The notes: generated by a model from the sequence alone, not told the origin. Counted from the first letter of the stretch, positions 1-64,000 are shown. The stretch is DNA of 64,000 nucleotides from Nitrospirales bacterium (GCA_022825885.1 JAJDVY010000006.1:1-64000); one strand, 5' to 3'. Program-made: numbers and translations.

Positions 1-110
1 TTGGCTTGGCTTGGCTTGGCTTGGCTTGGCTTGGCTTGGCTTGGCTTGGCTTGGCTTGGCTTGGCTTGGCTTGGCTTGGCTTGGCTTGGCTTGGCTTGGC
101 TTGGCTTGGC
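1..110. repeat. Pentanucleotide tandem repeat (TTGGC)22
   Basis: Positions 1-110 are 22 uninterrupted copies of TTGGC and the array continues off the left edge. On the minus strand three units make five codons reading Pro-Ser-Gln-Ala-Lys, in frame with the partial gene described separately. A unit length that is not a multiple of three means that gain or loss of one copy shifts the frame. The array ends in CCAAGCC at 111, which is complementary to the repeat and could fold back. Confidence 0.97.
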
Positions 111-301
111 CCAAGCCTATCATGCGGAGTGCCGGCCTCCATTGTCAAACCTCCCGTGCCGCCGACGATGTATTCCGGGACAAGGCCCTGTACTCCGGTC
201 TGTCCTTCGTGTCCGATTGCCGTCATGGTCTGCCCTCCGGTGGGCACAGGCACGGCACCCGAGATGCTCAGCCGCACTCCCTGCGCCTGTGAATAATGCA
301 T
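1..301 (-). CDS. Partial protein running into a PSQAK repeat (C-terminus beyond window)
   Basis: A minus-strand frame opens with ATG at 299-301 and stays open to the left edge. About 64 non-repetitive residues (starting MHYSQAQGVRLSISG and rich in Gly and Thr) lead into the Pro-Ser-Gln-Ala-Lys repeat made by the TTGGC array. The unique part has plausible protein composition and the frame has no stop in 100 codons. I do not recognise a family. The ribosome site is weak (GGGG about 6 nt upstream). The plus-strand reading of the same DNA is also open but low-complexity, so the strand is a judgement. If real, the protein has a disordered repetitive segment whose frame depends on copy number. Confidence 0.5.
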   Translation of the reverse strand, partial: MHYSQAQGVRLSISGAVPVPTGGQTMTAIGHEGQTGVQGLVPEYIVGGTGGLTMEAGTPHDRLGPSQAKPSQAKPSQAKPSQAKPSQAKPSQAKPSQAKP

Positions 302-430
302 AATAATCCCCGTACTATGCCCAATTCGCGGCCATAAGGCAAGCGAGGAGGCGCTAGTTTGAGAGACCGCGAACCCTCGCGATCATTTGACACTCGACAC
401 AACAACCCTTAAAAGGGGATATTCTGTCCT

Positions 431-600
431 TTTCTTTCTGTCATCCCCGACCCGATCGGGGATCCAGAGACTTTGTCTTGGCGCACGAAAGAAAAGCAAC
501 GACACTGGATCCAATAGATCACCTGGATCCCCGATCAAGCCTGTCCTTGACGTTTGTAATCGAGGATCGGGGACAAGCGTCGAGGATGACAAAAGAGAGA
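431..600. repeat. Dispersed CCCCGATC repeat block in gene-free 302-627
   Basis: The stretch 302-627 has no convincing gene. It holds two copies of the repeat family seen across the window: a 'TGTCATCCCCGACC' start, a CCCGATCGGGGATCC palindrome and a following 'AGAGACTTTGTCTT' type tail. Other copies lie near 6150-6480, 14740, 15700-15850, 16340, 19140-19400, 24860-24920, 26215-26300 and 26360-26500. The units are intergenic and in both orientations, as expected of a REP/MITE-like element with no coding capacity. Confidence 0.75.
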
Positions 601-627
601 ATGTAAACCGGGACACTACCCAGAAAG

Positions 628-897
628 GTGCGCGTCGTGGCAGGCGAAACCTCATCACGGAAACCGTCCTCCCGATCAAAAGGCCCGCTTGAAACCGAAA
701 TCCTGACGGTCCACGTCGAGCGTGAAGGTCAACAAGTCAGTGCCAAATGGGGGCTCAATCCGAGACTGAAAGAAGAGCTGACTCCCGAGGAATGGCAAGA
801 GGTGACGGACATTATGGGGAAAGTCACCGACATCGTGGGGAAACGGTTTTCGGAAATGCTGGCGCAGGGGCCGACGGAAACCGGCGGAACTGCGTAA
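628..897 (+). CDS. Small hypothetical protein
   Basis: An 89-residue protein starting at GTG 628 with AGAAAG just upstream. The first 20 residues are basic and serine-rich. The rest looks like a soluble alpha/beta protein with an amphipathic helical C-terminal half (LTPEEWQEVTDIMGKV, then VGKRFSEMLAQ). No signal peptide, membrane segment or metal motif is visible. It converges on the radical SAM gene ending at 969. I do not recognise it. It lacks a typical RiPP leader/core architecture, so I do not call it a precursor peptide despite its neighbour. Confidence 0.6.
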   Translation: MRVVAGETSSRKPSSRSKGPLETEILTVHVEREGQQVSAKWGLNPRLKEELTPEEWQEVTDIMGKVTDIVGKRFSEMLAQGPTETGGTA

Positions 898-968
898 AAC
901 CATAAATCAGAGGTTCCTAAGCACGCGGATTGTCCCCGAGCCCCGGCGCCTGTGCGCCCAATCTTAAC

Positions 969-2897
969 CTACAGATGCGGATTGACCGGCAGCGCCAGGG
1001 TCAAATAGCGGCCCTTGTCTTCGACCAGGATCCGTTTGGCCGTGAGCGCGGCAACCGCGTCTTCGATGGAAGTCGCCGGGGTTGCCCCAGCGGGATCGTC
1101 CGCTGAGGCCCGCCGGATCTGTTCCGGCGTTTTCGGGGCTTCATTGCAATACTCGATCACAAACGAATAGGGCCAATCAAAGCGTTCGCTCGTGGGCTGA
1201 TCGGTCCGGCCGTCATAGACGGTCACGTAACTCATGGCCTTGGCATAGAATAGAAACGGGCGGTCCTGCGAGAAATACCGGGCCCGCCATTCCTGCACGA
1301 GGCTGCACAACCGTTCATAGAGGGCCGGGTCCACTTTCCAGTCGATCTCATATTCGAAGTCGTACGCAATCTTGTTCAGGTCCACTTTCCTCGCGTCGTA
1401 CACGTACTCGTACGCCGCGCCCGGTCCGATAATGCGCACGCCATATTCCTGGGGACGCATGAAATACGGACTGAACCGTTCCAGCCATAGTTTGCCGGTG
1501 CTTTCCGGCGGTTGCAGGTGAAACAGTGAGGGAATGAGTGCAATCTGGCGCCGGTAGTCCTCGTTGGTTTCCTGCGGAAAGCCCAGCAGGATGTTCCAGT
1601 TGATATCCAGGTTGTAATACCGGCTCCATTTCAGACACTGGACGTTCTGGAGCGGGCTGACGCCTTTGTCCATTTCCTTGAGTTGTGCGGCGCTGAGGCT
1701 TTCGATGCCCGGCTGCATGCACTTTACGCCGCCCTGGGCCAGGGTCCGGATCTGTTGCTTGGTGAGGTTGGCCTTGGTCTCCATGAACACGTCCAGGTCA
1801 TAGTGGCCGGCGGCAAACCGGCCGAACAACGTGTCGATGTATTTCAGGTCGATGATGTTGTCCACCAACCGGAAGCGCGTGGTGTTATAGCGGCTCGAGA
1901 GGCCGTCCATTTCCCGGGCCACCTGGTCGGACGTCTTGGCGCGAAACTGCATCGACTGCGCGTTCAATCCGCAAAACGTGCAATGATGCTTTTCGCCCCA
2001 CCAGCACCCGCGTGATCCTTCGTACAGCAGAATCCGGTTGAGCCCGGTTGATCCTTGTCCCTCCAGTTCTCGAACCGTGTCGAAATAATCGTCGTAATCC
2101 GGCGGACCGATTTCGGAAAAATCGGAAAAGAGCGTTGTGTTGGGTTGGAACTGAATCGCCCCGTTTTTGCGATAGGCCACTCCGGCGTGGAAGGCGTCTT
2201 CCTGCCCGCGCAGCACGTTCTTGGCCAAGGCGGGAAACACCGCTTCGCCCTCGCCGACCACCACGTAATCGATCCAGGGAAACGCCCGGAAATATTCCAG
2301 GCCCATCTCTCCGTCAAAGTTGGCCCCGCCGAAGACGATGCGAACCGCGGGATACAACTCCTTGATCAATTTGGCCAGGGTCAGGCTCGCCACGTTCTGG
2401 TCGAAGGTGGACGTGAACCCCACGACCTTGAATTGCCCCCAGTTATACGAGGTCAGCACTTCGGTCAGAAACTGCGGCGCGATGGTGTGGGCGATCTCTT
2501 CCAGATAGCCCGTGGAACATCCGGCCTCCTGCGCCGTGCTTTCGAATACGGGTTTGAAGACGCCGGGATACCGGGCGTGCTTCGGGTTGTCCCGAAACAA
2601 AATCGACGAGAACAACCATTCGCCGATCATGCCGCGTTTTTCGCACAACACTTCGTAGAGCGGGAGCCCGATGCGATGGGCAAAGAGCAGGTTGAAGTGA
2701 TAGCTCTTCGACTCGATGCCGTGGTTCTTCAAGACCCGGGACAGCGTGCCGAGTTGAATGGACGGGAATTTGGAATACCCGAACGGCATGGTGGCCAGGG
2801 CCACCGGCGGGACGCCGTCCGGATCGACCCAGGGTTCTTCCGCAACCGCAGTGGCGGTTTGAGCGGGTGGCGCAATCGTGATGAGGGATTCAGCCAT
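969..2897 (-). CDS. RiPP maturation-type radical SAM protein (rSAM_ocin_1-like)
   Basis: A 642-residue enzyme. The N-terminal third resembles a B12-binding-type fold (PFGYSKFPSIQLGTLSRVL, then VVGFTSTFDQ and IVFGGANFDG). The radical SAM cluster site is a CX7CX2C arrangement, Cys298, Cys306 and Cys309, in GCWWGEKHHCTFC. The C-terminus ends with the KRILVEDKGRYLTLALP pattern. Layout and the CX7CX2C spacing match the RiPP (bacteriocin) maturation radical SAM protein 1 family, whose members modify ribosomal peptides. The start is set at ATG 2897 because upstream codons translate the end of phhB in another frame. It overlaps the phhB stop by 8 bp, so translational coupling is likely. No obvious precursor peptide gene is adjacent, so the substrate is unknown. 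Confidence 0.85.
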   Translation of the reverse strand: MAESLITIAPPAQTATAVAEEPWVDPDGVPPVALATMPFGYSKFPSIQLGTLSRVLKNHGIESKSYHFNLLFAHRIGLPLYEVLCEKRGMIGEWLFSSILFRDNPKHARYPGVFKPVFESTAQEAGCSTGYLEEIAHTIAPQFLTEVLTSYNWGQFKVVGFTSTFDQNVASLTLAKLIKELYPAVRIVFGGANFDGEMGLEYFRAFPWIDYVVVGEGEAVFPALAKNVLRGQEDAFHAGVAYRKNGAIQFQPNTTLFSDFSEIGPPDYDDYFDTVRELEGQGSTGLNRILLYEGSRGCWWGEKHHCTFCGLNAQSMQFRAKTSDQVAREMDGLSSRYNTTRFRLVDNIIDLKYIDTLFGRFAAGHYDLDVFMETKANLTKQQIRTLAQGGVKCMQPGIESLSAAQLKEMDKGVSPLQNVQCLKWSRYYNLDINWNILLGFPQETNEDYRRQIALIPSLFHLQPPESTGKLWLERFSPYFMRPQEYGVRIIGPGAAYEYVYDARKVDLNKIAYDFEYEIDWKVDPALYERLCSLVQEWRARYFSQDRPFLFYAKAMSYVTVYDGRTDQPTSERFDWPYSFVIEYCNEAPKTPEQIRRASADDPAGATPATSIEDAVAALTAKRILVEDKGRYLTLALPVNPHL

Positions 2898-3228
2898 GGC
2901 CCGCGAAGACCCGGTCGGCTTTGGCCGCCAGGTAAAAATCGCTTTCCGTGAGCCCGCGGATCTTGTGTGTCCAGATTTCCACTTTGCAACGGCCCCACGC
3001 CAAATACAGGTCGGGATGGTGGCCCTCCTGCTCGGCAATCGCGCCGACCTTGTTCACAAAGTCCAAGGCCTCCGCAAAGTTCCCGAATTCGTACAGGCGC
3101 TCGATATGCCCCTCGGCATTCAACGTCCACCCCTGATCCAATTGCCCCAACAACTCCTGCACCTTCGCCGGTTCCAACGCCGGCACCCCCCCGCGACACG
3201 GCACGCATTGTTTATCCGCCAAACTCAT
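2890..3228 (-). CDS. phhB: 4a-hydroxytetrahydrobiopterin dehydratase (PCD/DCoH)
   Basis: A 112-residue protein of normal family length. It dehydrates 4a-hydroxytetrahydropterin to quinonoid dihydropterin, recycling the cofactor of aromatic amino acid hydroxylases. The signature is clear: EGHHPDLYLAWGRCKVEIW, followed by THKIRGLTESDFYLAAKAD, supplying the catalytic His-His pair and the second His/Asp of the pocket. ATG 3228 is preceded by AGGAGGA. No phenylalanine hydroxylase gene is visible nearby, so the physiological partner is open. The 8-bp overlap with the downstream radical SAM gene suggests a shared transcript. Confidence 0.92.
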   Translation of the reverse strand: MSLADKQCVPCRGGVPALEPAKVQELLGQLDQGWTLNAEGHIERLYEFGNFAEALDFVNKVGAIAEQEGHHPDLYLAWGRCKVEIWTHKIRGLTESDFYLAAKADRVFAGHG

Positions 3229-3319
3229 GAGCGTCCTCCTGTTGTTCGGTCATTCCTGTATGTGTTCGATAATTTGTTGACAATTTCTACCTCTTCTTTC
3301 CCCTCCTTTGTAAGGTCCC

Positions 3320-3389
3320 GTAGGTCGGGTTAGCCGCAGGCGTAACCCGACAATTCGCTGTCGGATTACGCTCCGCTAATCCGACCTAC
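3320..3389. repeat. Large imperfect palindrome (REP-like) in gene-free 3229-3670
   Basis: GTAGGTCGGGTTAGC at the left end pairs with GCTAATCCGACCTAC at the right end of a 70-bp segment; the interior also contains CGTAACCCGACA facing TGTCGGATTACG. The element can fold into one long hairpin and resembles REP/BIME-type intergenic repeats. The rest of 3229-3670 holds a copy of the TTGTCAAC repeat (3247-3283, minus orientation) and 'GATGGGAGAGG'-type low-complexity DNA, with no gene that I can support before the zeta-toxin-like start at 3671. Confidence 0.8.
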
Positions 3390-3670
3390 CCCCTTACTCA
3401 GCCCAGTCTCCTCTCTCTTGATGGGAGAGGATTAAGCCTGCCCCTGCGGAAGCAGGGGGTGATGGTGAAACATCAAAAAGAATTATAGACTCCCACATGG
3501 CAAGGCACAAATGGAGTTGCTGCACAGATTCTCTTGGCTGCTCTTACCCTCGCCACTGGGGGAGAGGGCAGGGTGAGGGGGGTAAGGCTTTCTTTTTCAG
3601 CGCCAAAGACGGATAATCTGCTGGATTTTGAGTGCCAAGAGGAAGGACCCCGGGTCTTGGTAATGCTGAA

Positions 3671-4201
3671 GTGAAAAAGCAAACCGTGAAATCCCCGCGT
3701 TGCATTGTGATCGCGGGACCCAATGGTGCGGGCAAGACCACCTTTGCAAAAGAATTTCTCCCTAAGGAAGCCGGTGTGGTTTACTTTGTAAACGCAGACC
3801 TCATTGCAAGTGGCCTTTCGCCGCTCGATCCCAATTTGGCCGGACGAACGGCGGGCCGACTCGTGCTGGAAGAACTGGATCGTCTCGCGCATGGACGGAA
3901 GGACTTCGCCTTTGAAAGCACGTTGAGTGGGCTGACGTACGTGCAACGGCTCAAGAATTTGAAATCGGCAGGGTATCGCATCGAAATAATTTTTCTTTGG
4001 CTTTCTTCACCGCGCATTGCACTCCGGCGGATCGCAATGCGTGTACGACAGGGAGGCCATGATGTCCCCCGGCATGAGGTGTTACGGCGTTTTGATCGAG
4101 GCTGGAAGAATTTTCATGCCGTGTATCGCTCGTTAGCCGATACTTGGACGGTGTATGACAATTCCGAGGACATCCCTCGACTCTTAGAGGTGGGACCATG
4201 A
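3671..4201 (+). CDS. Zeta toxin-like P-loop kinase
   Basis: A 176-residue protein with Walker A GPNGAGKTTFAKEF near residues 16-29, a following FVNADLIA acidic position and a lid-like basic region (SSPRIALRRIAMRVRQGGHDV). This matches the zeta-toxin/COG4185 predicted ABC-like kinase group; classical zeta toxins phosphorylate UDP-N-acetylglucosamine precursors and stop wall synthesis. The start is taken as GTG 3671, giving the family-like MKKQTVKSPRCIVIAGPN; an upstream in-frame ATG at 3632 lies in low-quality sequence. The stop overlaps the next ORF start by ATGA. Toxin activity is inferred from family and gene pairing, not shown. Confidence 0.82.
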   Translation: MKKQTVKSPRCIVIAGPNGAGKTTFAKEFLPKEAGVVYFVNADLIASGLSPLDPNLAGRTAGRLVLEELDRLAHGRKDFAFESTLSGLTYVQRLKNLKSAGYRIEIIFLWLSSPRIALRRIAMRVRQGGHDVPRHEVLRRFDRGWKNFHAVYRSLADTWTVYDNSEDIPRLLEVGP

Positions 4202-4356
4202 AATATTCGAAAGCCCAAAAAGAGGCGCAAGCATTTGCACGTAGCGTTGGCCGTGCATTGCGCCGGGCCGCCAAAGTTGCCCGGAAAACCGCGCGTATGC
4301 ATAACACGCCGATCTGCGTGTGGAAGGACGGCAAAGTCGTACTCATAAAGCCCTGA
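4198..4356 (+). CDS. Small basic partner protein of the zeta-like kinase (possible antitoxin)
   Basis: A 52-residue ORF starting in the ATGA overlap with the zeta-like gene. It is strongly basic in the first half (KYSKAQKEAQAFARSVGRAL, then RRAAKVARKTARMHN) and ends with a short beta-like VWKDGKVVLIKP. The four-base overlap argues for translational coupling and a functional pair. The length and C-terminal strand resemble small proteins found next to COG4185 kinases, but I cannot assign a named antitoxin family. Confidence 0.65.
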   Translation: MKYSKAQKEAQAFARSVGRALRRAAKVARKTARMHNTPICVWKDGKVVLIKP

Positions 4357-4365
4357 TCGACCCGT

Positions 4366-6117
4366 TTAATCGGACGGTCTGTCCACGCGGACGGTGACGA
4401 TGTCCGTGTCATGGTATTGCTGGTGGCGGACCGAGGATGCGAGGTGTCGCAGCAGCCGGAGCGAGACTTCCTGCTCGATCTCGACCAGCTCCCCAGTCGT
4501 CCGTGCGCCAAGCAGGGCGATGCGGTCCTGAATGTTGTCCTCCCCGGTGGCGGCAAGGAATTCCAAGTGCGCCCCGCCGTCTTCCTCGTGCGCAACCAGC
4601 AACAGGCGCCGTTGTCTCCGCTCTTCTTCGCTCTTATCCTGAAGGAGCGTCAGCAACACTTCCTCGCCGCAGGCGTCGAGGCGGTCGGCCATTTTCGCGT
4701 CCCACCCCATGCGGGAGGCGAAAGCCCGCAGAAACTCGCTGATCTTCGGTAGGGCCGAAATATCGAGCTCCACCTCGATCCGGCTGCGCCGGTGTCCCGT
4801 CAACTCCACGAACAGGGTCAGCAGGATAGCCACGAGCCCGCCGGCCGTCATGCCGTTTTGGAGCAGCCCGCCGGCGAATTCCGCGAAGTACTCGGGAAAG
4901 ATCACGCCGTTCTGGAAGCCGACGCCGATCCAGAACGCGACGCCGCAGACCAACCCCTTGCGATAGTCGATCCCGTCCTGGAAGACCACCCGCATGCCGA
5001 CGACAAACAGCATGGACAGCAACACGGTGAGATACGCCGAAGCCACCGGACCCGGGATCGCCAGGATCACGGCCAGTCCCTTTGGGAAAAACGCCAGCGC
5101 GAGGAACAGGATCCCCACGGCAACCCCCACGCGACGGGCGCCGACGCCGGTGAGTTCGGCTACGGACACGCTCGTGGAATAGGTCGTATTCGGGACCGTG
5201 CCCGCGAGACCGGACAGCAGGTTCCCCAACCCGTCCGCGGCCACGGCGCCCTGCACCGCCCGGAAATCCACGGCCCGGGGACGCCGCCAGGCTATGCGCT
5301 GAATGGCGATGGCATCGCCGACGGTTTCAATGGCGCCCACCAGCGTCACAAATACGAACGCCGGCAGCAGCCCCCAGAACACCGGCCCGAAGTTCAGGTC
5401 AAGGCCCGGCCATGCGCCGTCCGGGAGTCCGATCCATGACGCCGCGGCCACGCGGTCCACGTCGTACAGGCCGAAAAACGCCGCCACCACCGACCCCACG
5501 GCCACACCGATGACCGGCGCCCAGAGACGCAACGTGCCGGTCGCCTTCAACGCGATCATGACAATGACCAGGATCGTGGCGAGGGCGCTGACCGGCGCGG
5601 CCGGTGCAGGGACGCCGTCCGGCACATCCGTCAGCATGCCGAAGATAATCGGCATCACCGTGACCGCCACCAGCATGATGACCGTGCCGGCGACGGCCGG
5701 CGTCAGAATACGCCTGAACAGCGACAACCACGTGGAAAAGATGAACTGGAAGAGCGAGGACATAACGACCAGGGTCGCCAGCATCGCCGGCCCGCCCTCG
5801 ACGAGCGCCGTGACACAGACCGCGGTGAAGGCCGCGGAGGTCCCCATCAGAAGGACGTACCCCGCGCCGATCCGGCCGAACCGGACCGCTTGGATCAGCG
5901 AGGTCACGCCGCTGACCAGGATCGCGGCAGACACGGCCCATGACAGAAAATCTTCGCTCCCGCCGCCGGCCCGGATGATGATCGCCGGGGTCAGGACAAT
6001 CCCCGCGACGCAGAGCACCACCAGTTGCAGCCCAAGCCCAAAAGCCAGCGGCACCGGCGGCGTTTCATCAGGCTGGTAACGAATCCCCTTGCGCAGGCTG
6101 GACTCCTTGGCCGTCAT
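4366..6117 (-). CDS. Xanthine/uracil permease-family transporter with C-terminal ATPase-like domain
   Basis: A 583-residue protein. Residues about 20-440 are 12-14 hydrophobic segments typical of the nucleobase:cation symporter-2 (xanthine/uracil permease) family, including a GAIETVGDAIAIQR stretch resembling the family's conserved TM8 region and TTYSTSVSVAELTGVGARRV resembling the TM10 QNVG-type region. About 130 soluble residues follow, with a pattern like RsbW/anti-sigma ATPases (ADRLDACGEEVLLTLLQ as an N-box-like helix) but without the DxGxG nucleotide loop. The substrate is not determinable. The tail makes this longer than usual permeases. It converges with the zeta module (10 bp gap). 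Confidence 0.8.
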   Translation of the reverse strand: MTAKESSLRKGIRYQPDETPPVPLAFGLGLQLVVLCVAGIVLTPAIIIRAGGGSEDFLSWAVSAAILVSGVTSLIQAVRFGRIGAGYVLLMGTSAAFTAVCVTALVEGGPAMLATLVVMSSLFQFIFSTWLSLFRRILTPAVAGTVIMLVAVTVMPIIFGMLTDVPDGVPAPAAPVSALATILVIVMIALKATGTLRLWAPVIGVAVGSVVAAFFGLYDVDRVAAASWIGLPDGAWPGLDLNFGPVFWGLLPAFVFVTLVGAIETVGDAIAIQRIAWRRPRAVDFRAVQGAVAADGLGNLLSGLAGTVPNTTYSTSVSVAELTGVGARRVGVAVGILFLALAFFPKGLAVILAIPGPVASAYLTVLLSMLFVVGMRVVFQDGIDYRKGLVCGVAFWIGVGFQNGVIFPEYFAEFAGGLLQNGMTAGGLVAILLTLFVELTGHRRSRIEVELDISALPKISEFLRAFASRMGWDAKMADRLDACGEEVLLTLLQDKSEEERRQRRLLLVAHEEDGGAHLEFLAATGEDNIQDRIALLGARTTGELVEIEQEVSLRLLRHLASSVRHQQYHDTDIVTVRVDRPSD

Positions 6118-6580
6118 GGCGTTTCTCCTTCTCCTTCCGTGCTGGCATTCCCGGCCAGATCGGGGATCCAGCGTCTTAGCTGGTTGCCTTCTCCTTCTGG
6201 CATCCTCGACAAGAAAAACTGGATCCTCGATTAAGGATGTCGAGGACGGATCCAGCGTCTCTTCCGTGTTGTTATCCCCGATCCTCGATTACAAACGTCA
6301 AGGACAGGCTATTTTAATCGAAGATCCAGCGTCTCTTCCGTGTTGTCATCCCCGACCCCGATCGGGGATCCAGGGTCTTTGCTTTTTGTCTTTCCTCCTT
6401 CTGTCATCCTCGATCCTCGATTAAGAACGTCAAGGACAGGCTATTTTTATCGAGGATCCAGTGTCTTTCGTATTTCTCCCTTCCCCCGTTCCGATATTAG
6501 ACAAAGCCCCCGACATTCTTAATCGGGGGGCAAGCGTGAGGGGGAATTGCCAGCGAATGAGCGCACGCATGCACTTTCAA
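6118..6580. repeat. Block of dispersed CCCCGATC repeats
   Basis: The gap between the permease and ssrA contains at least four units of the dispersed family, alternating between 'GATCGGGGATCCAG' and the diverged 'CTCGATTAAGGATGTCGAGGA' form, each linked by CTTTCTTTCTGTCATCC-like spacers. Several pairs form hairpins around CCGATCGGGGATC. I see no gene, promoter or transposase in this stretch. Confidence 0.75.
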
Positions 6581-6615
6581 TAAAAAAGGCCTCTGGATCA
6601 AATAGTCCAGAGGCC
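6581..6615 (-). terminator. Intrinsic terminator of ssrA
   Basis: Read on the minus strand, a perfect 10-bp stem GGCCTCTGGA / TCCAGAGGCC with an 8-nt loop is followed directly by TTTTTTATT. It starts 4 nt after the CCA end of tmRNA, which is what an ssrA terminator should look like. Confidence 0.93.
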
Positions 6616-6619
6616 ATGG

Positions 6620-6973
6620 TGGTGGAGGTGGCGGGATTTGAACCCGCGTCCGAAGATATTCAGCACAACGGTCCTACGTGTGTAGTCAATGTTTTAAGAT
6701 TCGCAACCGCCCACGCCCACTGACCGGCTTAGAACGTTCGCTAGCCCAGAAAAATCTCATCCGCCGTTGCTGAGCACCAACATTGGACCAGCCTGCTGAA
6801 GTGGCGTCTCATCCATGCCCGCAGACAAAGAATGGGGAGACGTCGCAGTCGTAATTACGCTGCGAGAGCCAATTCTTCGTTGGCAATTATAAGGTTCCCG
6901 AAGGTTTAACGAGACTCCGAGAGCTCGACACGCACCGTTGACCTCCTAATCCCCGTCGAAGCCAGTCACCCCC
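6620..6973 (-). ncRNA. ssrA: Transfer-messenger RNA (tmRNA)
   Basis: A one-piece tmRNA of 354 nt. The 5' end GGGGGTGACTGGCTTCGACG and the 3' end GGGTTCAAATCCCGCCACC plus TCCACCA form the tRNA-like acceptor and T arms. The tag reading frame occupies 6855-6884 and encodes ANEELALAA followed by TAA, a normal proteolysis tag with the LAA degron. tmRNA rescues stalled ribosomes together with SmpB (not in this window). ssrA is a frequent landing site for mobile DNA, relevant to the island immediately upstream. Confidence 0.98.
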
Positions 6974-7027
6974 TTTGGTTTGAGTTGGTTTCTATGTTGT
7001 CTTTTTGTTTACTATAGCCTAACCTTT

Positions 7028-7046
7028 GCCGTATGCGCTAGTCTGG
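7028..7046 (+). repeat. Left copy of 19-bp direct repeat bracketing the island
   Basis: GCCGTATGCGCTAGTCTGG here and GCCGTATGCGCTAGCCCGG at 14526-14544 agree at 17 of 19 positions in the same orientation. They lie just outside the six-gene AT-richer operon. They may be remnants of attachment or target duplications, or copies of a short dispersed repeat; no integrase is present. Confidence 0.6.
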
Positions 7047-7193
7047 ATTTTTTGTCTACCGGCAGCATGAGAAATTGCTGGATACCCGATAAATGAACGA
7101 ATCTTGTCAACGTATTATTGAACACATGCAATTCCCGATTCAGACCGGGAATTCAGTGTCTTTGTACTTGAAGAAACGATAAGGTTGGAGGAG

Positions 7194-8678
7194 TCAAGGT
7201 CGTGAGTGCGCCAGAATGGCTTCGATCATTTCTTTTGCGGCTTGTGGGGATTGCGAGACTTTCGCCAAGGCTTGGAAAACCTTTCGGTAGGTTGTGACTT
7301 CAGAAGCTCTGATCTCTCCGAGCAGTGGTCGGCCGCGCCGAGCCTTGAAATTGCCCAATTTCATCTCCAGTTCATCCAGCTTCTCAAGTTCAACTTTGTT
7401 ATGGCCGTTTTTGGTGTCGATACTTTCCCGGATGCTCCGAATACGGTTCAACGCCTGTCCAACCAATGCTTTGGCATCTTTAGCATATAAATAGCCGGAG
7501 CCTGCAAGATCATAGGTTTCTTCCATGTGACAGAGTGCGGACAACAGTTGGCGCTCTTTATGTCGTGTCGTTGATGCATGGCGGCATCGAACCACTATTT
7601 TGTGGAGGACGGCGGCAAGTTGGTTTTCAAGGTTTCGAGTATGCGGGCCAGGTTCAAAATAGTCACGTCTCCCATTTGGGACGATACGCGGGTCCACGAT
7701 ATGAATCTCACCAACGCACCAGCGGTTGAACCGCTCCTCCAGAAAGAGGCGATCAAATATGAACTCGTTGCCGACTTGGATGTTTCCTGCACGTGCGCGG
7801 ATGCCCCGAATCCTAGTGTCTTTTGGTATTGCACCGAGGTAGGATGAATGGGCGATCCAGCCGATGGCAGCGCTTCCGTTATTGTCTACTGAGGGGATGT
7901 CGATTTTTTCGAGTTCTTTGAAGCGGTCCTCACGGTCCCTCGAAAACTGAATCGTCTCACCATAAGGCCGCATTATGGGCGTATGTTCGCTGTCTAAGAC
8001 AACGCTCAACGTCAGCGGAGTCTCGTTCTTTGCGAAGAGATTTTCGATTTCTGAAGCGAATGGAAAATTTAACGGCATCGGAACAGGACAAACTTCCCCA
8101 ATGTATGTTCGGACTGATTCCCTGTTAAGTATTAAGCCTGCAGCGTGTCGCCCAACACCGCTGACCTCAACCTCGAAGAAATGGTCGGGATATCCGTTCC
8201 CCGGCAGAATCTCGACGCTGACACATTCTCTAATCGCACGTTCCGTCTGTTTGGTCTCAAGAATGCGTTTTAGGAGTTTGGGGCCATCCCAGACAATGCG
8301 GGTGACTGGCTGGCCAGCCTGGGAACGCGTCAGGAACGTAACCGACTGGGCGAAGGCGAGGCCAGACAAGCGTCCGACCCCACGAAACCCTCTGTCGGTT
8401 CCTGGCTGCTTCTGGCTGTGAGCAATCGGCAACAATGCCTTGACCGCTACTTCATGATGCAACCCCGGCCCATTGTCGCGAATCTTCACGCTTAAGGCCG
8501 GTGAATTGATGTTGATCTGGACCGTCCTGTTCGCGGTCTCCCTTGCGGCGGCAAGCGCGTCTGCAGCATTTTGGATGTATTCGCGGTAAATGGCCAAGGG
8601 ATTGTCGTACATGCCAGCGGTGACGAGGCTAAAAAGATTGTTCCCCACGAGTGCTGTCGGCGTGGCTGTGTCTGGCAT
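7194..8678 (-). CDS. GHKL (Hsp90/MutL-type) ATPase, last gene of six-gene operon
   Basis: A 494-residue protein with a complete Bergerat ATP site: N-box REYIQNAADALAAA near residue 32, DNGPGL (G1) near 67 and GFRGVGRLSG (G2) near 96. The remainder is a transducer-like middle region (GEIHIVDPRIVPNGRRDYFE) and a helical C-terminal part with long charged helices (KVELEKLDELEMKLGNFKAR). Such stand-alone GHKL proteins occur in several anti-phage systems as ATP-driven switches. ATG 8678 is chosen because CGAGG lies 8-10 nt upstream; a TTG six codons earlier is possible. It follows the radical SAM gene by 21 bp. Confidence 0.85.
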   Translation of the reverse strand: MPDTATPTALVGNNLFSLVTAGMYDNPLAIYREYIQNAADALAAARETANRTVQININSPALSVKIRDNGPGLHHEVAVKALLPIAHSQKQPGTDRGFRGVGRLSGLAFAQSVTFLTRSQAGQPVTRIVWDGPKLLKRILETKQTERAIRECVSVEILPGNGYPDHFFEVEVSGVGRHAAGLILNRESVRTYIGEVCPVPMPLNFPFASEIENLFAKNETPLTLSVVLDSEHTPIMRPYGETIQFSRDREDRFKELEKIDIPSVDNNGSAAIGWIAHSSYLGAIPKDTRIRGIRARAGNIQVGNEFIFDRLFLEERFNRWCVGEIHIVDPRIVPNGRRDYFEPGPHTRNLENQLAAVLHKIVVRCRHASTTRHKERQLLSALCHMEETYDLAGSGYLYAKDAKALVGQALNRIRSIRESIDTKNGHNKVELEKLDELEMKLGNFKARRGRPLLGEIRASEVTTYRKVFQALAKVSQSPQAAKEMIEAILAHSRP

Positions 8679-8699
8679 TTTGTTGCCTCGAAACAAGGT

Positions 8700-10337
8700 T
8701 CAGTTGGCTGTCTTCACAAGGAGCGAGTTGTTTCGTTGTAGCATGGGTTCGTGGTCGAAAAGGCCAGCATCCTCAACGACCTCATCCTCTGCGGGCATAA
8801 CTGGATCAGGGTTCAGCACCGGGAAGAGCATCAACACCTGACCGCTATCAGTCTTCAAATTGTCCTTTATGTCCAGCATATGGAAGGGCATCACTTTTCG
8901 TAGGAGTGGGTCGATGGTATGGTCGTTTGCCAACCGACGGAAATGATCTCGTCGGAGTCCTTTCGCGTCTGTTGGCCCAGAAAGAAGACGAACCAATTCC
9001 CGTTCTTGGCGCTCTGAACAGCGTTTGCGGATGGCCTCGTATTCATCACGCACAGGGCGCCCAGGGCCGTTCTCATAATATTCTCTGTGAAAAATGAACG
9101 CATGAGGTAGGCGCAACAACCGTTCAAACGCCATATAGTCTTCTCCATAAGCACGCATAAAGAAGGACGTATTCCCGCTGACGATGCCGCGAGTCGCTTG
9201 AAGCATGATCTGAAACGAGCGCAAATAATACCGGTTCCAATTTTCCCCAACATGTGAGCGGTCTTTCAAAGTGACGGGTTGATAACGCATCGGGAATGAC
9301 CAAATACGGATACCCAGCGCTTCGTTCAGGGTGATGTTGAGTCGCATCCGCACGTATAAGTCTGCCGGGGTGTCCATGAAGTTATAGAGCATGTAGTTTG
9401 ACAATGAAGTAATCCCGTTATCAGCCGCCATGCGGATCGCAATCTCGTAGACCTTGCGGACTCCGAGGTGGTCGAATGCGATGCGTAGCGGACTGATGCA
9501 GATTGTAGCCATTTCTCGCAGGAACATCGGAGATTTGGCGAGAATACGCGCATCGACACCCTGATTAAAATCAACGCGGCGTTTGACTGGCGGTCTATCG
9601 GCTCGTTCAAGTTTTGCCCCCGGCGTGAAACCAAGGTCTCGGATTTCGGCGATGACCTCTCTGTACCGCGCGGACGCCGTGATGTTGTTGTCCATCAGCA
9701 CAAGGTCTTTTTTCGTCCCGTGTGCCGTGTCTACGCCAGCTACAAGTTTAGAAAGCGGCGGCATCTCGCGTTGGGCGCCCTCCAGTTTGGGTACACCGCA
9801 GAATGCACAACTCCGCACACAACCGCGCGAGGCGTAGCCGAAATAGGCGTCATGCACGGGATAGCGGTAATTGACCTGGTCGAGAATGCTGTAATCCGGG
9901 ATCATCTCCTCTATAGGTGTGCCACTGAGGTCTTCAGAGCCGAAATCAAAATTGTCCTTTGACAAGGTGAGCGCCGAAGCCGGCGGACCATCAAGCAGAC
10001 CCTTGATGAAGCGAACGCCTACCCATCGGGGCTCTTTCACAAACTCATCATACATCAGCGAGGCGGCAATGCCCCCGACGAAGACGCGTTCCGACTGATT
10101 GCCTGCCGCCTGAATCGCAAAGTCAATCGCTGCAGACGTCCGCGCCCATTCAAAGCTGAACAACGTGGTCACGTAGACGCGGTCCCAAGCTTGGTCCAAT
10201 ATCTTTGGTGTTGTGCCCTTCACAAACCTGACATTATCGCCGCGACCACGGTGATACGCAGCCAACTTCATCAAGCCGAGTGGCGGATACTTATTGGGAT
10301 ATCCTGGCTCGATTAGTAATACGCTTTTCCCAGTCAT
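8700..10337 (-). CDS. Radical SAM protein with B12-binding-like N-terminus, in candidate defence operon
   Basis: A 545-residue protein. The N-terminus (LLIEPGYPNKYPPLGLMKLA) has the typical start of B12-binding-type radical SAM proteins, but no DxHxxG cobalamin ligand motif is visible. Cys173, Cys177 and Cys180 in GCVRSCAFCGVPKLEG form the CX3CX2C cluster site. A VLMDNNITAS segment and a TIM-barrel-like middle follow, then about 150 residues of charged C-terminus. The start overlaps the upstream ParB-like stop by ATGA, so the two are co-translated. The substrate is unknown; a nucleobase or peptide modification is conceivable. I know no named defence family with this neighbour set. Confidence 0.82.
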   Translation of the reverse strand: MTGKSVLLIEPGYPNKYPPLGLMKLAAYHRGRGDNVRFVKGTTPKILDQAWDRVYVTTLFSFEWARTSAAIDFAIQAAGNQSERVFVGGIAASLMYDEFVKEPRWVGVRFIKGLLDGPPASALTLSKDNFDFGSEDLSGTPIEEMIPDYSILDQVNYRYPVHDAYFGYASRGCVRSCAFCGVPKLEGAQREMPPLSKLVAGVDTAHGTKKDLVLMDNNITASARYREVIAEIRDLGFTPGAKLERADRPPVKRRVDFNQGVDARILAKSPMFLREMATICISPLRIAFDHLGVRKVYEIAIRMAADNGITSLSNYMLYNFMDTPADLYVRMRLNITLNEALGIRIWSFPMRYQPVTLKDRSHVGENWNRYYLRSFQIMLQATRGIVSGNTSFFMRAYGEDYMAFERLLRLPHAFIFHREYYENGPGRPVRDEYEAIRKRCSERQERELVRLLSGPTDAKGLRRDHFRRLANDHTIDPLLRKVMPFHMLDIKDNLKTDSGQVLMLFPVLNPDPVMPAEDEVVEDAGLFDHEPMLQRNNSLLVKTAN

Positions 10338-11341
10338 TTTGCATCAATGTCTTTGATCATTTTGTTTATTCTCTCAACTTCCTGCATTAACTTCCTGACA
10401 TCTTGCTTGAATGCATTAAAACGACTTTGTTCGAGTTCTAACATATCTTGCCGTGAGACTTCATTAAGAAGGTTCTTCGCCTGTTTTATTTTTTCTTCTA
10501 CTTGACTGATCTTGGCGAGTTGATACCCCTCATCCAAATCAATATCGCCGTTAGCATACTTATTCAGCACCTTGGATTTCTTTAGAATCACCGGAAGTTT
10601 TTTTCTAAGTTCCTGCGCCGTAAAGGCGCCGTCTTCATCATTTGGACCAAAACTCTTAATTTTTGCTAGAAGTAAGCCACTCAAACCCTCCTTTTTCATT
10701 GCTTCAGAAATATCGGTTGTCCGAACAATAACGTCGTAGTAGCTGAAGTGGGCTCTTTTGGTATCTTCGTTGTGCTTCATCATCTCGATAACTTTAACTC
10801 TGGTACGTATTGTCCCCACTGACTCACCAAAAAGCTCTGCGATTTTATCCACATTCCACCCTTGCTCTTTACGCACATATGCGAAATTGGCCTTTTCATA
10901 GGCTGACCACTGGGTTTTACCTTTGACGTGAATCTGATTTAAGAATGCTGCCTGTTGGTCGTCGGTCAGACTGCTGACGATGTCGCATGGAATTAGATCC
11001 CACTCACCATGTGGCTCCTTTTTATGTAACAGTCGATAGACCGCCAATCGGGAATTGCCCTCTATGACTTCCATCGTGTCTCTGCGGATCAATATCGGCT
11101 CCATGAGGCCGCCGTGTCGTTTAATCTCGGGAAGCAAATTCTTGACGCTTGGTTCCTTGACGAGTTTTTGGAATATTAGTTCCTGCTGCTCTTCCTCGAT
11201 CATGTTCTTGAAGTCAGGTTCTCCATGCGTACAGGCATATACCCTCGGGTTGTCTTTTAAGAATTTGAGTTTAATTATGTCGACGTAATCATTGCTAAGC
11301 TGAATGGTTTCACGGAGAATTTTCATGTCTTTCTCTTTCAT
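10334..11341 (-). CDS. ParB-like nuclease-fold protein (ParB1 of operon)
   Basis: A 335-residue protein with a ParB N-terminal-type fold: an IIKLKFLKDNPRVY box, then PILIRRDTMEVIEGNSRLAV, where the usual ParB GERRxRA is replaced by GNSRLA. An HTH-like segment (VDKIAELFGESVGTIRTRV) follows around residues 170-190, and a coiled-coil-prone C-terminus runs from 270 to 335 (VEEKIKQAKNLLNEV). ATG 11341 is used; ATG at codon 6 is an alternative. It lies 25 bp after the helicase gene. ParB-fold proteins in restriction-like contexts act as DNA sensors, nucleases or NTPases; the exact role is not deducible. Confidence 0.78.
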   Translation of the reverse strand: MKEKDMKILRETIQLSNDYVDIIKLKFLKDNPRVYACTHGEPDFKNMIEEEQQELIFQKLVKEPSVKNLLPEIKRHGGLMEPILIRRDTMEVIEGNSRLAVYRLLHKKEPHGEWDLIPCDIVSSLTDDQQAAFLNQIHVKGKTQWSAYEKANFAYVRKEQGWNVDKIAELFGESVGTIRTRVKVIEMMKHNEDTKRAHFSYYDVIVRTTDISEAMKKEGLSGLLLAKIKSFGPNDEDGAFTAQELRKKLPVILKKSKVLNKYANGDIDLDEGYQLAKISQVEEKIKQAKNLLNEVSRQDMLELEQSRFNAFKQDVRKLMQEVERINKMIKDIDAK

Positions 11342-11366
11342 GTTTTGTGGCCCGCGATAACAAATG

Positions 11367-12833
11367 TTATGAGTGTACGTGGGGTGAGAGAATTTGTGTC
11401 AATGCCCCAGACAGATCACACATAAACGTGGCGCTAAACTCATCGCGCGATATATCTCCCTGTGTTAACTGGGCAGCTTGATATTTGGCGTTGAGTAACA
11501 GATCTACCCATTCATCAATGGTGGCCTTAGCGATTAAATTATGCACGAAGCATTCTTCAGATTGTGAAATTCGATGGATACGGTCCTGCGCTTGAAGGTA
11601 ATCATCAAGACTGAATCCACGATCATAGAAGACTGCGTGATGCGCAACAGTTAAGGTCAAGCCTTCCTTTGCTGCCCCAGGGGTCGCCACCAATAGTCTG
11701 CAAGACTTATCCGTCTTAAATCTTCGGATCGATTCGTTTCGATCAGAAACGGACATAGAGCCATGTACCTTTTGTGGAATGAAATGAGCTAATTTGCCAC
11801 TCAACCATTCGACATTGTCGATAAAGCCAGTCCATAAAATTGTCTTATTAGACTGAAGGTCGATGTCGTCAAACAAGGCAACCAGCTTTAGATATTTCCC
11901 GGGAAGTTCGTTGTATGTTTTGTCCACAAGAGCAGGATTTGACGCGCATTGCACCAAGCGCAACAAGCGTTTCAAAATGTCCTCTGCGTCATCAATAACG
12001 AAGCCGCCGCGGTCTCGGAACTCATAAGCCATTTCGTCCCTGTAGGCAGCATAAATTGCAGATTGGCGAGGCGCGAGTTCGACAAAGTGAGTTAGAATGG
12101 TCTTATCAGGAAGCTCGATTCCCGCTGTCCGCTTCGTTTCGCGTATTGAGAAATGCTTGAGCTTGTCCATCACCTCCGCTAGTTGCAAGCCATACTCAGA
12201 CACGGAAGAAGACCTAGACGGTAAATCAAGGGCTGTCTTGAATGCGGAAAATGAAGAGCCGAGCGATTGCCCACCATCAAGAAACTTGATCTGTGACCAG
12301 ATGTCATAGGGACGATTAGCCACTGGAGTTCCGGTCATGATGATGCGACGCACGAACCTGTCGGCGATGGAATGAAAATGAATTGACAGTTTCGATTCTG
12401 GATTCTTGATCTTCTGACTTTCATCCAGGATAACCCCGACCCTGCAGGTACCAAGGAACTCACTAATCAGATCTAAGTTTGTTGATATTACCTCGTAGTT
12501 CATGATGTAGATCAGAATGGGTGAATTCAGGGCAATGCTGTTTTCTCGACGATTGTCGGACAGGATTCTAGGTGTGACATGTGAGTGAGACGCCAGTTCA
12601 TCGACCCAATTTTGCACCAATGACTTTTTCGAAACCACAAACACTGTATCGACGATATCTTCGATGAGCCACAGCAACAGCAGATCGATCGCAATTTTTG
12701 TCTTGCCCAGCCCCTGCTCATGGAAGATTGCAGCATAGGGCAGGGATTGTACCGCCCTGACAGCATCAAGCTGATAAGGGTAAGCATCATGCTTGGCACT
12801 AAGCCTGGGGGCTTTTCTTAGCTTAAATCCCAT
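11367..12833 (-). CDS. SNF2-family DEAD/DEAH-box helicase
   Basis: A 488-residue superfamily 2 ATPase, near the minimal SNF2 core length. The motifs are in order: an upstream QLDAV Q-like box, Walker A EQGLGKTKIA, motif II DESQKIKN, motif III MTGTPVANR, motif V ATPGAAKEGLTL and motif VI QAQDRIHRISQ. It lacks extra domains and so probably depends on partners. ATG 12833 lies inside the end of the upstream nuclease gene (16-bp overlap). SNF2 translocases power several phage-restriction systems (for example DISARM and Dpd), but their other hallmark genes are absent here. Confidence 0.9.
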   Translation of the reverse strand: MGFKLRKAPRLSAKHDAYPYQLDAVRAVQSLPYAAIFHEQGLGKTKIAIDLLLLWLIEDIVDTVFVVSKKSLVQNWVDELASHSHVTPRILSDNRRENSIALNSPILIYIMNYEVISTNLDLISEFLGTCRVGVILDESQKIKNPESKLSIHFHSIADRFVRRIIMTGTPVANRPYDIWSQIKFLDGGQSLGSSFSAFKTALDLPSRSSSVSEYGLQLAEVMDKLKHFSIRETKRTAGIELPDKTILTHFVELAPRQSAIYAAYRDEMAYEFRDRGGFVIDDAEDILKRLLRLVQCASNPALVDKTYNELPGKYLKLVALFDDIDLQSNKTILWTGFIDNVEWLSGKLAHFIPQKVHGSMSVSDRNESIRRFKTDKSCRLLVATPGAAKEGLTLTVAHHAVFYDRGFSLDDYLQAQDRIHRISQSEECFVHNLIAKATIDEWVDLLLNAKYQAAQLTQGDISRDEFSATFMCDLSGALTQILSPHVHS

Positions 12834-13261
12834 GTTGCACCGTTGCTTGAGTCCAGCAACCAAAAGTCACAACCGTCGAATACTGTAATAGCTGTACTCG
12901 TAACATATGTGACTTGACGCATAAAGCGCATTAAGGTCCTGGCGCTATCAGCTCTGCAACCAGTTACCGCCAGGACAAAGAAACCATTCTTTCTTCGCTC
13001 AAGATAGTTGAGAAAACATTCTATTTGTTTGTTGGTGTGTGTGTTGTTAAGGTCACCATCGGTCTTGGCTTCAGCAATAACGATAGAACGGTTGGAATCT
13101 TCGCTGGCATACACGTCAGGGCGAAATCCATCAATTAAGGGAGGCACTGGTCCTCCAGGCTTCTGTTGCACGTCAGCAATGAACGACATTGAAGGAAACC
13201 GATTCTCAAGCGCTTTCACTACCTGAATTACTAAATGACTGTGCTGGTCACTCTGAGACAT
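12818..13261 (-). CDS. PD-(D/E)XK-type nuclease-like small protein
   Basis: A 147-residue protein. Residues about 43-65 read DGFRPDVYASEDSNRSIVIA followed by EAKTDGD: RPDV gives the catalytic Asp and the I-A-E-A-K strand gives the E-X-K motif of PD-(D/E)XK nucleases. An alpha/beta continuation follows (FFVLAVTGCRADSARTL). It is short and probably acts with the downstream helicase, whose start it overlaps. ATG 13261 is preferred over the TTG two codons upstream. It overlaps the upstream ParB-like gene by 14 bp. Confidence 0.75.
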   Translation of the reverse strand: MSQSDQHSHLVIQVVKALENRFPSMSFIADVQQKPGGPVPPLIDGFRPDVYASEDSNRSIVIAEAKTDGDLNNTHTNKQIECFLNYLERRKNGFFVLAVTGCRADSARTLMRFMRQVTYVTSTAITVFDGCDFWLLDSSNGATWDLS

Positions 13262-14282
13262 CTTCAAGCAGCCTCTGTAGACGTGCCGACAAATCTTCTA
13301 GTGCCCCTATCTGCTCCGTAGCATCGTCGCGTTCCCTATCTCTTAGTGCTCGCATCTCAGAATAAGGCAAATCGTTGATACGCCGTGCAAGAGCGTCTGC
13401 TAGTTGATATAAAGATGCTGCTTCCAACGTAATCTCGCTGCCTTTTTGACCAGGAATATTTTCCGCTTGTTGGTCAAGTAGTCTGGTGGCCGCTTCTATA
13501 GAGCGCGGACCTCCAGTAAGGAATGTCTCTCTTGCTTTTTCGTCACGTAATACTTTGGGTAACTGCCGTACATCTTCTAATCTGTATATTTTCCCATCAC
13601 GAATCCATTCCCCAAAATCTTTCAGGTCCATACCGGCTTCGAATATGGCTTCCTTAATCCTAGGTTTCTGTAGTTCGACAAAACCACTGAACCTATCGAT
13701 ATGAAATGCCGTATCATCGACCACGTCACGATAATATTCGTTCATGTCATGATAAGCATCTATCTGTCGTTCGATGTTGATCTTATTGCCGCCACAAAGC
13801 GATATCATTTCACCATAATCCATGAACTTGCTGTTGCGCAGATAGTGTAGATACCTTGCCTTTTCGTAGGCGGGCCATTCTCTGGCACCAACCAAGTGAG
13901 CCGAAACGCGAATTGTCTCAATGTCGCGTTGGTTCGCATTGTCCAGTACAATTGCTTTGATCTGCGCCCAAGACCCTTTTGCGCCCTCTTTGAGAAATTG
14001 TTTATAAATAGCAAGCCGAGTGTTTCCATCAATGCAGACATATCCATTGTCTTTGATTATGACGGTGATGGGGAATATCACCCCACCACTAGCGAGGATT
14101 GCATCTTTAAGCTGTGTATAAGAGGAAGCACCCTTGTCCCCATCTGTGGCTGAACGCAAAGCAAAGTGAATGCGCTCAGCGTTCAGCTTATCCCCGTACT
14201 TCTCCAACGCTTTTTTTATTCTAGGATTATCAGTGTCAAAAGAGACATCTTTGACGTTCAGCATTGTGTGTTTTTCTTCCAT
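13248..14282 (-). CDS. ParB-like protein (ParB2), first gene of six-gene operon
   Basis: A 344-residue protein with a ParB-type N-terminal fold: NVKDVSFDTDNPRIKKALEK at the start and IDGNTRLAIYKQFLKEG near residue 95, the same GN(T/S)RLA variant as ParB1. An HTH-like region (YGEMISLCGGNKINIERQI) follows near 165 and a charged helical tail. It has little direct identity to ParB1 outside these boxes but shares its architecture, suggesting an old duplication or a heteromeric pair. ATG 14282 is fixed by an AGGAGGAG ribosome site 4 nt upstream. It heads an unbroken chain of six same-strand genes with overlaps or gaps of 25 bp or less. Confidence 0.78.
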   Translation of the reverse strand: MEEKHTMLNVKDVSFDTDNPRIKKALEKYGDKLNAERIHFALRSATDGDKGASSYTQLKDAILASGGVIFPITVIIKDNGYVCIDGNTRLAIYKQFLKEGAKGSWAQIKAIVLDNANQRDIETIRVSAHLVGAREWPAYEKARYLHYLRNSKFMDYGEMISLCGGNKINIERQIDAYHDMNEYYRDVVDDTAFHIDRFSGFVELQKPRIKEAIFEAGMDLKDFGEWIRDGKIYRLEDVRQLPKVLRDEKARETFLTGGPRSIEAATRLLDQQAENIPGQKGSEITLEAASLYQLADALARRINDLPYSEMRALRDRERDDATEQIGALEDLSARLQRLLEDVSE

Positions 14283-14525
14283 TTTCTCCTCCTGAATGAC
14301 GTACACTATCGTTCATACTGGTTGACAGCAGCGGCAGTTGGTCGTTTTCTAAAGGTGTACGGGCTGTGGGAAAGTGGATCTTCTGTTTGGTTATGGATCT
14401 TTCTCCCAATTTCAGATCCCTATAAGCTCAAGTCGGGTGTGAGGAATTTTCCGCATTATATCCGCTACGATGTTTGATAAAAAGTGGGCGATTTTGACAG
14501 CAACAGTGGTCGCGGGCTTATCCGC

Positions 14526-14544
14526 GCCGTATGCGCTAGCCCGG
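14526..14544 (+). repeat. Right copy of the 19-bp direct repeat; gene-free 14283-14916
   Basis: This is the partner of 7028-7046 (17 of 19 matches). The surrounding gap 14283-14916 holds the leader of the six-gene operon (no clear -35/-10 that I would defend), then repeat-like phrases shared with other gaps: 'CCTCGCTTCGCTCGGAATGA', a CCCGGG...CCCGGG fold-back near 14648 and one CCCCGATC unit near 14735. No gene is supported. Confidence 0.55.
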
Positions 14545-14916
14545 CTTTCTCTCCTACACGCTTTCTTTGCGTTCGATGGTTGAGCGAGAGATTCCTCGCT
14601 TCGCTCGGAATGACCACTTCTGAGAAGAAAGCGCCATGAGGCATGTCCCGGGCTTTGACCCGGGATGGCACGGCTACGAATGCCTCTACCTCTCCTCGCC
14701 CCTCCTTACAAAGGAGGGGAACACAAAGACACTGGACCCCCGATCAAGTCGGGGATGACAGAAGGAGGGAAAGCAGATAGTTCCTTCACTTCCGTTCAGG
14801 ACAAGCGCTACGCTCGGAATGACGACTTCTGAGAAAAAAGCACCCTGAGACAAGTCAGCTCATGGGGAGGGGATGGTCGGTTTCCGCGTAGCCTTTTTCT
14901 AAGAACGAATCCGTGA

Positions 14917-15111
14917 TTAGTTGCTGGACGGCTGGTTGGTCCCTGCACTCTGTCCATTTTGGGCGGGATTAATGAGGTGATCCTGGTACTGTTTCTGCAT
15001 TTCTATATAAAAGGTCACCAACTGTGTGGGATCATGATGAAAACGGGCCGAGATGCGGTGCCGCACTTCCCGGATCTCGTCGATGACTGGATCATTCAGG
15101 TTTTGTTTCAT
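14917..15111 (-). CDS. Small antitoxin-like protein (orphan)
   Basis: A 64-residue protein starting at ATG 15111 with GGAGGGAACG in front. The N-terminal segment NDPVIDEIREVRHRISARFH resembles the short proteins usually encoded immediately before PIN-domain toxins. Here no intact PIN gene follows, and a short PIN-like fragment lies upstream instead. The C-terminal 12 residues are low-complexity (NGQSAGTNQPSSN) and may be read-through of damaged sequence. It is probably a leftover of a toxin-antitoxin locus. Confidence 0.6.
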   Translation of the reverse strand: MKQNLNDPVIDEIREVRHRISARFHHDPTQLVTFYIEMQKQYQDHLINPAQNGQSAGTNQPSSN

Positions 15112-15132
15112 CGTTCCCTCCAAGGAGTTCCA

Positions 15133-15186
15133 GTGGTGGTAGAAACTGGGTATCGTGGTTTCAACATACACGCGGGGTTTGGGCAT
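15133..15186 (-). pseudogene. Relic of a PIN-domain toxin N-terminus
   Basis: Eighteen codons beginning at ATG 15186 read MPKPRVYVETTIPSFYHH, the characteristic beginning of a PIN-domain family (first catalytic Glu/Asp region), and then run straight into the ribosome site of the antitoxin-like gene. The remaining PIN residues are missing, so this is a fragment left by a deletion or tandem rearrangement. Confidence 0.6.
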
Positions 15187-15302
15187 GCCGGCAAGATACC
15201 GCACTGACCTCTTCAGGAACAAACCGGGCATCACACAGCGAAGAGTCAGGCAGAGCGATGAGATCGCGCGGCTACACCCCGTTGTCTGCCCGCTTTGTGG
15301 AA

Positions 15303-15467
15303 CATAGCAAGATCATAGCATGGCATAGCATGAAACATAGCAATACATAGCAATAAATAGCAGTAGCGCAACAAAACATAGCAATATCATAGCAATAATA
15401 GCAAATACATAGCAGTAACATAGCAAGCATAGCAAAATCATAGCAGGGCATAGCAAAACCATAGCAA
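15303..15467. repeat. Degenerate tandem array of ATAGCA units
   Basis: Fifteen copies of ATAGCA occur in about 165 bp, spaced 8-16 nt apart by short A-rich linkers (typical unit CATAGCAA plus 0-4 nt). The period is irregular, so it is neither a microsatellite nor a CRISPR. Open frames across it give cysteine/tyrosine-rich nonsense on the minus strand and are not believed. It sits in the large gene-free gap 15187-15935. Confidence 0.85.
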
Positions 15468-15484
15468 GAAGGCGGAAGGTTCCT

Positions 15485-15550
15485 GCGGGGTTTCGCCCCC
15501 GCACGACGAGGTCCTTTTGTTTCGGCAAAAGGACCCAAAACCATTGGCGC
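15485..15550. repeat. Dispersed repeat with TTTTGTTTCGGCAAAAGGAC phrase, copy 1
   Basis: The phrase GGGGTTTCGCCCCCGCACGA, then CGAGGT, then CTTTTGTTTCGGCAAAAGGA and CCCAAAACCATTGGCGC, is repeated at 24933-25035. The second copy carries about 40 bp of a different repeat (ACTTCGCTCCGCTCC type) after GAGGTTCC. TTTTG/CAAAAG forms a small hairpin. It is a nested repeat rather than a gene. Confidence 0.75.
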
Positions 15551-15702
15551 CCGGGCGTGGCCCCAGGGGGGTGCCTTTGCCCCGGTCCCGGTTGTGTGGG
15601 CTGCGGAACTCGCTTCGCTCAGACAGTCCTCGCCCTTAAATAGAATTCTCGGGACCGGGGTGCAGCCACGCCCGCAGGCGCCGGGGACATGGAAAGAATA
15701 AA

Positions 15703-15850
15703 AACTCTGGATCCCCGATCAGGTCGGGGATGACAGACAAAAGACGAACAACAAAGACACTGGATCCCGGATCGGGTCGGGGATGACAGCAGGAGGAAAG
15801 ATAAAGGCACTGGATCCCGGATCAAGTCGGGGATGACAGCAGGAGAAAAG
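15703..15850. repeat. Three consecutive CCCCGATC-family units
   Basis: Three head-to-tail units, each 'CACTGGATCCCGGATC..GTCGGGGATGACAG' with short A/G-rich spacers, make a roughly 45-bp period array. They belong to the family found at 431-600. The remainder of 15551-15879 has no supported gene. Confidence 0.75.
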
Positions 15851-15879
15851 GCGGGGATAGCAGTAGTGGTCATTTAAAG

Positions 15880-15928
15880 CCTGTGCGTGTTACAAGGGAG
15901 GCCTTTGGGAGTTCCTTTCACGAACAGG
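15880..15928 (+). promoter_or_regulatory. Leader hairpin overlapping the gdx ribosome site
   Basis: CCTGTGCGTG (15880-15889) can pair with CACGAACAGG (15919-15928), 9 of 10 positions, closing a 29-nt loop. The 3' arm runs into the Shine-Dalgarno run CAGGAGGGGG just before ATG 15936, so folding could hide the ribosome site. SMR exporters of this type are often under guanidine riboswitches. I do not see the ACGR tetraloops of the guanidine-II class or another recognisable class, so this is only a candidate. Confidence 0.35.
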
Positions 15929-15935
15929 AGGGGGT

Positions 15936-16256
15936 ATGGCGTGGGTGTATGTGTTTGTGGCCGGGGTTTTTGAGGTGGTCTGGATCACGGGGTTGAAATA
16001 TACGGACGGGTTTACGCGGTTGTGGCCGAGTGTGGGGACGGTGGCGGCGATAATCACGAGTATGGTGTGTCTGGCGTTGGCCGTGCGGGTCATTCCGATT
16101 GGGACGGCGTATGCCGTGTGGACCGGGATCGGCGCGGCGGGTGCGGTGGTCGCGGGCATGATCCTGTTCAATGAGCCGCGGGACGTGGCGCGGTTGGTTT
16201 TTATCGCGTTGATTGTGTCGGGGGTTGTGGGGTTGAAATTGTCTGCGCCGGGTTGA
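15936..16256 (+). CDS. gdx: SMR-family exporter, SugE/Gdx (guanidinium exporter) type
   Basis: A 106-residue protein with four predicted membrane helices. Glu13 in AGVFEVVW is the universal SMR proton/substrate acid. GLKYTDGFTRLWPS and PIGTAYAVWTGIGAAGAVVA are characteristic of the SugE/Gdx branch rather than EmrE-type drug exporters. Family knowledge: Gdx exchanges guanidinium for protons as an antiparallel dimer in the inner membrane. AGGAGGGGG precedes ATG 15936. It is a single gene flanked by repeats. Confidence 0.88.
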   Translation: MAWVYVFVAGVFEVVWITGLKYTDGFTRLWPSVGTVAAIITSMVCLALAVRVIPIGTAYAVWTGIGAAGAVVAGMILFNEPRDVARLVFIALIVSGVVGLKLSAPG

Positions 16257-16473
16257 GGTGGAATGTTCACCCTCACCTCCTGCTTCCGCAGGGGCAGTCG
16301 TAATCCTTTCCCGTCAAGGGGGAGGGAGAAATACGAAAGACAAAGACGCTGGATCCCCGATCGGGGTCGGGGATGACAGAAGGAGAAAAGCAGATTCTTC
16401 GCCAGGTCCTTCGCTTTGCTCAGGACAAGCTCAGAATGACAGGAGGTGGGGTGAGAGGAGATGAGGCGTGGCG
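16257..16473. repeat. Repeat-filled gap after gdx
   Basis: It contains one CCCCGATCGGGGTCGGGG unit (about 16351-16377) and a 'CTTCGCTTTGCTCAGGACAA' phrase related to the repeats that entered the TrpD-like gene. No gene is supported. Confidence 0.6.
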
Positions 16474-18333
16474 TTATATCGAGAATTGGAACACGGGTTG
16501 GTTGCCGATGGTTTCGGCCAGGATGCCTTTTTCTTTCAGCGCGGTCAGGATGGCATGGGCGGTGCTGGTGAAGTCTTCGGGGCCGGTGAAGGCGAGATCC
16601 GCTTCGACGGGGGAGGCCGTTGTCTCCTTACTCATGTAGACGGTGAGCACGGGCGCGGGATGGACCAGTGTGCGGATCGCTTCGACAACCTGATCAGCCG
16701 GCAGATTGAACGAGTTGGTGGTTGAGATCAGTAGGACCCCGGTATCGATGAGTAGCCGCGCCACCTCGCCGTAGCGACGGATCGTTTCCCGGGCGTCTTC
16801 TTCCTGCAAGTCGGCGTCGAGCCCCCGGCGCAGGTTTTCGGGGTCCAGCATGTAGACGTGCCGGCCTTCAGCCACGAGTGTGGATTCCACTTTTTTGGCC
16901 AGGAAGGTCTTCCCCGTGGTATCGGGGCCGATGAGCAGGACCAGCGCCGCACGGTGGCCGTAGTGTTTGGCGCGATCCGCCAGGGTGACGTCGCCCGTGA
17001 CCCAGGCGAAATCCCGTTGCCGGGCCTCGGTCCGCAGGGTCTCTTCGCGGTCCGCCACCATCTCGGTAATGATGCCGCCCCCGGACACGTCGTAGTCGTC
17101 GACGAGGACGAACCGGCCCGTGGTCTCGAAATCGGTATACAGGTCAAAGGCGAGCGGGGCCTTGGCCTGGATGGTGACGTCCGCCACCTCGTTGCGCTTC
17201 ACGACGGTGTTGGTCTGTTGCTGATCCAGCGAGAGGTTGTCGGCGTCCACGATGCGATGAATCGCGGCCACGCGGCATTCGACTTCGTGCGTGGCCAACC
17301 GTACCAGATAGGATTTCCCCATTTCCAAAGGCCGGCGGCCGAGCCAGAACAGGTTGGCGCGAAAGGTCGTGGAGACGAGCGGCAGGGAACGTTCGTGACT
17401 GACGATCTCCCCGCGCTCGACGAAAATCTGTTCATCCAGGGTAATGCCCACGGATTGCCCGGCCTGGGCTTGCGTCGGGGGCGGGTCCACGTTGAATGCT
17501 TCCAGCGTTTGCACGACCGCGCTTTTGTTCGACGGTGAAAAAATCACCTGATCCCCCACTTTGAGTCGTCCGGACGCGATGCGTCCCGTCAGGATGCGGC
17601 GGGCGTCGAATTTGTAGACGTCCTGCAACGGAAACCGCAGGGGTTGTTCGGCTTGTTCGGATTCCGAGGAAAATTGCGCCAGCGATTCCAGCACCGTGGG
17701 GCCGTCGTGCCATGCCATGTGTGGGCTGGGCGCGGCGATGTTGTCCCCGCGTTTGGCGCTGGCGGGGATCACGAACTGGGGCGTCACGTCGAGTTGCGAC
17801 AGGAACGCGCGATACTCTTTTTCAATGAGCGCGAACGTCTCCCGGCTATAGTCCACGAGGTCCATTTTGTTCACGACCACGGTGACTTGTTTCACGCCCA
17901 GCATTGACAACAACAGGCCGTGCCGTTTGGATTGATCCTTGACCCCTTCCAGGGCATCGATCAGCAGGAGGGCGGCTTCGGCGCGCGCGGCGCCGGAGAT
18001 CATGTTTTTGAGGAATTCCTTGTGTCCGGGCGCGTCGATGATGATGTATTGCCGTCCCGCCCATTGGAAAAAGGTGCGGGCGGTGTCGATGGTCACGCCT
18101 TGCTGCTGTTCTTCCAGGAAGGCGTCGAACAGGAACGCGTATTCGAACTCTTTGCCCTGTTGTTTGCAGATGGCCTGGATTTTTTCGATCTTGCCTTCCG
18201 GCAGGGTGCCCGTGTCCGCATACAAGCGGCCCAGCAAGGTGGACTTACCGTGGTCCACGCTGCCCACGATGACGATGTTCATGCGGTCGCGGATATCCAC
18301 GGCGGCCGCTGTGTCGGTCTTACATGTATCCAT
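16474..18333 (-). CDS. cysNC: Sulfate adenylyltransferase large subunit fused to a degenerate APS-kinase domain
   Basis: A 619-residue protein. The CysN part carries the GTPase boxes GSVDHGKS (near 23), DAPGH, NKMD and SAK, followed by EF-Tu-like barrels; with CysD it makes APS from sulfate and ATP. From about residue 460 an APS-kinase-like domain follows. It keeps a GxxxxGKT loop (GPDTTGKT) but has [11 protein letters not shown] in place of the usual DGDNxRxGL and no FISP motif, so kinase activity is doubtful. ATG 18333 overlaps cysD by 14 bp. An apparent longer frame upstream is only cysD read out of frame. It is the last gene of the sulfate assimilation operon. Confidence 0.9.
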
Positions 18334-19117
18334 CTTTGCGAAGTAACTCCATGCCCCGGCCTTCGTCCTGCGCGCGACCGGCGCGTTCGGCCACTTTCGT
18401 GGCCCGCAGTTCTTCGATGATTTCATCAACCGTGGACGCGGTGGATTTGATGGGGAAGGTGCAGGGCGCGCACCCCAGACTCCGGTACCGTGTGCCGTCG
18501 CCCCTGTTGAGGTACAGGTCCATAAAGGGAATGTTCTCGAGCTTGATGTATTCCCAGATGTTGATTTCCGTCCAGTCCAGCAGGGGATGAATCCGGATGT
18601 GGGTGTTCGGCGGGAACGAGGTCTTGAATTGATCCCACAGTTCCGGGGGCTGGTCCCGGAAATCCCAATCGTTGTTTTTGTCGCGCGGGGAGAAATAGCG
18701 TTCCTTGGCGCGCGTGCTTTCTTCGTCCGCGCGGACGCCCAGGATGATGCCCGTGTACCCTTTTTCTTCCAGCAGAAGTTTGAGCCCGTTGGTTTTGAGC
18801 GCGGTGCAGCATTCGACCCGGCCCCGTTCATGGTTCATCCCTTCGGCCAGGGCTTGCTTGTTCTGCCCGACCACCAGATTGAGACGCCATTCGCGTGCCA
18901 GCCGGTCCCGGTACTCGATCATGGAGGGAATCTTGTAACTGGTATCCACGTGCAGGAGCGGAAACGGGACGTGCCCGAAGAAGGCCTTGCGGGCCAACCA
19001 TAAGAGCACCGTGGAATCCTTCCCCATGGACCAGAGCATGCCCAGGTTATCGAAGTGTTTATAGGCCTCGCGAAAAATATAGACGCTTTGGTCTTCCAGT
19101 TGCCGCAGATGTCTCAT
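18320..19117 (-). CDS. cysD: Sulfate adenylyltransferase small subunit
   Basis: A 265-residue ATP-PP-loop protein. The [17 protein letters not shown] segment holds the PP-loop near residue 30. [36 protein letters not shown] and the [19 protein letters not shown] ending are diagnostic of CysD. It adenylates sulfate together with the CysN part of the next gene. The ATG at 19117 lies in a motif (ATGAGACATCTGC) that also occurs twice upstream because the junction with the preceding gene has been duplicated; the copy used here is the only one joined to the cysD body. Confidence 0.95.
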
Positions 19118-19468
19118 GCGTGCACGACCCCTTCTGTCATCCTCGACGCTTGTCCCCGATCCTCGATTACAAACGTCAAGGACAGGCTTGATCGAGGATC
19201 CAGAAGATCTATGAGATCCAGGGTTTTTGCATTTCTCTTTCTTCGCAATGACAACGACTCTGGATTCCCGCTTTCGCGGGAATGACCGAAGGGGAGGCAG
19301 CGCAGATGTCTCATGCGTGCACGACTCCTTCTGTCATCCTCGACATTTTTAATCGAGGATCCAGGGGCTTTCCTTTTTCCTTTGTTCGCAACGACAACGA
19401 CTCTGGATTCCCGCTTTCGCGCGAATGACCGAAGGGGAGGCGGCGCAGATGTCTCATACGTGGACGAC
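19105..19468. repeat. Triplicated trpD-like/cysD junction with inserted repeats
   Basis: The 24-bp stretch beginning GCAGATGTCTCATGCG occurs at 19105-19128, 19302-19325 and 19445-19468 (the last with two changes). The first copy carries the cysD start codon and the last carries the stop of the TrpD-like gene in the same ATGA position. Between them lie CCCCGATC/TCGAGGATCCAG units and a repeated 'TGGATTCCCGCTTTCGCG' phrase. The ancestral genes probably overlapped by ATGA and were pushed 336 bp apart by repeat-mediated duplication. Confidence 0.8.
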
Positions 19469-20773
19469 CTTTGGCTGTTCGACTCCCTCTCCCCCGGAGC
19501 GAGAGGGCCTGTCCTGAGCTTTGTCGAAGGGCAGGGGTGAGGGGGCATTCATCGTTGAGGCCAGATCCGCCAGCTTTTGCGCGGCCGCGCCGGATTCCAG
19601 ACTTCTCTGCGCCAATGGCACGCCTTCGGCCACGGAATGGGCCTTCCCCGCGGCATAGAGGAACATGGCGGCGTTGTAGATGACCCAGTCGCGGAACCGG
19701 TCGCGGACCTGGTTGCGCAGGACGCGCTGAATTGTGTCCGCTTCCAGGGCCGGGATGTCTTTTGGGGCCCGTCCTGAGCCCTGTCGCCCTTCGACTTCGC
19801 TCACGCTACGCTCAGGACGAACGGAGGGAGAAGACGTTGGTCCTGAGCCCTGTCGCCCTTCGACTTTGCTCACGCTACGCTCAGGACGAGCGGAGGGAGA
19901 AGACGTTGGTCCTGAGTCCTGTCGCCCTTCGACTTTGCTCACGCTACGCTCAGGACGAACGGAGGGAGCAACGGCCATGATTTCGAACGAGCCCGGGGAA
20001 AGCCGGACGTCCTCGGGTTTGAGCGTTAAGCGGGTCACGCGGTTGTCACGCAGTTCCCGCATGTTCGTCAGGGTCGTCATCGAGAGTTCGGGAAATCCTT
20101 CCACCCCCTGAAATACCAGGAGTCTGCGCCCACCGATCATGTTCACGACTTCCGGGATTTTTTCGAGGTAGGGCGGATGTGCCACGCCCACTACTTGCGA
20201 GTGCGCCCGCATGGGATTGAGGAGCCGGGCGACCTGATGGAACAGGTTTTGGGCGCCCAGTTGTTCGCGCAATGCCAACAACCCCGCTAGGGGAGGGTGA
20301 TACAACGCGAGGTCCAGGTACGCGAATCCGTCCCGTTGCAACGTGGCGACAAGATCGTCCCCCTGTAGCGCGGCGGGAATGCCGAGTTGCGCCAACACCC
20401 GTGGCAGGTCTGAGGAGACCATGGGATTGTCAACGCCGTGAAACAGGATGACGGCCCCGGCGGCGGCGGCGACAATGGCTGCGGGGACGCACACGTGATG
20501 CGTATTGTGTTTTTCGGCGTAGACCGGCACGTCAACCACGTGGAGGCCGGCCGGCGCGGTGACCGGCGCCACGTAGCTGCGCGTCGCCGCGGTGAACGAG
20601 GCCAATTCCGTCACGCCTTCCAGCTTGATCCGCATGGCCATCAAAAAAGCTCCGGCCTGGTAGGGGGTGGCATTGCCCTCGATCATCTCCCGGGCGGCCT
20701 GCTTGGCTTCGTCCCACGAGAGGTCTCTGACTCCTCGTTGCCCTTTTCCGATTTTGGTGATGAGTTGGTGCAT
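19454..20773 (-). CDS. Anthranilate phosphoribosyltransferase-like (TrpD2/YbiB-type) protein with repeat insertions
   Basis: A 439-residue protein. Residues 1-270 follow the glycosyltransferase family 3/TrpD fold (DEAKQAAREMIEGNATPYQA, GAFLMAMRIKLEGVTELASF). The glycine-rich PRPP loop of true TrpD is replaced by VDVPVYAEKHNTHHVCVPAA, so an anthranilate reaction is unlikely; related proteins (YbiB) bind nucleic acid. Residues about 271-334 are three tandem copies of a 23-codon repeat (RPERSVSKVEGRQ core), and the last 30 residues (FDKAQDRPSRSGGEG) also derive from an intergenic repeat. Position inside the sulfate operon suggests co-regulation; function unknown. Confidence 0.75.
   Translation of the reverse strand: MHQLITKIGKGQRGVRDLSWDEAKQAAREMIEGNATPYQAGAFLMAMRIKLEGVTELASFTAATRSYVAPVTAPAGLHVVDVPVYAEKHNTHHVCVPAAIVAAAAGAVILFHGVDNPMVSSDLPRVLAQLGIPAALQGDDLVATLQRDGFAYLDLALYHPPLAGLLALREQLGAQNLFHQVARLLNPMRAHSQVVGVAHPPYLEKIPEVVNMIGGRRLLVFQGVEGFPELSMTTLTNMRELRDNRVTRLTLKPEDVRLSPGSFEIMAVAPSVRPERSVSKVEGRQDSGPTSSPSARPERSVSKVEGRQGSGPTSSPSVRPERSVSEVEGRQGSGRAPKDIPALEADTIQRVLRNQVRDRFRDWVIYNAAMFLYAAGKAHSVAEGVPLAQRSLESGAAAQKLADLASTMNAPSPLPFDKAQDRPSRSGGEGVEQPKVVHV
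19771..19968. repeat. Three 69-bp tandem repeats inside a coding sequence
   Basis: Units start at 19771, 19840 and 19909; each is 69 bp (23 codons; the third is shortened to 60) and contains CTTCGACTTCGCTCACGCTA and CGCTCAGGACGAACGGAGGG. Because 69 is a multiple of three, the host reading frame survives. The same sequence lies between genes near 56290-56345, so this is a dispersed repeat captured by a gene. Confidence 0.9.
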
Positions 20774-20847
20774 CAGCGGCGCCTGCGGTCAATGAAGCGT
20801 ACGGTTGAATTCCAATGGCGGTCTACGGTGGCTTTCCGGGGAGATGG

Positions 20848-21564
20848 TTACTTGTGCAGCCCGCATTCGATTTTTTCAGAACTCTGCCATCGTCCGGACC
20901 GCGGGTCGGCGCCGGGCTGAACGGGCGCCGTGCAGTGGGTGCATCCGATGCTGGGGTACTGTTGGTCATGGAGCGCGTTGTAGGGTACGTCATACGTGTT
21001 GATGTAGCTCCAGACCTGATCGTTGGTCCAGGCCGCAAGAGGATTGAATTTGACAAGGCCGAACTTGGCGTCCCATTCAACCAGCCCCGCGGTTGCGCGC
21101 GTCGGCGACTGGTCTCGACGAATGCCGGTCACCCATGCGGAGTAGTTTTTCAAAATCCCGGTCAACGGATCGACCTTTCGGATTTGGCAGCACTGATCCG
21201 GTTGCCGGACCCACAACAGGTCTCCGAACTGGTTCGCTTGCTCCGCCGGCGTCAGGGCCGGCACGACCCGAATCACCTGTTCGGCCGTGACCCGGTACCG
21301 GGCGACCAGGCGGTCACGCACGGCGTGGGTTTCCGGAAAGAGGAAATCCGTGTCCAGATAAAAGAGCGAGGCTTGAGGATTGATCCGGTGCATCATGTCC
21401 CAGAGCACCACGTCCTCGGCGCCGAAACTGCACGCCAACACGACCTTGGGGAAAAACCGTTCCAGGGCGAAGGCCAGCACTTCTTGAGGCGACCGGCCCG
21501 CAAAACGTTCGTTCAGTTCCTGAAGGGCCTCTGTTGAAAAAGGTTCTTGCACGGTTTCCGTCAC
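20848..21564 (-). CDS. cysH: Adenylyl-sulfate (APS) reductase, iron-sulfur type
   Basis: A 238-residue PAPS/APS reductase-family protein. The PP-loop-like ACSFGAEDVVLWDMM is followed by FYLDTDFLFPETHAVRD. The Cys-Cys pair (QCCQIRKVDPL) and the CTHC pair (SIGCTHCTAPV) ligate the [4Fe-4S] cluster that marks APS-using enzymes. The catalytic Cys is in KIECGLH at the C-terminus. It reduces APS to sulfite with thioredoxin. Using APS directly makes an APS kinase unnecessary, consistent with the degenerate kinase domain in cysNC. ATG 21564 follows AGGAGT. Confidence 0.93.
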   Translation of the reverse strand: MTETVQEPFSTEALQELNERFAGRSPQEVLAFALERFFPKVVLACSFGAEDVVLWDMMHRINPQASLFYLDTDFLFPETHAVRDRLVARYRVTAEQVIRVVPALTPAEQANQFGDLLWVRQPDQCCQIRKVDPLTGILKNYSAWVTGIRRDQSPTRATAGLVEWDAKFGLVKFNPLAAWTNDQVWSYINTYDVPYNALHDQQYPSIGCTHCTAPVQPGADPRSGRWQSSEKIECGLHK

Positions 21565-21707
21565 GGGTGACTCCTGCCTAATTTGTCATTCTGAGCCTGC
21601 CCTGAACGAAGTGAACGGGCTTGGCGAAGAATCTCTCACTCAATAACCGAACGCCTGAAAAAGCAGATCCTTCGCTTCGCTCAGGATGACTATTTGGTGT
21701 TGGTTGC

Positions 21708-24215
21708 CTAGGCCTCCACCTTCTCCACCAACACCTTGAAGTGCTGCGCGTCGGCTTCCAACGGATCCTCGCCGAGCACCTTGTGTCCGTCGTTGCGCAG
21801 ACTCATGGGCACGTTCTTGATGGGCTCGCCGGCGTCCAGCCACACTTCCAATCGTTCCCCTTCGTCCATCATTTCCAGCTTCAGTTTGGTCTTCACGTAA
21901 TTCAGCGGGCACGTGACCCCGCGAAGATCCAGTACGGTCACGTCCTCCACAGGTTCGCTCAAGGCTAGGGCCGGTTCGCTTTCCACCGGAGCCTGCGCTG
22001 GTTCCGCTTCGGCTGGGGCCGGTTCTGTTGTGGCCGGGCTTTCTTCGGCGAGGCCGAGCTTAAGGTCCTGGTCGATAGCTTCGGTCAGCTTCCGGCAGTG
22101 TTCCACGAACCCTTTGGCAAAGGCCATCTTCTGGCTGGTGAACTCGGCGGAATTGTCTTTGGTGCCCAGGTCGCTGATCGACCGGGCCATACCTCGATAC
22201 GCTTGCGGGATGAGCCCGTTCTGCCGGTCGGCAAACTGGTCGAATTCCGCCAGCGTGTCGGCATCGGTGTTCGGATCAATGCCTTCGGTCACAAGCAAGG
22301 CCTTGGCTCCGGCCACTACGGCGCGATAGGACTTGTTGATGGCCATGGCATATTGATGTTTCTCGGCCAGGATGCGGGCCTGGTAGAGTTCCTGCTCGGC
22401 TTCCAGGATTCGGTTGTCGATCATCTCGATGGCGCCGCCGGCGCATTCACCGGGGCCGAGGTCTTCGAGCGTAAATTCTTCATCCGCTTCCCAGTCGAAG
22501 TAGTACGACGGGTCGTCGTCATAGGACGGCAGAATGGAATGGCCGATCAGTTCTTCCTTGAGCGCGTTCTTGCCCGCCCGTTTGACAAAGGTGTGCAGGC
22601 TTTCGCCTTCCTGGCGGTCGCGTCGATACACGTCGAGCAGGTGCGACACCGCGGCCGGGACGTTCTTGGCCGGGAGTTTGATCGTCATGTGTCCGACTTC
22701 CGCGGTCCCGTTGATCCGCCCTCCGAGATGCAGTTCATACACCGGGGCGATGTGATCCCCGACGCGTTTGCCCACCCCGTGCAGCCCGATGGTCGAGATA
22801 TGATGCTGGGCGCACGAATTATGACAGCCGCTGATGTGGATCGTGGTGCCTTTCAAATCCTCGGGAACTTGGCCGGGCGGAAACACTTCGGCCAGGGCGC
22901 GGGCCACGCCCTTGGACGAGGTGATGCCGAGCCCGCAGGTATCGGTCCCCGGACAAGCCACGATGTCTTCGGTTTTATTCGCGCCGGGTTGGCTCAATCC
23001 ATGGGCGTCCAATTCCTCGTAGAAGGCTTCAAGCTGTTCATCGGACACCCAGCGAATGATCAGGTTCTGTCCGATCGTGGTCCGCACGTTGCCGTTGGCA
23101 TAGCGTTCGGCCAGATCAGCCACCACCAGCATTTGTTCGGCGGTGATGTCGCCCGTCGGCAGTCTCAGCACGGCCGCGAAAAACCCTTCCTGCCGTTGTT
23201 TCACCACGTTGGTGCGTCGCCACGTGGCGAATGCGGAGGCCGGAGCCCCGTCCGGGTGGCTGCCATTGCCATTGCCGCCGTTCTTCGCCGGCATGATCAG
23301 GGGAGCCGGGTCGGCATGCGGGAGGAGTTGCAACGGCGGATGCGCGGGCTTGGCGCCGAACATCTCTTCGTAGGCCGTTTCCCATCGGCGTTTGAATTCT
23401 TCAAACCCCAGTTTCTCGATCACGAACTTCATGCGGGCCTTGCTGCGGTTCTTGCGATTGCCGAGGTTGTCGAAGACTTTGATGACGGCTTCGATGGACG
23501 GAATCAGGTCATCCATGGGCACGAATTCCCGGAGCAGGTGCGCGATGCGCGGGGCTGCGCCCAGTCCGCCGCCGACCACCATGCGAAAGCCGATGGTGCC
23601 GTCTTCGGCTTTCTTCGCCAATAAGCCCACGTCGTGGATGGGCGTCATGGCGCAATCGTGATTGCACCCGGAAAACGCGATCTTGAATTTTCGCGGCAGG
23701 CTCTGGTTGAGCGGGTTGCGCAGCAGGTGTCGCGCCACGGTGTTTGCGTACGGGGTCACGTCAAAGACCTCACCCTGACAGACACCGGCCAGGTGGCAGG
23801 CCGTAACGTTGCGGACCGTGTTGGCGCAGGCTTCGCGCGTGGTGAGTCCCACTTCTTCCAGCTTGCGCATGACCGTGCTGATCTGCGGCAGGGGCACGAA
23901 GTGCAGTTGAATATCCTGCCGGGTCGTCACGTGACCGACGCCCGTGGCGTAGGTCTCGGCCAGTTCGGCGACGCGGCGCACCTGGTTCGAGGTGAGTCCC
24001 CCGAAGGGAATTTTGATACGAACCATTTGCACGTCCGCCTGCCGTTGACCATAGATGCCGTATTGCAACCGGAACGGCTTGAACAGGTCCAGGGTGACGT
24101 CACCAGCCTGTAACCGTTTGACCTCGTCTTCAAACGTTTCGATTTCCTCTTGAATCTCTTGAGGGATGGGGATGGTATGAATCTCAGGAAACGTGGTGGA
24201 ACGGCCCGTGCTCAT
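21708..24215 (-). CDS. Siroheme sulfite/nitrite reductase with helical middle domain and C-terminal TusA-like domain
   Basis: An 835-residue fusion. Residues 1-590 are a sulfite/nitrite reductase hemoprotein. Each half carries a Cys quartet: TACHLAGVC/FSGCNHDC (Cys140, 146, 184, 188) and ACPGTDTCGLG/ISGCHNSC, the second being the usual siroheme-[4Fe-4S] site. Residues about 600-720 form a helical domain resembling HEPN-type folds (QYAMAINKSYRAVVAGAKA). After a Pro/Glu-rich linker, residues 760-835 are TusA/SirA-like (VLDLRGVTCPLNYVKTKLKL) with the sulfur-carrying Cys. In a sulfate operon the likely reaction is sulfite to sulfide, with the TusA part perhaps handling the product; nitrite cannot be excluded. 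Confidence 0.9.
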   Translation of the reverse strand: MSTGRSTTFPEIHTIPIPQEIQEEIETFEDEVKRLQAGDVTLDLFKPFRLQYGIYGQRQADVQMVRIKIPFGGLTSNQVRRVAELAETYATGVGHVTTRQDIQLHFVPLPQISTVMRKLEEVGLTTREACANTVRNVTACHLAGVCQGEVFDVTPYANTVARHLLRNPLNQSLPRKFKIAFSGCNHDCAMTPIHDVGLLAKKAEDGTIGFRMVVGGGLGAAPRIAHLLREFVPMDDLIPSIEAVIKVFDNLGNRKNRSKARMKFVIEKLGFEEFKRRWETAYEEMFGAKPAHPPLQLLPHADPAPLIMPAKNGGNGNGSHPDGAPASAFATWRRTNVVKQRQEGFFAAVLRLPTGDITAEQMLVVADLAERYANGNVRTTIGQNLIIRWVSDEQLEAFYEELDAHGLSQPGANKTEDIVACPGTDTCGLGITSSKGVARALAEVFPPGQVPEDLKGTTIHISGCHNSCAQHHISTIGLHGVGKRVGDHIAPVYELHLGGRINGTAEVGHMTIKLPAKNVPAAVSHLLDVYRRDRQEGESLHTFVKRAGKNALKEELIGHSILPSYDDDPSYYFDWEADEEFTLEDLGPGECAGGAIEMIDNRILEAEQELYQARILAEKHQYAMAINKSYRAVVAGAKALLVTEGIDPNTDADTLAEFDQFADRQNGLIPQAYRGMARSISDLGTKDNSAEFTSQKMAFAKGFVEHCRKLTEAIDQDLKLGLAEESPATTEPAPAEAEPAQAPVESEPALALSEPVEDVTVLDLRGVTCPLNYVKTKLKLEMMDEGERLEVWLDAGEPIKNVPMSLRNDGHKVLGEDPLEADAQHFKVLVEKVEA

Positions 24216-24257
24216 GCTGTGCCTCCGGATGAAATGGGGAATAGTTTCCCAATGCCG

Positions 24258-24713
24258 TTAAATGTGGTACATCGGCGCTCGTTGTTGTTCGAGCTCCGTA
24301 TATTGTTCAATCAGTGATTGCAGCGTGACCGAATTCAAAATCTCGCGTTCGGCCTGGTACACGCGATCCCACAGCCTCGATAATAACGCCTCGCGATGGG
24401 GCGGCCGCAAGGCTCGCCCGTTTGTCCCGGCCTCCCGGGTCTCCGGCTCGCTCTGGCCGTTCATCGTTTCGACGATTGAGGCCACGGACACTTCCGCTGG
24501 GGGCTGACGCAGCACGTATCCTCCCTGCGGCCCCCTGATACTGTCAACGATGCCGCCTTGCTTCAAAGCCTGAAGCACCTGCTCGATAAAACGCGGAGGA
24601 ATGGTTTGCCGGCGGGCAATCGTCCTGGCCTGCACCGGACCCTCTCCGTACCGCAAGGCAAGATCCAGCGTCGCAAAAATCGCATACGTCACTTTCAACG
24701 GGATCTTAATCAT
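24258..24713 (-). CDS. Rrf2-family transcriptional regulator (CymR-like)
   Basis: A 151-residue Rrf2-type winged-helix protein: KVTYAIFATLDLALRYGEGP, a recognition region ARRQTIPPRFIEQVLQALKQ and the wing VDSIRGPQGGYVL. It has no Cys residues, so it is not an Fe-S sensor like IscR and resembles CymR-type regulators of sulfur metabolism. It is the first gene of the sulfate operon, 42 bp before the reductase, and the promoter contains repeated ATTCC boxes, so autoregulation and control of sulfate assimilation are inferred. Confidence 0.9.
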   Translation of the reverse strand: MIKIPLKVTYAIFATLDLALRYGEGPVQARTIARRQTIPPRFIEQVLQALKQGGIVDSIRGPQGGYVLRQPPAEVSVASIVETMNGQSEPETREAGTNGRALRPPHREALLSRLWDRVYQAEREILNSVTLQSLIEQYTELEQQRAPMYHI

Positions 24714-24746
24714 CTCAATTCATACATTTCCGATAGGAATTACGGA

Positions 24747-24775
24747 ATTATAGGAATCTGTCCATGCCGTGTCAA
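24747..24775 (-). promoter_or_regulatory. Sigma-70 promoter of rrf2-sulfate operon with putative Rrf2 operator
   Basis: On the minus strand TTGACA (24770-24775), a 17-bp spacer and TATAAT (24747-24752) form a consensus promoter about 35 nt before the rrf2 ATG. ATTCC occurs three times in and after the -10 region (24732-24757), ATTCCTATAATTCCGTAATT and beyond, a spacing that fits a dimeric repressor. Confidence 0.82.
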
Positions 24776-25174
24776 TACCCCATAGAACCCTCCTGGCAGG
24801 AGAGGGTAGGGTGAGGGCACTCAGTCATTCCGAAGCGAAGAATCTGCTGTTTCTTTTTTCCTGTCATCCCCGATCCTCGATTAAGAACGTCAAGGACAAG
24901 CCCTGATCGGGGATCCAGTGTCTTTTCTTTCATGCGGGGTTTCGCCCCCGCACGACGAGGTTCCTTCGACTTCGCTCCGCTCCGCTCAGGACAGGCTCTT
25001 TTGTTTCGGCAAAAGGACCCAAAACCATTGGCGCCATGAGATGGCGCGGCTACGCCCACCCTCACCTTCATCCTCTCCCATCAAGGGAGAGGAGATGGCC
25101 TTCACTCCCTCTCCCCCTAGCGCGGGAGAGGGCCTGTCCTGAGCTTTGTCGAAGGGCTGGGGTGAGGGGGAAGT
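24776..25174. repeat. Gene-free gap of dispersed repeats
   Basis: It holds a CCCCGATC unit (24862-24920), the second copy of the TTTTGTTTCGGCAAAAGGAC repeat (24933-25035), a 'CCATGAGATGGCGCGGCTAC' phrase (also near 53960) and a 'CTCTCCC...GGGAGAGG' low-complexity segment ending in CTGAGCTTTGTCGAAGGGCT. No gene is supported. Confidence 0.7.
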
Positions 25175-26029
25175 TCAGTGCCTGACGGTCACACAAGGCC
25201 TGATCTTTTCCAGGGTTTTCTCTCCGATGCCCGGAATCTTCAACAGGTCTTCGACGGACTCGTAAGGCCTGCCAGCAGTGATTTTGGCGGCTGTAACCGG
25301 ACCAACTCCTGGAATTTCCTGGAGTTGGTCATTTGATGCGGTATTCAGGTCGATAGGTTTGTCGCATTTTTTCTCCCATTTCTTATCTTCTTCCAGCAGG
25401 ATTTTGCGTAGTTTAAGGAGGCGTTCAGGATCGGTTTCCTTCCATATCCCATTGTGCTTCAATATGGCGAAATCAAGGAGATTCTCAAGTTCTTTCTCTA
25501 CGAATTTGCTTATCGTGCCGTCAGGAGCCTTGTGTGTTTCGCCGTGTACTCTGGCCAAGCCTTGTTCGACGAGGCGGTGCCCGAGATCATGGCCGTTGTG
25601 GGTTTCGATAAAGGCATAGTAGCGAACGTTGGTTGACCCTCCTGGTGCCTTGGCATAACTGGTGTGAATCGTGAATGGCCGCGATAGGACCTGTTTGACG
25701 TACTCGGCGGCTTTTTTGCCCAAGCGCATGACGGCCGTGGTGTCTTGGAGGCCGAAATAATATTGTTGTTCGAGAACCCTGTCTCTCGTAGCCTTTCTGA
25801 CTGTGGTCTCCGGGCAATCCACATAGTAGAGCCGCAGGTGCAAGACCTTGCCGTTGGCCTTAACCTTGAAACTGTCCCCGTCATTCGAATCATGCTCGAC
25901 AAGCGTGGCGTTCTCAATGGTCTCAAGCTCCGCAGCCTGCAGGGCGGTTGCCAAACAGCATGAGAGGAACAGAACGAAAAACAGGCCTGTCTTCATAACG
26001 GTTGTATCGTTCTTTGTTGGAAATCGCAT
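25175..26029 (-). CDS. Secreted staphylococcal-nuclease-like protein with ComEA-type helix-hairpin-helix domain
   Basis: A 284-residue protein. ATG 26029 has a strong site (TGAGGAGGAAC); residues 12-32 ([20 protein letters not shown]) are a signal peptide with likely cleavage after ALQA. Residues about 35-200 are SNase-like ([20 protein letters not shown], then [16 protein letters not shown]). Residues 225-284 are tandem HhH motifs ([35 protein letters not shown]) as in ComEA. It probably binds and cuts DNA outside the cytoplasm. It has no operon partner. Confidence 0.88.
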
Positions 26030-26595
26030 GACTTGTTCCTCCTCAGCATTTGGGGAAACCTTCAGTTGGTACGGTCCTCATGTTGTTGTTCAGCGAAGAA
26101 CAGGAAGATACAAACGGTAGTCCATCTTTTCCATCCCCGCAACCTCTCGATGGCGAGTCCTTCCTAGTTACCAACGTCATAGCAACCGGTTGCAATATGG
26201 ACAGGACAAAGACCCTGGATTCCCGGATATCGCCTGGATCCCCGATTAGATCCCCGATCAAGTCGGGGACAAGCGTCGGGATTGTAAATGTTCACTCATT
26301 CGTTGACAGAATCCCAGGCTTGATCTGAAACAAAATCATGGTTTGGCTTTTCTCCTTTGTCTGTCATCCTCGATCCTCGATTAAAAATGTCAAGGACAGG
26401 CTATTTGTAATCGAGGATCCAGTGTCTTTATTCTTCACGGACGCAGTGAAAAGCAACGACGCTGGATCCCCGATCGGGGTCGGGGATGACAGAAAGAGAC
26501 AACGAATCTTGTCAACGAATTACTGAACACATACAGGAATGACGGAAAGAGGTCATTGATCGGACAAGAGTTAACAGGCAATTTGGATCCACAGC
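26030..26595. repeat. Gene-free gap with dispersed repeats and TTGTCAAC element
   Basis: The gap contains three CCCCGATC-family units (26218-26275, 26362-26420, 26462-26492) and at 26501-26543 the sequence AACGAATCTTGTCAACGAAT followed by TACTGAACACATACAGGAAT. Closely related copies of the latter lie at 7096-7130 and, inverted, at 3247-3283. No gene is supported. Confidence 0.65.
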
Positions 26596-27756
26596 TCAAG
26601 GCTCACCGGTGCGGATTCCCAATGTGTGTAACCGGGCCAGGAGATTGGGGTTGCCGCCCGTGATGGAAATTGGTGAACCGGCGAATTCGCGGCGATGCGG
26701 ATAGTTTTTCCGGAGCCGGTCGAAGGCCTGGGGACGCAACGGTTCGGGAACGGCGAGCAGTTCACGCATCCGTGCGTGGTCTGCCCGCAGGTCGTACAGA
26801 GTCGTGATAATGTCATGGACCAGGATCTGGAAATCTTTGCCGGTGGCATCGAATTGAAGATGGGGCAAAGAGCCGGATGCCGGTGCAGCCGGTGGCTCAG
26901 GAGGCGTCCAGACCGGCTCGATTCCCCAGAAGCGACAGCAGGCTTGATACACCATGACCGTTCCATTGATCTTCCCGTCTGAGGAGTAGCCGGCAACGTG
27001 GGGCGTACCAAGCAGCACGCGGTCCAGGAGATCCCGGTTGATGGCAGGTTCCTGTTCCCAGACGTCCAGGACCGCGCCTCCAATCGTCCCTTTGGTCAAC
27101 GTCGTCAGCAGGGCTGCGTTGTCTACGACTTCACCGCGTGCGGTATTGATCAGGATGGAAGAAGGCGTCACGTGCGCCAGTTCATCGGCTCCGATCAAAT
27201 GAAACGTGGCGTCGGGTCCGTCGCAGGTCAACGGGACGTGCAGGGTTAGGAAGTCGGCTTGCAGGACTTCGGCGAGTGGCAGGTATCGTTGGTCGCCGGT
27301 TGCTCGCGCCAATGGCGGATCATGCAAAAGCGTCTGCATGCCCAGCGCGGGCGCCTTGGCCGCCACAATGCTGCCGATCCGGCCGTTCCCGATGACCCCG
27401 AGGGTTTTTCCACTGAGACTCAGTCCCCTGGTGTGAGCGGTCACCAACAGGGCCGTCAGTACGTACTCTGCGACAGCGTTCGCATTGCACCCGGGGGCCG
27501 CGGCAAACCCGATGTCACGAGCGGCCAGATACTCACGGTCGATATGCTCGACGCCCGTGGTCGCCGTTCCCACGAATTGTACTCCGGTATCGGACAACAA
27601 CGTGGCATCGACTGTGGTGACGGACCTGACGATCAGCACCTGCGCGTCCCGAATCGCCTCGCGGGTGATGGCTCGTCCCGGGAGCAGGATGACGGATCCG
27701 AGATGCGAAAACGCTTCCCGGGCGAACGGAATATTTTCATCGACGACAAATTGCAC
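26596..27756 (-). CDS. pdxB: 4-phosphoerythronate dehydrogenase
   Basis: A 386-residue D-2-hydroxyacid dehydrogenase of PdxB length. It oxidises 4-phospho-D-erythronate in the DXP-dependent pyridoxal phosphate pathway. The start VVDENIPFAREAF, the NAD loop GVIGNGRIGSIVAAKA, NTARGEVVDNAAL and the PdxB-specific TPHVAGYSSDGKINGT with the catalytic His are all present. The C-terminal dimerisation domain is complete. GTG 27756 has GGAGG 5 nt upstream; ATG 27768, four codons earlier, is the alternative. It is monocistronic, between repeats and a divergent bcp. Confidence 0.92.
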   Translation of the reverse strand: MQFVVDENIPFAREAFSHLGSVILLPGRAITREAIRDAQVLIVRSVTTVDATLLSDTGVQFVGTATTGVEHIDREYLAARDIGFAAAPGCNANAVAEYVLTALLVTAHTRGLSLSGKTLGVIGNGRIGSIVAAKAPALGMQTLLHDPPLARATGDQRYLPLAEVLQADFLTLHVPLTCDGPDATFHLIGADELAHVTPSSILINTARGEVVDNAALLTTLTKGTIGGAVLDVWEQEPAINRDLLDRVLLGTPHVAGYSSDGKINGTVMVYQACCRFWGIEPVWTPPEPPAAPASGSLPHLQFDATGKDFQILVHDIITTLYDLRADHARMRELLAVPEPLRPQAFDRLRKNYPHRREFAGSPISITGGNPNLLARLHTLGIRTGEP

Positions 27757-27910
27757 GTGTCCCTCCATGTGATGGGATTTCCTCTTTTCTTTTAGCCCCG
27801 GTATATCATAAAATTTTATCAGTGCTTGGGGAAGAAGGGACGCTGGTGAAAACCTCGTTTACCCGAATGATAATTCCGAATACACGATGCGACGAGGGAG
27901 GGGGGAAGTA

Positions 27911-28513
27911 ATGGCCCAGAAAACCAAGGCGACGAAAAAACCAACGGCATCCGGAGGAACGAAAAAGACCGTCAGAAAAAAATCGACCACGCCGGTCAAC
28001 GCGAAACCGAAGAAACCCCTCCAGGCCTCCCCCGGCCCTTCGACCAAACAGGTGAAAATCGGGCAAAAGGCTCCGGCCTTTTCCTTACCGAATCAGGACG
28101 GAAAAATCGTACGGCTGTCTGATTTCAAGGGCAAGAAAGTCGTGCTGTATTTTTATCCGAAAGACGATACGCCGGGCTGTACCAAAGAATCCTGCGCCTT
28201 TCGTGACGGCTTGGAGGAGATTCATTCCAGCGGTGCCGTGGTGCTGGGGATCAGCGCGGATTCCGTGGACTCGCACAAGAAGTTTGTAAAAAAGTTCAAC
28301 CTGAATTTCCCGTTGCTCAGCGATGAAACGAAAGCCGTGGTGCAGGCTTACGGCGTGTGGAAAGAGAAATCACTGTACGGCCGGAAATTCATGGGAATCG
28401 AGCGCACGACGTTCATTATCGATGAACACGGCAAGTTTGATGATATCTTCCAAAAGGTCAAAGTGGACGGCCACTTGGAAGAAGTCCTGGCGGAACTCGA
28501 CGTCATGCCCTAA
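27911..28513 (+). CDS. bcp: Thioredoxin-dependent peroxiredoxin (Bcp/PrxQ) with basic N-terminal extension
   Basis: A 200-residue protein. The peroxidatic Cys lies in YPKDDTPGCTKESCAFRD with the resolving Cys five residues on, the PrxQ/Bcp arrangement. The family usually has about 155 residues; here a 45-residue Lys/Pro/Thr-rich tail precedes the domain (KKPTASGGTKKTVRKKS), possibly a nucleic-acid or membrane contact. ATG 27911 follows GAGGGAGGGGGGAAG; an upstream in-frame ATG has no better site. It reduces peroxides in the cytoplasm using thioredoxin. Confidence 0.93.
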   Translation: MAQKTKATKKPTASGGTKKTVRKKSTTPVNAKPKKPLQASPGPSTKQVKIGQKAPAFSLPNQDGKIVRLSDFKGKKVVLYFYPKDDTPGCTKESCAFRDGLEEIHSSGAVVLGISADSVDSHKKFVKKFNLNFPLLSDETKAVVQAYGVWKEKSLYGRKFMGIERTTFIIDEHGKFDDIFQKVKVDGHLEEVLAELDVMP

Positions 28514-28649
28514 GCCCGGCACCGTGCCCTGCGCGGAAAACTGCGCTGGGAGGGCATACTCGAAGAGATGCGGCGCGATCGGTGATGGTCGCCGATTCTT
28601 CCATCTGGATCGCAACAACGTCTATGGATGGTTTCTTCAGTAGGTGCCC

Positions 28650-29090
28650 TCACCGGTTCTCGTGTTCGTCCCCGATTACGGACGCGTCGTGTTCACCGAA
28701 GATTGCGGTCTCATGCGTGTAGTGTTTGAACTCCAACAAATTGTGTGACGGGTCTTCGAGAAAAAACGTCTGGTGTTCCAGCCGCGTTCCCGGGAATCGA
28801 CGACGAGGTTGTTGATAAAACGTCAGCCCCCGGGTTCTGGCCCGGTCAACCAATGCTTTCCAGTCTTCTTCGTCCGTAAACACCAATCCGAAATGTCGAG
28901 GATAAATGCCTTTCTGCCGGGGCAGCGGTTCCGTGGTCAATTGAGCCACAATCTGATGGTCCTTGAATTCCAACAGCATGGCGTGTGGGGACCGGCGTCC
29001 CAGCATGCAGCCCAGTCCATCCACGTAAAATTTTTTGGCTTCTTCCAGATCGTGTACGGGAAAGGCCAGATGAAAGATGACGGACCCCAC
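28650..29090 (-). CDS. VOC-family (glyoxalase/dioxygenase-like) protein
   Basis: A 146-residue vicinal-oxygen-chelate fold protein. FHLAFPVHDLEEAKKFYVDG opens the first beta-alpha-beta-beta-beta unit; RHFGLVFTDEEDWKALVDRA and EHQTFFLEDPSHNLLEFKHY form the second with metal ligands His and Glu. This resembles the glyoxalase/bleomycin-resistance dioxygenase group; the substrate is not deducible. GTG 29090 is taken as start (GTGAGG upstream), since longer frames run into the preceding gene. It is the last of a probable murJ-dtd-hypothetical-VOC transcription unit. Confidence 0.82.
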   Translation of the reverse strand: MGSVIFHLAFPVHDLEEAKKFYVDGLGCMLGRRSPHAMLLEFKDHQIVAQLTTEPLPRQKGIYPRHFGLVFTDEEDWKALVDRARTRGLTFYQQPRRRFPGTRLEHQTFFLEDPSHNLLEFKHYTHETAIFGEHDASVIGDEHENR

Positions 29091-29116
29091 ACCACCCTCA
29101 CTCGATTCGCGATTGA

Positions 29117-29683
29117 TTAATGCAGCAGAATGTCTTTGGCCCGTTGGTGCGGAGGGTTCTGCATGCGGTCCAGGTCCTGGCGAACGAGACCCAGACCGGT
29201 CACGCACAGCTCGAAATTCGACGAGAGTTTTTGAAACAGCACCGGCGGTTCGTTCCGCTCACCGTGTTGAAAGGCGGCGACCATCCGGTAAGACCGTTTC
29301 CCCGCTTTCACGTAATTCACGAAATAATCCTTGTGGTAAATCAGCCCGCCGGTTTTGAGATAACGAAGGTATTCCGGAAACAGCCCGGCAATGAACAGGG
29401 TCAAATCGCCAATGTGCCGATGAATAGTCCGTTCGCGGTCAGCGTCGGGGGCGTCCGTCGCGAGTTCGGATTCGTATAAGAGTTCGACCACCGTTTCAAC
29501 GGGTTGTCCCCGCTGGTTCTTAATGTGTTGCAGATGGTCGACGTGGGAGAATTCGACGAGCAGATTGGAGAGGTACGCGGTGACGTTGAAATCGGGCCAG
29601 CCCAATGACTCGGTAAAGCTGCGCTCCGTCAGCGCACCGAATAGTCGCCTGAGTGGATGATGTTGAGAAACGGCGGTCGCCAT
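29117..29683 (-). CDS. Conserved-looking hypothetical protein
   Basis: A 188-residue soluble, mainly helical protein with no signal peptide or recognised motif. Notable segments are WPDFNVTAYLSNLLVEFSHV, GDLTLFIAGLFPEYLRYLKT and VNYVKAGKRSYRMVAAF. Coding-like composition and tight packing (45 bp after dtd, 26 bp before the VOC start) make it a real gene. I do not recognise a family. Confidence 0.75.
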   Translation of the reverse strand: MATAVSQHHPLRRLFGALTERSFTESLGWPDFNVTAYLSNLLVEFSHVDHLQHIKNQRGQPVETVVELLYESELATDAPDADRERTIHRHIGDLTLFIAGLFPEYLRYLKTGGLIYHKDYFVNYVKAGKRSYRMVAAFQHGERNEPPVLFQKLSSNFELCVTGLGLVRQDLDRMQNPPHQRAKDILLH

Positions 29684-29728
29684 CCTCTCCCCACGTTGAC
29701 CCGTTCACCGGCCGGGTTCGTTCAATCG

Positions 29729-30193
29729 CTACCCTATTTTCCCTGATTCCCTCCGGTGACTGTCAAGAACAAATGTCACCGGGCCGTCATTTTCCAGCGT
29801 GACGACCATATTGGCACCGAACTTGCCTGTTTGAACCGGAACGCCCTGTTCTCGAATGGAGTGCGCCGCGGATTCATAGAGGCGCTGCGCCACGTCGGGT
29901 TGCGCGGCTGCCTCGAAGCCCGGACGCCGCCCACGATGGGTCTCTCCCAACAACGTAAATTGCGAGACCATCAACAGTTCCCCTTGCACGTCCATGATCG
30001 ACCGGTTCATCTTGCCCGCCTCGTCGGAGAAGATGCGGAGTTGCGGGATCTTGTCGGCCATATAGGAGACGTCCGCGTCGGAATCGTCTTTCGCCACGCC
30101 CAGGAGGACCACGAGCCCGTGCGAAATGGACGCGATGGCGTCGCCGTCGACCGTGACGGCGGCCGAGCGGACTCGTTGGAGTACGGCTCTCAT
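29729..30193 (-). CDS. dtd: D-aminoacyl-tRNA deacylase
   Basis: A 154-residue protein of family length. It hydrolyses D-aminoacyl-tRNA and mischarged glycyl-tRNAAla. Diagnostic features are the MRAVLQRVRSAAVTVDG start, LVVLLGVAKDDSDADVSYMA, the catalytic SQFTLLG and the Gly-cisPro region (GANMVVTLENDGPVTFVLD). The start at ATG 30193 is fixed by the family N-terminus; upstream codons belong to murJ in another frame. It lies 28 bp after murJ. Confidence 0.95.
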   Translation of the reverse strand: MRAVLQRVRSAAVTVDGDAIASISHGLVVLLGVAKDDSDADVSYMADKIPQLRIFSDEAGKMNRSIMDVQGELLMVSQFTLLGETHRGRRPGFEAAAQPDVAQRLYESAAHSIREQGVPVQTGKFGANMVVTLENDGPVTFVLDSHRRESGKIG

Positions 30194-30221
30194 GTCTGCG
30201 CGTCCCCGGGCGGTTCGAACG

Positions 30222-31826
30222 TCAGGCTTGCGGGCGCAAAAACGGGACGTTGCGTTGTGCCAGCTTCCACAGGACTTCCAGTTCTTTGGAGTGAAACAAG
30301 GCCTGCATGCCAACGTATCCGGTCGCGCTCAATCCGATGCCGACCGTCAGCATGAGGCTTTTGGCGACCCATTCATCCGCGCGATGCCAGACTGCCAAAT
30401 CTGCAATCCACAGACAACTCAGGATCACGGGAATGGTCGCGAGCCCGGCTTGGCCGAGGGAGCGACCCACGCCTCGCCAATCGATGCCGCCCAGTCGATG
30501 CGTGAGAATGCCGGTCAACACACCGATATTCACCATGGCCGACAGCGCCGTGGCCAGGGCCAGCCCTGCGTGTGCCAAAGGCTGCATCAGGAGTAACGCC
30601 AGGACAATGTTAGTCAGCATGGCCGCCACGGCCGCGAACGCCGGGGTCTTCGTATCCTGGAGTGAATAAAAGGCCGTCACGATGATGCGAATGCCCGCGA
30701 AGGCCCACAGCCCGACGGCATAGGCCAACACGGCGGCGGCGGTGGCTTGGGTATCGGCGGCGGAAAAGGCGCCGTGTTCAAACAACAGGTGCACGATGGG
30801 ACGTCGAAGAAAGATGACCCCGATCATGGCCGGCAGGATAATGAAGCCGATCATGCGAAGACCAAATCCCAGCGTGTCCCGCAGCTCATCCAGGGCCCCG
30901 CGCGACGCTTGGTCCGACAGGGTGGGCAGAATCGCCGTGGCCAGGGCGACCCCGAAAATGCCCAGGGGAAACTGGATCAAGCGCATGCCGTAAAACAGGT
31001 ACGTGGGTCCGCCGGGGAAATACGATGCCAGGATGGTGCTCACGGTCATGTTGATCTGCACCACGGACAGCCCCAATAACGACGGGATGATCAGGGTGCC
31101 GATCTTCCGCACGCCGGGATGCCCGGGGTTGAAACGCCATTGGAAGAGCAGGCCGCGTTTCTGAATGCCGGGCAGTTGCATGACGAATTGCGTCAACCCA
31201 CCGGCCACGACTCCGAGCGCCAAGCCCAAAGCCGGCTCCTCCAGCGCCGGAGCCAACACCAGCGCCGAGGCAATCATGCAGACGTTGAAAAACACCGGAC
31301 CCAGGGCCGGGGCGGCAAAAGCTCGCAGGGAGTTCAGCATGCCCATGGTCAGAGCAGCCAGGCTGATGAAGATCAGATAGGGGAACATGATCCGGGTCAG
31401 GAGGGTCGTGAGACTCAACTGTTCGGCGTCATCGTGAAACCCGGGTGCCAGGACCCACACGAGAGCCGGGGCCGTGACCACGCCGAGCAGGGTGATCAGC
31501 GTGACGATGGACAGGAGCGTGGTGAAGGCGGCACTGGCCAGTTCCCAGGTTTCTTTTTTGCTGCGCAGGGTGTGGTATTCGGTGAAGACGGGGATAAAGG
31601 CGGAGGCCATGGAGCCCTCGGCCAGGAGTTCACGCAACAGGTTGGGAACACGATAGGCCACGAAAAACGCATCGGCCGCAATTGTCGCGCCTAACAGTTG
31701 CGCCAGGAGAACGTCGCGCGCGAGTCCCAGGATTCGGCTGGAAAAGGTCGCGGCGCCGATGAGTCCGGCGGCCCCGGCGATGGAGCGGTGCTCGTCTGCG
31801 TTCGGCAGTGGGGGGTCCGGAGACAT
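30222..31826 (-). CDS. murJ: Lipid II flippase MurJ
   Basis: A 534-residue, 14-helix membrane protein of the MOP superfamily. The family opening AAGLIGAATFSSRILGLARD, followed by DVLLAQLLGA, DAFFVAYRVPNLLRELLAEG and SMASAFIPVF is clear, as is the basic central cavity. It translocates lipid II to the outer face of the inner membrane for peptidoglycan assembly. Position before dtd is shared with many Gram-negative genomes. Confidence 0.95.
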   Translation of the reverse strand: MSPDPPLPNADEHRSIAGAAGLIGAATFSSRILGLARDVLLAQLLGATIAADAFFVAYRVPNLLRELLAEGSMASAFIPVFTEYHTLRSKKETWELASAAFTTLLSIVTLITLLGVVTAPALVWVLAPGFHDDAEQLSLTTLLTRIMFPYLIFISLAALTMGMLNSLRAFAAPALGPVFFNVCMIASALVLAPALEEPALGLALGVVAGGLTQFVMQLPGIQKRGLLFQWRFNPGHPGVRKIGTLIIPSLLGLSVVQINMTVSTILASYFPGGPTYLFYGMRLIQFPLGIFGVALATAILPTLSDQASRGALDELRDTLGFGLRMIGFIILPAMIGVIFLRRPIVHLLFEHGAFSAADTQATAAAVLAYAVGLWAFAGIRIIVTAFYSLQDTKTPAFAAVAAMLTNIVLALLLMQPLAHAGLALATALSAMVNIGVLTGILTHRLGGIDWRGVGRSLGQAGLATIPVILSCLWIADLAVWHRADEWVAKSLMLTVGIGLSATGYVGMQALFHSKELEVLWKLAQRNVPFLRPQA

Positions 31827-31898
31827 GCAAGGAATTCTAGACGAACGCTTCCGGGGAATCCAGGAAGCGAACAGAATAAGCCGGGCCGGAGTCGCGCT

Positions 31899-32813
31899 TT
31901 ATAAGCCGCCACGGTCCTGGCGCGGGACCGTCAATTTCGCTTTGATGAATTCCTGGTGCGGCAATTCGAATGATTTGGCGATTTGTCGAATCGCTTCGAT
32001 CTCGGCATGCGACGTGTCCTCCGCGGCGTTGGCAATGGCAAACAGGCACCGCAAAAACGTTTTGCGCTCTTCGATGGTGGTGTGGCGACAAAACCCGCTG
32101 GTGAGCCGAACGAGATCCAGGCCCTGCATGATCCGGGCCTGACTCATCTTGGTGATCAACCGGGCCTCGTCGTCGGGCACGTTCCAGAGTTGCCGGAGGG
32201 CGAGACTCATGGCCTCGCGTTCGCGGTGACACACCTCATTGTCCACCCAGGCCACGTGAGCCATCAGGCCCGCGGCCAAACAGATTTTCCGGGCCTCCGT
32301 CTCGGGGAACGACAGGGTGCGTCCCTGCTGCTCCAACTCCGAAGTCAATTGGAAATAAATCGTGTTCTTGATGAAATCTTCGATCCGGTCTTCACGCGAC
32401 CCCTGACCGGCCTTGCGTTTCAGGGTTTGTCGAAAGGGCGTGGTCAGATGGCTCAACAGGCCGGTGCTGCGCCCTTCGATATCCTGACGAATATCCTCCA
32501 GAAACGCCGACTCACTTGTCCGCCTGCTTCCGTCACCGGAGACGAGTTTTTCCAGGGTTTCAAGCACCAGTTGCTTGTCCCCGGAAGACCGAATGCCGGA
32601 TAGGACACGGTCCAGCAAGTCACGGCGTTCGGCGTCGCTCACCGCATGTGTCATGTAGAGTTCCAGTTGCATCCAATCTTCCCCGGAAATATCGGGGAGC
32701 AGGAACAGGAGTTCCTTCAGGGCATTGATCTCGTCCTGTTCGAGCCGGCCGTCGATCCATGCGATGCCGATCATCAATTTTCCGAGATCCAGAATAAAAT
32801 CCCTGGTGGCCAT
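31899..32813 (-). CDS. TerB-like double-domain protein
   Basis: A 304-residue protein with two all-helical, acidic TerB-like units: residues about 1-110 (LGKLMIGIAWIDGRLEQDEI, NALKELLFLLPDISGEDWMQ) and 170-300 (AAGLMAHVAWVDNEVCHRER). The 'A-W-x-D-x-x-x-x-x-x-E' pattern in both units is the TerB metal-binding signature. The middle carries charged helices. ATG 32813 has AGGAGGAGGC directly upstream; longer frames have no site. TerB domains are linked to stress and membrane-associated complexes; no other ter genes are nearby. Confidence 0.78.
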   Translation of the reverse strand: MATRDFILDLGKLMIGIAWIDGRLEQDEINALKELLFLLPDISGEDWMQLELYMTHAVSDAERRDLLDRVLSGIRSSGDKQLVLETLEKLVSGDGSRRTSESAFLEDIRQDIEGRSTGLLSHLTTPFRQTLKRKAGQGSREDRIEDFIKNTIYFQLTSELEQQGRTLSFPETEARKICLAAGLMAHVAWVDNEVCHREREAMSLALRQLWNVPDDEARLITKMSQARIMQGLDLVRLTSGFCRHTTIEERKTFLRCLFAIANAAEDTSHAEIEAIRQIAKSFELPHQEFIKAKLTVPRQDRGGL

Positions 32814-32972
32814 GCCTCCTCCTGTGCCCGTGAGCCGCATTGTTTCATTGACACTAAAACGACCCTTTCTATAGCATCTTTCGGAGTTTTTGTCTTTGGA
32901 AAAGACCGCATGAGACGAGGACGGGGGAATGGCTCTGCGCCCCAGGGGGCGGACACCGCCCCTACGCAATAA

Positions 32973-34520
32973 ATGGACATACAAGAAACTCCCGCATCGC
33001 CTGACCCGTGGGGCCGGCTGTGGTTTTTCGGCACGGCCTTTACCACGGGAGCCGTGGTCATGGCCCTGGAAATTCTGGGCAGTCGCCTGCTCGCCCCGGT
33101 GTTTGGAACTTCGCTGTTCGTCTGGGGCGCGTTGATCGGGGTCGTCCTCGCCGCCATGAGCAGCGGCTATTCGACCGGCGGCTGGCTGGCCGACCGGCGT
33201 ACCCCCGGCGCGGTGTTGCCTTGGTTACTGTTGGGCTCGGGCGCGTGGACCCTCCTGTTGGCCGGGGTGGGGCAGCCGATCGTCTTTACAGTCTCGCAAT
33301 GGACCGCGGACCCGCGATGGGGTCCCTGTCTCGCGGCCAGCGTCCTGCTGGCGGTTCCGGCCTTCGGGTTAAGCGGCGTACTCCCCGTGCTCCTGCGGTT
33401 GGCCATTGCCGATATGGGACATCTGGGCCGGCACACCGGGGCGATGATCGCCATCTCCACCATCGGGAGCCTGGTCGGGACGTGGGGCACTTCGTTTTTC
33501 CTGTTGACGTGGTTGGGGAGCTTGACCCTGGTCGCGGTCCTGGGAGTCGTGCTGGTCATCCTGGGCTTGGGCTGGTTGTGGTGGAGCCGCCGGGTCAAGG
33601 GGGCGGCGTTGGTGCCGGTCGTCGGGATCCTGGGCGGGCTGGTCTGGCTGGGGTTCCACCCGGTTCTCATCTATCCGCCGGTGATTCATCAGGAAGACAG
33701 TCCGTATCAGCAGGTGCAGGTCCGTGACGAGAAAGGTCTGCGATTCCTGGTGCTCGACAATACCTTCCACGCGATCATGTGGCAGCCCGATCCGGTGAGA
33801 TTGGCGCTGCCGTACAGTCAGATGATGATGGCGGCTCTGGCGTTGCATCCCGAGCCGCAACGGGGACTGATTCTGGGGCAGGGCGGCGGGTCCATCGCCA
33901 AATGGCTGGAACGGCATTGGCCGGCCTTGGAACTGGACGTGGTCGAGATGGACCCGTCAGTTGTCGAAGCAGCCGAGCGATTTTTTGAATATCGGGCGCC
34001 TGCCAATCACCACGTGTACGTCCGGGACGCACGCGTCTTTTTGGCACGGAAGGCCACGCAATACGACGTCATCTGGGTGGACGTCTTTGCCCGGCACCAG
34101 ATCCCGTTTCATCTGACCACCACGGAATTTTTTGGCGAATTGCGGGAACACCTGAGTGAGGACGGCGTGGTGGCGGTGAACTTGGCTTCCTCGGATTCGG
34201 ACCTGGACCGGATCAGGGCCGAGGCCGTGGTGTCCACGATGAAGACCTCGTTCCCGCACGTGGAGACCTATAGCATTCCCGCGCCGACCTGGCTCCGCAC
34301 CAAACCGGGTTCGGTCAACCTGATCTTCTTCGCCGGCCCCCGTCCGTTACACATGGATTCCGACGAGTTTGCCCTGGCCGCGATGATCCTCCTGAACCAA
34401 GGCAAAATGCCGCCCGAAGTCCTGCCTTTCTTGAATTCCGCCGGAGCGCCGGACTGGAACCCCGGCCTCATTCTGACCGACGATTTCTCCCCCTTCGACA
34501 TCCTGGAAGGGAGCGGGTAG
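32973..34520 (+). CDS. Membrane-anchored spermidine synthase-like protein
   Basis: A 515-residue two-part protein. Residues 15-215 contain about 7 membrane segments with a small-residue start (VVMALEILGSRLLAPVFGTS). Residues about 235-500 form a Rossmann methyltransferase-like spermidine synthase domain: GLILGQGGGSIAKWLERHWP, LDVVEMDPSVVEAAERFF, YVRDARVFLARKATQYDVIW. These fused proteins are common, and polyamine synthesis is unproven for most. The 3' end marks the left border of the restriction island; a damaged copy of this end lies at 38048-38202. Confidence 0.85.
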   Translation: MDIQETPASPDPWGRLWFFGTAFTTGAVVMALEILGSRLLAPVFGTSLFVWGALIGVVLAAMSSGYSTGGWLADRRTPGAVLPWLLLGSGAWTLLLAGVGQPIVFTVSQWTADPRWGPCLAASVLLAVPAFGLSGVLPVLLRLAIADMGHLGRHTGAMIAISTIGSLVGTWGTSFFLLTWLGSLTLVAVLGVVLVILGLGWLWWSRRVKGAALVPVVGILGGLVWLGFHPVLIYPPVIHQEDSPYQQVQVRDEKGLRFLVLDNTFHAIMWQPDPVRLALPYSQMMMAALALHPEPQRGLILGQGGGSIAKWLERHWPALELDVVEMDPSVVEAAERFFEYRAPANHHVYVRDARVFLARKATQYDVIWVDVFARHQIPFHLTTTEFFGELREHLSEDGVVAVNLASSDSDLDRIRAEAVVSTMKTSFPHVETYSIPAPTWLRTKPGSVNLIFFAGPRPLHMDSDEFALAAMILLNQGKMPPEVLPFLNSAGAPDWNPGLILTDDFSPFDILEGSG

Positions 34521-34607
34521 GCTTCGCGCAACTTCCGCTCCTTCATTGCAGAAAGACGCTCTTTTTCCATACTGGCTACTGGCCACCGAGAGAGGGAATG
34601 GACCAGA

Positions 34608-35564
34608 TCACATAACATCATACGGTCCCAGAAAACGCTCGCCGTCGAAGTGGATTAAGTGGGACGGTGCATCGGCAACCCATACTTCGGTTTCCCAAGC
34701 AATCTCACCAAGGTACCGGGACATAACGGTCCGATTCGGGAAGGCGGTCACATAGACCAGCCCGGCCTTTGCCCCCACAAACAATTGGGCCAATTCAGAG
34801 TGCCTCTTGCCGTCAACGGGTCCGTGACTGGTAACCGCTTCTACCAGAACAAGCCAATTACGATCAGCATAATAAAAAACAACATCCGGCATCTTCCCGT
34901 GTGAATACACGTTGACGCCGAGATCAGCGAGCAGAGGTGCATCAAAGTAACCCCATTTGTCACCGGTGTCTCCGGCATAGATCAGTACGCTCCCGGGTGT
35001 AAATCGAGACCCGAAATCCTTAATAATTGAATGTATCAGTTCACTGCGTTCGCCAGGACTGAGGGTTATCTTCTTGCTCTTGGCAATTTGCACGGGGATT
35101 CGGTTTTGTTGGCGCTCTTTGGCATACTTGGCGGCTAGTGTCTTGCGACGAGAGAGATAGTTCGTCAGCTTGTCGTGCCATGTTTTAGAGCCGAAGCTGC
35201 GAAGTAACTCCAGTGTTGCTGGTTCGATTTGATACACCGCTTTTGGGCTATTAACGGGTCTGTCCGGTACATCAGGGTTGTAGACGGCGATTCCGGCATC
35301 CACGAACTGATGCATAGTCTGACGGCGGAAAGTTTCTCGCGTGTTCGGGGCATATTCTTTCCGATAGTGCGCCCTTGCCCAATCCATGATTGGCGTAATA
35401 CCAATAAGGGGGTTTTCCGCTCGGGTCCATTTCTTGCGAGGCGTCAAGTTCAGCAGTGCAAGCAAGCAGAGGGCTGAACGCGTATTCTGTTGGGCACGGG
35501 GAAACCCAAGTGCAATGAGAATTTGGTTGGCTTCGGTAATGTGTTTATTGGGCACATTCGTCAT
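34608..35564 (-). CDS. BsuBI/PstI-family type II restriction endonuclease
   Basis: A 318-residue protein. An N-terminal winged-helix-like region (QILIALGFPRAQQNTRSALC, LLALLNLTPRKKWTRAENPL) precedes the catalytic part: SHGKMPDVVFYYADRNWLVL followed by VEAVTSHGPVD gives Asp227 and Glu242 of a PD-(D/E)XK-like site. This matches the BsuBI/PstI endonuclease family (prototypes cut CTGCAG); the recognition site here is inferred at best. It overlaps the cognate methyltransferase by ATGA and is AT-richer than flanking core genes. Confidence 0.9.
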   Translation of the reverse strand: MTNVPNKHITEANQILIALGFPRAQQNTRSALCLLALLNLTPRKKWTRAENPLIGITPIMDWARAHYRKEYAPNTRETFRRQTMHQFVDAGIAVYNPDVPDRPVNSPKAVYQIEPATLELLRSFGSKTWHDKLTNYLSRRKTLAAKYAKERQQNRIPVQIAKSKKITLSPGERSELIHSIIKDFGSRFTPGSVLIYAGDTGDKWGYFDAPLLADLGVNVYSHGKMPDVVFYYADRNWLVLVEAVTSHGPVDGKRHSELAQLFVGAKAGLVYVTAFPNRTVMSRYLGEIAWETEVWVADAPSHLIHFDGERFLGPYDVM

Positions 35565-37120
35565 ACGCCCGGACTCTCCAGTTGCTCGGCAGTCAAGGTC
35601 CGAATCGGTCCATGGCGTTGCATAGCCCTCTTGCCTAACGCAATGAGGCTTTCCTTGTTCGGGTACTTGATGAGCCGGAGGTCGGTCGCATTGACTTGAG
35701 TATGGCCGTTGAAACGCCGGAAGTTTTCATCAACCGCCGTCGTGTTGAGGAATGCAGCCAACCCATGGGCTAACGGTTCCGGCAACCCATGCTTCCCTTC
35801 ATGAAACACGTTCAGATGGTTTTCAAAACCCAACGCGTCGGCATTGGGAAAACTGTCAGGCGTTACGACACTCGCTACGATACGACGTCTTTCTTCCTTG
35901 GACGAAAAGCGGCGTACCACGCAATAGAACCCATTGGGGTAAAGCCATTTTTCCGTCTGAGCATTGCGGCATATCGCATTAGGTTTCTTCAGTTCCGGAT
36001 TCGGCCAATCTGTCGTTTGACCTTTAAAGTGGCTGGGATACAGCAAAGGGACCGTGTCCGCGTCCGGCATGTCACGCAGGTGTTCTCTTAATCGGAAATC
36101 GACCACGGGACCGGTCGACACCTGGATGCCTATATCGTCTAAAGTGAATCGGATCACCCTTGACCGTTCAAGGATGCTAAATTCCGGTGAGGTCGGTACG
36201 TGGATGAATCGCTCGGGGTCTCCGGGAAACACGATGCGATCAAAGGCGTACCTGTTCGTCTCCATATCGGCAAAGCTGCCATCGGTCGAGGTTGTCACCG
36301 TCACGTCGCCTTGGCGTGCCCCACGTTCCAAGGCGACGATGACGTTCTCTTGCAACACTTCATCATCCTTAAAGGCCTTATTTCTCGAAGCGAAGAGGTG
36401 TATTTGCAGGATCGCCGCACGTTCAAGAACGTATTCACGGAAGGGACGGTAATACGGTCCATTACAGAAACTGCGTGGTACGATTGCAGTAAGTTGGCCG
36501 TGATTTTCAAGCAAAGATAAAGATAAGGCCACAAAGGCTGAATACAGATTAACGGTTTCAATCCCGACTCGTCGCAATGCCGAACGGTAAAGGGAGTTGC
36601 TACGAATTTTCTTGTAGGGAGGATTAAGGATGGCGTGGGTGTATCTCGGAAGGGCCTCGGCAAATAGATGCCCGGAGAGCGAATCAACCGCAGTATGTAC
36701 GAAGTCGTCACTGCGGATGTTTGACACGACGTTTCGATACCGTCCGTAGTCCTCCAGCGATTGGATTAAATGGGGGTGCAGAGATTCGTCGATCTCGAAG
36801 GCATCGACTTCAACATGCTGAAAATCAAAGCCACCAGCAGTCCACCTTTCCAAAAAGGCGACGGAAAGAGAACCGATTCCGGCCCCGGCATCGAGCAGAC
36901 GACAGTTATCCCCGGCTCTTTGAGGAAACAGCCCTGCCATAAATCGTGCAATTTTAGTCTGTGTGAAGAATTGGCCATATTGTGACTTCTTCTTTGGATC
37001 AATCCTCTTTCCTATGGTTAGCCTTGAAGGCTCACCTTCTAAGAACAAGGAAGTGCCTCTTATTTTTTTTCCTAATGTAGCTATAACGTGATCACCGTAG
37101 ATAGGCTTGTTAATCTTCAT
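35561..37120 (-). CDS. N6-adenine DNA methyltransferase (type II, BsuBI/PstI-like)
   Basis: A 519-residue class I methyltransferase. SQYGQFFTQTKIARFMAGLF (motif X), LLDAGAGIGSLSVAFLE (motif I near 75-90), VDAFEIDESLHPHL (motif II) and NPPY at 166-169 (motif IV) mark a gamma-class adenine methylase. The target recognition region follows (residues about 250-480), and the C-terminus contains VNATDLRLIKYPNKESLIAL. It protects DNA from the partner endonuclease. It starts inside the stop of the Mrr-like gene, so all three genes form one unit. A second copy of its C-terminal motif survives at 38306-38345. Confidence 0.92.
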   Translation of the reverse strand: MKINKPIYGDHVIATLGKKIRGTSLFLEGEPSRLTIGKRIDPKKKSQYGQFFTQTKIARFMAGLFPQRAGDNCRLLDAGAGIGSLSVAFLERWTAGGFDFQHVEVDAFEIDESLHPHLIQSLEDYGRYRNVVSNIRSDDFVHTAVDSLSGHLFAEALPRYTHAILNPPYKKIRSNSLYRSALRRVGIETVNLYSAFVALSLSLLENHGQLTAIVPRSFCNGPYYRPFREYVLERAAILQIHLFASRNKAFKDDEVLQENVIVALERGARQGDVTVTTSTDGSFADMETNRYAFDRIVFPGDPERFIHVPTSPEFSILERSRVIRFTLDDIGIQVSTGPVVDFRLREHLRDMPDADTVPLLYPSHFKGQTTDWPNPELKKPNAICRNAQTEKWLYPNGFYCVVRRFSSKEERRRIVASVVTPDSFPNADALGFENHLNVFHEGKHGLPEPLAHGLAAFLNTTAVDENFRRFNGHTQVNATDLRLIKYPNKESLIALGKRAMQRHGPIRTLTAEQLESPGV

Positions 37121-38018
37121 TCAAAGTAATCGGAATCGATTCTTTTCAATTCGTAAGTATTTGCGGTTGTCACCCCGATTCCATAGTCGATCATAAGATA
37201 AGCTAGTTGGGTGCCCTCGATCAGAATGATCTTTGAGGCAATCTTCTTTGCGTACTCTATTGCCTCATGAGAGAACGCAGATGTCGTGATGAAGACTCCC
37301 TTGTGTGCTTGTTGTCCCTGCAAAGCACCTGCAAACTTCTGGACCTCTGGCCTGCTGATCACCTGTTCCCATCGCTTTGCCTGAGCATAGATAATGTCTA
37401 GACCCAGACGGTCCTCTTTGATGATTCCGTCGATGCCCTCATCCCCCGAGCGCCCAATAGCCTGACAGCTTCTTGGCGTGAACCCCCGTATCCCATACGG
37501 ACGAGTAAGTCCACAACAAGCTGTTCAAAGAACTCCGGAGAACAATTTCTGACCGTCCTCAGAATGTCATCGGCAAGATTCTCACGAATCGTCTGATAGG
37601 CTGCCTCTAGGCTTTCCTCTGGAGTATTCTCAGAAAACCCACTGTCTGATTCTGTGAAATCGTTTCTCTCATGGCGAAGTTTCCTGAAACTCATGAACTC
37701 TTCAAACTGCTCAAGAAACTTGACATTGATCACAGGTGGCTTTTCAGCAAGAACTTGCCGCCCACGTTCGGTGATGCAAAAGAAGCCCCTTTTCGGAGAT
37801 TCCAGGAGATCGGCTTTTGTCATGTACGTCCTCGCCCAACTGACTCGATTTTGGAATCTCGGCTGCTTGCCACTCGGCACGAGTTCCCTCTTCTCATCGT
37901 CAGTCAGCGTGAATTGTTGGGCGAGGAACTCAATAGCTTCATGAACATGGTGCGTTTGACCGTCGCTGGCCAATTCCAGCAACGGCAGCATAATGGATTG
38001 ATAGTCAGGAATTGCCAT
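37117..38018 (-). pseudogene. Mrr-like restriction endonuclease, broken by a frameshift
   Basis: Two frames together encode one Mrr-type protein. The first (38018 to 37398, 206 codons) has the N-terminal winged helix (LPLLELASDGQTHHVHEAIE) and VVDLLVRMGYGGSRQEA. It then shifts near 37464-37469. The true continuation QAIGRSGDEGIDGIIKEDRL, then LGLDIIYAQAKRWE, KFAGALQGQQAHKGVFITTS and IEYAKKI lies in the other frame to 37117. The catalytic Asp and QAK are thus on the downstream side of a likely one-base deletion (GCTGTCAGG where GCTGGTCAGG would keep frame). It overlaps the methyltransferase start. Sequencing error is possible. Confidence 0.85.
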
Positions 38019-38047
38019 GTATTTCCTCGTGGGGATTCAGGATACAC

Positions 38048-38202
38048 GGGCCGAGGCCGTGGTGTCCACGATGATCCTCCTGAACCAAGGCAAAATGCCG
38101 CCCGAAGTCCTGCCTTTCTTGAATTCCGCCGGACTGGAACCCCGGCCTCATTCTGACCGACGATTTCTCCCCCTTCGACATCCTGGAAGGGAGTGGGTGA
38201 CA
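38048..38202 (+). pseudogene. Decayed duplicate of the 3' end of the spermidine synthase-like gene
   Basis: The sequence from GGGCCGAGGCCGTGGTGTCC through GGAAGGGAGTGGGTGA repeats 34216-34520 almost exactly. It lacks 144 bp between two CGATGA copies (34237 and 34381 in the parent), 8 bp within GCCGGAGCGCCGGA, and has a changed stop region. It marks the right border of the restriction genes inserted after the parent gene. Confidence 0.88.
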
Positions 38203-38305
38203 CCCCCACGCACACGTGGCGCATAAGACGTTGCTTATCTACGGCAACCACATGTGCCGGTTGCAGGCGAAACGCCCCAATGAACGTTGGGCGCGGGTCA
38301 AACCA

Positions 38306-38345
38306 AGTTGAGGCTTGCCTTGTTCGGATACTTGATGAGCCGCAA
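38306..38345 (-). pseudogene. Remnant of a second DNA methyltransferase C-terminus
   Basis: On the minus strand the bases encode ALRLIKYPNKASLNLV followed by TGA, matching DLRLIKYPNKESL of the intact methyltransferase at 35640-35690. Upstream codons do not continue the family. It is too short for an independent gene and is read as a fragment of an earlier restriction-modification copy. The remaining gene-free bases to 38397 show nothing else. Confidence 0.6.
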
Positions 38346-38397
38346 CGCCGCGCCTCGCAGAAATATGTGGGAAATATGTGGCGATGATGAATTCTCG

Positions 38398-38622
38398 TTA
38401 AACCTGTTTTCGCCAAGCAATATGGATCGTTCGGTGTTGGGCGGCACAATCACGCAGATACAGGTTTATAAGGCTTTGATACGGTACGCCGTTTTCCTCA
38501 GCCATTTTCTTGAAGTAACCAATGACGTCCTCGCTCAGTCGCATGGTGACAGGTTTTTTCAGCCTTGAGGTATACGGATTCTTGCGGGATTTAAATTTAG
38601 ACAGGTCATATTCAGGTTTCAT
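38398..38622 (-). CDS. brnA: BrnA-type antitoxin
   Basis: A 74-residue protein. The C-terminal half is a ribbon-helix-helix-like DNA-binding domain: KPVTMRLSEDVIGYFKKMAE, NGVPYQSLINLYLRDC. The MKPEYDLSKFKSRKNPY start is typical of BrnA. It follows brnT with a four-base overlap (BrnT stop within its ATG), the reverse-of-usual order (toxin first) that defines BrnTA. It should neutralise BrnT and repress the shared promoter. Confidence 0.88.
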   Translation of the reverse strand: MKPEYDLSKFKSRKNPYTSRLKKPVTMRLSEDVIGYFKKMAEENGVPYQSLINLYLRDCAAQHRTIHIAWRKQV

Positions 38623-38909
38623 CGAAAATCACCTTGGTAGTGTTGACGTTCATTTCTTGTCGCTTTGCGCGCAGAGATAATTCGAATAACCTCATCCGAA
38701 TCGCTTTCAAAATAGCAGACTAACAAAACGTTCAAATAATTACTGAGACCCAACAAAAGGAATCGATCTTCCCCCAGTTCCGAATGGCTTTCGTCATAGA
38801 ATTGGATCGCACCCTCATCATAGAAAACCGATTTTGCTTCTTCGAAGGATATCCCGTGTTTCTTCAGATTAGCCGTGGCCTTGGCCGGATTCCATTCAAA
38901 GGCAATCAT
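38619..38909 (-). CDS. brnT: BrnT-type ribonuclease toxin
   Basis: A 96-residue protein with the BrnT opening FEWNPAKATANLKKHGISFE, then AKSVFYDEG, EDRFLLLGLSNYLNVLLVCY and the RIISARKATRNERQHY ending that carries active-site residues of the RelE-like fold. ATG 38909 is selected since the upstream in-frame ATG lies within the -10 element. Family knowledge: BrnT cleaves RNA and stops translation under stress. Confidence 0.92.
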   Translation of the reverse strand: MIAFEWNPAKATANLKKHGISFEEAKSVFYDEGAIQFYDESHSELGEDRFLLLGLSNYLNVLLVCYFESDSDEVIRIISARKATRNERQHYQGDFR

Positions 38910-38915
38910 ATGTAC

Positions 38916-38943
38916 ATTGTATGTATGCAAGAAATCAAGTCAA
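38916..38943 (-). promoter_or_regulatory. brnTA promoter, apparently leaderless
   Basis: On the minus strand TTGACT (38938-38943), 16 bp and TACAAT (38916-38921) lie only 6 nt before ATG 38909, so transcription should begin at or next to the start codon. The overlapping near-palindrome CATACATACAATGTACATAT is a plausible operator. Confidence 0.68.
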
Positions 38944-38954
38944 GGGCGGGTAGA

Positions 38955-39401
38955 TTATTCCGGTTTCACGATGGCGCGCGCGGGGCGGCTCCATCGGAGG
39001 CCTTCAAAGCGTGCGAAGTCACGATCGAGCGTAATCCATTCACAGCCGGATTCAATCGCCAACGCAGCGAAATACGCGTCCGGTATCAAGTTGCCCAAAG
39101 TTTCCGCCTCCCGATACAGGCGCATAAATATCTCCCAATGCCTGGGGCCTGGGTTAACCGGAATACATTGGGGCTGACCCCTGATCACGTTTGCGAACTG
39201 CAGGGCTTCGTCCGGTGGACTCGGGCGGATGAATACGCGAGGGTGGGTGACAATGCGGAGAAATCCGCTCAACACCAGATCGGATAGAGCGAATGCCTCA
39301 TCTCCGCCAAGCATGGCCTCAAGCCATGGCCTGCAGGATCCATGTTCCGGAGCGTCGTCACGATACGCCGCCACGAGGACGTTCACGTCAGGCAGGACCA
39401 T
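38955..39401 (-). CDS. vapC: VapC-type PIN-domain toxin
   Basis: A 148-residue PIN ribonuclease. LPDVNVLVAAYRDDAPEHGS gives the first catalytic Asp; ALSDLVLSGFLRIVTHP, NLIPDAYFAALAIESGCEWI and TLDRDFARF give the remaining acidic cluster. It resembles the VapC subgroup with a long (about 140-residue) PIN domain. Its start overlaps the vapB end by 14 bp (39388-39401). It is likely a site-specific RNase inhibited by VapB. Confidence 0.92.
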   Translation of the reverse strand: MVLPDVNVLVAAYRDDAPEHGSCRPWLEAMLGGDEAFALSDLVLSGFLRIVTHPRVFIRPSPPDEALQFANVIRGQPQCIPVNPGPRHWEIFMRLYREAETLGNLIPDAYFAALAIESGCEWITLDRDFARFEGLRWSRPARAIVKPE

Positions 39402-39636
39402 GATCCCCTTCGATGAGATCGAGGAGTGAGGCCGAGTCGTTCAGATCCACACCGGACATCACTCCTGTTCCATGGAACACGGGCAGGTCGATGGCTGGTC
39501 GTTGCGTTGTGCGCCGTCGGGACAGAGACTCGCGGAGGGCGTCCTGAATGACGGCAGTCAGGGTTTTCCCGGTGTCCGCCGCGATCCTTTTTAGCTGGGC
39601 GAACAGATGGTCATCAATATGAATCGTTGTACGCAT
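39388..39636 (-). CDS. vapB: VapB-type ribbon-helix-helix antitoxin
   Basis: An 82-residue protein: N-terminal ribbon-helix-helix (MRTTIHIDDHLFAQLKRIAA, TGKTLTAVIQDALRESLSRR) and a C-terminal toxin-binding tail (GTGVMSGVDLNDSASLLDLI). ATG 39636 is chosen over the codon four residues upstream because the latter would lie within the promoter. It forms a module with vapC. Confidence 0.9.
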   Translation of the reverse strand: MRTTIHIDDHLFAQLKRIAADTGKTLTAVIQDALRESLSRRRTTQRPAIDLPVFHGTGVMSGVDLNDSASLLDLIEGDHGPA

Positions 39637-39643
39637 GCATAAA

Positions 39644-39672
39644 AACATACTTAATATACATATTTATGTCAA
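39644..39672 (-). promoter_or_regulatory. vapBC promoter, apparently leaderless
   Basis: On the minus strand TTGACA (39667-39672), 17 bp and TATGTT (39644-39649) end 7 nt before ATG 39636. This places the transcription start at the start codon, as at brnTA. The region TATGTATATTAAGTATG within it could be the autoregulatory operator. Confidence 0.72.
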
Positions 39673-39874
39673 TTTGACCCTTGCCATTACAACTCTCTCC
39701 ACTTGGACAATGTGATAAGAGATTGAACAGCCGCCCGGTTTCGTGGCTCATGCCCTACCGGGAGAAGCCGGTTATGCGCACAGGCCTCTCATCTTGAATC
39801 AATTCGCCGAGAGATCCTATAATTAACTCAAGAATTTACGCGAGGGCACGGACGCCGGACTCGGAACGGTAACA

Positions 39875-42233
39875 ATGGAGGCATCGTTCCTGAGAGCAAT
39901 TCCATTCTTCCTGCCGCTCGCGATCTTTCCCTTGCTCTCGGCCGCGGCCCTGAACGGTGGCTGGTGGATCGCGGGACCCATCGCCTTCATTGTTGCGAAC
40001 AGCCTTGATCCCGTGTTCGGGGTCGAAGAGCGGAACATCGATCCGAACGGAACACCCGAAGGCCAATTGTTCTGGTACAAGCTGTCCATCTGGATCTGGG
40101 CCGCCCTTTGGCCGATGACGCTCGCCTTTACGCTCTGGCAGATCTTGGTTGCCGGTCGCCTCGCTGTTTGGGAATCAGTCGTCATTGCGGCATTGCTGGC
40201 CATGATCGCGCCGTCGGTGTACATGATCAGCCATGAGTTCATCCATCGTCGGGCCGCGTGGGAGCGCCGGGTCGCCGAATTCCTGCTGGCTTCCGTTTCC
40301 TATCCGCTCTACGCCATCGAACATGTGTATATCCATCGCGCCCGCGTCGCCACGCCCGGGGACCCCGAATCGGCGGCGCGCGGCCTGGGTTTCTGGCAAT
40401 TTTTTGTGCGCGGCCTGCCGAAAAGCCTCGTCAATTGCTGGCAATACGAATGCAACCGAATGGCGCACGGTCAACATCCACCCTGGCACATCACGAGTGT
40501 GTTCTGGCGGTATTTCTTCGCAACCGCAGCTTGGTATGCGCTCGGCTGGTGGATGGGCGGGTGGTGGGGGCTGCTGATCTTCCTTGTCCTGGGCACGGCG
40601 GTGGTCTTCCAGATGCGTCTTTCTGACTACATCCAGCACTATGGATTGAGGCGCATTCTGCTGCCGAACGGTCGGTTCGAGCGCGTCTATGCACGCCACG
40701 CCTGGAGTGCGGACTACCGGCTCACGAACTGGCTCTTCTACAATGCCCAGCGTCATTCCGACCACCACGCCTCCGCCAGCCGCCGTTTTCCGATTTTGCA
40801 GCATCACGGGGAAGACACGGCGCCGCAAATGCCGGGCCCCTACGCCACCATGATGGTATTGGCCGCGTTTCCGAAGCGTTGGTTCGCGATAATGGATCCG
40901 CGTGGATCAATGTCGGGCGCGTTTCTATCCTCAGATCAAAGACTGGAGCGCCTACGACAGTCCGGCGTTCGCGGCCCGTCCCGAGGCCTTTGAAGCGATC
41001 GCGGAAATTCTGGCTGCGGCGCCCCGGCTCGCGTGCTGGATGAACCGGATGCCGAAGCTGCTGGACAGCCTTCAGTCCAGTGAGTTCACCGATCTCGACC
41101 TGCCGCAGGGGTTCGGTCCCGACTCCGAATTCGAAAGGATCGCCCGCCGCGGTCTCGTACGCTTGTATTGGACGCGCGAACTCGGGCCGGACGAGATGAA
41201 GGAGCAGATCGCCGAAATCCCCACCCAGGATGCCAAAGAAGCGGCCACAGCAGCACGGGAGTGGTCCAACGCAAAGATCTTCCAGATTGGCGTACACACG
41301 GTCCGCACCAATCTGACCCTGAGTGAGGCCAGGGCTGCCGTCTCCCGAGTGGCCGCTGCCTCCATCTCGACCGTCCTGTCGGCGGTCTGCGAGGACTTGG
41401 CGGAAAGAAAGTCTCCACGGCCCGGGAGCGGGCTCTGCGCGGTCGCGCTCGGGGATCTGGCTGCCGGAACAGGGATACTGGACTCCGAACTGAATCTCTT
41501 GTTTCTCTACGAGGGGGGGCGGGAGTACTATGACCTTCTGTACCGCCGTTTTCGGAAAGTATTGAGCACTTTCACCCGCGACAATCTGTTGATTGCCCCA
41601 GCGTCGGGCGTGGAGACGGCTCGCTCTGTCCGATCCTTCTCCGATTTCTTTGAGTACCACCGCGATGTCGGTTCGCAAAATGAACTGCTGGAACTCGCCC
41701 GCGCCCGCCTTGTCTTCGCGTCGGACCATTCTGATCTTGCGGCACGGTTCGAGACGATGCGGCGGGACATTCTGACACACAGCCCTTTGCGTAACGCGTT
41801 GATTTCAACATTGGAGGAGGCCAGCTTCGGCGCGGCCGCGCCCGGCTTGGAATCGCTTGATGACATGCGGGGTGGCCTTCTGGATGTCGAACGCGCTGCC
41901 CGCGTCCTACAACTGAAACATGCCGCGGAAGTCCCGGAACTCTTTGCCGTTGAAACGGCGTCCATTTTCGAAGCGGCCGGCGCCGGCGGAGTAATCAGCC
42001 AAGAAGCCGCAGAGCGCCTGGCCGGCGCCGCGACGCTGTAGGGCAACCTGCGCGCCGCCCTCGGTCTGGTGGCGGATGAAGGCTTCGTCGCTGAGACGGC
42101 GTTCGACGGAGTCAAGGCCGTCGTCGCGCAAGCCGCCGGGTTGGAGGACTTCGGGTCGCTGCCCGGGCATATTCGCGAAATGGCCACGCGTACGGCAGAC
42201 GGCATTGGAGAAATCCAAGACACCAAGAAGTGA
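39875..42233 (+). pseudogene. Disrupted alkane 1-monooxygenase-like gene fused to a GlnE-like sequence
   Basis: The first part (39875 to about 40905) is AlkB-like: membrane helices and the three His boxes HEFIHRR, EHVYIHR and QRHSDHHA, up to KRWFAIMDPR. The family C-terminus RARFYPQIKDWSAYDS continues only after a frameshift near 40905. The same second frame runs on (to a TAG at 42039-42041) with a GlnE-like adenylyltransferase region: LCAVALGDLAAGTGILDSEL, GGLLDVERAARVLQLKHAAE. The nucleotidyltransferase Asp-x-Asp is replaced by Glu-x-Asn. Recognisable GlnE tail resumes after the TAG to 42233. A frameshift, a stop and lost catalytic residues argue for a pseudogene. Confidence 0.82.
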
Positions 42234-42368
42234 GCGGGATTCGGCGGTTCGAAGCACCATTTGCCGAGGTTGGAGGGCACCGTCTCGTGACCGCTGACGA
42301 ACGCATTTTCGGTTGGGCAGGTGATCTCGACCGGCTACGAGCCACGGAATGAAGGGAGACGCCAACCA

Positions 42369-42397
42369 GTAGGGAGCAACGATCGTTGTTCCCTGGC
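42369..42397. repeat. GATCGTTG palindrome repeat, copy 1
   Basis: AGGGAGCAACGATCGTTGTT followed by CCCTGGC is an imperfect palindrome with one mismatch relative to the perfect 32-bp copy at 48352-48383. It lies in the otherwise empty 42234-42458 gap. Confidence 0.8.
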
Positions 42398-42458
42398 ATT
42401 GCGGGTCTCGGTCAATCGTGATGGCCGGTCTTCACGTCACTCCAATAGACAACGAGGC

Positions 42459-42785
42459 TCAGTCGGCTTGGGCGGGCCAGAATTTGTAGCGGATTTGCGG
42501 TAGCTGTTTGCCTTCGAAGTTGGGAATGTCGTACAGGCACCGGTCGATGGTGGCGACTTCATCTTTGGTAAACTCGAAGACCTTCGACATCTTCCAGAAT
42601 TTATCAAAGGTAAAATAATCACCTTTTTCCGGTTTTTCAGCGACCGCGGCCTGCATTTGTTTAAAGCCTTCGGTATCCACGTTCGGGATCCGTCCGTTAT
42701 TTTTGTCCACGCACCATTTCAGGATCTCGGCGACCCCGTACATGGTGAGTTCGATTTTCACTTTACTCGAATGTGTTTCCGACAT
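42459..42785 (-). CDS. Hypothetical small protein
   Basis: A 108-residue protein starting at ATG 42785 after an excellent AAGGAGGAGGACACTC site. Segments IELTMYGVAEILKWCVDKNN, EKGDYFTFDKFWKMSKVFEF and ATIDRCLYDIPNFEGKQLPQ suggest a compact helical protein. No motif is recognised. The strong ribosome site and codon pattern make it a real gene. The following gap 42786-43053 shows no other gene. Confidence 0.75.
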   Translation of the reverse strand: MSETHSSKVKIELTMYGVAEILKWCVDKNNGRIPNVDTEGFKQMQAAVAEKPEKGDYFTFDKFWKMSKVFEFTKDEVATIDRCLYDIPNFEGKQLPQIRYKFWPAQAD

Positions 42786-43053
42786 GAGTGTCCTCCTCCT
42801 TCCAAAGAAGAAATCTATAGCACATTCTTGTAAAACTCTTCCAGTCGTTTGGCCGGAAAATTGCGGGATTCAAGGAAAATCCCGTGGAAATCCCTTGGGC
42901 CGCAAGCCAAAATTGTGAGTCAGGCTTTCCGGTGATTCAGGAATAACCCGTTGTATAGCATAGCCAAAGCTCATATACTGCTTTATTCCGTGCGGATGTG
43001 ATGACCGTCCCGGACTGCTGCCGGGAGACGCGCGATCCGATAGGGGTGCTGAA

Positions 43054-44238
43054 ATGGCCTTTTCCCGCCTGGTGACAGGCAACATACTCCGGTTCCTCAC
43101 GTTGTGCGGCATATTGTTTCTGCCCGGGTGCTCGCCCAAGGATCCCTATGTGCCCCCGGACCTGCTCTATCTCTTTGCCAGTTATGACGTCGGGAAAAAT
43201 CCCACTGCCGTAAGAGCCGGGGATTTCAACGAGGATGGATTTTCGGACCTGGTGACCAGCAACATCTCGGCCAATACCCTGTCCCTCCTGCTCGGGAACG
43301 GGGATGGGAGCTTCCAGGCGCAAGTCTCCATTCGGGTATGCAAGGAACCGCGGAACTTGGCGGTCATGGACTTCAACGGCGACGCGCACGAGGACTTGGC
43401 GGTCGCCTGTTCCGGGAGCAACCAGGTTGCGATATTCACGGGTCGGGGAGGCGGGACGTTCGAGAAAGACGGGCTGTATCCCGTTCACCGGACGCCGGTC
43501 TCCATTGCCAGCGGGGATTTCAACAGCGACGGGCAGGTGGATCTGGTGGCGGCCCTGCGCAACGACAAGCTGCAATTACTGTTCGGAAACGGGAACGGGA
43601 AATTCCGGATCGGACCGTTGTACGAATATGGGGATACCCCCACCTCGGTGACCACCGCGGATTTCAACCAGGACGGCCACGTGGATATGGCAGTGACCAA
43701 CGGCGGGCCGATGAGCAGTGCCGTGTCGATCTGGTTGGGCCAGGGCGACGGCACCTTTCTCCTGCCCACGGATTACAGGACGGGCAAGCGGCCCTTGTCC
43801 GTTTCCTGCGCCGACTTCAACAGTGACGGCGTGCTGGACCTCCTGGTGGTGAACGGGCAGATGAACACGATCACGGTTTTTTTGGGAAACGGCGACGGCA
43901 CCTTTCAGGAGGGCATGGATTCAGGCGGCGATGCCGGTCCCAATGACGGCTTGGCCCAGGATTTCAACGGAGACGATATGCCCGATGCCGCGGTCGTGAA
44001 CATTCAATCGGGCAGCATCTCGGTGTTGTTCGGAAACGGCGACGGCACCTTTCACTATCCCCCGCGGCACTATCGCACGCCACGTGGGCCGTTTGCCCTG
44101 ACGACGCTGCTCGTCGCTCCGGACCGGGGCGAAGAACCCGGCTTGGCGGTTGTCAACAACGCGGAAAATAGTGTATCGATTTTCCTTCACCATGGGTTAA
44201 AATTCAGGGAACAGGTCAGGGAGCCGGCCGCTACCTGA
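43054..44238 (+). CDS. Beta-propeller lipoprotein with FG-GAP/VCBS repeats
   Basis: A 394-residue lipoprotein: hydrophobic N-terminus ending in the lipobox LPGC (Cys near residue 27). Six repeats follow with the calcium-loop core D-F-N-x-D-G/x-x-x-D-x-x-V (GDFNEDGFSDLVTSN, MDFNGDAHEDLAVAC, GDFNSDGQVDLVAAL and so on), plus a degenerate seventh, each ending in LLGNGDGSF-like strands. This predicts a seven-bladed propeller of the integrin-alpha type on the outer membrane or in the periplasm. The ligand is unknown. Confidence 0.88.
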   Translation: MAFSRLVTGNILRFLTLCGILFLPGCSPKDPYVPPDLLYLFASYDVGKNPTAVRAGDFNEDGFSDLVTSNISANTLSLLLGNGDGSFQAQVSIRVCKEPRNLAVMDFNGDAHEDLAVACSGSNQVAIFTGRGGGTFEKDGLYPVHRTPVSIASGDFNSDGQVDLVAALRNDKLQLLFGNGNGKFRIGPLYEYGDTPTSVTTADFNQDGHVDMAVTNGGPMSSAVSIWLGQGDGTFLLPTDYRTGKRPLSVSCADFNSDGVLDLLVVNGQMNTITVFLGNGDGTFQEGMDSGGDAGPNDGLAQDFNGDDMPDAAVVNIQSGSISVLFGNGDGTFHYPPRHYRTPRGPFALTTLLVAPDRGEEPGLAVVNNAENSVSIFLHHGLKFREQVREPAAT

Positions 44239-44293
44239 CCGGACGAAAGGGAAATGGGTGAGCCACGGCAGGAACACCCGATGAAAACGGATC

Positions 44294-44476
44294 ATGGAAT
44301 GTCTCAAGTGTCAGGGGCTGATGATGGTGGAACGGCATTACACCACAATGACCAAGCACCTCTATGCCAAGTGCCTCAATTGCGGATTCTGGTTTGACCT
44401 CGTGGACGTGCTCAGGTTCTTCTATCGCGTTGTGCGAAACGGCTATCACGGAGCAAAAATCCGGGAAACGCTGTAA
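44294..44476 (+). CDS. Small zinc-ribbon-like protein
   Basis: A 60-residue ORF with two CxxC knuckles (ECLKCQG and AKCLNCGFWFD) separated by 22 residues, then a basic helix (FFYRVVRNGYHGAKIRETL). This is a compact zinc-binding fold. The ribosome site is weak and the family is not recognised, so the call rests on the motif. Confidence 0.5.
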   Translation: MECLKCQGLMMVERHYTTMTKHLYAKCLNCGFWFDLVDVLRFFYRVVRNGYHGAKIRETL

Positions 44477-44535
44477 GCGTGCGGGCGAGCGCTCTTCTGT
44501 CGATACGCACGCCACCTTCGTTTTCAAGTCACAAG

Positions 44536-45141
44536 CTAGGATTTCGAGAGCAATTTCAGGCCTTCCCGAATCAATTCGTCGAGTGACGTGGGAGCGGGGC
44601 TCATTCGGCCCACCCGGTCGAGGGCGTTGTTGACGTCGCGATGCCGGTATCCCAAGTTGACGAGTGCCGACAGGGCATCGTCCCTTGGCGCGTCAACCGG
44701 AGCCGGCACGTCGCTCGCCTCCGGCGTTTCATCCCCGAGACAGACGATGGTGTCCTTCAGCTCCAAGGCAATACGGCCCGCGGATTTTTTCCCGATGCCC
44801 GGAACGGATGCGAGCTTGTCCACGTCACCGGCAAGCACGGCCGCTCGCAGGTCGTCAATCTTCAAGGCGGACAACACGCTCAAGGCCAGTTTCCCCCCCA
44901 CGCCGGAAATTTTGGTCAGGAGGGTAAAGGCCGTTTTCTCGGCAGGCGTCAGGAACCCGAACAATTGAATGGCGTCTTCCCGCAGGTGCGTGAAGACGTG
45001 CAGCGTCAGGGGCGCGCGCAGGTCCGGAAGGGCGAAATAGGTGCTGAGCGGGATGAACACTTCATAGCCCACGCCGTTGACGTCAAGCACGACCCGGGAA
45101 GGGTCTTTCGCCGCCAGGATTCCCGTGAGGTTGGCAATCAT
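44536..45141 (-). CDS. ruvA: Holliday junction branch migration protein RuvA
   Basis: A 201-residue protein of normal length. Domain I OB-fold (MIANLTGILAAKDPSRVVLD, NGVGYEVFIP), domain II with two HhH motifs (LLTKISGVGGKLALSVLSAL and LASVPGIGKKSAGRIALELK) and the C-terminal RuvB-binding three-helix domain (DDALSALVNLGYRHRDVNNA) are all present. Tetramers grip Holliday junctions for RuvB. It lies 33 bp downstream of yebC; ruvC and ruvB are not in the window. Confidence 0.96.
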   Translation of the reverse strand: MIANLTGILAAKDPSRVVLDVNGVGYEVFIPLSTYFALPDLRAPLTLHVFTHLREDAIQLFGFLTPAEKTAFTLLTKISGVGGKLALSVLSALKIDDLRAAVLAGDVDKLASVPGIGKKSAGRIALELKDTIVCLGDETPEASDVPAPVDAPRDDALSALVNLGYRHRDVNNALDRVGRMSPAPTSLDELIREGLKLLSKS

Positions 45142-45174
45142 GAAGCGGGGCCGTGTGAGAGGGGTGGGCGAACC

Positions 45175-45927
45175 TCAGCCGGAGGCCGCAACTTTTTCCA
45201 TGACTTCATCCGGAATATCGAAGTTGGCATGCACTTTTTGGACGTCGTCATGGTCGTCCAGGATTTCCATCAGTTTCAACATCTGCTCGGCCGGTTTTTC
45301 GTCGAGCCGGATCTGATTCTGCGAGAGATAGGTGAGTTCGGCCAACGAAGTCTGAATGCCGGCCTCTTGCAAGGCCGCCTTGACCGCTTCGAACGCGGAG
45401 ACGTCCGTGGTGATTTCAAAACCGGCGCCGGCCTGTTTGACGTCCTCAGCCCCGGCGTCCAGAACGACGTTCAATAGCTGGTCTTCATCAATCGATGCAC
45501 TCTCCGTGACCAGCAACCCTCTCTTGTGAAACTGCCATGCCACGGCCCCGGCTTCGGCCATGTTTCCGTGATTCTTCCCCAGCATGCTGCGAATTTCGGA
45601 CACCGTGCGGTTGCGATTATCCGTCATGACCTCAAGCAGGATGCCGGTTCCCCCGGGCCCGTAGCCTTCGAGGGTGAACTCCTCATAATTTACGCCGGGC
45701 AGTTCGCCTGTGCCCCGTTGGATGGCGCGTTTGATGGTATCGGCCGGCATGTTGGACTCCTTGGCCTTCGCGATGCAGGTCCGCAGGGTCGGGTTCGCAT
45801 CAGGGTCTCCGCCATTGCGGGACGCGATGGTAATTTCGCGGATCAGTTTGGTGAAGATTTTTCCGCGTTTGGCATCCACCCCGGCCTTATGCCGTTTGAT
45901 CGTGGACCAATGACTATGACCGCCCAT
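45175..45927 (-). CDS. yebC: YebC/PmpR-family transcription/translation factor
   Basis: A 250-residue protein with the invariant start GGHSHWSTIKRHKAGVDAKR and KIFTKLIREI, then TIKRAIQRGTGE and EGYGPGGTGILLEVMTDNRN. Family members regulate transcription or assist ribosomes at proline stretches. It precedes ruvA in the same unit, an order often seen in bacteria (yebC-ruvC-ruvA-ruvB) though ruvC is absent here. Confidence 0.95.
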   Translation of the reverse strand: MGGHSHWSTIKRHKAGVDAKRGKIFTKLIREITIASRNGGDPDANPTLRTCIAKAKESNMPADTIKRAIQRGTGELPGVNYEEFTLEGYGPGGTGILLEVMTDNRNRTVSEIRSMLGKNHGNMAEAGAVAWQFHKRGLLVTESASIDEDQLLNVVLDAGAEDVKQAGAGFEITTDVSAFEAVKAALQEAGIQTSLAELTYLSQNQIRLDEKPAEQMLKLMEILDDHDDVQKVHANFDIPDEVMEKVAASG

Positions 45928-46022
45928 GCCGTCGTTCCTTCATGCAAAACATTTCTGCGATGGATCCTGAGTATTCAAAGAAAACGCTGCTCGACTCGTA
46001 TCATAGGATAGGGTCTCAGATC

Positions 46023-46051
46023 GTGTCAACGAGATATAGGTAATATATAAT
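46023..46051 (+). promoter_or_regulatory. Candidate promoter of fmt operon
   Basis: GTGTCA (46023-46028), 17 bp and a consensus TATAAT (46046-46051) stand in a conspicuously AT-rich patch about 118 bp before fmt. The -35 matches 4 of 6. The same patch may hold the opposite promoter for yebC. Confidence 0.5.
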
Positions 46052-46168
46052 AAGCAATATTACTATATTCCCCGTTGTCTGCTCCTCACGGGCCGCGAGC
46101 ACCGATTCAGATGGACAGGAGAACAGGGGGAAGTTGCGTGCAAGCAGGGAGGATGGTAAGGAAGCCCC

Positions 46169-47137
46169 ATGCGTGTCGTGTTTATGGGAACACCCGCGTT
46201 TGCGGTGCCGTCGCTAGAAGCCCTGGTCAACTCGGACCATGAGGTCGTGGGTGTGGTCACGCAGCCCGACCGCCCGAAGGGACGAGGGCAAACCGTGGTG
46301 CCGTGCCCGGTCAAAGAACTGGCGGTGGCCAGAGGATTATCCGTGCGGCAGCCCGACAAGATCAAAAGCCCTGAATTCCTGCAACAACTCGCCGAATGGA
46401 AACCGGACGTCATCGCCGTCACGGCGTTTGGCCGGATCCTGCCCAAAACGATTCTGGATCTCCCGCCCATGGGATGCGTCAACGTCCATGGGTCCCTGTT
46501 ACCCGCCTACCGGGGTGCGGCCCCGGTCCAGTGGGCGCTCATCCATGGGGATACGGAAACCGGCATTACCACGATGCTGATGGATGAAGGCATGGATACG
46601 GGCGCTGTGCTGCTTCAGCAAACCGTCCCGATCGAACCTGAGGATACCGCCTTGGAATTGGGCGCCCGGATGGCGCAGGCCGGCGGCGCGCTCCTGGTGG
46701 AGACGCTGACGTGTTTGGCTGTGCACGCGGTCGTCCCTCGCGCACAGGATCATAGCCGGGCCACGATGGCCCCGTTGCTGAAAAAAGAAGATGGGGTGAT
46801 CGACTGGACGCAACCGGCAACGGAAATCGCCAACCGGCTCCGTGGCCTCTCGCCGTGGCCCGGGTCCTATACCTTTCATCATGAGCATCGCCTGATCATC
46901 CGCAAGGGCCGCGTCGATGCAAACGGCGGCTTGGCCGGCGGCAGCGTGCAACGGCCCGGTACTATCCTGGCCGTGGGTCCGACGTCCTTTTGGGTCGAGA
47001 CGGGTGAGGGGAGGATCGAAGTGCTGGAGGTGCAACCCGCAAATAAAAAACGCATGTCCGTGGAACAGTTTCTGCTAGGATATGCGCTCCGAACGCAGGA
47101 CACGCTCAGTCCGCAGCCGGAACGTTGCGTATTGTAA
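46169..47137 (+). CDS. fmt: Methionyl-tRNA formyltransferase
   Basis: A 322-residue protein. It formylates initiator Met-tRNA using 10-formyltetrahydrofolate. MRVVFMGTPAFAVPSLEAL at the start, VHGSLLPAYRGAAPVQWALI with the catalytic Asn/His region, and DTETGITTMLMDEGMDTG are diagnostic; the C-terminal OB-like domain is present. The ORF extends to LSPQPERCVL. It is first in a plus-strand cluster fmt-hypothetical-rsmA-ftsK-lolA. Confidence 0.96.
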   Translation: MRVVFMGTPAFAVPSLEALVNSDHEVVGVVTQPDRPKGRGQTVVPCPVKELAVARGLSVRQPDKIKSPEFLQQLAEWKPDVIAVTAFGRILPKTILDLPPMGCVNVHGSLLPAYRGAAPVQWALIHGDTETGITTMLMDEGMDTGAVLLQQTVPIEPEDTALELGARMAQAGGALLVETLTCLAVHAVVPRAQDHSRATMAPLLKKEDGVIDWTQPATEIANRLRGLSPWPGSYTFHHEHRLIIRKGRVDANGGLAGGSVQRPGTILAVGPTSFWVETGEGRIEVLEVQPANKKRMSVEQFLLGYALRTQDTLSPQPERCVL

Positions 47138-47180
47138 CCGCGAAATGCTGTGACCGTGTGGCGCCACAGTCGAGGATACT

Positions 47181-47510
47181 ATGAGTGACCAAACCAAACA
47201 GGCGTTGGAATTCATCGGAAAGCAAATCCGCGAACTCAAAATCATTCAACCGCATCTGCTGGAGGCCGTAAACGCGGTCTTGGCGAAAGAGCAATTTTAC
47301 AAATGGAAAAAACAGGTGGTCGCGCTGGTCGGAGAAAAGCTCGGCGACGACTACCGGAAACGATTGTCCAAGGATTGGCTGGAAACGGCCTTTGCCGGAG
47401 CGGACATGTACGATGAATTAAGTGACGACATCGAAATGTGCCTCCGCCACCTGTACCAACTCTCGCATGAGATAGAAGCCAAGGGGCTGCAAAGCCCGGA
47501 GGAAAAGTAG
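47181..47510 (+). CDS. Hypothetical helical protein
   Basis: A 109-residue, mostly helical charged protein (KQALEFIGKQIRELKIIQPH, KWKKQVVALVGEKLGDDYRK, YDELSDDIEMCLRHLYQLSH). No family is recognised. The position, 43 bp after fmt and 5 bp before rsmA, indicates a real operon member. Confidence 0.75.
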   Translation: MSDQTKQALEFIGKQIRELKIIQPHLLEAVNAVLAKEQFYKWKKQVVALVGEKLGDDYRKRLSKDWLETAFAGADMYDELSDDIEMCLRHLYQLSHEIEAKGLQSPEEK

Positions 47511-47515
47511 AGATT

Positions 47516-48316
47516 TTGCCGGTTCTTCCGCGTCCGCGAAAACGTCTCGGGCAACATTTTCTCATCGATCCCAATATCGTTCGGAAGATTCTGAAAATCG
47601 CGGCGTTGCGCCCTGAGGACGTCGTCTTTGAAATCGGACCCGGACGGGGCGCCCTCACGCATGCGTTATGCGAACGCGTCGCCAGAGTGATTGCCGTGGA
47701 GATCGACGGGCTCCTGGTTGAATATCTGGCGCAAACCTGCGCGCAACCGGATGCCCTGGAATTGCATCATGGCGATGCCCTGGCGTTTCCCTATGACACC
47801 CTGCCTGCCGGCACGGTCGTCATCGCCAATTTACCCTACTACGTCTCCACGCCCCTGGTATTCCGGTTGCTGGAGGATCGCGACCGGATTGACCGGATGG
47901 TCCTCATGCTGCAACGCGAAGTGGCCGAGCGCATGATCGCGGCGCCCGGCTCACGGGATTATGGCCTTTTGTCCGTCGTCACCCAATACCTGACGAAACC
48001 CCGCAAGGCGTTCGTCGTGCCGGCCAGTTGTTTTCGCCCGGTCCCCCGGGTGGACTCGGCAGTCGTGTGCCTGTCGGGCCGGACCACTCGTCCGTCCGGC
48101 GATGTCCGGTTTGACGAAGTCTTCATGCAAGTCGTCCGGGGCGCGTTCGCGCACCGGCGCAAAACCCTCATCAACTCCTGCCGCGAAGAAGGCTGGGAAG
48201 ACCCCGTGATCCGACGGGCCCTGGAAGCAACCAACATCGATCCCCGCCGCCGAGCCGAAACGCTCACGGTCAGTGAGTTTATCGCCCTGGCCCATGCCGT
48301 GCGCGTTTTTTCCTGA
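47516..48316 (+). CDS. rsmA: 16S rRNA (A1518/A1519) dimethyltransferase
   Basis: A 266-residue KsgA/RsmA protein. It dimethylates two adjacent adenosines at the 3' end of 16S rRNA. KRLGQHFLIDPNIVRKILKI, FEIGPGRGALTHALCERV (motif I) and VIANLPYYVSTPLVFRLL (motif IV) are typical. The start is TTG 47516, with GGAGGAAAAG about 8-12 nt upstream within the end of the previous gene. C-terminal FRPVPRVDSAVVCL and HRRKTLINSC complete the family. Confidence 0.95.
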   Translation: MPVLPRPRKRLGQHFLIDPNIVRKILKIAALRPEDVVFEIGPGRGALTHALCERVARVIAVEIDGLLVEYLAQTCAQPDALELHHGDALAFPYDTLPAGTVVIANLPYYVSTPLVFRLLEDRDRIDRMVLMLQREVAERMIAAPGSRDYGLLSVVTQYLTKPRKAFVVPASCFRPVPRVDSAVVCLSGRTTRPSGDVRFDEVFMQVVRGAFAHRRKTLINSCREEGWEDPVIRRALEATNIDPRRRAETLTVSEFIALAHAVRVFS

Positions 48317-48351
48317 CCCATTTTCCCTTCTGTCATTCCTGGCCCCGACCA

Positions 48352-48383
48352 GCGTAGGGAACAACGATCGTTGTTCCCTACGC
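48352..48383. repeat. Perfect 32-bp palindrome
   Basis: The left arm GCGTAGGGAACAACGA is followed exactly by its reverse complement TCGTTGTTCCCTACGC. It sits 36 bp after rsmA without a T tract, so it is a poor terminator but a good cruciform or protein-binding candidate. An imperfect copy is at 42369-42397. Confidence 0.95.
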
Positions 48384-48455
48384 CTGCGTGAATTACCGAA
48401 TCTTCACTAGGTATTTCGATTGATAAATTCCATCCCGCTGTGCTAACGTCAATCC

Positions 48456-50855
48456 ATGCGCCTATTTTTCAGGCCCGCCAAGAAGCCTGCCAAGCCGGCA
48501 GCGTCCCGTCCCGTCTTTCCAATCAACCGGGAAATAGCCGTTATTCTGAACGTCACCTTGGCTGTGTTGATTTTTCTGAGTTTGTGGTCCTTTTCGGTCC
48601 GGGACGTCGGCTGGTCCGGACTCCCCGGGAACGACACGCTCATGGAACACGGCAGCCTGCAGAACCTGGTCGGTCTGGTGGGCGCCTATATAGCTAGGGG
48701 GCTGGTTTGGCTCGTGGGCTCCTCAGCCTTGGCAATCCCGTTTGTCATCCTCGTCTACGGCATTCGACTCTTCCAAACGGAGCATAAATTCGTCATAACG
48801 ACCCTGGGCTCCGTGCTGCTCATCCTGGGGATGAGCACGCTCGTGTGGTTGCATCATCCCGTCTCCGTACAGGTTTTGGAGGACGGGATCACGTCGGGCA
48901 TTTATGCCGGGCACGCGGGCGCTTGGACAGCCGGCAAGCTGGAACCCTTGTTCGGTCGATGGGGCGCCACGATCCTTCTGGGAGCCTTGCTGCTTGTCTC
49001 CCTTTTGCTCGTCACGCCCTTTTCCCTCTCCGCAGGGGTCGGAATCATTCCCAAGGGTATAGGGAAGATAGAGCAATGGGTCCGGCGTCCCGCCTGGCAG
49101 TGGCCGTTCTGGAGGAAAGACCGTTCGCAACCCAAGGCCAACAAACCGCTCAAGATCAACCGCGAATCGAGAAAACAGCGGCCAGCCTTTGCGTTTCTCA
49201 AAAAAGATGACGCGGAACAGGAGTCGCCTCCGGAACAGGAAGACCCGGCTTCGGCTGAGATTGATTTTCCTGTACGAATCAGCCCCCGTACCGTTGCGCG
49301 ATTCGACGTGGGACGACCCGAACCGGTCCGGAAAGTGGCGACGGGCTATCATCTGCCGGACCCCGTGGCCCTGCTTGAGGCGCCCCCGGTGTCAAACGCG
49401 CAGCAGACGGACCAGATTCTGGAGTCGCAGTCCCAAATCCTGACCGGCACGTTGCAGAACTTCGGGATTGCCGGAAAAGTCACCGAAGTCCATCCGGGGC
49501 CGGTCATTACCATGTATGAATTTGCGCCGGGGCCCGGCATCAAAGTCGCGCGGATCGTCACGCTGGCCCACGATTTGGCCATGGCTCTGAAAGCTCCCAG
49601 CGTGCGGATCGTCGTCCCCCTGCCCGGAAAATCCACGGTGGGGATCGAAGTCCCCAACCCGGTCAAGGAAACCGTAGCCTTACGGGAAATCCTGACCAGC
49701 GAGGCCTACGCCCAGTCCCGGTCCAAATTGACGCTGGCCTTGGGAAAGGATATTTTCGGCCGGCCGTGCGTCGCGGATCTTAAGATCATGCCGCATCTTC
49801 TTGTGGCCGGGGCAACGGGATCAGGCAAAAGCGTCGGATTGAACAGCATGTTGCTCAGCCTTCTCTTTTCCGCCCATCCCGACGAAGTCAAGCTGTTGCT
49901 CATCGATCCCAAGGTCCTGGAACTCCAGATCTACGACGGGATCCCGCACCTGTTGCATCCGGTGCTGACGTCTCCGAAAGCCGCCGCACGCGGGCTGACC
50001 TGGGTTCTTCAGGAAATGGAACGCCGCTATCGCCTGCTCGCGGAATATGGGGTGCGCAATATTCAGGCCTACAACCAAGCCGTAGGAGACGACCTATGTG
50101 TCGTCCCACAGAAGCAGGGATCGGTTGGTGCGAACCGGCTCAGGTCAAGGACCGGACCCGAAGAAACCGGCGACCGTGAGCCGGACGAGGCACCGCAACC
50201 GCTTCCCTATATCGTGGTGGTGGTCGACGAATTCGCCGATTTGATGATGACGGCGCCCAAAGAAGTGGAAGAAAAAATCGCCCGGCTGGCGCAAATGGCC
50301 CGAGCATCGGGCATCCACCTGATCCTGGCTACCCAACGCCCCTCGGTGGACGTCGTGACCGGCCTTATCAAAGCCAATTTTCCCACCAGGATTGCGTATC
50401 AGGTGTCGTCCAAAACCGATTCACGGACCATCCTCGATGCCAATGGGGCCGAATCCCTGCTCGGGTGGGGAGACATGCTCTATTTGCCACCGGGAACCGG
50501 CCGCCTGACGCGGTTGCACGGCTCTTACGTCTCGGACGACGAAGTTCGCCGGGTCGTCGAGTACGTCAAGACGCAAGCCGGCCCGGATTTCTGCAACGAA
50601 CCGGCGTTCCAGGAACAGGGCATCGTTGAAGAAAATCAGGAACGCGACGAAATCTATGAGCAGGCCAGGGAAGTCGTGTTGACCTCCGGGCAGGCCTCTG
50701 CGTCGCTCATTCAACGTCGGTTGCGGCTGGGGTATCCCCGTGCGGCCCGGATGATCGAACAGATGCAAGAAGAAGGCCTCGTAAGCGCCCCCGGACGCGA
50801 TGGCCGTCGTGAAGTTTTGGGTCGCCGGATGGCACTCGAAGAGGAGGTGGGATGA
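48456..50855 (+). CDS. ftsK: DNA translocase FtsK
   Basis: A 799-residue septal translocase. Four membrane helices lie at residues about 25-190, followed by a basic linker. The motor begins with the beta domain; Walker A GATGSGKSVG is at 452-461 and Walker B VVVVDEFADLMM near 587, then ATQRPSVDVVTGLIKANFPT and DSRTILDANGAESLLGWGDM. The C-terminal gamma winged helix (SASLIQRRLRLGYPRAARMI) reads KOPS sites. It moves chromosome ends across the closing septum. An insertion of about 30 residues (SVGANRLRSRTGPEETGDRE) precedes Walker B. The stop overlaps lolA by ATGA. Confidence 0.96.
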   Translation: MRLFFRPAKKPAKPAASRPVFPINREIAVILNVTLAVLIFLSLWSFSVRDVGWSGLPGNDTLMEHGSLQNLVGLVGAYIARGLVWLVGSSALAIPFVILVYGIRLFQTEHKFVITTLGSVLLILGMSTLVWLHHPVSVQVLEDGITSGIYAGHAGAWTAGKLEPLFGRWGATILLGALLLVSLLLVTPFSLSAGVGIIPKGIGKIEQWVRRPAWQWPFWRKDRSQPKANKPLKINRESRKQRPAFAFLKKDDAEQESPPEQEDPASAEIDFPVRISPRTVARFDVGRPEPVRKVATGYHLPDPVALLEAPPVSNAQQTDQILESQSQILTGTLQNFGIAGKVTEVHPGPVITMYEFAPGPGIKVARIVTLAHDLAMALKAPSVRIVVPLPGKSTVGIEVPNPVKETVALREILTSEAYAQSRSKLTLALGKDIFGRPCVADLKIMPHLLVAGATGSGKSVGLNSMLLSLLFSAHPDEVKLLLIDPKVLELQIYDGIPHLLHPVLTSPKAAARGLTWVLQEMERRYRLLAEYGVRNIQAYNQAVGDDLCVVPQKQGSVGANRLRSRTGPEETGDREPDEAPQPLPYIVVVVDEFADLMMTAPKEVEEKIARLAQMARASGIHLILATQRPSVDVVTGLIKANFPTRIAYQVSSKTDSRTILDANGAESLLGWGDMLYLPPGTGRLTRLHGSYVSDDEVRRVVEYVKTQAGPDFCNEPAFQEQGIVEENQERDEIYEQAREVVLTSGQASASLIQRRLRLGYPRAARMIEQMQEEGLVSAPGRDGRREVLGRRMALEEEVG

Positions 50856-51544
50856 AGCTGACTGTATGGATGGTGATTGGCTGTGTCTCGCTGGCGGTGG
50901 CACCCGCGCTCGCGGAAGCCAAAGCGAGTGATGAACTTGAAGCGTTGGTCGCTCGCGTCGATGCGCAATACGCGCAGATCAAAGATTTCCAGGCGGATTT
51001 TGTCCAGGAAACGCGCATTCAAGGGTTCGAGACGCCGGTCCGCTCTTCCGGCCGCGTCTATCTCAAGAAGCCCGGCCGGCTCCGCTGGGATTACCTGGAG
51101 CCCTCGGTGGAACATATCTACGTGCATGAGGATCAGGTGGCCATGTACGTGCCTGCCCACAATCAGGTGTTAAAAGGCAGTCTCACGATGATGGTCTCGA
51201 CCAAGGCCCCGCTCCGGTTGCTTCAGGGCGTCGGCAAACTGGCGGGACACTTTTCCACGGGACCCACGGGAGACGGCAAAAAAGGAGAAGGTGGGTTGCC
51301 GTTGGTGACACTGATCCCCAAACCCGTGGCCGGTTCGCCGTCGTCGTCACTCGTCAAGATCGTGGCGGACATCCAACCGGGAACCTATATGATTCAAGCT
51401 CTCGCCTTGCATGAGAGCAATGGCAACGTATCCGTCTTTCGGTTCTCCGGCTTCAAGATCAACAAAGGCATGGATGATACGGTCGTCACCCTCACTCCCC
51501 CGGAAGGCGTCGTTATCGTCGAAGACTTTCTCCCGAAAAGTTGA
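50852..51544 (+). CDS. lolA: Outer membrane lipoprotein carrier protein LolA
   Basis: A 230-residue periplasmic protein. A signal peptide (MKLTVWMVIGCVSLAVAPALA) precedes the LolA fold: YAQIKDFQADFVQETRI, GRVYLKKPGRLRWDYLEP, HEDQVAMYVPAHNQV. It carries lipoproteins from the inner to the outer membrane. A Gly/Lys-rich loop (TGPTGDGKKGEGG) is longer than in E. coli. Overlap with ftsK matches the ftsK-lolA order of many Gram-negatives. Confidence 0.93.
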   Translation: MKLTVWMVIGCVSLAVAPALAEAKASDELEALVARVDAQYAQIKDFQADFVQETRIQGFETPVRSSGRVYLKKPGRLRWDYLEPSVEHIYVHEDQVAMYVPAHNQVLKGSLTMMVSTKAPLRLLQGVGKLAGHFSTGPTGDGKKGEGGLPLVTLIPKPVAGSPSSSLVKIVADIQPGTYMIQALALHESNGNVSVFRFSGFKINKGMDDTVVTLTPPEGVVIVEDFLPKS

Positions 51545-51640
51545 TCCGGGGTCCGGCCTCTTTGTTTTTCCTTTGGTCAACAAGCGACCGAATTGTGACA
51601 AGCCCGTGAAGGTGCCTGGTACGGCTGCAAGTCCGCGGTT

Positions 51641-53701
51641 CTACCGGCAGCCGGGTGTCCGGTCTTCGCTCAGATAAACGGTGGCCCGTTCGCAGTCTCC
51701 TCCGTCGGGAGGACGAAACGGCGGTACCGCTTGGGCCACGGGCGGCAACGTGCGGAGATACGCAATAAGCGCGCGCACGTCTTCCTCATCCAAATTCGAC
51801 GCATGGTCCCAGATCATGCCTTGCCAATGTAAAGGGCGGCCGTCTCGTGCCAGGCCGCTACGAAGTGCGCGAGCGATTTCTTCGTCGCTCCAGTTCCCGA
51901 TCCCGGCGTCAGGATCCGTTGTCAGATTACGAGTCCAATGCGACCCGGCGGGCAGCCAACTGATTTTCTGCCCGCCGCTGCCATCGGGCCCGTGACAGTT
52001 GTTGCACGAGACGATCTTGTAAAGATATTGCCCGCGCTTCGCCAACGCGACTTGTTCGGGACTGCGCAGGCCGGCCGGGTCGATCTGCGGCATGTCCGCC
52101 GTGACCCCGGCTGCAATCTCCTCCGGAGGAATGAGGTCCGATGTAGGGGTGAAATAGAGGAAAGCCCCAACTATCCCACCGATTCCGATTCCCGTCGTTG
52201 CCAGCCCGGTCAGGAGCCACCCCTTCACGCTTCGCGGAAAGCGACGGCCCCGCGGCCCGGCCAACAAGAACGCCAGGCAACCCGCCAGAAGGACGACCCC
52301 TTGTCCCCAAATGAGGAGCCGTTGTGGAAGATCCGGATATGCGGCCAACGGGAATGCCGCCAAATCGGATTGGCCGTAGTTTCCGGCCGCATAGGTCAGT
52401 ACCCGCGGTTGGCCTTCCGGCAGGGGACCGGCAAGTTTGACCGCAAGTGTTTCCAGCACGCCATAATGCAACGGCGGGGGGATGTGGTTGCGCACGGCGG
52501 GCCGTGACTTCAGGTATCGGGCAATGGCGAGAGCATCGTCGTCGGTTAAACCGTGAAAGAAGGCCCAAATCATGGCCCAGGGATTCAGCAGCCGGTCCGG
52601 AGTGCGGCCCGTGCGGAGTGCCGTCGCAATCTCCTCTTCGGTCCAGGTTCCCAACCCGGTTTCGTTGTCCGGGGTTAAATTGCGGGCAATATAGACTCCA
52701 TGGGGATAGACCCCCACCCGCATCCCGCCCGCCAAATAAAAATCGTCGCCGCGATAGATCCCGGTCGGATTCGTCTGAGTATGACAGATGCCGCACATCT
52801 GCGCGTGGACCAGATACCGGCCGCGTTTCAGCAAGTCAGGGTCGTGGCCGGGGCCATCGAGTCGGCCACCCGGCTCCCAGGGCGGTACCCGGGCGAGCGA
52901 CAACACGTAATTCACCACGTCCCATCGTTCGTCAGGGGTCATTGCCTCCGCGAAGGCCGGCATCGGGCCGGGTAACAGGCCGGTCGTGACTCGCAACCAG
53001 ACCTGTTCAGGCTCGCTTCCCCCGCGAAAGGTCCAAGGGGCCGTCAGATCACGGGAAACCACCGGGTACCCGGTGGTTTCCTGAAAGGGAAGCCCGCCTC
53101 GCGCTTCGGGGCCATGACACGCCACACAGCCGTATTGCGTATACAGCGCCTTCCCTCGGGACAGGCTGGCGGTATCCGGGGGAACGCGCGGGGGAATGGT
53201 GACCGCTTGAGGTGGAGGCCCGGTAAAGACGGACGACAGGCCCTGAATGTACCGGACCACCGCGCGAATCTCCGTGTCACTCAGGAGGTCATGAAAATAC
53301 GGCATGGCACTCGCGTGAAGGCCACGTGAGATTGTTCGGATAAGATCGCGTTCAAGCGGAGGCTGTCCGGCGGGTGTGGACTTGTATTTGAACGTACCGT
53401 TCGCGAAGTTCCGGGGATGGGGAATGAGTGATGGCGCCGCCGGACCATTGCCGCGGCCATCAGGTCCATGACAGACCGCGCAACGTTCGACAAACACACG
53501 CCGGCCCACGGGCGTATCGGACGCGAGATCGGAACCCGGGGGCCAGGTCAGGTTGGCATAGACGGCCGGGTCGGGTTGCCAGATTTCCCAGGGTTCGGAC
53601 AACCCGAGGCGGGCATTGATGGATCGTCCCACGTCCAACGCCAGCAACACCCCGACCGTCAACAGCACGACGCGACGGCGTGAGAACAGAAACCAGGACA
53701 T
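51641..53701 (-). CDS. Membrane-bound four-haem cytochrome c
   Basis: A 686-residue protein with an N-terminal signal anchor (VVLLTVGVLLALDVG) and four class-I haem sites: CAVCH (near 74), CVACH (near 193), CGICH (near 306) and CNNCH (near 574). Two hydrophobic segments (LLIWGQGVVLLAGCLAFLLA, WLLTGLATTGIGIGGIVGAF) lie between the third and fourth sites. The repeated DEEIARALRSG/EEEIATALRTG blocks resemble tandem cytochrome c domains of alcohol or other dehydrogenase complexes. It is probably an electron carrier on the periplasmic face; redox partners are not adjacent. Confidence 0.88.
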   Translation of the reverse strand: MSWFLFSRRRVVLLTVGVLLALDVGRSINARLGLSEPWEIWQPDPAVYANLTWPPGSDLASDTPVGRRVFVERCAVCHGPDGRGNGPAAPSLIPHPRNFANGTFKYKSTPAGQPPLERDLIRTISRGLHASAMPYFHDLLSDTEIRAVVRYIQGLSSVFTGPPPQAVTIPPRVPPDTASLSRGKALYTQYGCVACHGPEARGGLPFQETTGYPVVSRDLTAPWTFRGGSEPEQVWLRVTTGLLPGPMPAFAEAMTPDERWDVVNYVLSLARVPPWEPGGRLDGPGHDPDLLKRGRYLVHAQMCGICHTQTNPTGIYRGDDFYLAGGMRVGVYPHGVYIARNLTPDNETGLGTWTEEEIATALRTGRTPDRLLNPWAMIWAFFHGLTDDDALAIARYLKSRPAVRNHIPPPLHYGVLETLAVKLAGPLPEGQPRVLTYAAGNYGQSDLAAFPLAAYPDLPQRLLIWGQGVVLLAGCLAFLLAGPRGRRFPRSVKGWLLTGLATTGIGIGGIVGAFLYFTPTSDLIPPEEIAAGVTADMPQIDPAGLRSPEQVALAKRGQYLYKIVSCNNCHGPDGSGGQKISWLPAGSHWTRNLTTDPDAGIGNWSDEEIARALRSGLARDGRPLHWQGMIWDHASNLDEEDVRALIAYLRTLPPVAQAVPPFRPPDGGDCERATVYLSEDRTPGCR

Positions 53702-54008
53702 CGGCGAAGGCCTCTCTCAAAGATTGGACACGCGTCGGCGAACCGTCATGTTTCCACGTAGCTCCAGAATCCTCTCTTAAGAGGCCCGTGCCTATCCGTC
53801 TACCCGCTCATGAATGGACATGAATCGTGCAGTCATATCATACGGCCCTTGCATTCGTCGACGCGGCGCCTTATCTTCCTGTTCTGTCGGGTATCGTTCT
53901 TCTTTGTGTCCTATCGGGTCAACGTCCGGGACAGGCCTCATCCGGCCAACGAACACAGCGCCATGAGATGGCGCAGCGACACGTAAGAAAGGAAGAAAGC
54001 AGGAAACC
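53702..54008. other. Divergent gap without genes
   Basis: The 307 bp separate divergent genes. They contain a 'GCGCCATGAGATGGCGCAGC' phrase near 53958 (palindromic GCGCCAT/ATGGCGC and shared with 25032), but no ORF that I believe and no clear promoter. Confidence 0.6.
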
Positions 54009-54575
54009 ATGGGCGGTGGCGTGAGAGTTCTGTTGTGCCTTGTTGCTTTGGCTGTGGGTCCGTGGATTTCCCCCGTGTCCATCTTAAGTTTGACGGGCGA
54101 CCTGACCAATGATCCGGTCAAGGTGATTGACAAATATCTGTCGCTGGATAAACGCGGGGTCCGGCTGACCGCTCAGACCTATGAATCGGTCAAGCCCTAC
54201 GTGGCCTGGGAGCAGGAAGAGCCGGTGTGGAAACGGTTCGTGGTGATCCGTGATTATTCGGTCAGTCACGACGTCACGAAATGGGACATCGTAAGCACCA
54301 CGGAGGCCTTTATTCCCGTCACCTTTCAGGTGTTGGGTGTGGTCCACGTGGAGACCGTGACGTTTGTTCCGGGGCCGCGGGAGCATGTGTTGTCCGTTCA
54401 TATCCGGGCCGTGGACAATCACTGGAAACTGGTGGGACCGGTGTTTCCGCCGCACGTCGGCCGGCAACGCCTGGCGGATTTCGTGAAAGATTCCATGTTC
54501 CACGAAGATGATGCCGGCCAGGCCGGCACGTTGCGGCGGCTCAGGGACGCGCTCGTCAAGGCCGGTCGTTTATGA
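54009..54575 (+). CDS. Hypothetical secreted protein
   Basis: A 188-residue protein. Residues 1-25 (VRVLLCLVALAVGPWISPVS) look like a signal peptide. The mature part is mixed alpha/beta (VIDKYLSLDKRGVRLTAQTY, VWKRFVVIRDYSVSHDVTKW) and may be an SnoaL/NTF2-like fold, unproven. AGGAAACC precedes ATG 54009. The stop overlaps the next gene by ATGA, linking it to gph. Confidence 0.7.
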   Translation: MGGGVRVLLCLVALAVGPWISPVSILSLTGDLTNDPVKVIDKYLSLDKRGVRLTAQTYESVKPYVAWEQEEPVWKRFVVIRDYSVSHDVTKWDIVSTTEAFIPVTFQVLGVVHVETVTFVPGPREHVLSVHIRAVDNHWKLVGPVFPPHVGRQRLADFVKDSMFHEDDAGQAGTLRRLRDALVKAGRL

Positions 54576-55237
54576 CGCGCGGCCCGATAGCCGACTCCGT
54601 CCGGCTGGTCATTTTTGATCTTGACGGAACCCTCATCGATTCCAAGCACGATATTGCCACGTCGGTGAATCTCACGCTTGCGGACATGGCATTACCCACG
54701 CTGTCTCCCGAACAAATTTTTACCTTCGTGGGCGACGGGGTCAAACGGCTGTTGCGCTTATCCGTCGGGGAGGAAAACGAGGCGCGCTATGAAGAATCGC
54801 TTCGGATCTTCCGCGGGCATTATCTCGCGCATTGTCTGGATACCACGCAATTGTACCCCGGATTGGACCGGCTGCTTGACGGGCGCGATACGCGCATGAA
54901 GGCCCTGGCCACGAATAAATCGTTGGAATACACCATGCGGATCATCGAAGGCTTGAAGGTTAAAGACCGGTTTGCCGCGATCGAAGGCCCCCTCGACCAA
55001 TCCGATTTAAAACCCGATCCGGGCATGTTGTTGCGCATCCTCGACAACCTCGCTGTTCCGCCGGAAGCCGCCATGCTCGTAGGCGACAGCACCAACGACG
55101 TGCGAGCCGCCCAAGCTGCCGGGGTGTCCGCCTGCGCAGTCGGTTACGGCTACGGCAACCGGGACAAAGTGTCAGCCCTCAACCCCGACTACTATTGCGA
55201 AAAACCAGGTGACCTGTTGGCACTCTTATCACCATGA
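54572..55237 (+). CDS. gph: HAD-superfamily phosphatase, phosphoglycolate phosphatase-like
   Basis: A 221-residue HAD hydrolase: motif I FDLDGTLIDS, motif II/III LATNKSLEYT and LKPDPGMLL, motif IV MLVGDSTNDVRAAQAAG. A four-helix cap (residues about 25-95) is typical of Gph/PGP enzymes that remove phosphate from 2-phosphoglycolate. The substrate assignment is by similarity of layout. Confidence 0.85.
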   Translation: MTRGPIADSVRLVIFDLDGTLIDSKHDIATSVNLTLADMALPTLSPEQIFTFVGDGVKRLLRLSVGEENEARYEESLRIFRGHYLAHCLDTTQLYPGLDRLLDGRDTRMKALATNKSLEYTMRIIEGLKVKDRFAAIEGPLDQSDLKPDPGMLLRILDNLAVPPEAAMLVGDSTNDVRAAQAAGVSACAVGYGYGNRDKVSALNPDYYCEKPGDLLALLSP

Positions 55238-55414
55238 ACTTGCCTTGTCTGTTCTGAGCAAAGCGTCCGGCAAAGGATTTCTCAAACCACAAATCCTTTC
55301 CTCCTCTGGCATCACGGCTTGTCGGGGAGTAGACTGAAAAATCAGGAGCCCGCCGCAGGCAATCCCTTGGTCAAAAGCGTCGACGGCAGCGAGTCATGGA
55401 AAGGAGGGAGGCTT

Positions 55415-55924
55415 ATGGAGATCGGAAGACGGACCGTCTTGCAGATAGGGGCATTGGCGGGGTTGGGATTCTTGGTTCACGCCATGGGTTTCTCGCCCGT
55501 GTTGGGCACGACCCAAGTGGAACCGGGTGCCATCGTCAGAGTCGTCAAAACCGACGAGGAGTGGAAGGCCATCCTGACGCCGCAACAATATTACGTGCTT
55601 CGCCAGGAAGGGACGGAGCGGCCGTATTCCAATGGGTATCATGCCAGCAAGGACACGGGCACGTACTATTGCGCGGGCTGTGACCTGGCGCTGTTCTCCT
55701 CGGAGGTCAAGTATGACAGCAACACGGGCTGGCCGAGTTTTTGGCAGCCGCTCTCGGAGCGGGTCGTGGGAACCAAAACCGATTGGAAATTATTGTATCC
55801 CAGAACCGAAGTGCACTGCGCGCGCTGCGACGGTCACCTCGGCCATATTTTCAATGATGGCCCCCCGCCGACCGGCCTGCGGTATTGCATTAATTCCGCC
55901 GCGCTCCAGTTCCGGGCAGCCTGA
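55415..55924 (+). CDS. msrB: Peptide-methionine (R)-S-oxide reductase, exported type
   Basis: A 169-residue MsrB. The N-terminus [20 protein letters not shown] has a twin-arginine-like signal, so it probably works outside the cytoplasm. The catalytic domain has zinc CxxC pairs ([24 protein letters not shown]), GWPSFWQPL and the redox Cys in [14 protein letters not shown] 55415 has AAAGGAGGGAGGC upstream; a longer ORF has no site. It repairs R-methionine sulfoxide. Confidence 0.92.
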
Positions 55925-55932
55925 TGAAGGTG

Positions 55933-55954
55933 GGCCAACCTCCTGCGGTTGGCC
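55933..55954. terminator. Hairpin between converging msrB and rpmB
   Basis: GGCCAACC and GGTTGGCC form an 8-bp stem with a 6-nt loop in the short convergent gap. No T-run follows directly, so termination is likely but not certain; a second small fold (GGCG/CGCC followed by TTTT) lies at the rpmB end. Confidence 0.5.
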
Positions 55955-55969
55955 TGGTGAAGAGAGGCG

Positions 55970-56158
55970 TTACGCCTTTTGAATGCGACCGGATCGCAGG
56001 CACCGGGTACAGACCCGAATGCGTTGCGCCGTGCCATTGAGCAACGCCCGAACGGTTTGGAGATTGGGCTGAAACGCCCGTTTCGTTTTGTTATTGGCGT
56101 GACTGACGTTATTTCCACTCATGCGTTTTTTTCCGCATACGACACAGGCAAAAGCCAT
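55970..56158 (-). CDS. rpmB: 50S ribosomal protein L28
   Basis: A 62-residue L28: [38 protein letters not shown] and the end [16 protein letters not shown]. It is the zinc-ribbon (C+) form with two CxxC pairs. It is a structural protein of the large subunit. It is monocistronic, convergent with msrB. Confidence 0.97.
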
Positions 56159-56224
56159 GACGGTGACTCCTTTTCTTCAAACGTAAAGCAGACTGCCTTG
56201 ATACCATACCGTCAACTCCTCTGA

Positions 56225-56375
56225 CAACCCTGTCCTGAGCGTAAGGCGCAACGCGCCTGAAGGCGAAGGAAGCCTGTCAAAGGGCCTGTCCTGAGCGTCC
56301 TTCGACTTCGCTCTCGCTACGCTCAGGACGAACGGGGGGAGAAGCCGTCGGTCCTGAGCCTGTCGAAGGGCCTTT
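56225..56375. repeat. Repeat block with CGCTACGCTCAGGACGAACG phrase
   Basis: It contains CCTGTCCTGAGC repeated three times, CTTCGACTTCGCTCTCGCTA and CGCTCAGGACGAACGGGGGG, the same unit that forms tandem coding repeats at 19771-19968. No gene is present upstream of recG to 56412. Confidence 0.8.
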
Positions 56376-56412
56376 GTTCGGGGCCATCGCATATTGTACT
56401 ATTCACCCCAGG

Positions 56413-59064
56413 ATGGAGACGAACTCACCGGCGGACACCCGGATCCCCCAAGCATTGCAGGCGTTGCTGGATCGGTTGAATCGCCCGATTCAATCAGCCT
56501 ATGAGAATCGAGGAGATCCGATCTCATCCGTGACGCAACTCGCTTCGTTCGTTTCAACGCAAATCGTGGAGGCGTTGGGGAACGCGGTGTTCCCCGCCCG
56601 CGTCGAAGCGGAACTATTGGTCCTGCTTTGTTTGTTTCAGGAGCAGGAAGGGGTGGTCCGTGCCCCGGACCGACTAGCGACGGCCAGGCGGGTCCTGGAT
56701 CGTTTGTCCACCATGGCGCTTCAGCAGACTTCCGATTTTCCGCCAAGCTCGAAACCTGATACGGATGGCAAGGATTCAGCCGGTCAGGGTGATTCGCGTG
56801 CCGCGAAACAGGCCCACGATTCATCAAATCGCGCGTTACACGAGATTGACGTCCGGTTTGCCAAAGGCGTCGGCCCGAAACGGGCGCTGTTACTGGAAAA
56901 ATTGGGAATTCGTACAATTGAGGACGCCTTGTGGTTTTTGCCCTGGCGGTATGAAGACCGTTCCCGCATCGTCTCCATTTCCCAACTGGTCCCCGGGGAG
57001 AAAGCCACGATTGCCGGAACCATCCATCAGGCCGGACTCCGGCGGACGCGACGACGCAATATGACCCTGTTTACGATGTCGGTTCGTGATGAAACCGGTG
57101 TCGTGGAAGTCGTGTTCTTCAACCAGCCTTATCTCGACGACGTCCTCAAGAACGGGTTGCGCGCGGTGCTCAGCGGTCCCGTGGTGACGCACTCCCGCCA
57201 GGCTGGGCTCCAAATGAGGACTCCGCACTATGAGGTGGTAGATGAGGATGAAGACCTGCTGCTCCACGTCGGCCGCATTGTCCCGGTGTATCATGAAACG
57301 CGCGGGCTGAGTTCCCGGCATCTTCGCCGGATCATGTGGGGGCTGCTGGGAGAGTACGGCTCCGGCTTGCAAGACCCGCTGCCTGCGAGTCTCCTGCAGC
57401 AACGTCATTGGCCCTCATTGGATACGGCCATTGCGGCTCTGCATTTTCCCGGCAACGAAGAAGATCTGTCCTTGCTCAATGACTGGGAGACGCCGGCGCA
57501 TCGGCGGTTGGCCTTTGAGGAAGGATTCCTGCTTCAACTGGCGTTGGCGCTTCGACAGCGCATGAATCAATCAGCGGTGCCGGGCATTGCCTTTGAACTC
57601 ACCGGGACGTTCACCATCGCCTTACGCACGCAATTGCCGTTTCGACTCACGGAGGCCCAACAACGGGTGATTGCCGAGATCGAAGGAGACATGCGCGCCC
57701 CTCGACCCATGAACCGGTTGCTCCAGGGAGACGTGGGATCGGGGAAAACCATCGTGGCCCTGCACGCCATGTTGGCGGCCTGCGGGGACGGATATCAGGC
57801 CGCGTTGATGGCTCCGACCGAGATTTTGGCGGAACAACACGTGTTGACCATGCGTCCATACTTGGATGACCTTGATGTGTCCGTGGCCTTCCTGACCGGA
57901 GGGGCGTCGCAAAAAGAGCGGGCCGTTGCTTTGGAACGAATCGCGATGGGAGACGTACAACTCGTCGTGGGGACGCACGCGCTCCTGGAACAGGACGTCC
58001 GATTCGCCAAGTTGGGCATCGTGGTCGTGGATGAGCAGCACAAATTCGGTGTGCTCCAGCGAGGAAAACTTCGAGAGAAAGCCCTGCGTCCCGACGTCCT
58101 GGTGATGACCGCCACCCCGATCCCCAGGACCTTGGCCATGACCATCTATGGGGACCTCGACGTGTCCGTCATCGACGAGTTGCCTGCCGGACGCCAACCC
58201 GTCCGGACGCGCATCTTTCGCCGCAACGCGCGGTCCAGGGCTTACGAGTTGGTGCGGAAGGAAGTCAACGAAGGACGGCAGGCGTACATCGTGTATCCGC
58301 TGGTGGAAGAATCCGAGAAGCTTGACCTCGAAGCGGTCATGCAGGCGGCGGAACGCTTACGGGACGCGGAATTCTCTGGAATGAACGTGGGCATTCTCCA
58401 CGGACGCATGAAATCCGATCAGCGAGCCGAAATCATGAAGGCGTTTCGGGCGGGCGACGTCCAGATCCTGGTGGCCACGACGGTGATCGAAGTGGGCGTG
58501 GACGTGCCGAATGCCACGGTGATGGTGATCGAGCACGCCGACCGTTTCGGGTTGGCTCAACTTCACCAACTTCGCGGGCGGGTTGGAAGAGGCGCCCAAC
58601 GTTCGTTTTGTTTCCTGGTTGTAGGGACTGACCTGCGTGTCCGTCCTGCGGGCAGGCGTCGGGACCCGGAGACGGACGTGCCGCCGGATCCGGGTGCATA
58701 CGAACCGGCTTTGCCGTTCCCCACGGAGACTGTCGCGAAACGCCCGCGCATGCCGGCCGGACCGACGCACACCGCGGCGCAGCGCCTGAAAGCAATGGTG
58801 CAATGTTCCGATGGCTTTGCAATCGCCGAACAGGATCTCCGCATCCGCGGTCCGGGTGAAATGTTGGGGACGCGGCAGTCCGGGATCCCCGAATTTCGCG
58901 TGATGAATCTTGTTCGGGATGCCACAGCCCTGGAGCAGGCCCGGCAAGAGGCGTTTGCCCTGATGGAGCGCGATCCGCAATTGTCGCATCCGGACCATCG
59001 ACTCCTGAAAGCCACCGTCTTGCGAAAATGGCAAACCAAATTGGAACTGGGAACGATCGGATAA
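56413..59064 (+). CDS. recG: ATP-dependent DNA helicase RecG, with repeat-derived insertion
   Basis: An 883-residue RecG. The wedge domain (OB fold, residues about 150-330: ARFGVGPKRALLLEKLGIR-type start) precedes helicase motifs: RLTEAQQRVIAEI, LLQGDVGSGKTIVALHAML (Walker A), DEQHKFGVLQRGKL, MTATPIPRTLAMTIYGDLDV, and HADRFGLAQLHQLRGRVGRG (motif VI). It reverses stalled forks. ATG 56413 is preferred; the frame also opens at TTG 56374. Residues about 738-765 (VGTDLRVRPAGRRRDPETDV) match a dispersed repeat phrase and are absent from typical RecG. The N-terminal 110 residues are family-variable. Confidence 0.95.
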   Translation: METNSPADTRIPQALQALLDRLNRPIQSAYENRGDPISSVTQLASFVSTQIVEALGNAVFPARVEAELLVLLCLFQEQEGVVRAPDRLATARRVLDRLSTMALQQTSDFPPSSKPDTDGKDSAGQGDSRAAKQAHDSSNRALHEIDVRFAKGVGPKRALLLEKLGIRTIEDALWFLPWRYEDRSRIVSISQLVPGEKATIAGTIHQAGLRRTRRRNMTLFTMSVRDETGVVEVVFFNQPYLDDVLKNGLRAVLSGPVVTHSRQAGLQMRTPHYEVVDEDEDLLLHVGRIVPVYHETRGLSSRHLRRIMWGLLGEYGSGLQDPLPASLLQQRHWPSLDTAIAALHFPGNEEDLSLLNDWETPAHRRLAFEEGFLLQLALALRQRMNQSAVPGIAFELTGTFTIALRTQLPFRLTEAQQRVIAEIEGDMRAPRPMNRLLQGDVGSGKTIVALHAMLAACGDGYQAALMAPTEILAEQHVLTMRPYLDDLDVSVAFLTGGASQKERAVALERIAMGDVQLVVGTHALLEQDVRFAKLGIVVVDEQHKFGVLQRGKLREKALRPDVLVMTATPIPRTLAMTIYGDLDVSVIDELPAGRQPVRTRIFRRNARSRAYELVRKEVNEGRQAYIVYPLVEESEKLDLEAVMQAAERLRDAEFSGMNVGILHGRMKSDQRAEIMKAFRAGDVQILVATTVIEVGVDVPNATVMVIEHADRFGLAQLHQLRGRVGRGAQRSFCFLVVGTDLRVRPAGRRRDPETDVPPDPGAYEPALPFPTETVAKRPRMPAGPTHTAAQRLKAMVQCSDGFAIAEQDLRIRGPGEMLGTRQSGIPEFRVMNLVRDATALEQARQEAFALMERDPQLSHPDHRLLKATVLRKWQTKLELGTIG

Positions 59065-59070
59065 ACGTCG

Positions 59071-60009
59071 ATGCGCGTGGCGGGTATTGATATTGGCACC
59101 TTGACCTGTCGCTTGCTGGTCGCGTCCGTTCCCCTTGAAACGGGAAGACCGCTTCTCACGATCCGTTCGGAGCGGAAAATTTTGCGGTTGGGGGAAGGCG
59201 TCGATCAAACCAAACGGCTCAACCCCGAGGCCATGTCGCGCGTGATCGAGACGATTCGGGAGTGGAAAGCGGTTATCGAGAGCCATGGCGTCGAACGGTC
59301 TACGGCCGTGGCCACGAGTGCCGTGCGGGAAGCCGGAAACCGGGAAGAGTTTTTGGATCGCGTCAGGAGTGAAACCGGCGTCGAGATCGAAGTCATCGAC
59401 GGAAAGGAAGAAGCGCGCCGGACTTTCCTGGGTATTCGATCCGGTTTGCCGGACGTACGGTCAATCCTGGGGCTGGATATTGGGGGCGGGAGTACGGAAT
59501 TCATCGCGAGCCGGCAAGGGCAGCCCCTCAAGACGACGTCGATCGACATGGGGGTGGTGCGATTGACGGAACGGGTCTTGCGGAGTGATCCGCCGGGCGC
59601 TGCGGAAATTCAACAGGCGGAAACCTTGATCCGCGACCTCACCCGCGGTGCCAGACGGGAGCTTGGTGACGTCACGGACCTGACCCTCGTGGGAACGGCC
59701 GGCACGATCACCTCGTTAGCGGCAGTTGCCCAGGAACTCCCCACCTATGATCCCGCGAGGATTCAGAATTACGTGTTGGAATTGCCGGCAATCCGGCGCA
59801 TCGAGCGCAGCGTATTCGCCAAAACACAGTCGCAACGTGTCGGGATGCCCGGCCTGGAAACGGGCCGCGAAGGCGTCATTGCCGCGGGCGTGCTCATCCT
59901 GCGTTGTGTGATGGAAGAATTGAACGCCGTACGGTGCGTGGTCAGCGAATACGGGTTGCGGGAGGGCGTCCTGGTCCACCTTGCCCAATCATGCCGCGTG
60001 TATCCATAG
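59071..60009 (+). CDS. ppx: Ppx/GppA-family exopolyphosphatase/pppGpp phosphohydrolase
   Basis: A 312-residue ASKHA-fold protein: phosphate 1 VAGIDIGTLTCRLLVASVPL, GKEEARRTFLGIRSGLPDVR, phosphate 2 LGLDIGGGSTEFIASRQG and adenosine-type VGTAGTITSLAAVAQELPTY. It lacks a C-terminal HD domain (short form). It hydrolyses polyphosphate and/or pppGpp. It lies 6 bp after recG, so probably co-transcribed. Confidence 0.9.
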   Translation: MRVAGIDIGTLTCRLLVASVPLETGRPLLTIRSERKILRLGEGVDQTKRLNPEAMSRVIETIREWKAVIESHGVERSTAVATSAVREAGNREEFLDRVRSETGVEIEVIDGKEEARRTFLGIRSGLPDVRSILGLDIGGGSTEFIASRQGQPLKTTSIDMGVVRLTERVLRSDPPGAAEIQQAETLIRDLTRGARRELGDVTDLTLVGTAGTITSLAAVAQELPTYDPARIQNYVLELPAIRRIERSVFAKTQSQRVGMPGLETGREGVIAAGVLILRCVMEELNAVRCVVSEYGLREGVLVHLAQSCRVYP

Positions 60010-60062
60010 CACGGTTCTAATTCAGCCGTTAGGTAAAGAATACCGTCTTTCTGAATGCCGGA

Positions 60063-60086
60063 CTAAGATCAGCGCATTGATCTTAG
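60063..60086. other. Inverted repeat after ppx
   Basis: CTAAGATCA and TGATCTTAG form a perfect 9-bp stem with the 6-nt loop GCGCAT. No T tract follows, so it may be a weak terminator or a protein site for the downstream ATPase gene. Confidence 0.45.
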
Positions 60087-60141
60087 CCGATCGTTCTGAT
60101 ATTACTCACCTATAGTAAGGCCCTGCATAGCGAGATTCCCG

Positions 60142-61593
60142 ATGAGAGATATTCCAAAAGCTCAAATTCTCAAGCGAATCGAATTTGAAAATCCCTGGTG
60201 GGATGCCCCGCATGAGGTGTCCTCGAACTATACCCAGTGGAAACCGCGGCCCTATTTGAAGCTCTTTTATCCCCTTGTCGAAAATCAAAGTATTCGACGA
60301 GCAGCTCTTCTTATGGGCCCCCGGCGAGTCGGGAAAACCGTCCTCCTGTATCACACCATCAGTCGACTCCTGCGAACGATTCCTTCTAAGCAAATCGTCT
60401 ACTTTTCCATTGACCACCCTTTGTACAATAGCCTCAGCCTCGAGCAACTCCTGGAATTTTTTGGTGAGGTCAGCGGGACTGACTATCACACGACTCCCAC
60501 GTACGTCTTTTTTGACGAGATTCAGTATTTGAAGGATTGGGAAATCCATCTGAAGACACTGATGGATGCATTCCACGCGGTGAAACCGGTCGTGGCAGGT
60601 TCCGCCGCCGTTGCCTTACGGCTCAAGAGCGTGGAATCGGGTGCCGGACGGTTTACGGAGTTTCTTCTTCCCCCACTCACGTTTCATGAATATCTGACCT
60701 TATTGGACAGTTCCGATAGGGCTATGCCTAAATTGATACGTCAAGAGTTGCCTAAGGGGATCAACTTTTCCCGTGCGCGTGACATCAAGCACCTGAATCA
60801 CGTGTTTGTTGATTACCTCAACTACGGCGGGTATCCGGAGGTTGTCTTTTCAACCGATGCTCAGAAAGACCTTGGCAGATTCGTCAAGGCGGACATCGTC
60901 GACAAGGTTCTCCTGCGTGACTTGCCGAGTCTTTATGGTATCCAAGACATCCAGGAACTCAATTCTTTATTTACCACGCTTGCGTTTAATACGGCCAACG
61001 AGGTTTCCCTCGAGGACCTGACACAAAATTCCGGTGTGGCGAAGAATACCATTAAACGATACATCGAATATCTTGAGGCCGCGTTTTTGATTCGTGTGCT
61101 TCACCGGGTTGACCAGGGTGGACGACGGTTCAGACGGGCTAATTTTTTTAAAGTGTATTTGACCAATCCGTCGATCTATTGCGCATTGTTTGCTCCGGTC
61201 AAATCTCATGACCAGCCCATGGGTTCATTGGTGGAAACGGCGATATTCTCCCAGTGGTTTCATGCGGATATCTCCAGATTTCATTATTCCCGGTGGGCCG
61301 GCGGAGAAGTCGATATGGTTTTTAGAGGGCCTGACCAGACCATCCAATGGGCCTTGGAAACCACGTGGTCCGATCAGTATGCAGAGGATTCCGCCAAACT
61401 CAAGAGCAGTCTGCGTTTTTGCCGTTCAAACGATCTGAAAGACATGCTCGTCACGTCGAAACAAGAGAAAGCTTCCAAAGTCATTGACGGGGTCAACTTT
61501 GAATTCGTCCCGGCGAGCGAATACTGTTACACGGTTGGATACAACCTGGTGATGGGCAAGAAAGCTTCTCGCGCAGAGGAGACTCGATCGTAA
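60142..61593 (+). CDS. AAA-type ATPase with DUF4143-like C-terminus
   Basis: A 483-residue protein: Walker A MGPRRVGKTVLLYH near residues 60-72, Walker B YVFFDEIQYL near 128, then a helical lid (LPPLTFHEYLTL) and winged helix (TANEVSLEDLTQNSGVAKNT), ending in a PD-(D/E)XK-like DUF4143 region (GGEVDMVFRG, then WALETTW). Such AAA_14/DUF4143 proteins are widespread and functionally obscure, and some are linked to toxin-antitoxin or defence contexts. Codon use is slightly AT-richer than in recG. No operon partner is visible. Confidence 0.83.
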   Translation: MRDIPKAQILKRIEFENPWWDAPHEVSSNYTQWKPRPYLKLFYPLVENQSIRRAALLMGPRRVGKTVLLYHTISRLLRTIPSKQIVYFSIDHPLYNSLSLEQLLEFFGEVSGTDYHTTPTYVFFDEIQYLKDWEIHLKTLMDAFHAVKPVVAGSAAVALRLKSVESGAGRFTEFLLPPLTFHEYLTLLDSSDRAMPKLIRQELPKGINFSRARDIKHLNHVFVDYLNYGGYPEVVFSTDAQKDLGRFVKADIVDKVLLRDLPSLYGIQDIQELNSLFTTLAFNTANEVSLEDLTQNSGVAKNTIKRYIEYLEAAFLIRVLHRVDQGGRRFRRANFFKVYLTNPSIYCALFAPVKSHDQPMGSLVETAIFSQWFHADISRFHYSRWAGGEVDMVFRGPDQTIQWALETTWSDQYAEDSAKLKSSLRFCRSNDLKDMLVTSKQEKASKVIDGVNFEFVPASEYCYTVGYNLVMGKKASRAEETRS

Positions 61594-61594
61594 C

Positions 61595-63079
61595 TTACCG
61601 TTGACTGTACCAGCGGAAGCCTTGGGATTCTTTATAGGCGGGACGATGAAACCCGCCGGGCTTCTCCAGAATCAGGGCCTTGAAATCCCACAGTCCGAAC
61701 CAGGCCGGGTCGAGGACGTTGTGGTAGTGCAGGCCGGTCAGTCTGGTCAGCGTCTCACCAAGCGTGTCCTTTAATTCTGATTCAGTATAAGCCCGCACGG
61801 CGAACGCCTTGCCTTCGGCGTCCTGGAGTCGTCGGATGGCATAGGCGGCCCCGGTGCACAGGACTTGCGCATCCCGTCGAATCGAGAGAAGTTGCGGCAG
61901 CGCGCAGTATTGTTCCCGGAATCCGAGCCATCTGGCTGCATGGCGCAGGTGGGTATACTGCACTTCGTATTCCGTATGCCCGGGAAGCCGGACGGGGTCC
62001 GGCCAGCCCGAATCGATCCCGAACTCAATCAGCAGCGCCCGCCCGCCGGGTTTGAGCACGCGCCAAAGTTCTTGCAGGAATTGAATGGCGCCGTAGTTGA
62101 AGATTGCTTCGTCGGGATACGGGGTGTCCAGGTTTAAGCGGAGTTGTTGGATGAGGTCCAAGCATTGTTGATGTTCGGGAGTCGTGCCTTTGTGAGTCTC
62201 CAGTTCTTCTTTGGATAAGTGAACCGGGGTCATATCCGCCAGGTTTTCATTGTCGATGACCAAATCCACGCTGGACTCGGCCAAGGGCAATTGCTCCGCG
62301 TTCGCGTTCAGGACTTTGGCGTCCCACCCGGCCTTGCCGGCTAACGCGAGTTGGGATTGCAGAAAGGCCCGGGTGAGATCCAGAAAGATGTATTCCACGC
62401 CGCGTCGTTCGACTCGCGAAAATTCTTTGGCCATTTCCTGGGACAGGTAGCCCAAGCCCGCGCCGACCTCCACCACCCGCTGCGGTTTCGGACTCCACCA
62501 GCCCAACTGCCGGAGAGTCTTGGCGAGCAATTGCCCGTAGGAAAAGCCGTGCAGCGCTTCGCAGGGTTCCCGAAGGAGATGCGAAACCGTGGTTTCCACG
62601 ATTTCGAAATGGCCGTGATGGCTTTGAATCCCCTTGTGATGAAACTCGGTGAGATGCTCTTCGCTTTCGATTGCCACGTTCTCATGCCATTGTTCGCGGA
62701 CCTTTTGGAGGAGGAGGTCCCACTTGGCGTTGACGCTGTGTCCGCTTGGCGGTTCCGTTCCGAAATAACACAACGAATACCGGGGTAGAGACCACCGTTC
62801 GAGAAACCACCGGCCGGTTTCCTGGTTGGCGCCGCAGATCCATTTGCCGAATTGCTCGAGAAGCGCGGCGATCGACAGGCGGCCGTCCATGGCTCCAAGC
62901 AGGGAGGCGCCCATCCGGTTCAGCCGGACCAGGGGCAGGTCTTCATCCAGGGGCGTGACCCACCATTCCTGATCCCCGTGTTGGTAGACCACGAGGTCCG
63001 GCATGCGCCAAGCGCGTTGTTGGAGAATCTCGCCCTCCAGGGCAAGGGGGTCAAGGGATGGAGCAGGAGAGGTGGTCAT
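61595..63079 (-). CDS. SAM-dependent methyltransferase with PqqD-like N-terminal domain
   Basis: A 494-residue protein. Residues about 25-95 (VYQHGDQEWWVTPLDEDLPL, VRLNRMGASLLGAMDGRLSI) have the PqqD/RiPP-recognition-element pattern. The class I methyltransferase core has motif I VVEVGAGLGYLSQEMA near 205 and the later RVLKPGGRALLIEFGI. A C-terminal extension of about 120 residues is unassigned. Its ATG follows the stop of the diiron gene directly, so they are one transcript. The substrate is unknown; a peptide or cofactor precursor is conceivable. Confidence 0.78.
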   Translation of the reverse strand: MTTSPAPSLDPLALEGEILQQRAWRMPDLVVYQHGDQEWWVTPLDEDLPLVRLNRMGASLLGAMDGRLSIAALLEQFGKWICGANQETGRWFLERWSLPRYSLCYFGTEPPSGHSVNAKWDLLLQKVREQWHENVAIESEEHLTEFHHKGIQSHHGHFEIVETTVSHLLREPCEALHGFSYGQLLAKTLRQLGWWSPKPQRVVEVGAGLGYLSQEMAKEFSRVERRGVEYIFLDLTRAFLQSQLALAGKAGWDAKVLNANAEQLPLAESSVDLVIDNENLADMTPVHLSKEELETHKGTTPEHQQCLDLIQQLRLNLDTPYPDEAIFNYGAIQFLQELWRVLKPGGRALLIEFGIDSGWPDPVRLPGHTEYEVQYTHLRHAARWLGFREQYCALPQLLSIRRDAQVLCTGAAYAIRRLQDAEGKAFAVRAYTESELKDTLGETLTRLTGLHYHNVLDPAWFGLWDFKALILEKPGGFHRPAYKESQGFRWYSQR

Positions 63080-63802
63080 TCAATCCACTGAATCGGCTGG
63101 GTTGGCATCAAAGACCATCCGATACATGCCCGCCCAGAACTCCAACCAGGCATCCGCGGTTTCCCGAGCGCCTTCAGCCACTCGTTGCAGGTCATCCTCG
63201 GACCGGGCTGTCTTGCGCACGGCCTCAACCAACCAATTGCCGTGGCGTTGTTCTTCGGCCAGGTGTAACGTGAAAAATTCCAGTTCCCCGGGATGAAACT
63301 GCTCATATTGTTCGAGGCCCGGCACGAAATATTCAAATTCAGACGCCGCGGTCGTTTCGACGGCCAAGGCCGAACCCAGTGCGGTCAGATATCCGGAGTG
63401 AAGGAATAGCCGCCGCAACGTGTCGAGGTAGGTCGTCACTTCGGGGATCGGGAGGGTGCATTGGAGATCCTGCGGCCGGAGCCCGATGGAAGACGCAAAC
63501 CGTTCGAGTTGCCGGATGTGTACGCGGTCGGGTGACCCGCTACCCAACTCGGAATACAGCGTTTTGGCCAACTCGGTGCGCATTTCTATTTCATGGATCG
63601 GGGTGTGGTATAACAGTCCTTCCAGGACCTTCACGAAATGGAAGCAAAAATAATGGTATTGCCCGGTAAAGCCCCGGAGTTGTCGAGGCTGGAGTTTTCG
63701 AGCCTTGAACGTCCGGAAAAATTCGTTCGTATTGACCGGATGCGCCCGGAGTTCCAGGACAAGCGACTCGACATCGGAGGGGATAGCTTGAACGGGGCTC
63801 AT
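63080..63802 (-). CDS. Haem-oxygenase-like diiron oxidase (PqqC/CADD-like)
   Basis: A 240-residue all-helical protein. EGLLYHTPIHEIEMRTELA, LYSELGSGSPDRVH, AVETTAASEFEYF and HLAEEQRHGNW supply the His/Glu ligands expected for a dinuclear iron site (E-x6-H, E, H-x3-E-x2-H). This is the PqqC/TenA/CADD fold; CADD-type members are linked to p-aminobenzoate synthesis and others oxidise amino-acid-like substrates. No pqq genes are nearby. ATG 63802 is preferred over an upstream ATG three codons earlier. It is coupled with the PqqD-like methyltransferase. Confidence 0.8.
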   Translation of the reverse strand: MSPVQAIPSDVESLVLELRAHPVNTNEFFRTFKARKLQPRQLRGFTGQYHYFCFHFVKVLEGLLYHTPIHEIEMRTELAKTLYSELGSGSPDRVHIRQLERFASSIGLRPQDLQCTLPIPEVTTYLDTLRRLFLHSGYLTALGSALAVETTAASEFEYFVPGLEQYEQFHPGELEFFTLHLAEEQRHGNWLVEAVRKTARSEDDLQRVAEGARETADAWLEFWAGMYRMVFDANPADSVD

Positions 63803-63932
63803 GCAATTCACGTCGGGTACGGCATTTTACACATCATCACGATGAGGAAATGCAGATTACACGATGCCCCCGACTGGTAGCAAGGCAGCAATGATGGCGA
63901 CGTTCGCGGGCTGTTCCCTGTCTTATCGATAC

Positions 63933-63961
63933 GCTATACATATCATGTATTTCTTTGTTAA
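63933..63961 (-). promoter_or_regulatory. Candidate promoter of diiron-methyltransferase pair
   Basis: Minus strand TTAACA (63956-63961), 17 bp and TATAGC (63933-63938) lie about 130 bp before ATG 63802. The match is 5 of 6 and 4 of 6. No short precursor-peptide ORF is seen between this site and the gene. Confidence 0.4.
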
Positions 63962-64000
63962 GCTTTTACATCGTGATTCGAAGTTTCAAAGATCGAAGGA

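Follow-up and report, generated by a model that had tools for sequence, protein, structure and literature searches.

The window analysed here is a stretch of 64,000 nucleotides from a Nitrospirales bacterium, contained in an assembly of 2.38 Mb that is 95.5% complete. ORF calling identified six intact reading frames, A to F, all on the minus strand between positions 7194 and 14282 (Table 1). Their order and interval agree with a preliminary description made from the sequence alone, which had read the locus as a six-gene operon and as a candidate undescribed defence or DNA-modification system. Neighbouring genes are separated by gaps or overlaps of no more than 25 bp, with D and E overlapping by 4 bp, and the GC content is 0.45–0.48 in A–D and ~0.49–0.53 in E–F compared with ~0.57–0.60 in most of the window; the close packing and the AT-richness noted in that description were thus both reproduced. 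Its end coordinate also proved to be the true start of gene A, with the strong ribosome site that it had placed at the head of the operon, and the adjacent ssrA gene lies 220 bp beyond the end of F. A scan for sigma-70 promoters gave no match upstream of gene A. The pN/pS of the six genes relative to the closest sister genome ranges from 0.15 to 0.35 (0.23 for gene A) and, judging from these sequence comparisons, all of them are under purifying selection. Within the genus, D and E diverge with a dS of about 2.3 and A, B and C with a dS of 0.64–1.0, a difference that suggests recombination inside the operon.

Table 1. Features of the operon and its ssrA-proximal edge in the window (start codons of A–F are those matching homologues)
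Feature	Position	Strand	Basis
Gene A, ParB-like protein 1, operon head, 344 aa	13248..14282	-	ORF, weak PHROG ParB and PADLOC candidate matches, GNTRLA motif
Ribosome-binding site of gene A, perfect AGGAGG	14288..14293	-	read from sequence; precedes ATG 14282
Gene B, small PD-(D/E)XK nuclease, 147 aa	12818..13261	-	invariant catalytic residues, 32 homologues
Gene C, SNF2-type SF2 translocase, ~488 aa	11367..12833	-	Pfam, PHROG_62
Gene D, ParB-like protein 2, 335 aa	10334..11341	-	PHROG, EGN.RL motif
Gene E, radical SAM enzyme with N-terminal cobalamin-binding-type domain, 545 aa	8700..10337	-	motif and predicted fold
Gene F, HSP90-like GHKL ATPase, 494 aa	7194..8678	-	motifs and predicted fold
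ssrA (tmRNA), hotspot edge, outside the system	6620..6973	-	ARAGORN, Rfam RF00023

Elsewhere in the window, within a second AT-rich patch, positions 34608–37120 (minus strand) encode a restriction endonuclease of the BsuBI/PstI type and, after it, a methyltransferase of the Eco57I type. The adjoining ORF at 37398–38018 has an Mrr N-terminal domain only and is probably a truncated restriction gene.

The fold labels proposed for the six products (ParB, PD-(D/E)XK, SNF2, ParB, radical SAM and GHKL) were borne out by profiles, motifs and predicted folds. Gene C matches Pfam SNF2-rel_dom (7.8e-28) and Helicase_C (2.2e-14) as well as PHROG_62 (1.3e-90), and as a short SNF2 motor it resembles the ZorD, DpdE and DrmD models of PADLOC only generically. 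The product of gene B received no assignment in a Pfam search; its residues H9, D32, P50-D51, E66-A-K68, D72 and Q81 are invariant in 32 homologues and satisfy the PD...(D/E)xK catalytic motif of PD-(D/E)XK nucleases. We class A and D as ParB-like from weak PHROG matches and invariant GN-R motifs, that is, from sequence evidence. Gene A has a weak PHROG ParB match, weak PADLOC candidate matches, a GNTRLA motif conserved in 35 homologues with the pattern GN[TS]RLA, and a distant PDB match to Noc/ParB/SbnI, and gene D has a PHROG ParB-like match (5.7e-9) and an EGN.RL motif that is invariant in 39 homologues.

Gene E carries a CxxxCxxC motif whose cysteines (C173, C177 and C180) are invariant in 43 homologues; beyond this motif no cysteine is conserved in all rows of the alignment, C280 being largely conserved. 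The protein is ~55% identical across phyla. Its closest fold neighbours, as judged by VIA from a predicted structure (AF2 pLDDT 83.8), are TsrM (Z 16.9), AprD4 (16.6), OxsB (16.5), MgmA (15.8) and MiaB (15.3), where rows differing by <1 count as tied; RimO is a fold neighbour too. With an N-terminal cobalamin-type Rossmann domain, a radical SAM (rSAM) barrel and the CxxxCxxC motif, the predicted protein has the features that define class-B rSAM enzymes and we assign it to this class on the strength of the model, the binding of cobalamin being inferred from the fold alone. E has the same two-domain fold and the same cluster motif as TsrM, MgmA, OxsB and MiaB, but only ~15% identity to them. MgmA is a protein glutamine methylase, RimO acts on ribosomal protein S12 and MiaB modifies tRNA; we know of no enzyme of the TsrM, MgmA, OxsB or MiaB type that acts on DNA. 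Two other assignments of E were rejected. A methylthiotransferase is not supported since, unlike MiaB and RimO with their N-terminal auxiliary-cluster cysteines, E has no conserved cysteines in its N-terminal domain, only the three of the rSAM motif and, largely, C280. Neither is a viperin-like chain-terminator enzyme (prokaryotic viperin), since E has no PADLOC match and its fold is of the class-B two-domain type.

In gene F, residues E32, N36, D67-G69 (DxG) and G99/G101 (GxG) are invariant in 39 homologues, and the predicted structure (AF2 pLDDT 87) matches the N and middle domains of HSP90/TRAP1 (Foldseek E 3.5e-16), so that both the GHKL motifs and these two HSP90 domains are present. The C-terminal part is helical in the prediction; the Foldseek matches have low TM-scores and leave a C-terminal HSP90 dimerisation domain unresolved. 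On the basis of its motifs and modelled fold, F is an HSP90-like GHKL ATPase, and an obligate partner of E.

A scan for E relatives found 241 genome stretches, 80 of which were fetched and their ORFs clustered. F adjoins E in 59 of the 60 full-length loci with complete flanks, frequently with a 4-bp overlap; when all 62 complete-flank loci are counted the figure is again 59, short phage-type rSAMs accounting for two of the three exceptions. The system occurs in at least 11 phyla, which do not separate on the E tree: Nitrospirota, Binatota, Latescibacterota, Chloroflexota, Actinomycetota and Acidobacteriota are intermixed, and Gemmatimonadota, Pseudomonadota, Verrucomicrobiota, Poribacteria and Dadabacteria interleave with them. 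Many of the related loci seem to belong to MAGs of symbionts, sponge-associated or other. Among cultured carriers, plasmid pNL1 of Novosphingobium aromaticivorans DSM 12444 holds the core, whose rSAM gene is SARO_RS17525, a gene termed X (below), PIN and long DndB-like genes, and pR132505 of Rhizobium leguminosarum WSM1325 holds ABCD and PIN in addition to the core and X. With blocks that are found again in dozens of genomes, the six-gene observation is far beyond chance.

Some of these loci carry features of separate interest. Two MAGs labelled Gammaproteobacteria and Nitrospira have identical E genes (L010 and L011), which reflects either mis-binning or very recent transfer. In two Rhodobacteraceae MAGs (L012:7114-10835 and L019) an arginase-family gene and mutS follow the operon, probably as ordinary flanks. 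In Acidobacteriota, E–F is repeatedly accompanied by a DndH-like HerA ATPase together with a GHKL protein and an orphan of 280 aa (L053:13171-17456 and L039:4304-8234); a DUF5131-like gene was seen nearby by eye, and this set is possibly a further, separate defence system.

The position of A-B-C-D relative to E–F varies, the block being upstream, downstream or inverted, and other modules are found around the core instead of ABCD or besides it, namely PIN_8 with GHKL, NurA and HerA with GHKL, and DndH-like HerA with GHKL. A gene for a long DndB-like protein also occurs near E–F in relatives. Pairwise distances between proteins correlate strongly within modules (E-F 0.91, A-C 0.92, B-C 0.93, A-D 0.89, PIN with its GHKL 0.96) and less so between them (E-C 0.44, E-A 0.56, E-D 0.66, E-PIN 0.39). 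On the E tree the presence of ABCD requires 17 changes, at least 10 of them on supported branches, a count that is slightly inflated because short fetched loci were scored as having none. The core E–F and the nuclease sets are separate evolutionary modules, the latter swapped around the former. The conserved co-occurrence proposed earlier as a check was thus met across phyla, and the six genes do recur; they are not a fixed unit, rather an E–F core with one of several exchangeable nuclease modules. This organisation also bears on what E might modify. Its fold neighbours MgmA, RimO and MiaB, and the HSP90 N and middle domains of F, would fit a locus that is still defensive and in which the substrate of E is tRNA/rRNA or a protein (ParB, SNF2 or one of the host), with F as the chaperone of E. 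We regard this as quite unlikely, as the sequence and adjacency of E–F are kept while the partner modules change, so that no ABCD protein can be an obligatory substrate of E.

The operon sits in a variable hotspot next to ssrA, a gene that related genomes retain with other cargo alongside. In a closed relative the operon is absent between ssrA and the downstream gene for an SMR-type transporter. A second genome (G007) joins the equivalents of 7107–7481 (end of F) and 14101–14494 (start of A) with 8 bp of overlap at the junction, the scar of an internal deletion, and a third, likewise scarred by deletion, retains only F and a C-terminal portion of E. Another relative has other cargo, including an HNH protein. 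In the sister genome G010, which belongs to the same genus, the hotspot holds SspB, SspC and SspD (PADLOC 9e-107, 0 and 1.5e-112) together with a pair of ParB-like genes and genes for a PD-DExK protein and a GHKL protein of 800 aa (L133:2344-12245), the rSAM system of G010 being located elsewhere. A similar exchange was observed in a rhizobial plasmid context formed by a RHE_PE00001 gene, VapBC and an integrase: it holds the rSAM system in R. leguminosarum pR132505, again the rSAM system in Agrobacterium (VapBC not in view), and SspABCD with GHKL proteins in Ensifer pC. As a separate observation, the 800-aa GHKL protein is also found beside genes of the SspABCD type on plasmids of Devosia and Ensifer and may be an undescribed Ssp restriction partner.

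At a threshold of 1e-15, 85 flanking ORFs matched 86 PADLOC models, and 85 control ORFs, drawn from arbitrary places in carrier and related genomes, matched 2; inspection of 25 listed models indicated that the flank matches span at least about ten distinct ORFs. Toxins in the flanks include HipA and VapC. The system is carried on conjugative plasmids, and its horizontal spread has been shown. Exchange with SspBCD, defence-rich flanks and conjugative-plasmid carriage support the earlier proposal of a defence candidate, and we consider a defence role very probable; antiviral action is inferred, without phage restriction data. The occurrence on plasmids and on some predicted viral contigs, and the many phage relatives of the SNF2 protein, could also be accounted for by a mobile-element maintenance or replication module that serves plasmid or prophage biology and not defence. 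The window copy is, however, chromosomal and sits beside ssrA, where the sister genome has SspBCD, other genomes show decay by deletion, and the flanks are rich in defence genes, all of which makes this explanation very improbable.

We also considered and rejected a phage-encoded form of the entire set, as annotated phages hold only short or divergent E relatives. ABCD as a viral-contig set was found at one locus only, on a contig shared with an E–F locus. In Marinitoga camini virus 1 (L137:4998-8824) a short divergent E relative lies beside HerA-NurA, an echo of the bacterial NurA-HerA module.

The selection bias of a search seeded with E was removed by seeding it with A. Among plasmid records E was near A in all seven A carriers, and A was missing from 5 of the 12 good E records. 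In 395 Rhizobiaceae genomes A was present in three and E in four; all three A genes share a contig with E (one of these carriers is the seed genome). In 270 genomes of the class to which the window belongs, intact A was found only where E occurs, the A match without E in G007 being a 64-residue remnant. In 385 genomes of the class of another genome (G271) the sole positive was the seed itself, so that this sample carries no information on the dependence. ABCD without E–F was thus never found in the plasmid records or the Rhizobiaceae genomes, and E–F without ABCD does occur. This dependence of ABCD on E–F is the asymmetry expected of restriction that needs modification.

Many relatives contain a further small gene, X, encoding a DGQHR protein related to DndB (Pfam 1.8e-10) and DpdB (PADLOC, 63 bits). 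X overlaps E by 8 bp, is present in about 35 related loci, and was found in 7 genomes by a single-protein query. The initial reading is here refined: such DndB/DpdB-like genes are common in relatives and missing in the window. A profile search without a positive control found no X/DpdB-like gene in the window operon or its genome, and X is absent from the clade of this variant. DpdB has been described as the ParB-like ATPase of Dpd that supports base insertion (PMC12839542), so a DpdB-like protein whose gene overlaps that of the rSAM enzyme points to DNA as the substrate.

These results lead us to propose, with a probability of roughly 0.5, that the locus encodes a mobile, modification-linked system against DNA invaders, in which E–F would mark self DNA and swappable nucleases would attack DNA without the mark. 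E together with F would chemically mark host DNA, assisted by the DndB/DpdB-like ATPase X in many relatives; X is missing from the window, where this role could fall to a ParB-like protein. The ParB-fold pair and the SNF2 motor would load on DNA and move along it, and the small nuclease B would cut where the mark is absent. In other lineages PIN_8 with GHKL, NurA-HerA with GHKL or DndH-like HerA with GHKL would act as the restriction module. A constant core, changing nuclease modules and a nuclease module never met without the core are expected where one modification core serves interchangeable restriction modules, and E shares its fold with cobalamin-type rSAM enzymes and the RNA-modifying MiaB. 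On the marking of DNA by E itself we are evenly divided; both DNA as the substrate and self-protection by the mark are inferred, and no modified base has been shown. Folds related to the predicted one of E also modify proteins and small molecules, X, the strongest link to DNA modification, appears from homology searches to be missing from the window variant and its clade, and a few E–F loci have no recognised nuclease module nearby, all of which counts against marking. The more specific version, that the cobalamin-type rSAM enzyme and the HSP90-like ATPase install a chemically new DNA mark (e.g., a carbon-centred methyl) read by the nuclease modules as self or non-self, remains tentative and falls short of even odds.

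The main rival is an abortive-type defence without DNA marking, where E–F senses infection, with an HSP90-like ATPase switch and rSAM redox or nucleotide chemistry as the sensor, and releases or activates the attached nuclease module. Effectors that need their core are likewise predicted by such a model, a core with swappable effectors is the layout of signalling systems too, several modules bring their own GHKL ATPase, and the flanks contain HipA and VapC. We nevertheless hold it to be rather unlikely. The recurrent partners, ParB-fold and DndB/DpdB-like proteins, are typical of DNA-modification systems, the six window proteins showed no recognisable signalling domain, be it of the cyclic-nucleotide, TIR, STAND or another type, and the conservation of the rSAM protein across phyla suggests a fixed chemical product. 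If the DNA-marking reading is true, a widespread multi-gene defence family would have radical SAM chemistry at its core, in place of sulfur, deazaguanine or methyltransferase chemistry, and HSP90-like ATPases would gain a role in DNA defence. With cultured carriers such as N. aromaticivorans and R. leguminosarum, rSAM marking of bacterial DNA is testable.

Finally, we compared the operon with known systems. Searches of PADLOC, Pfam, NCBIfam and PHROGs assigned none of the six genes to a named system, as had been anticipated from the sequence. Neither E nor F is covered as a system by any 2023 PADLOC model, and we found no literature that describes or combines these components as one (weak evidence, limited to open-licence sources). 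The system is apparently undescribed. DISARM and Zorya also have an SNF2-type helicase, but the likeness to DrmD and ZorD is limited to the generic SNF2 core and the operon lacks DrmA/DrmB, the ZorA/ZorB motor pair and a DNA methyltransferase. Like Dpd, the system is multi-gene, with an SNF2 protein, nucleases and, in many relatives, a DpdB-like ParB-superfamily protein beside the chemistry enzyme. It differs in that no TGT-like DpdA was matched in the six proteins with PADLOC, Pfam or NCBIfam, the chemistry enzyme being a predicted class-B rSAM protein, in the lack of a DpdB-like gene in the window, and in its obligatory HSP90-like ATPase. A parallel in organisation is offered by Dnd (DndABCDE-FGH) and Ssp (SspABCD-SspE/FGH), with their constant modification core and exchangeable restriction modules. 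Such modules have been described for Dnd (PMC10853773), and the SspABCD core pairs with SspE or SspFGH (PMC8092258). Relatives of the operon share with them a DndB-like partner and a DndH-like HerA, and in a sister genome SspBCD is found in this very ssrA hotspot. In contrast, Pfam and PADLOC matched no PAPS-reductase-like DndC/SspD, DndD/DndE or SspB/SspC in the six proteins, and no cysteine desulfurase was recognised in the operon. The layout is of a known kind; the enzyme for the chemistry, its HSP90-like partner and the combinations of nucleases are not.
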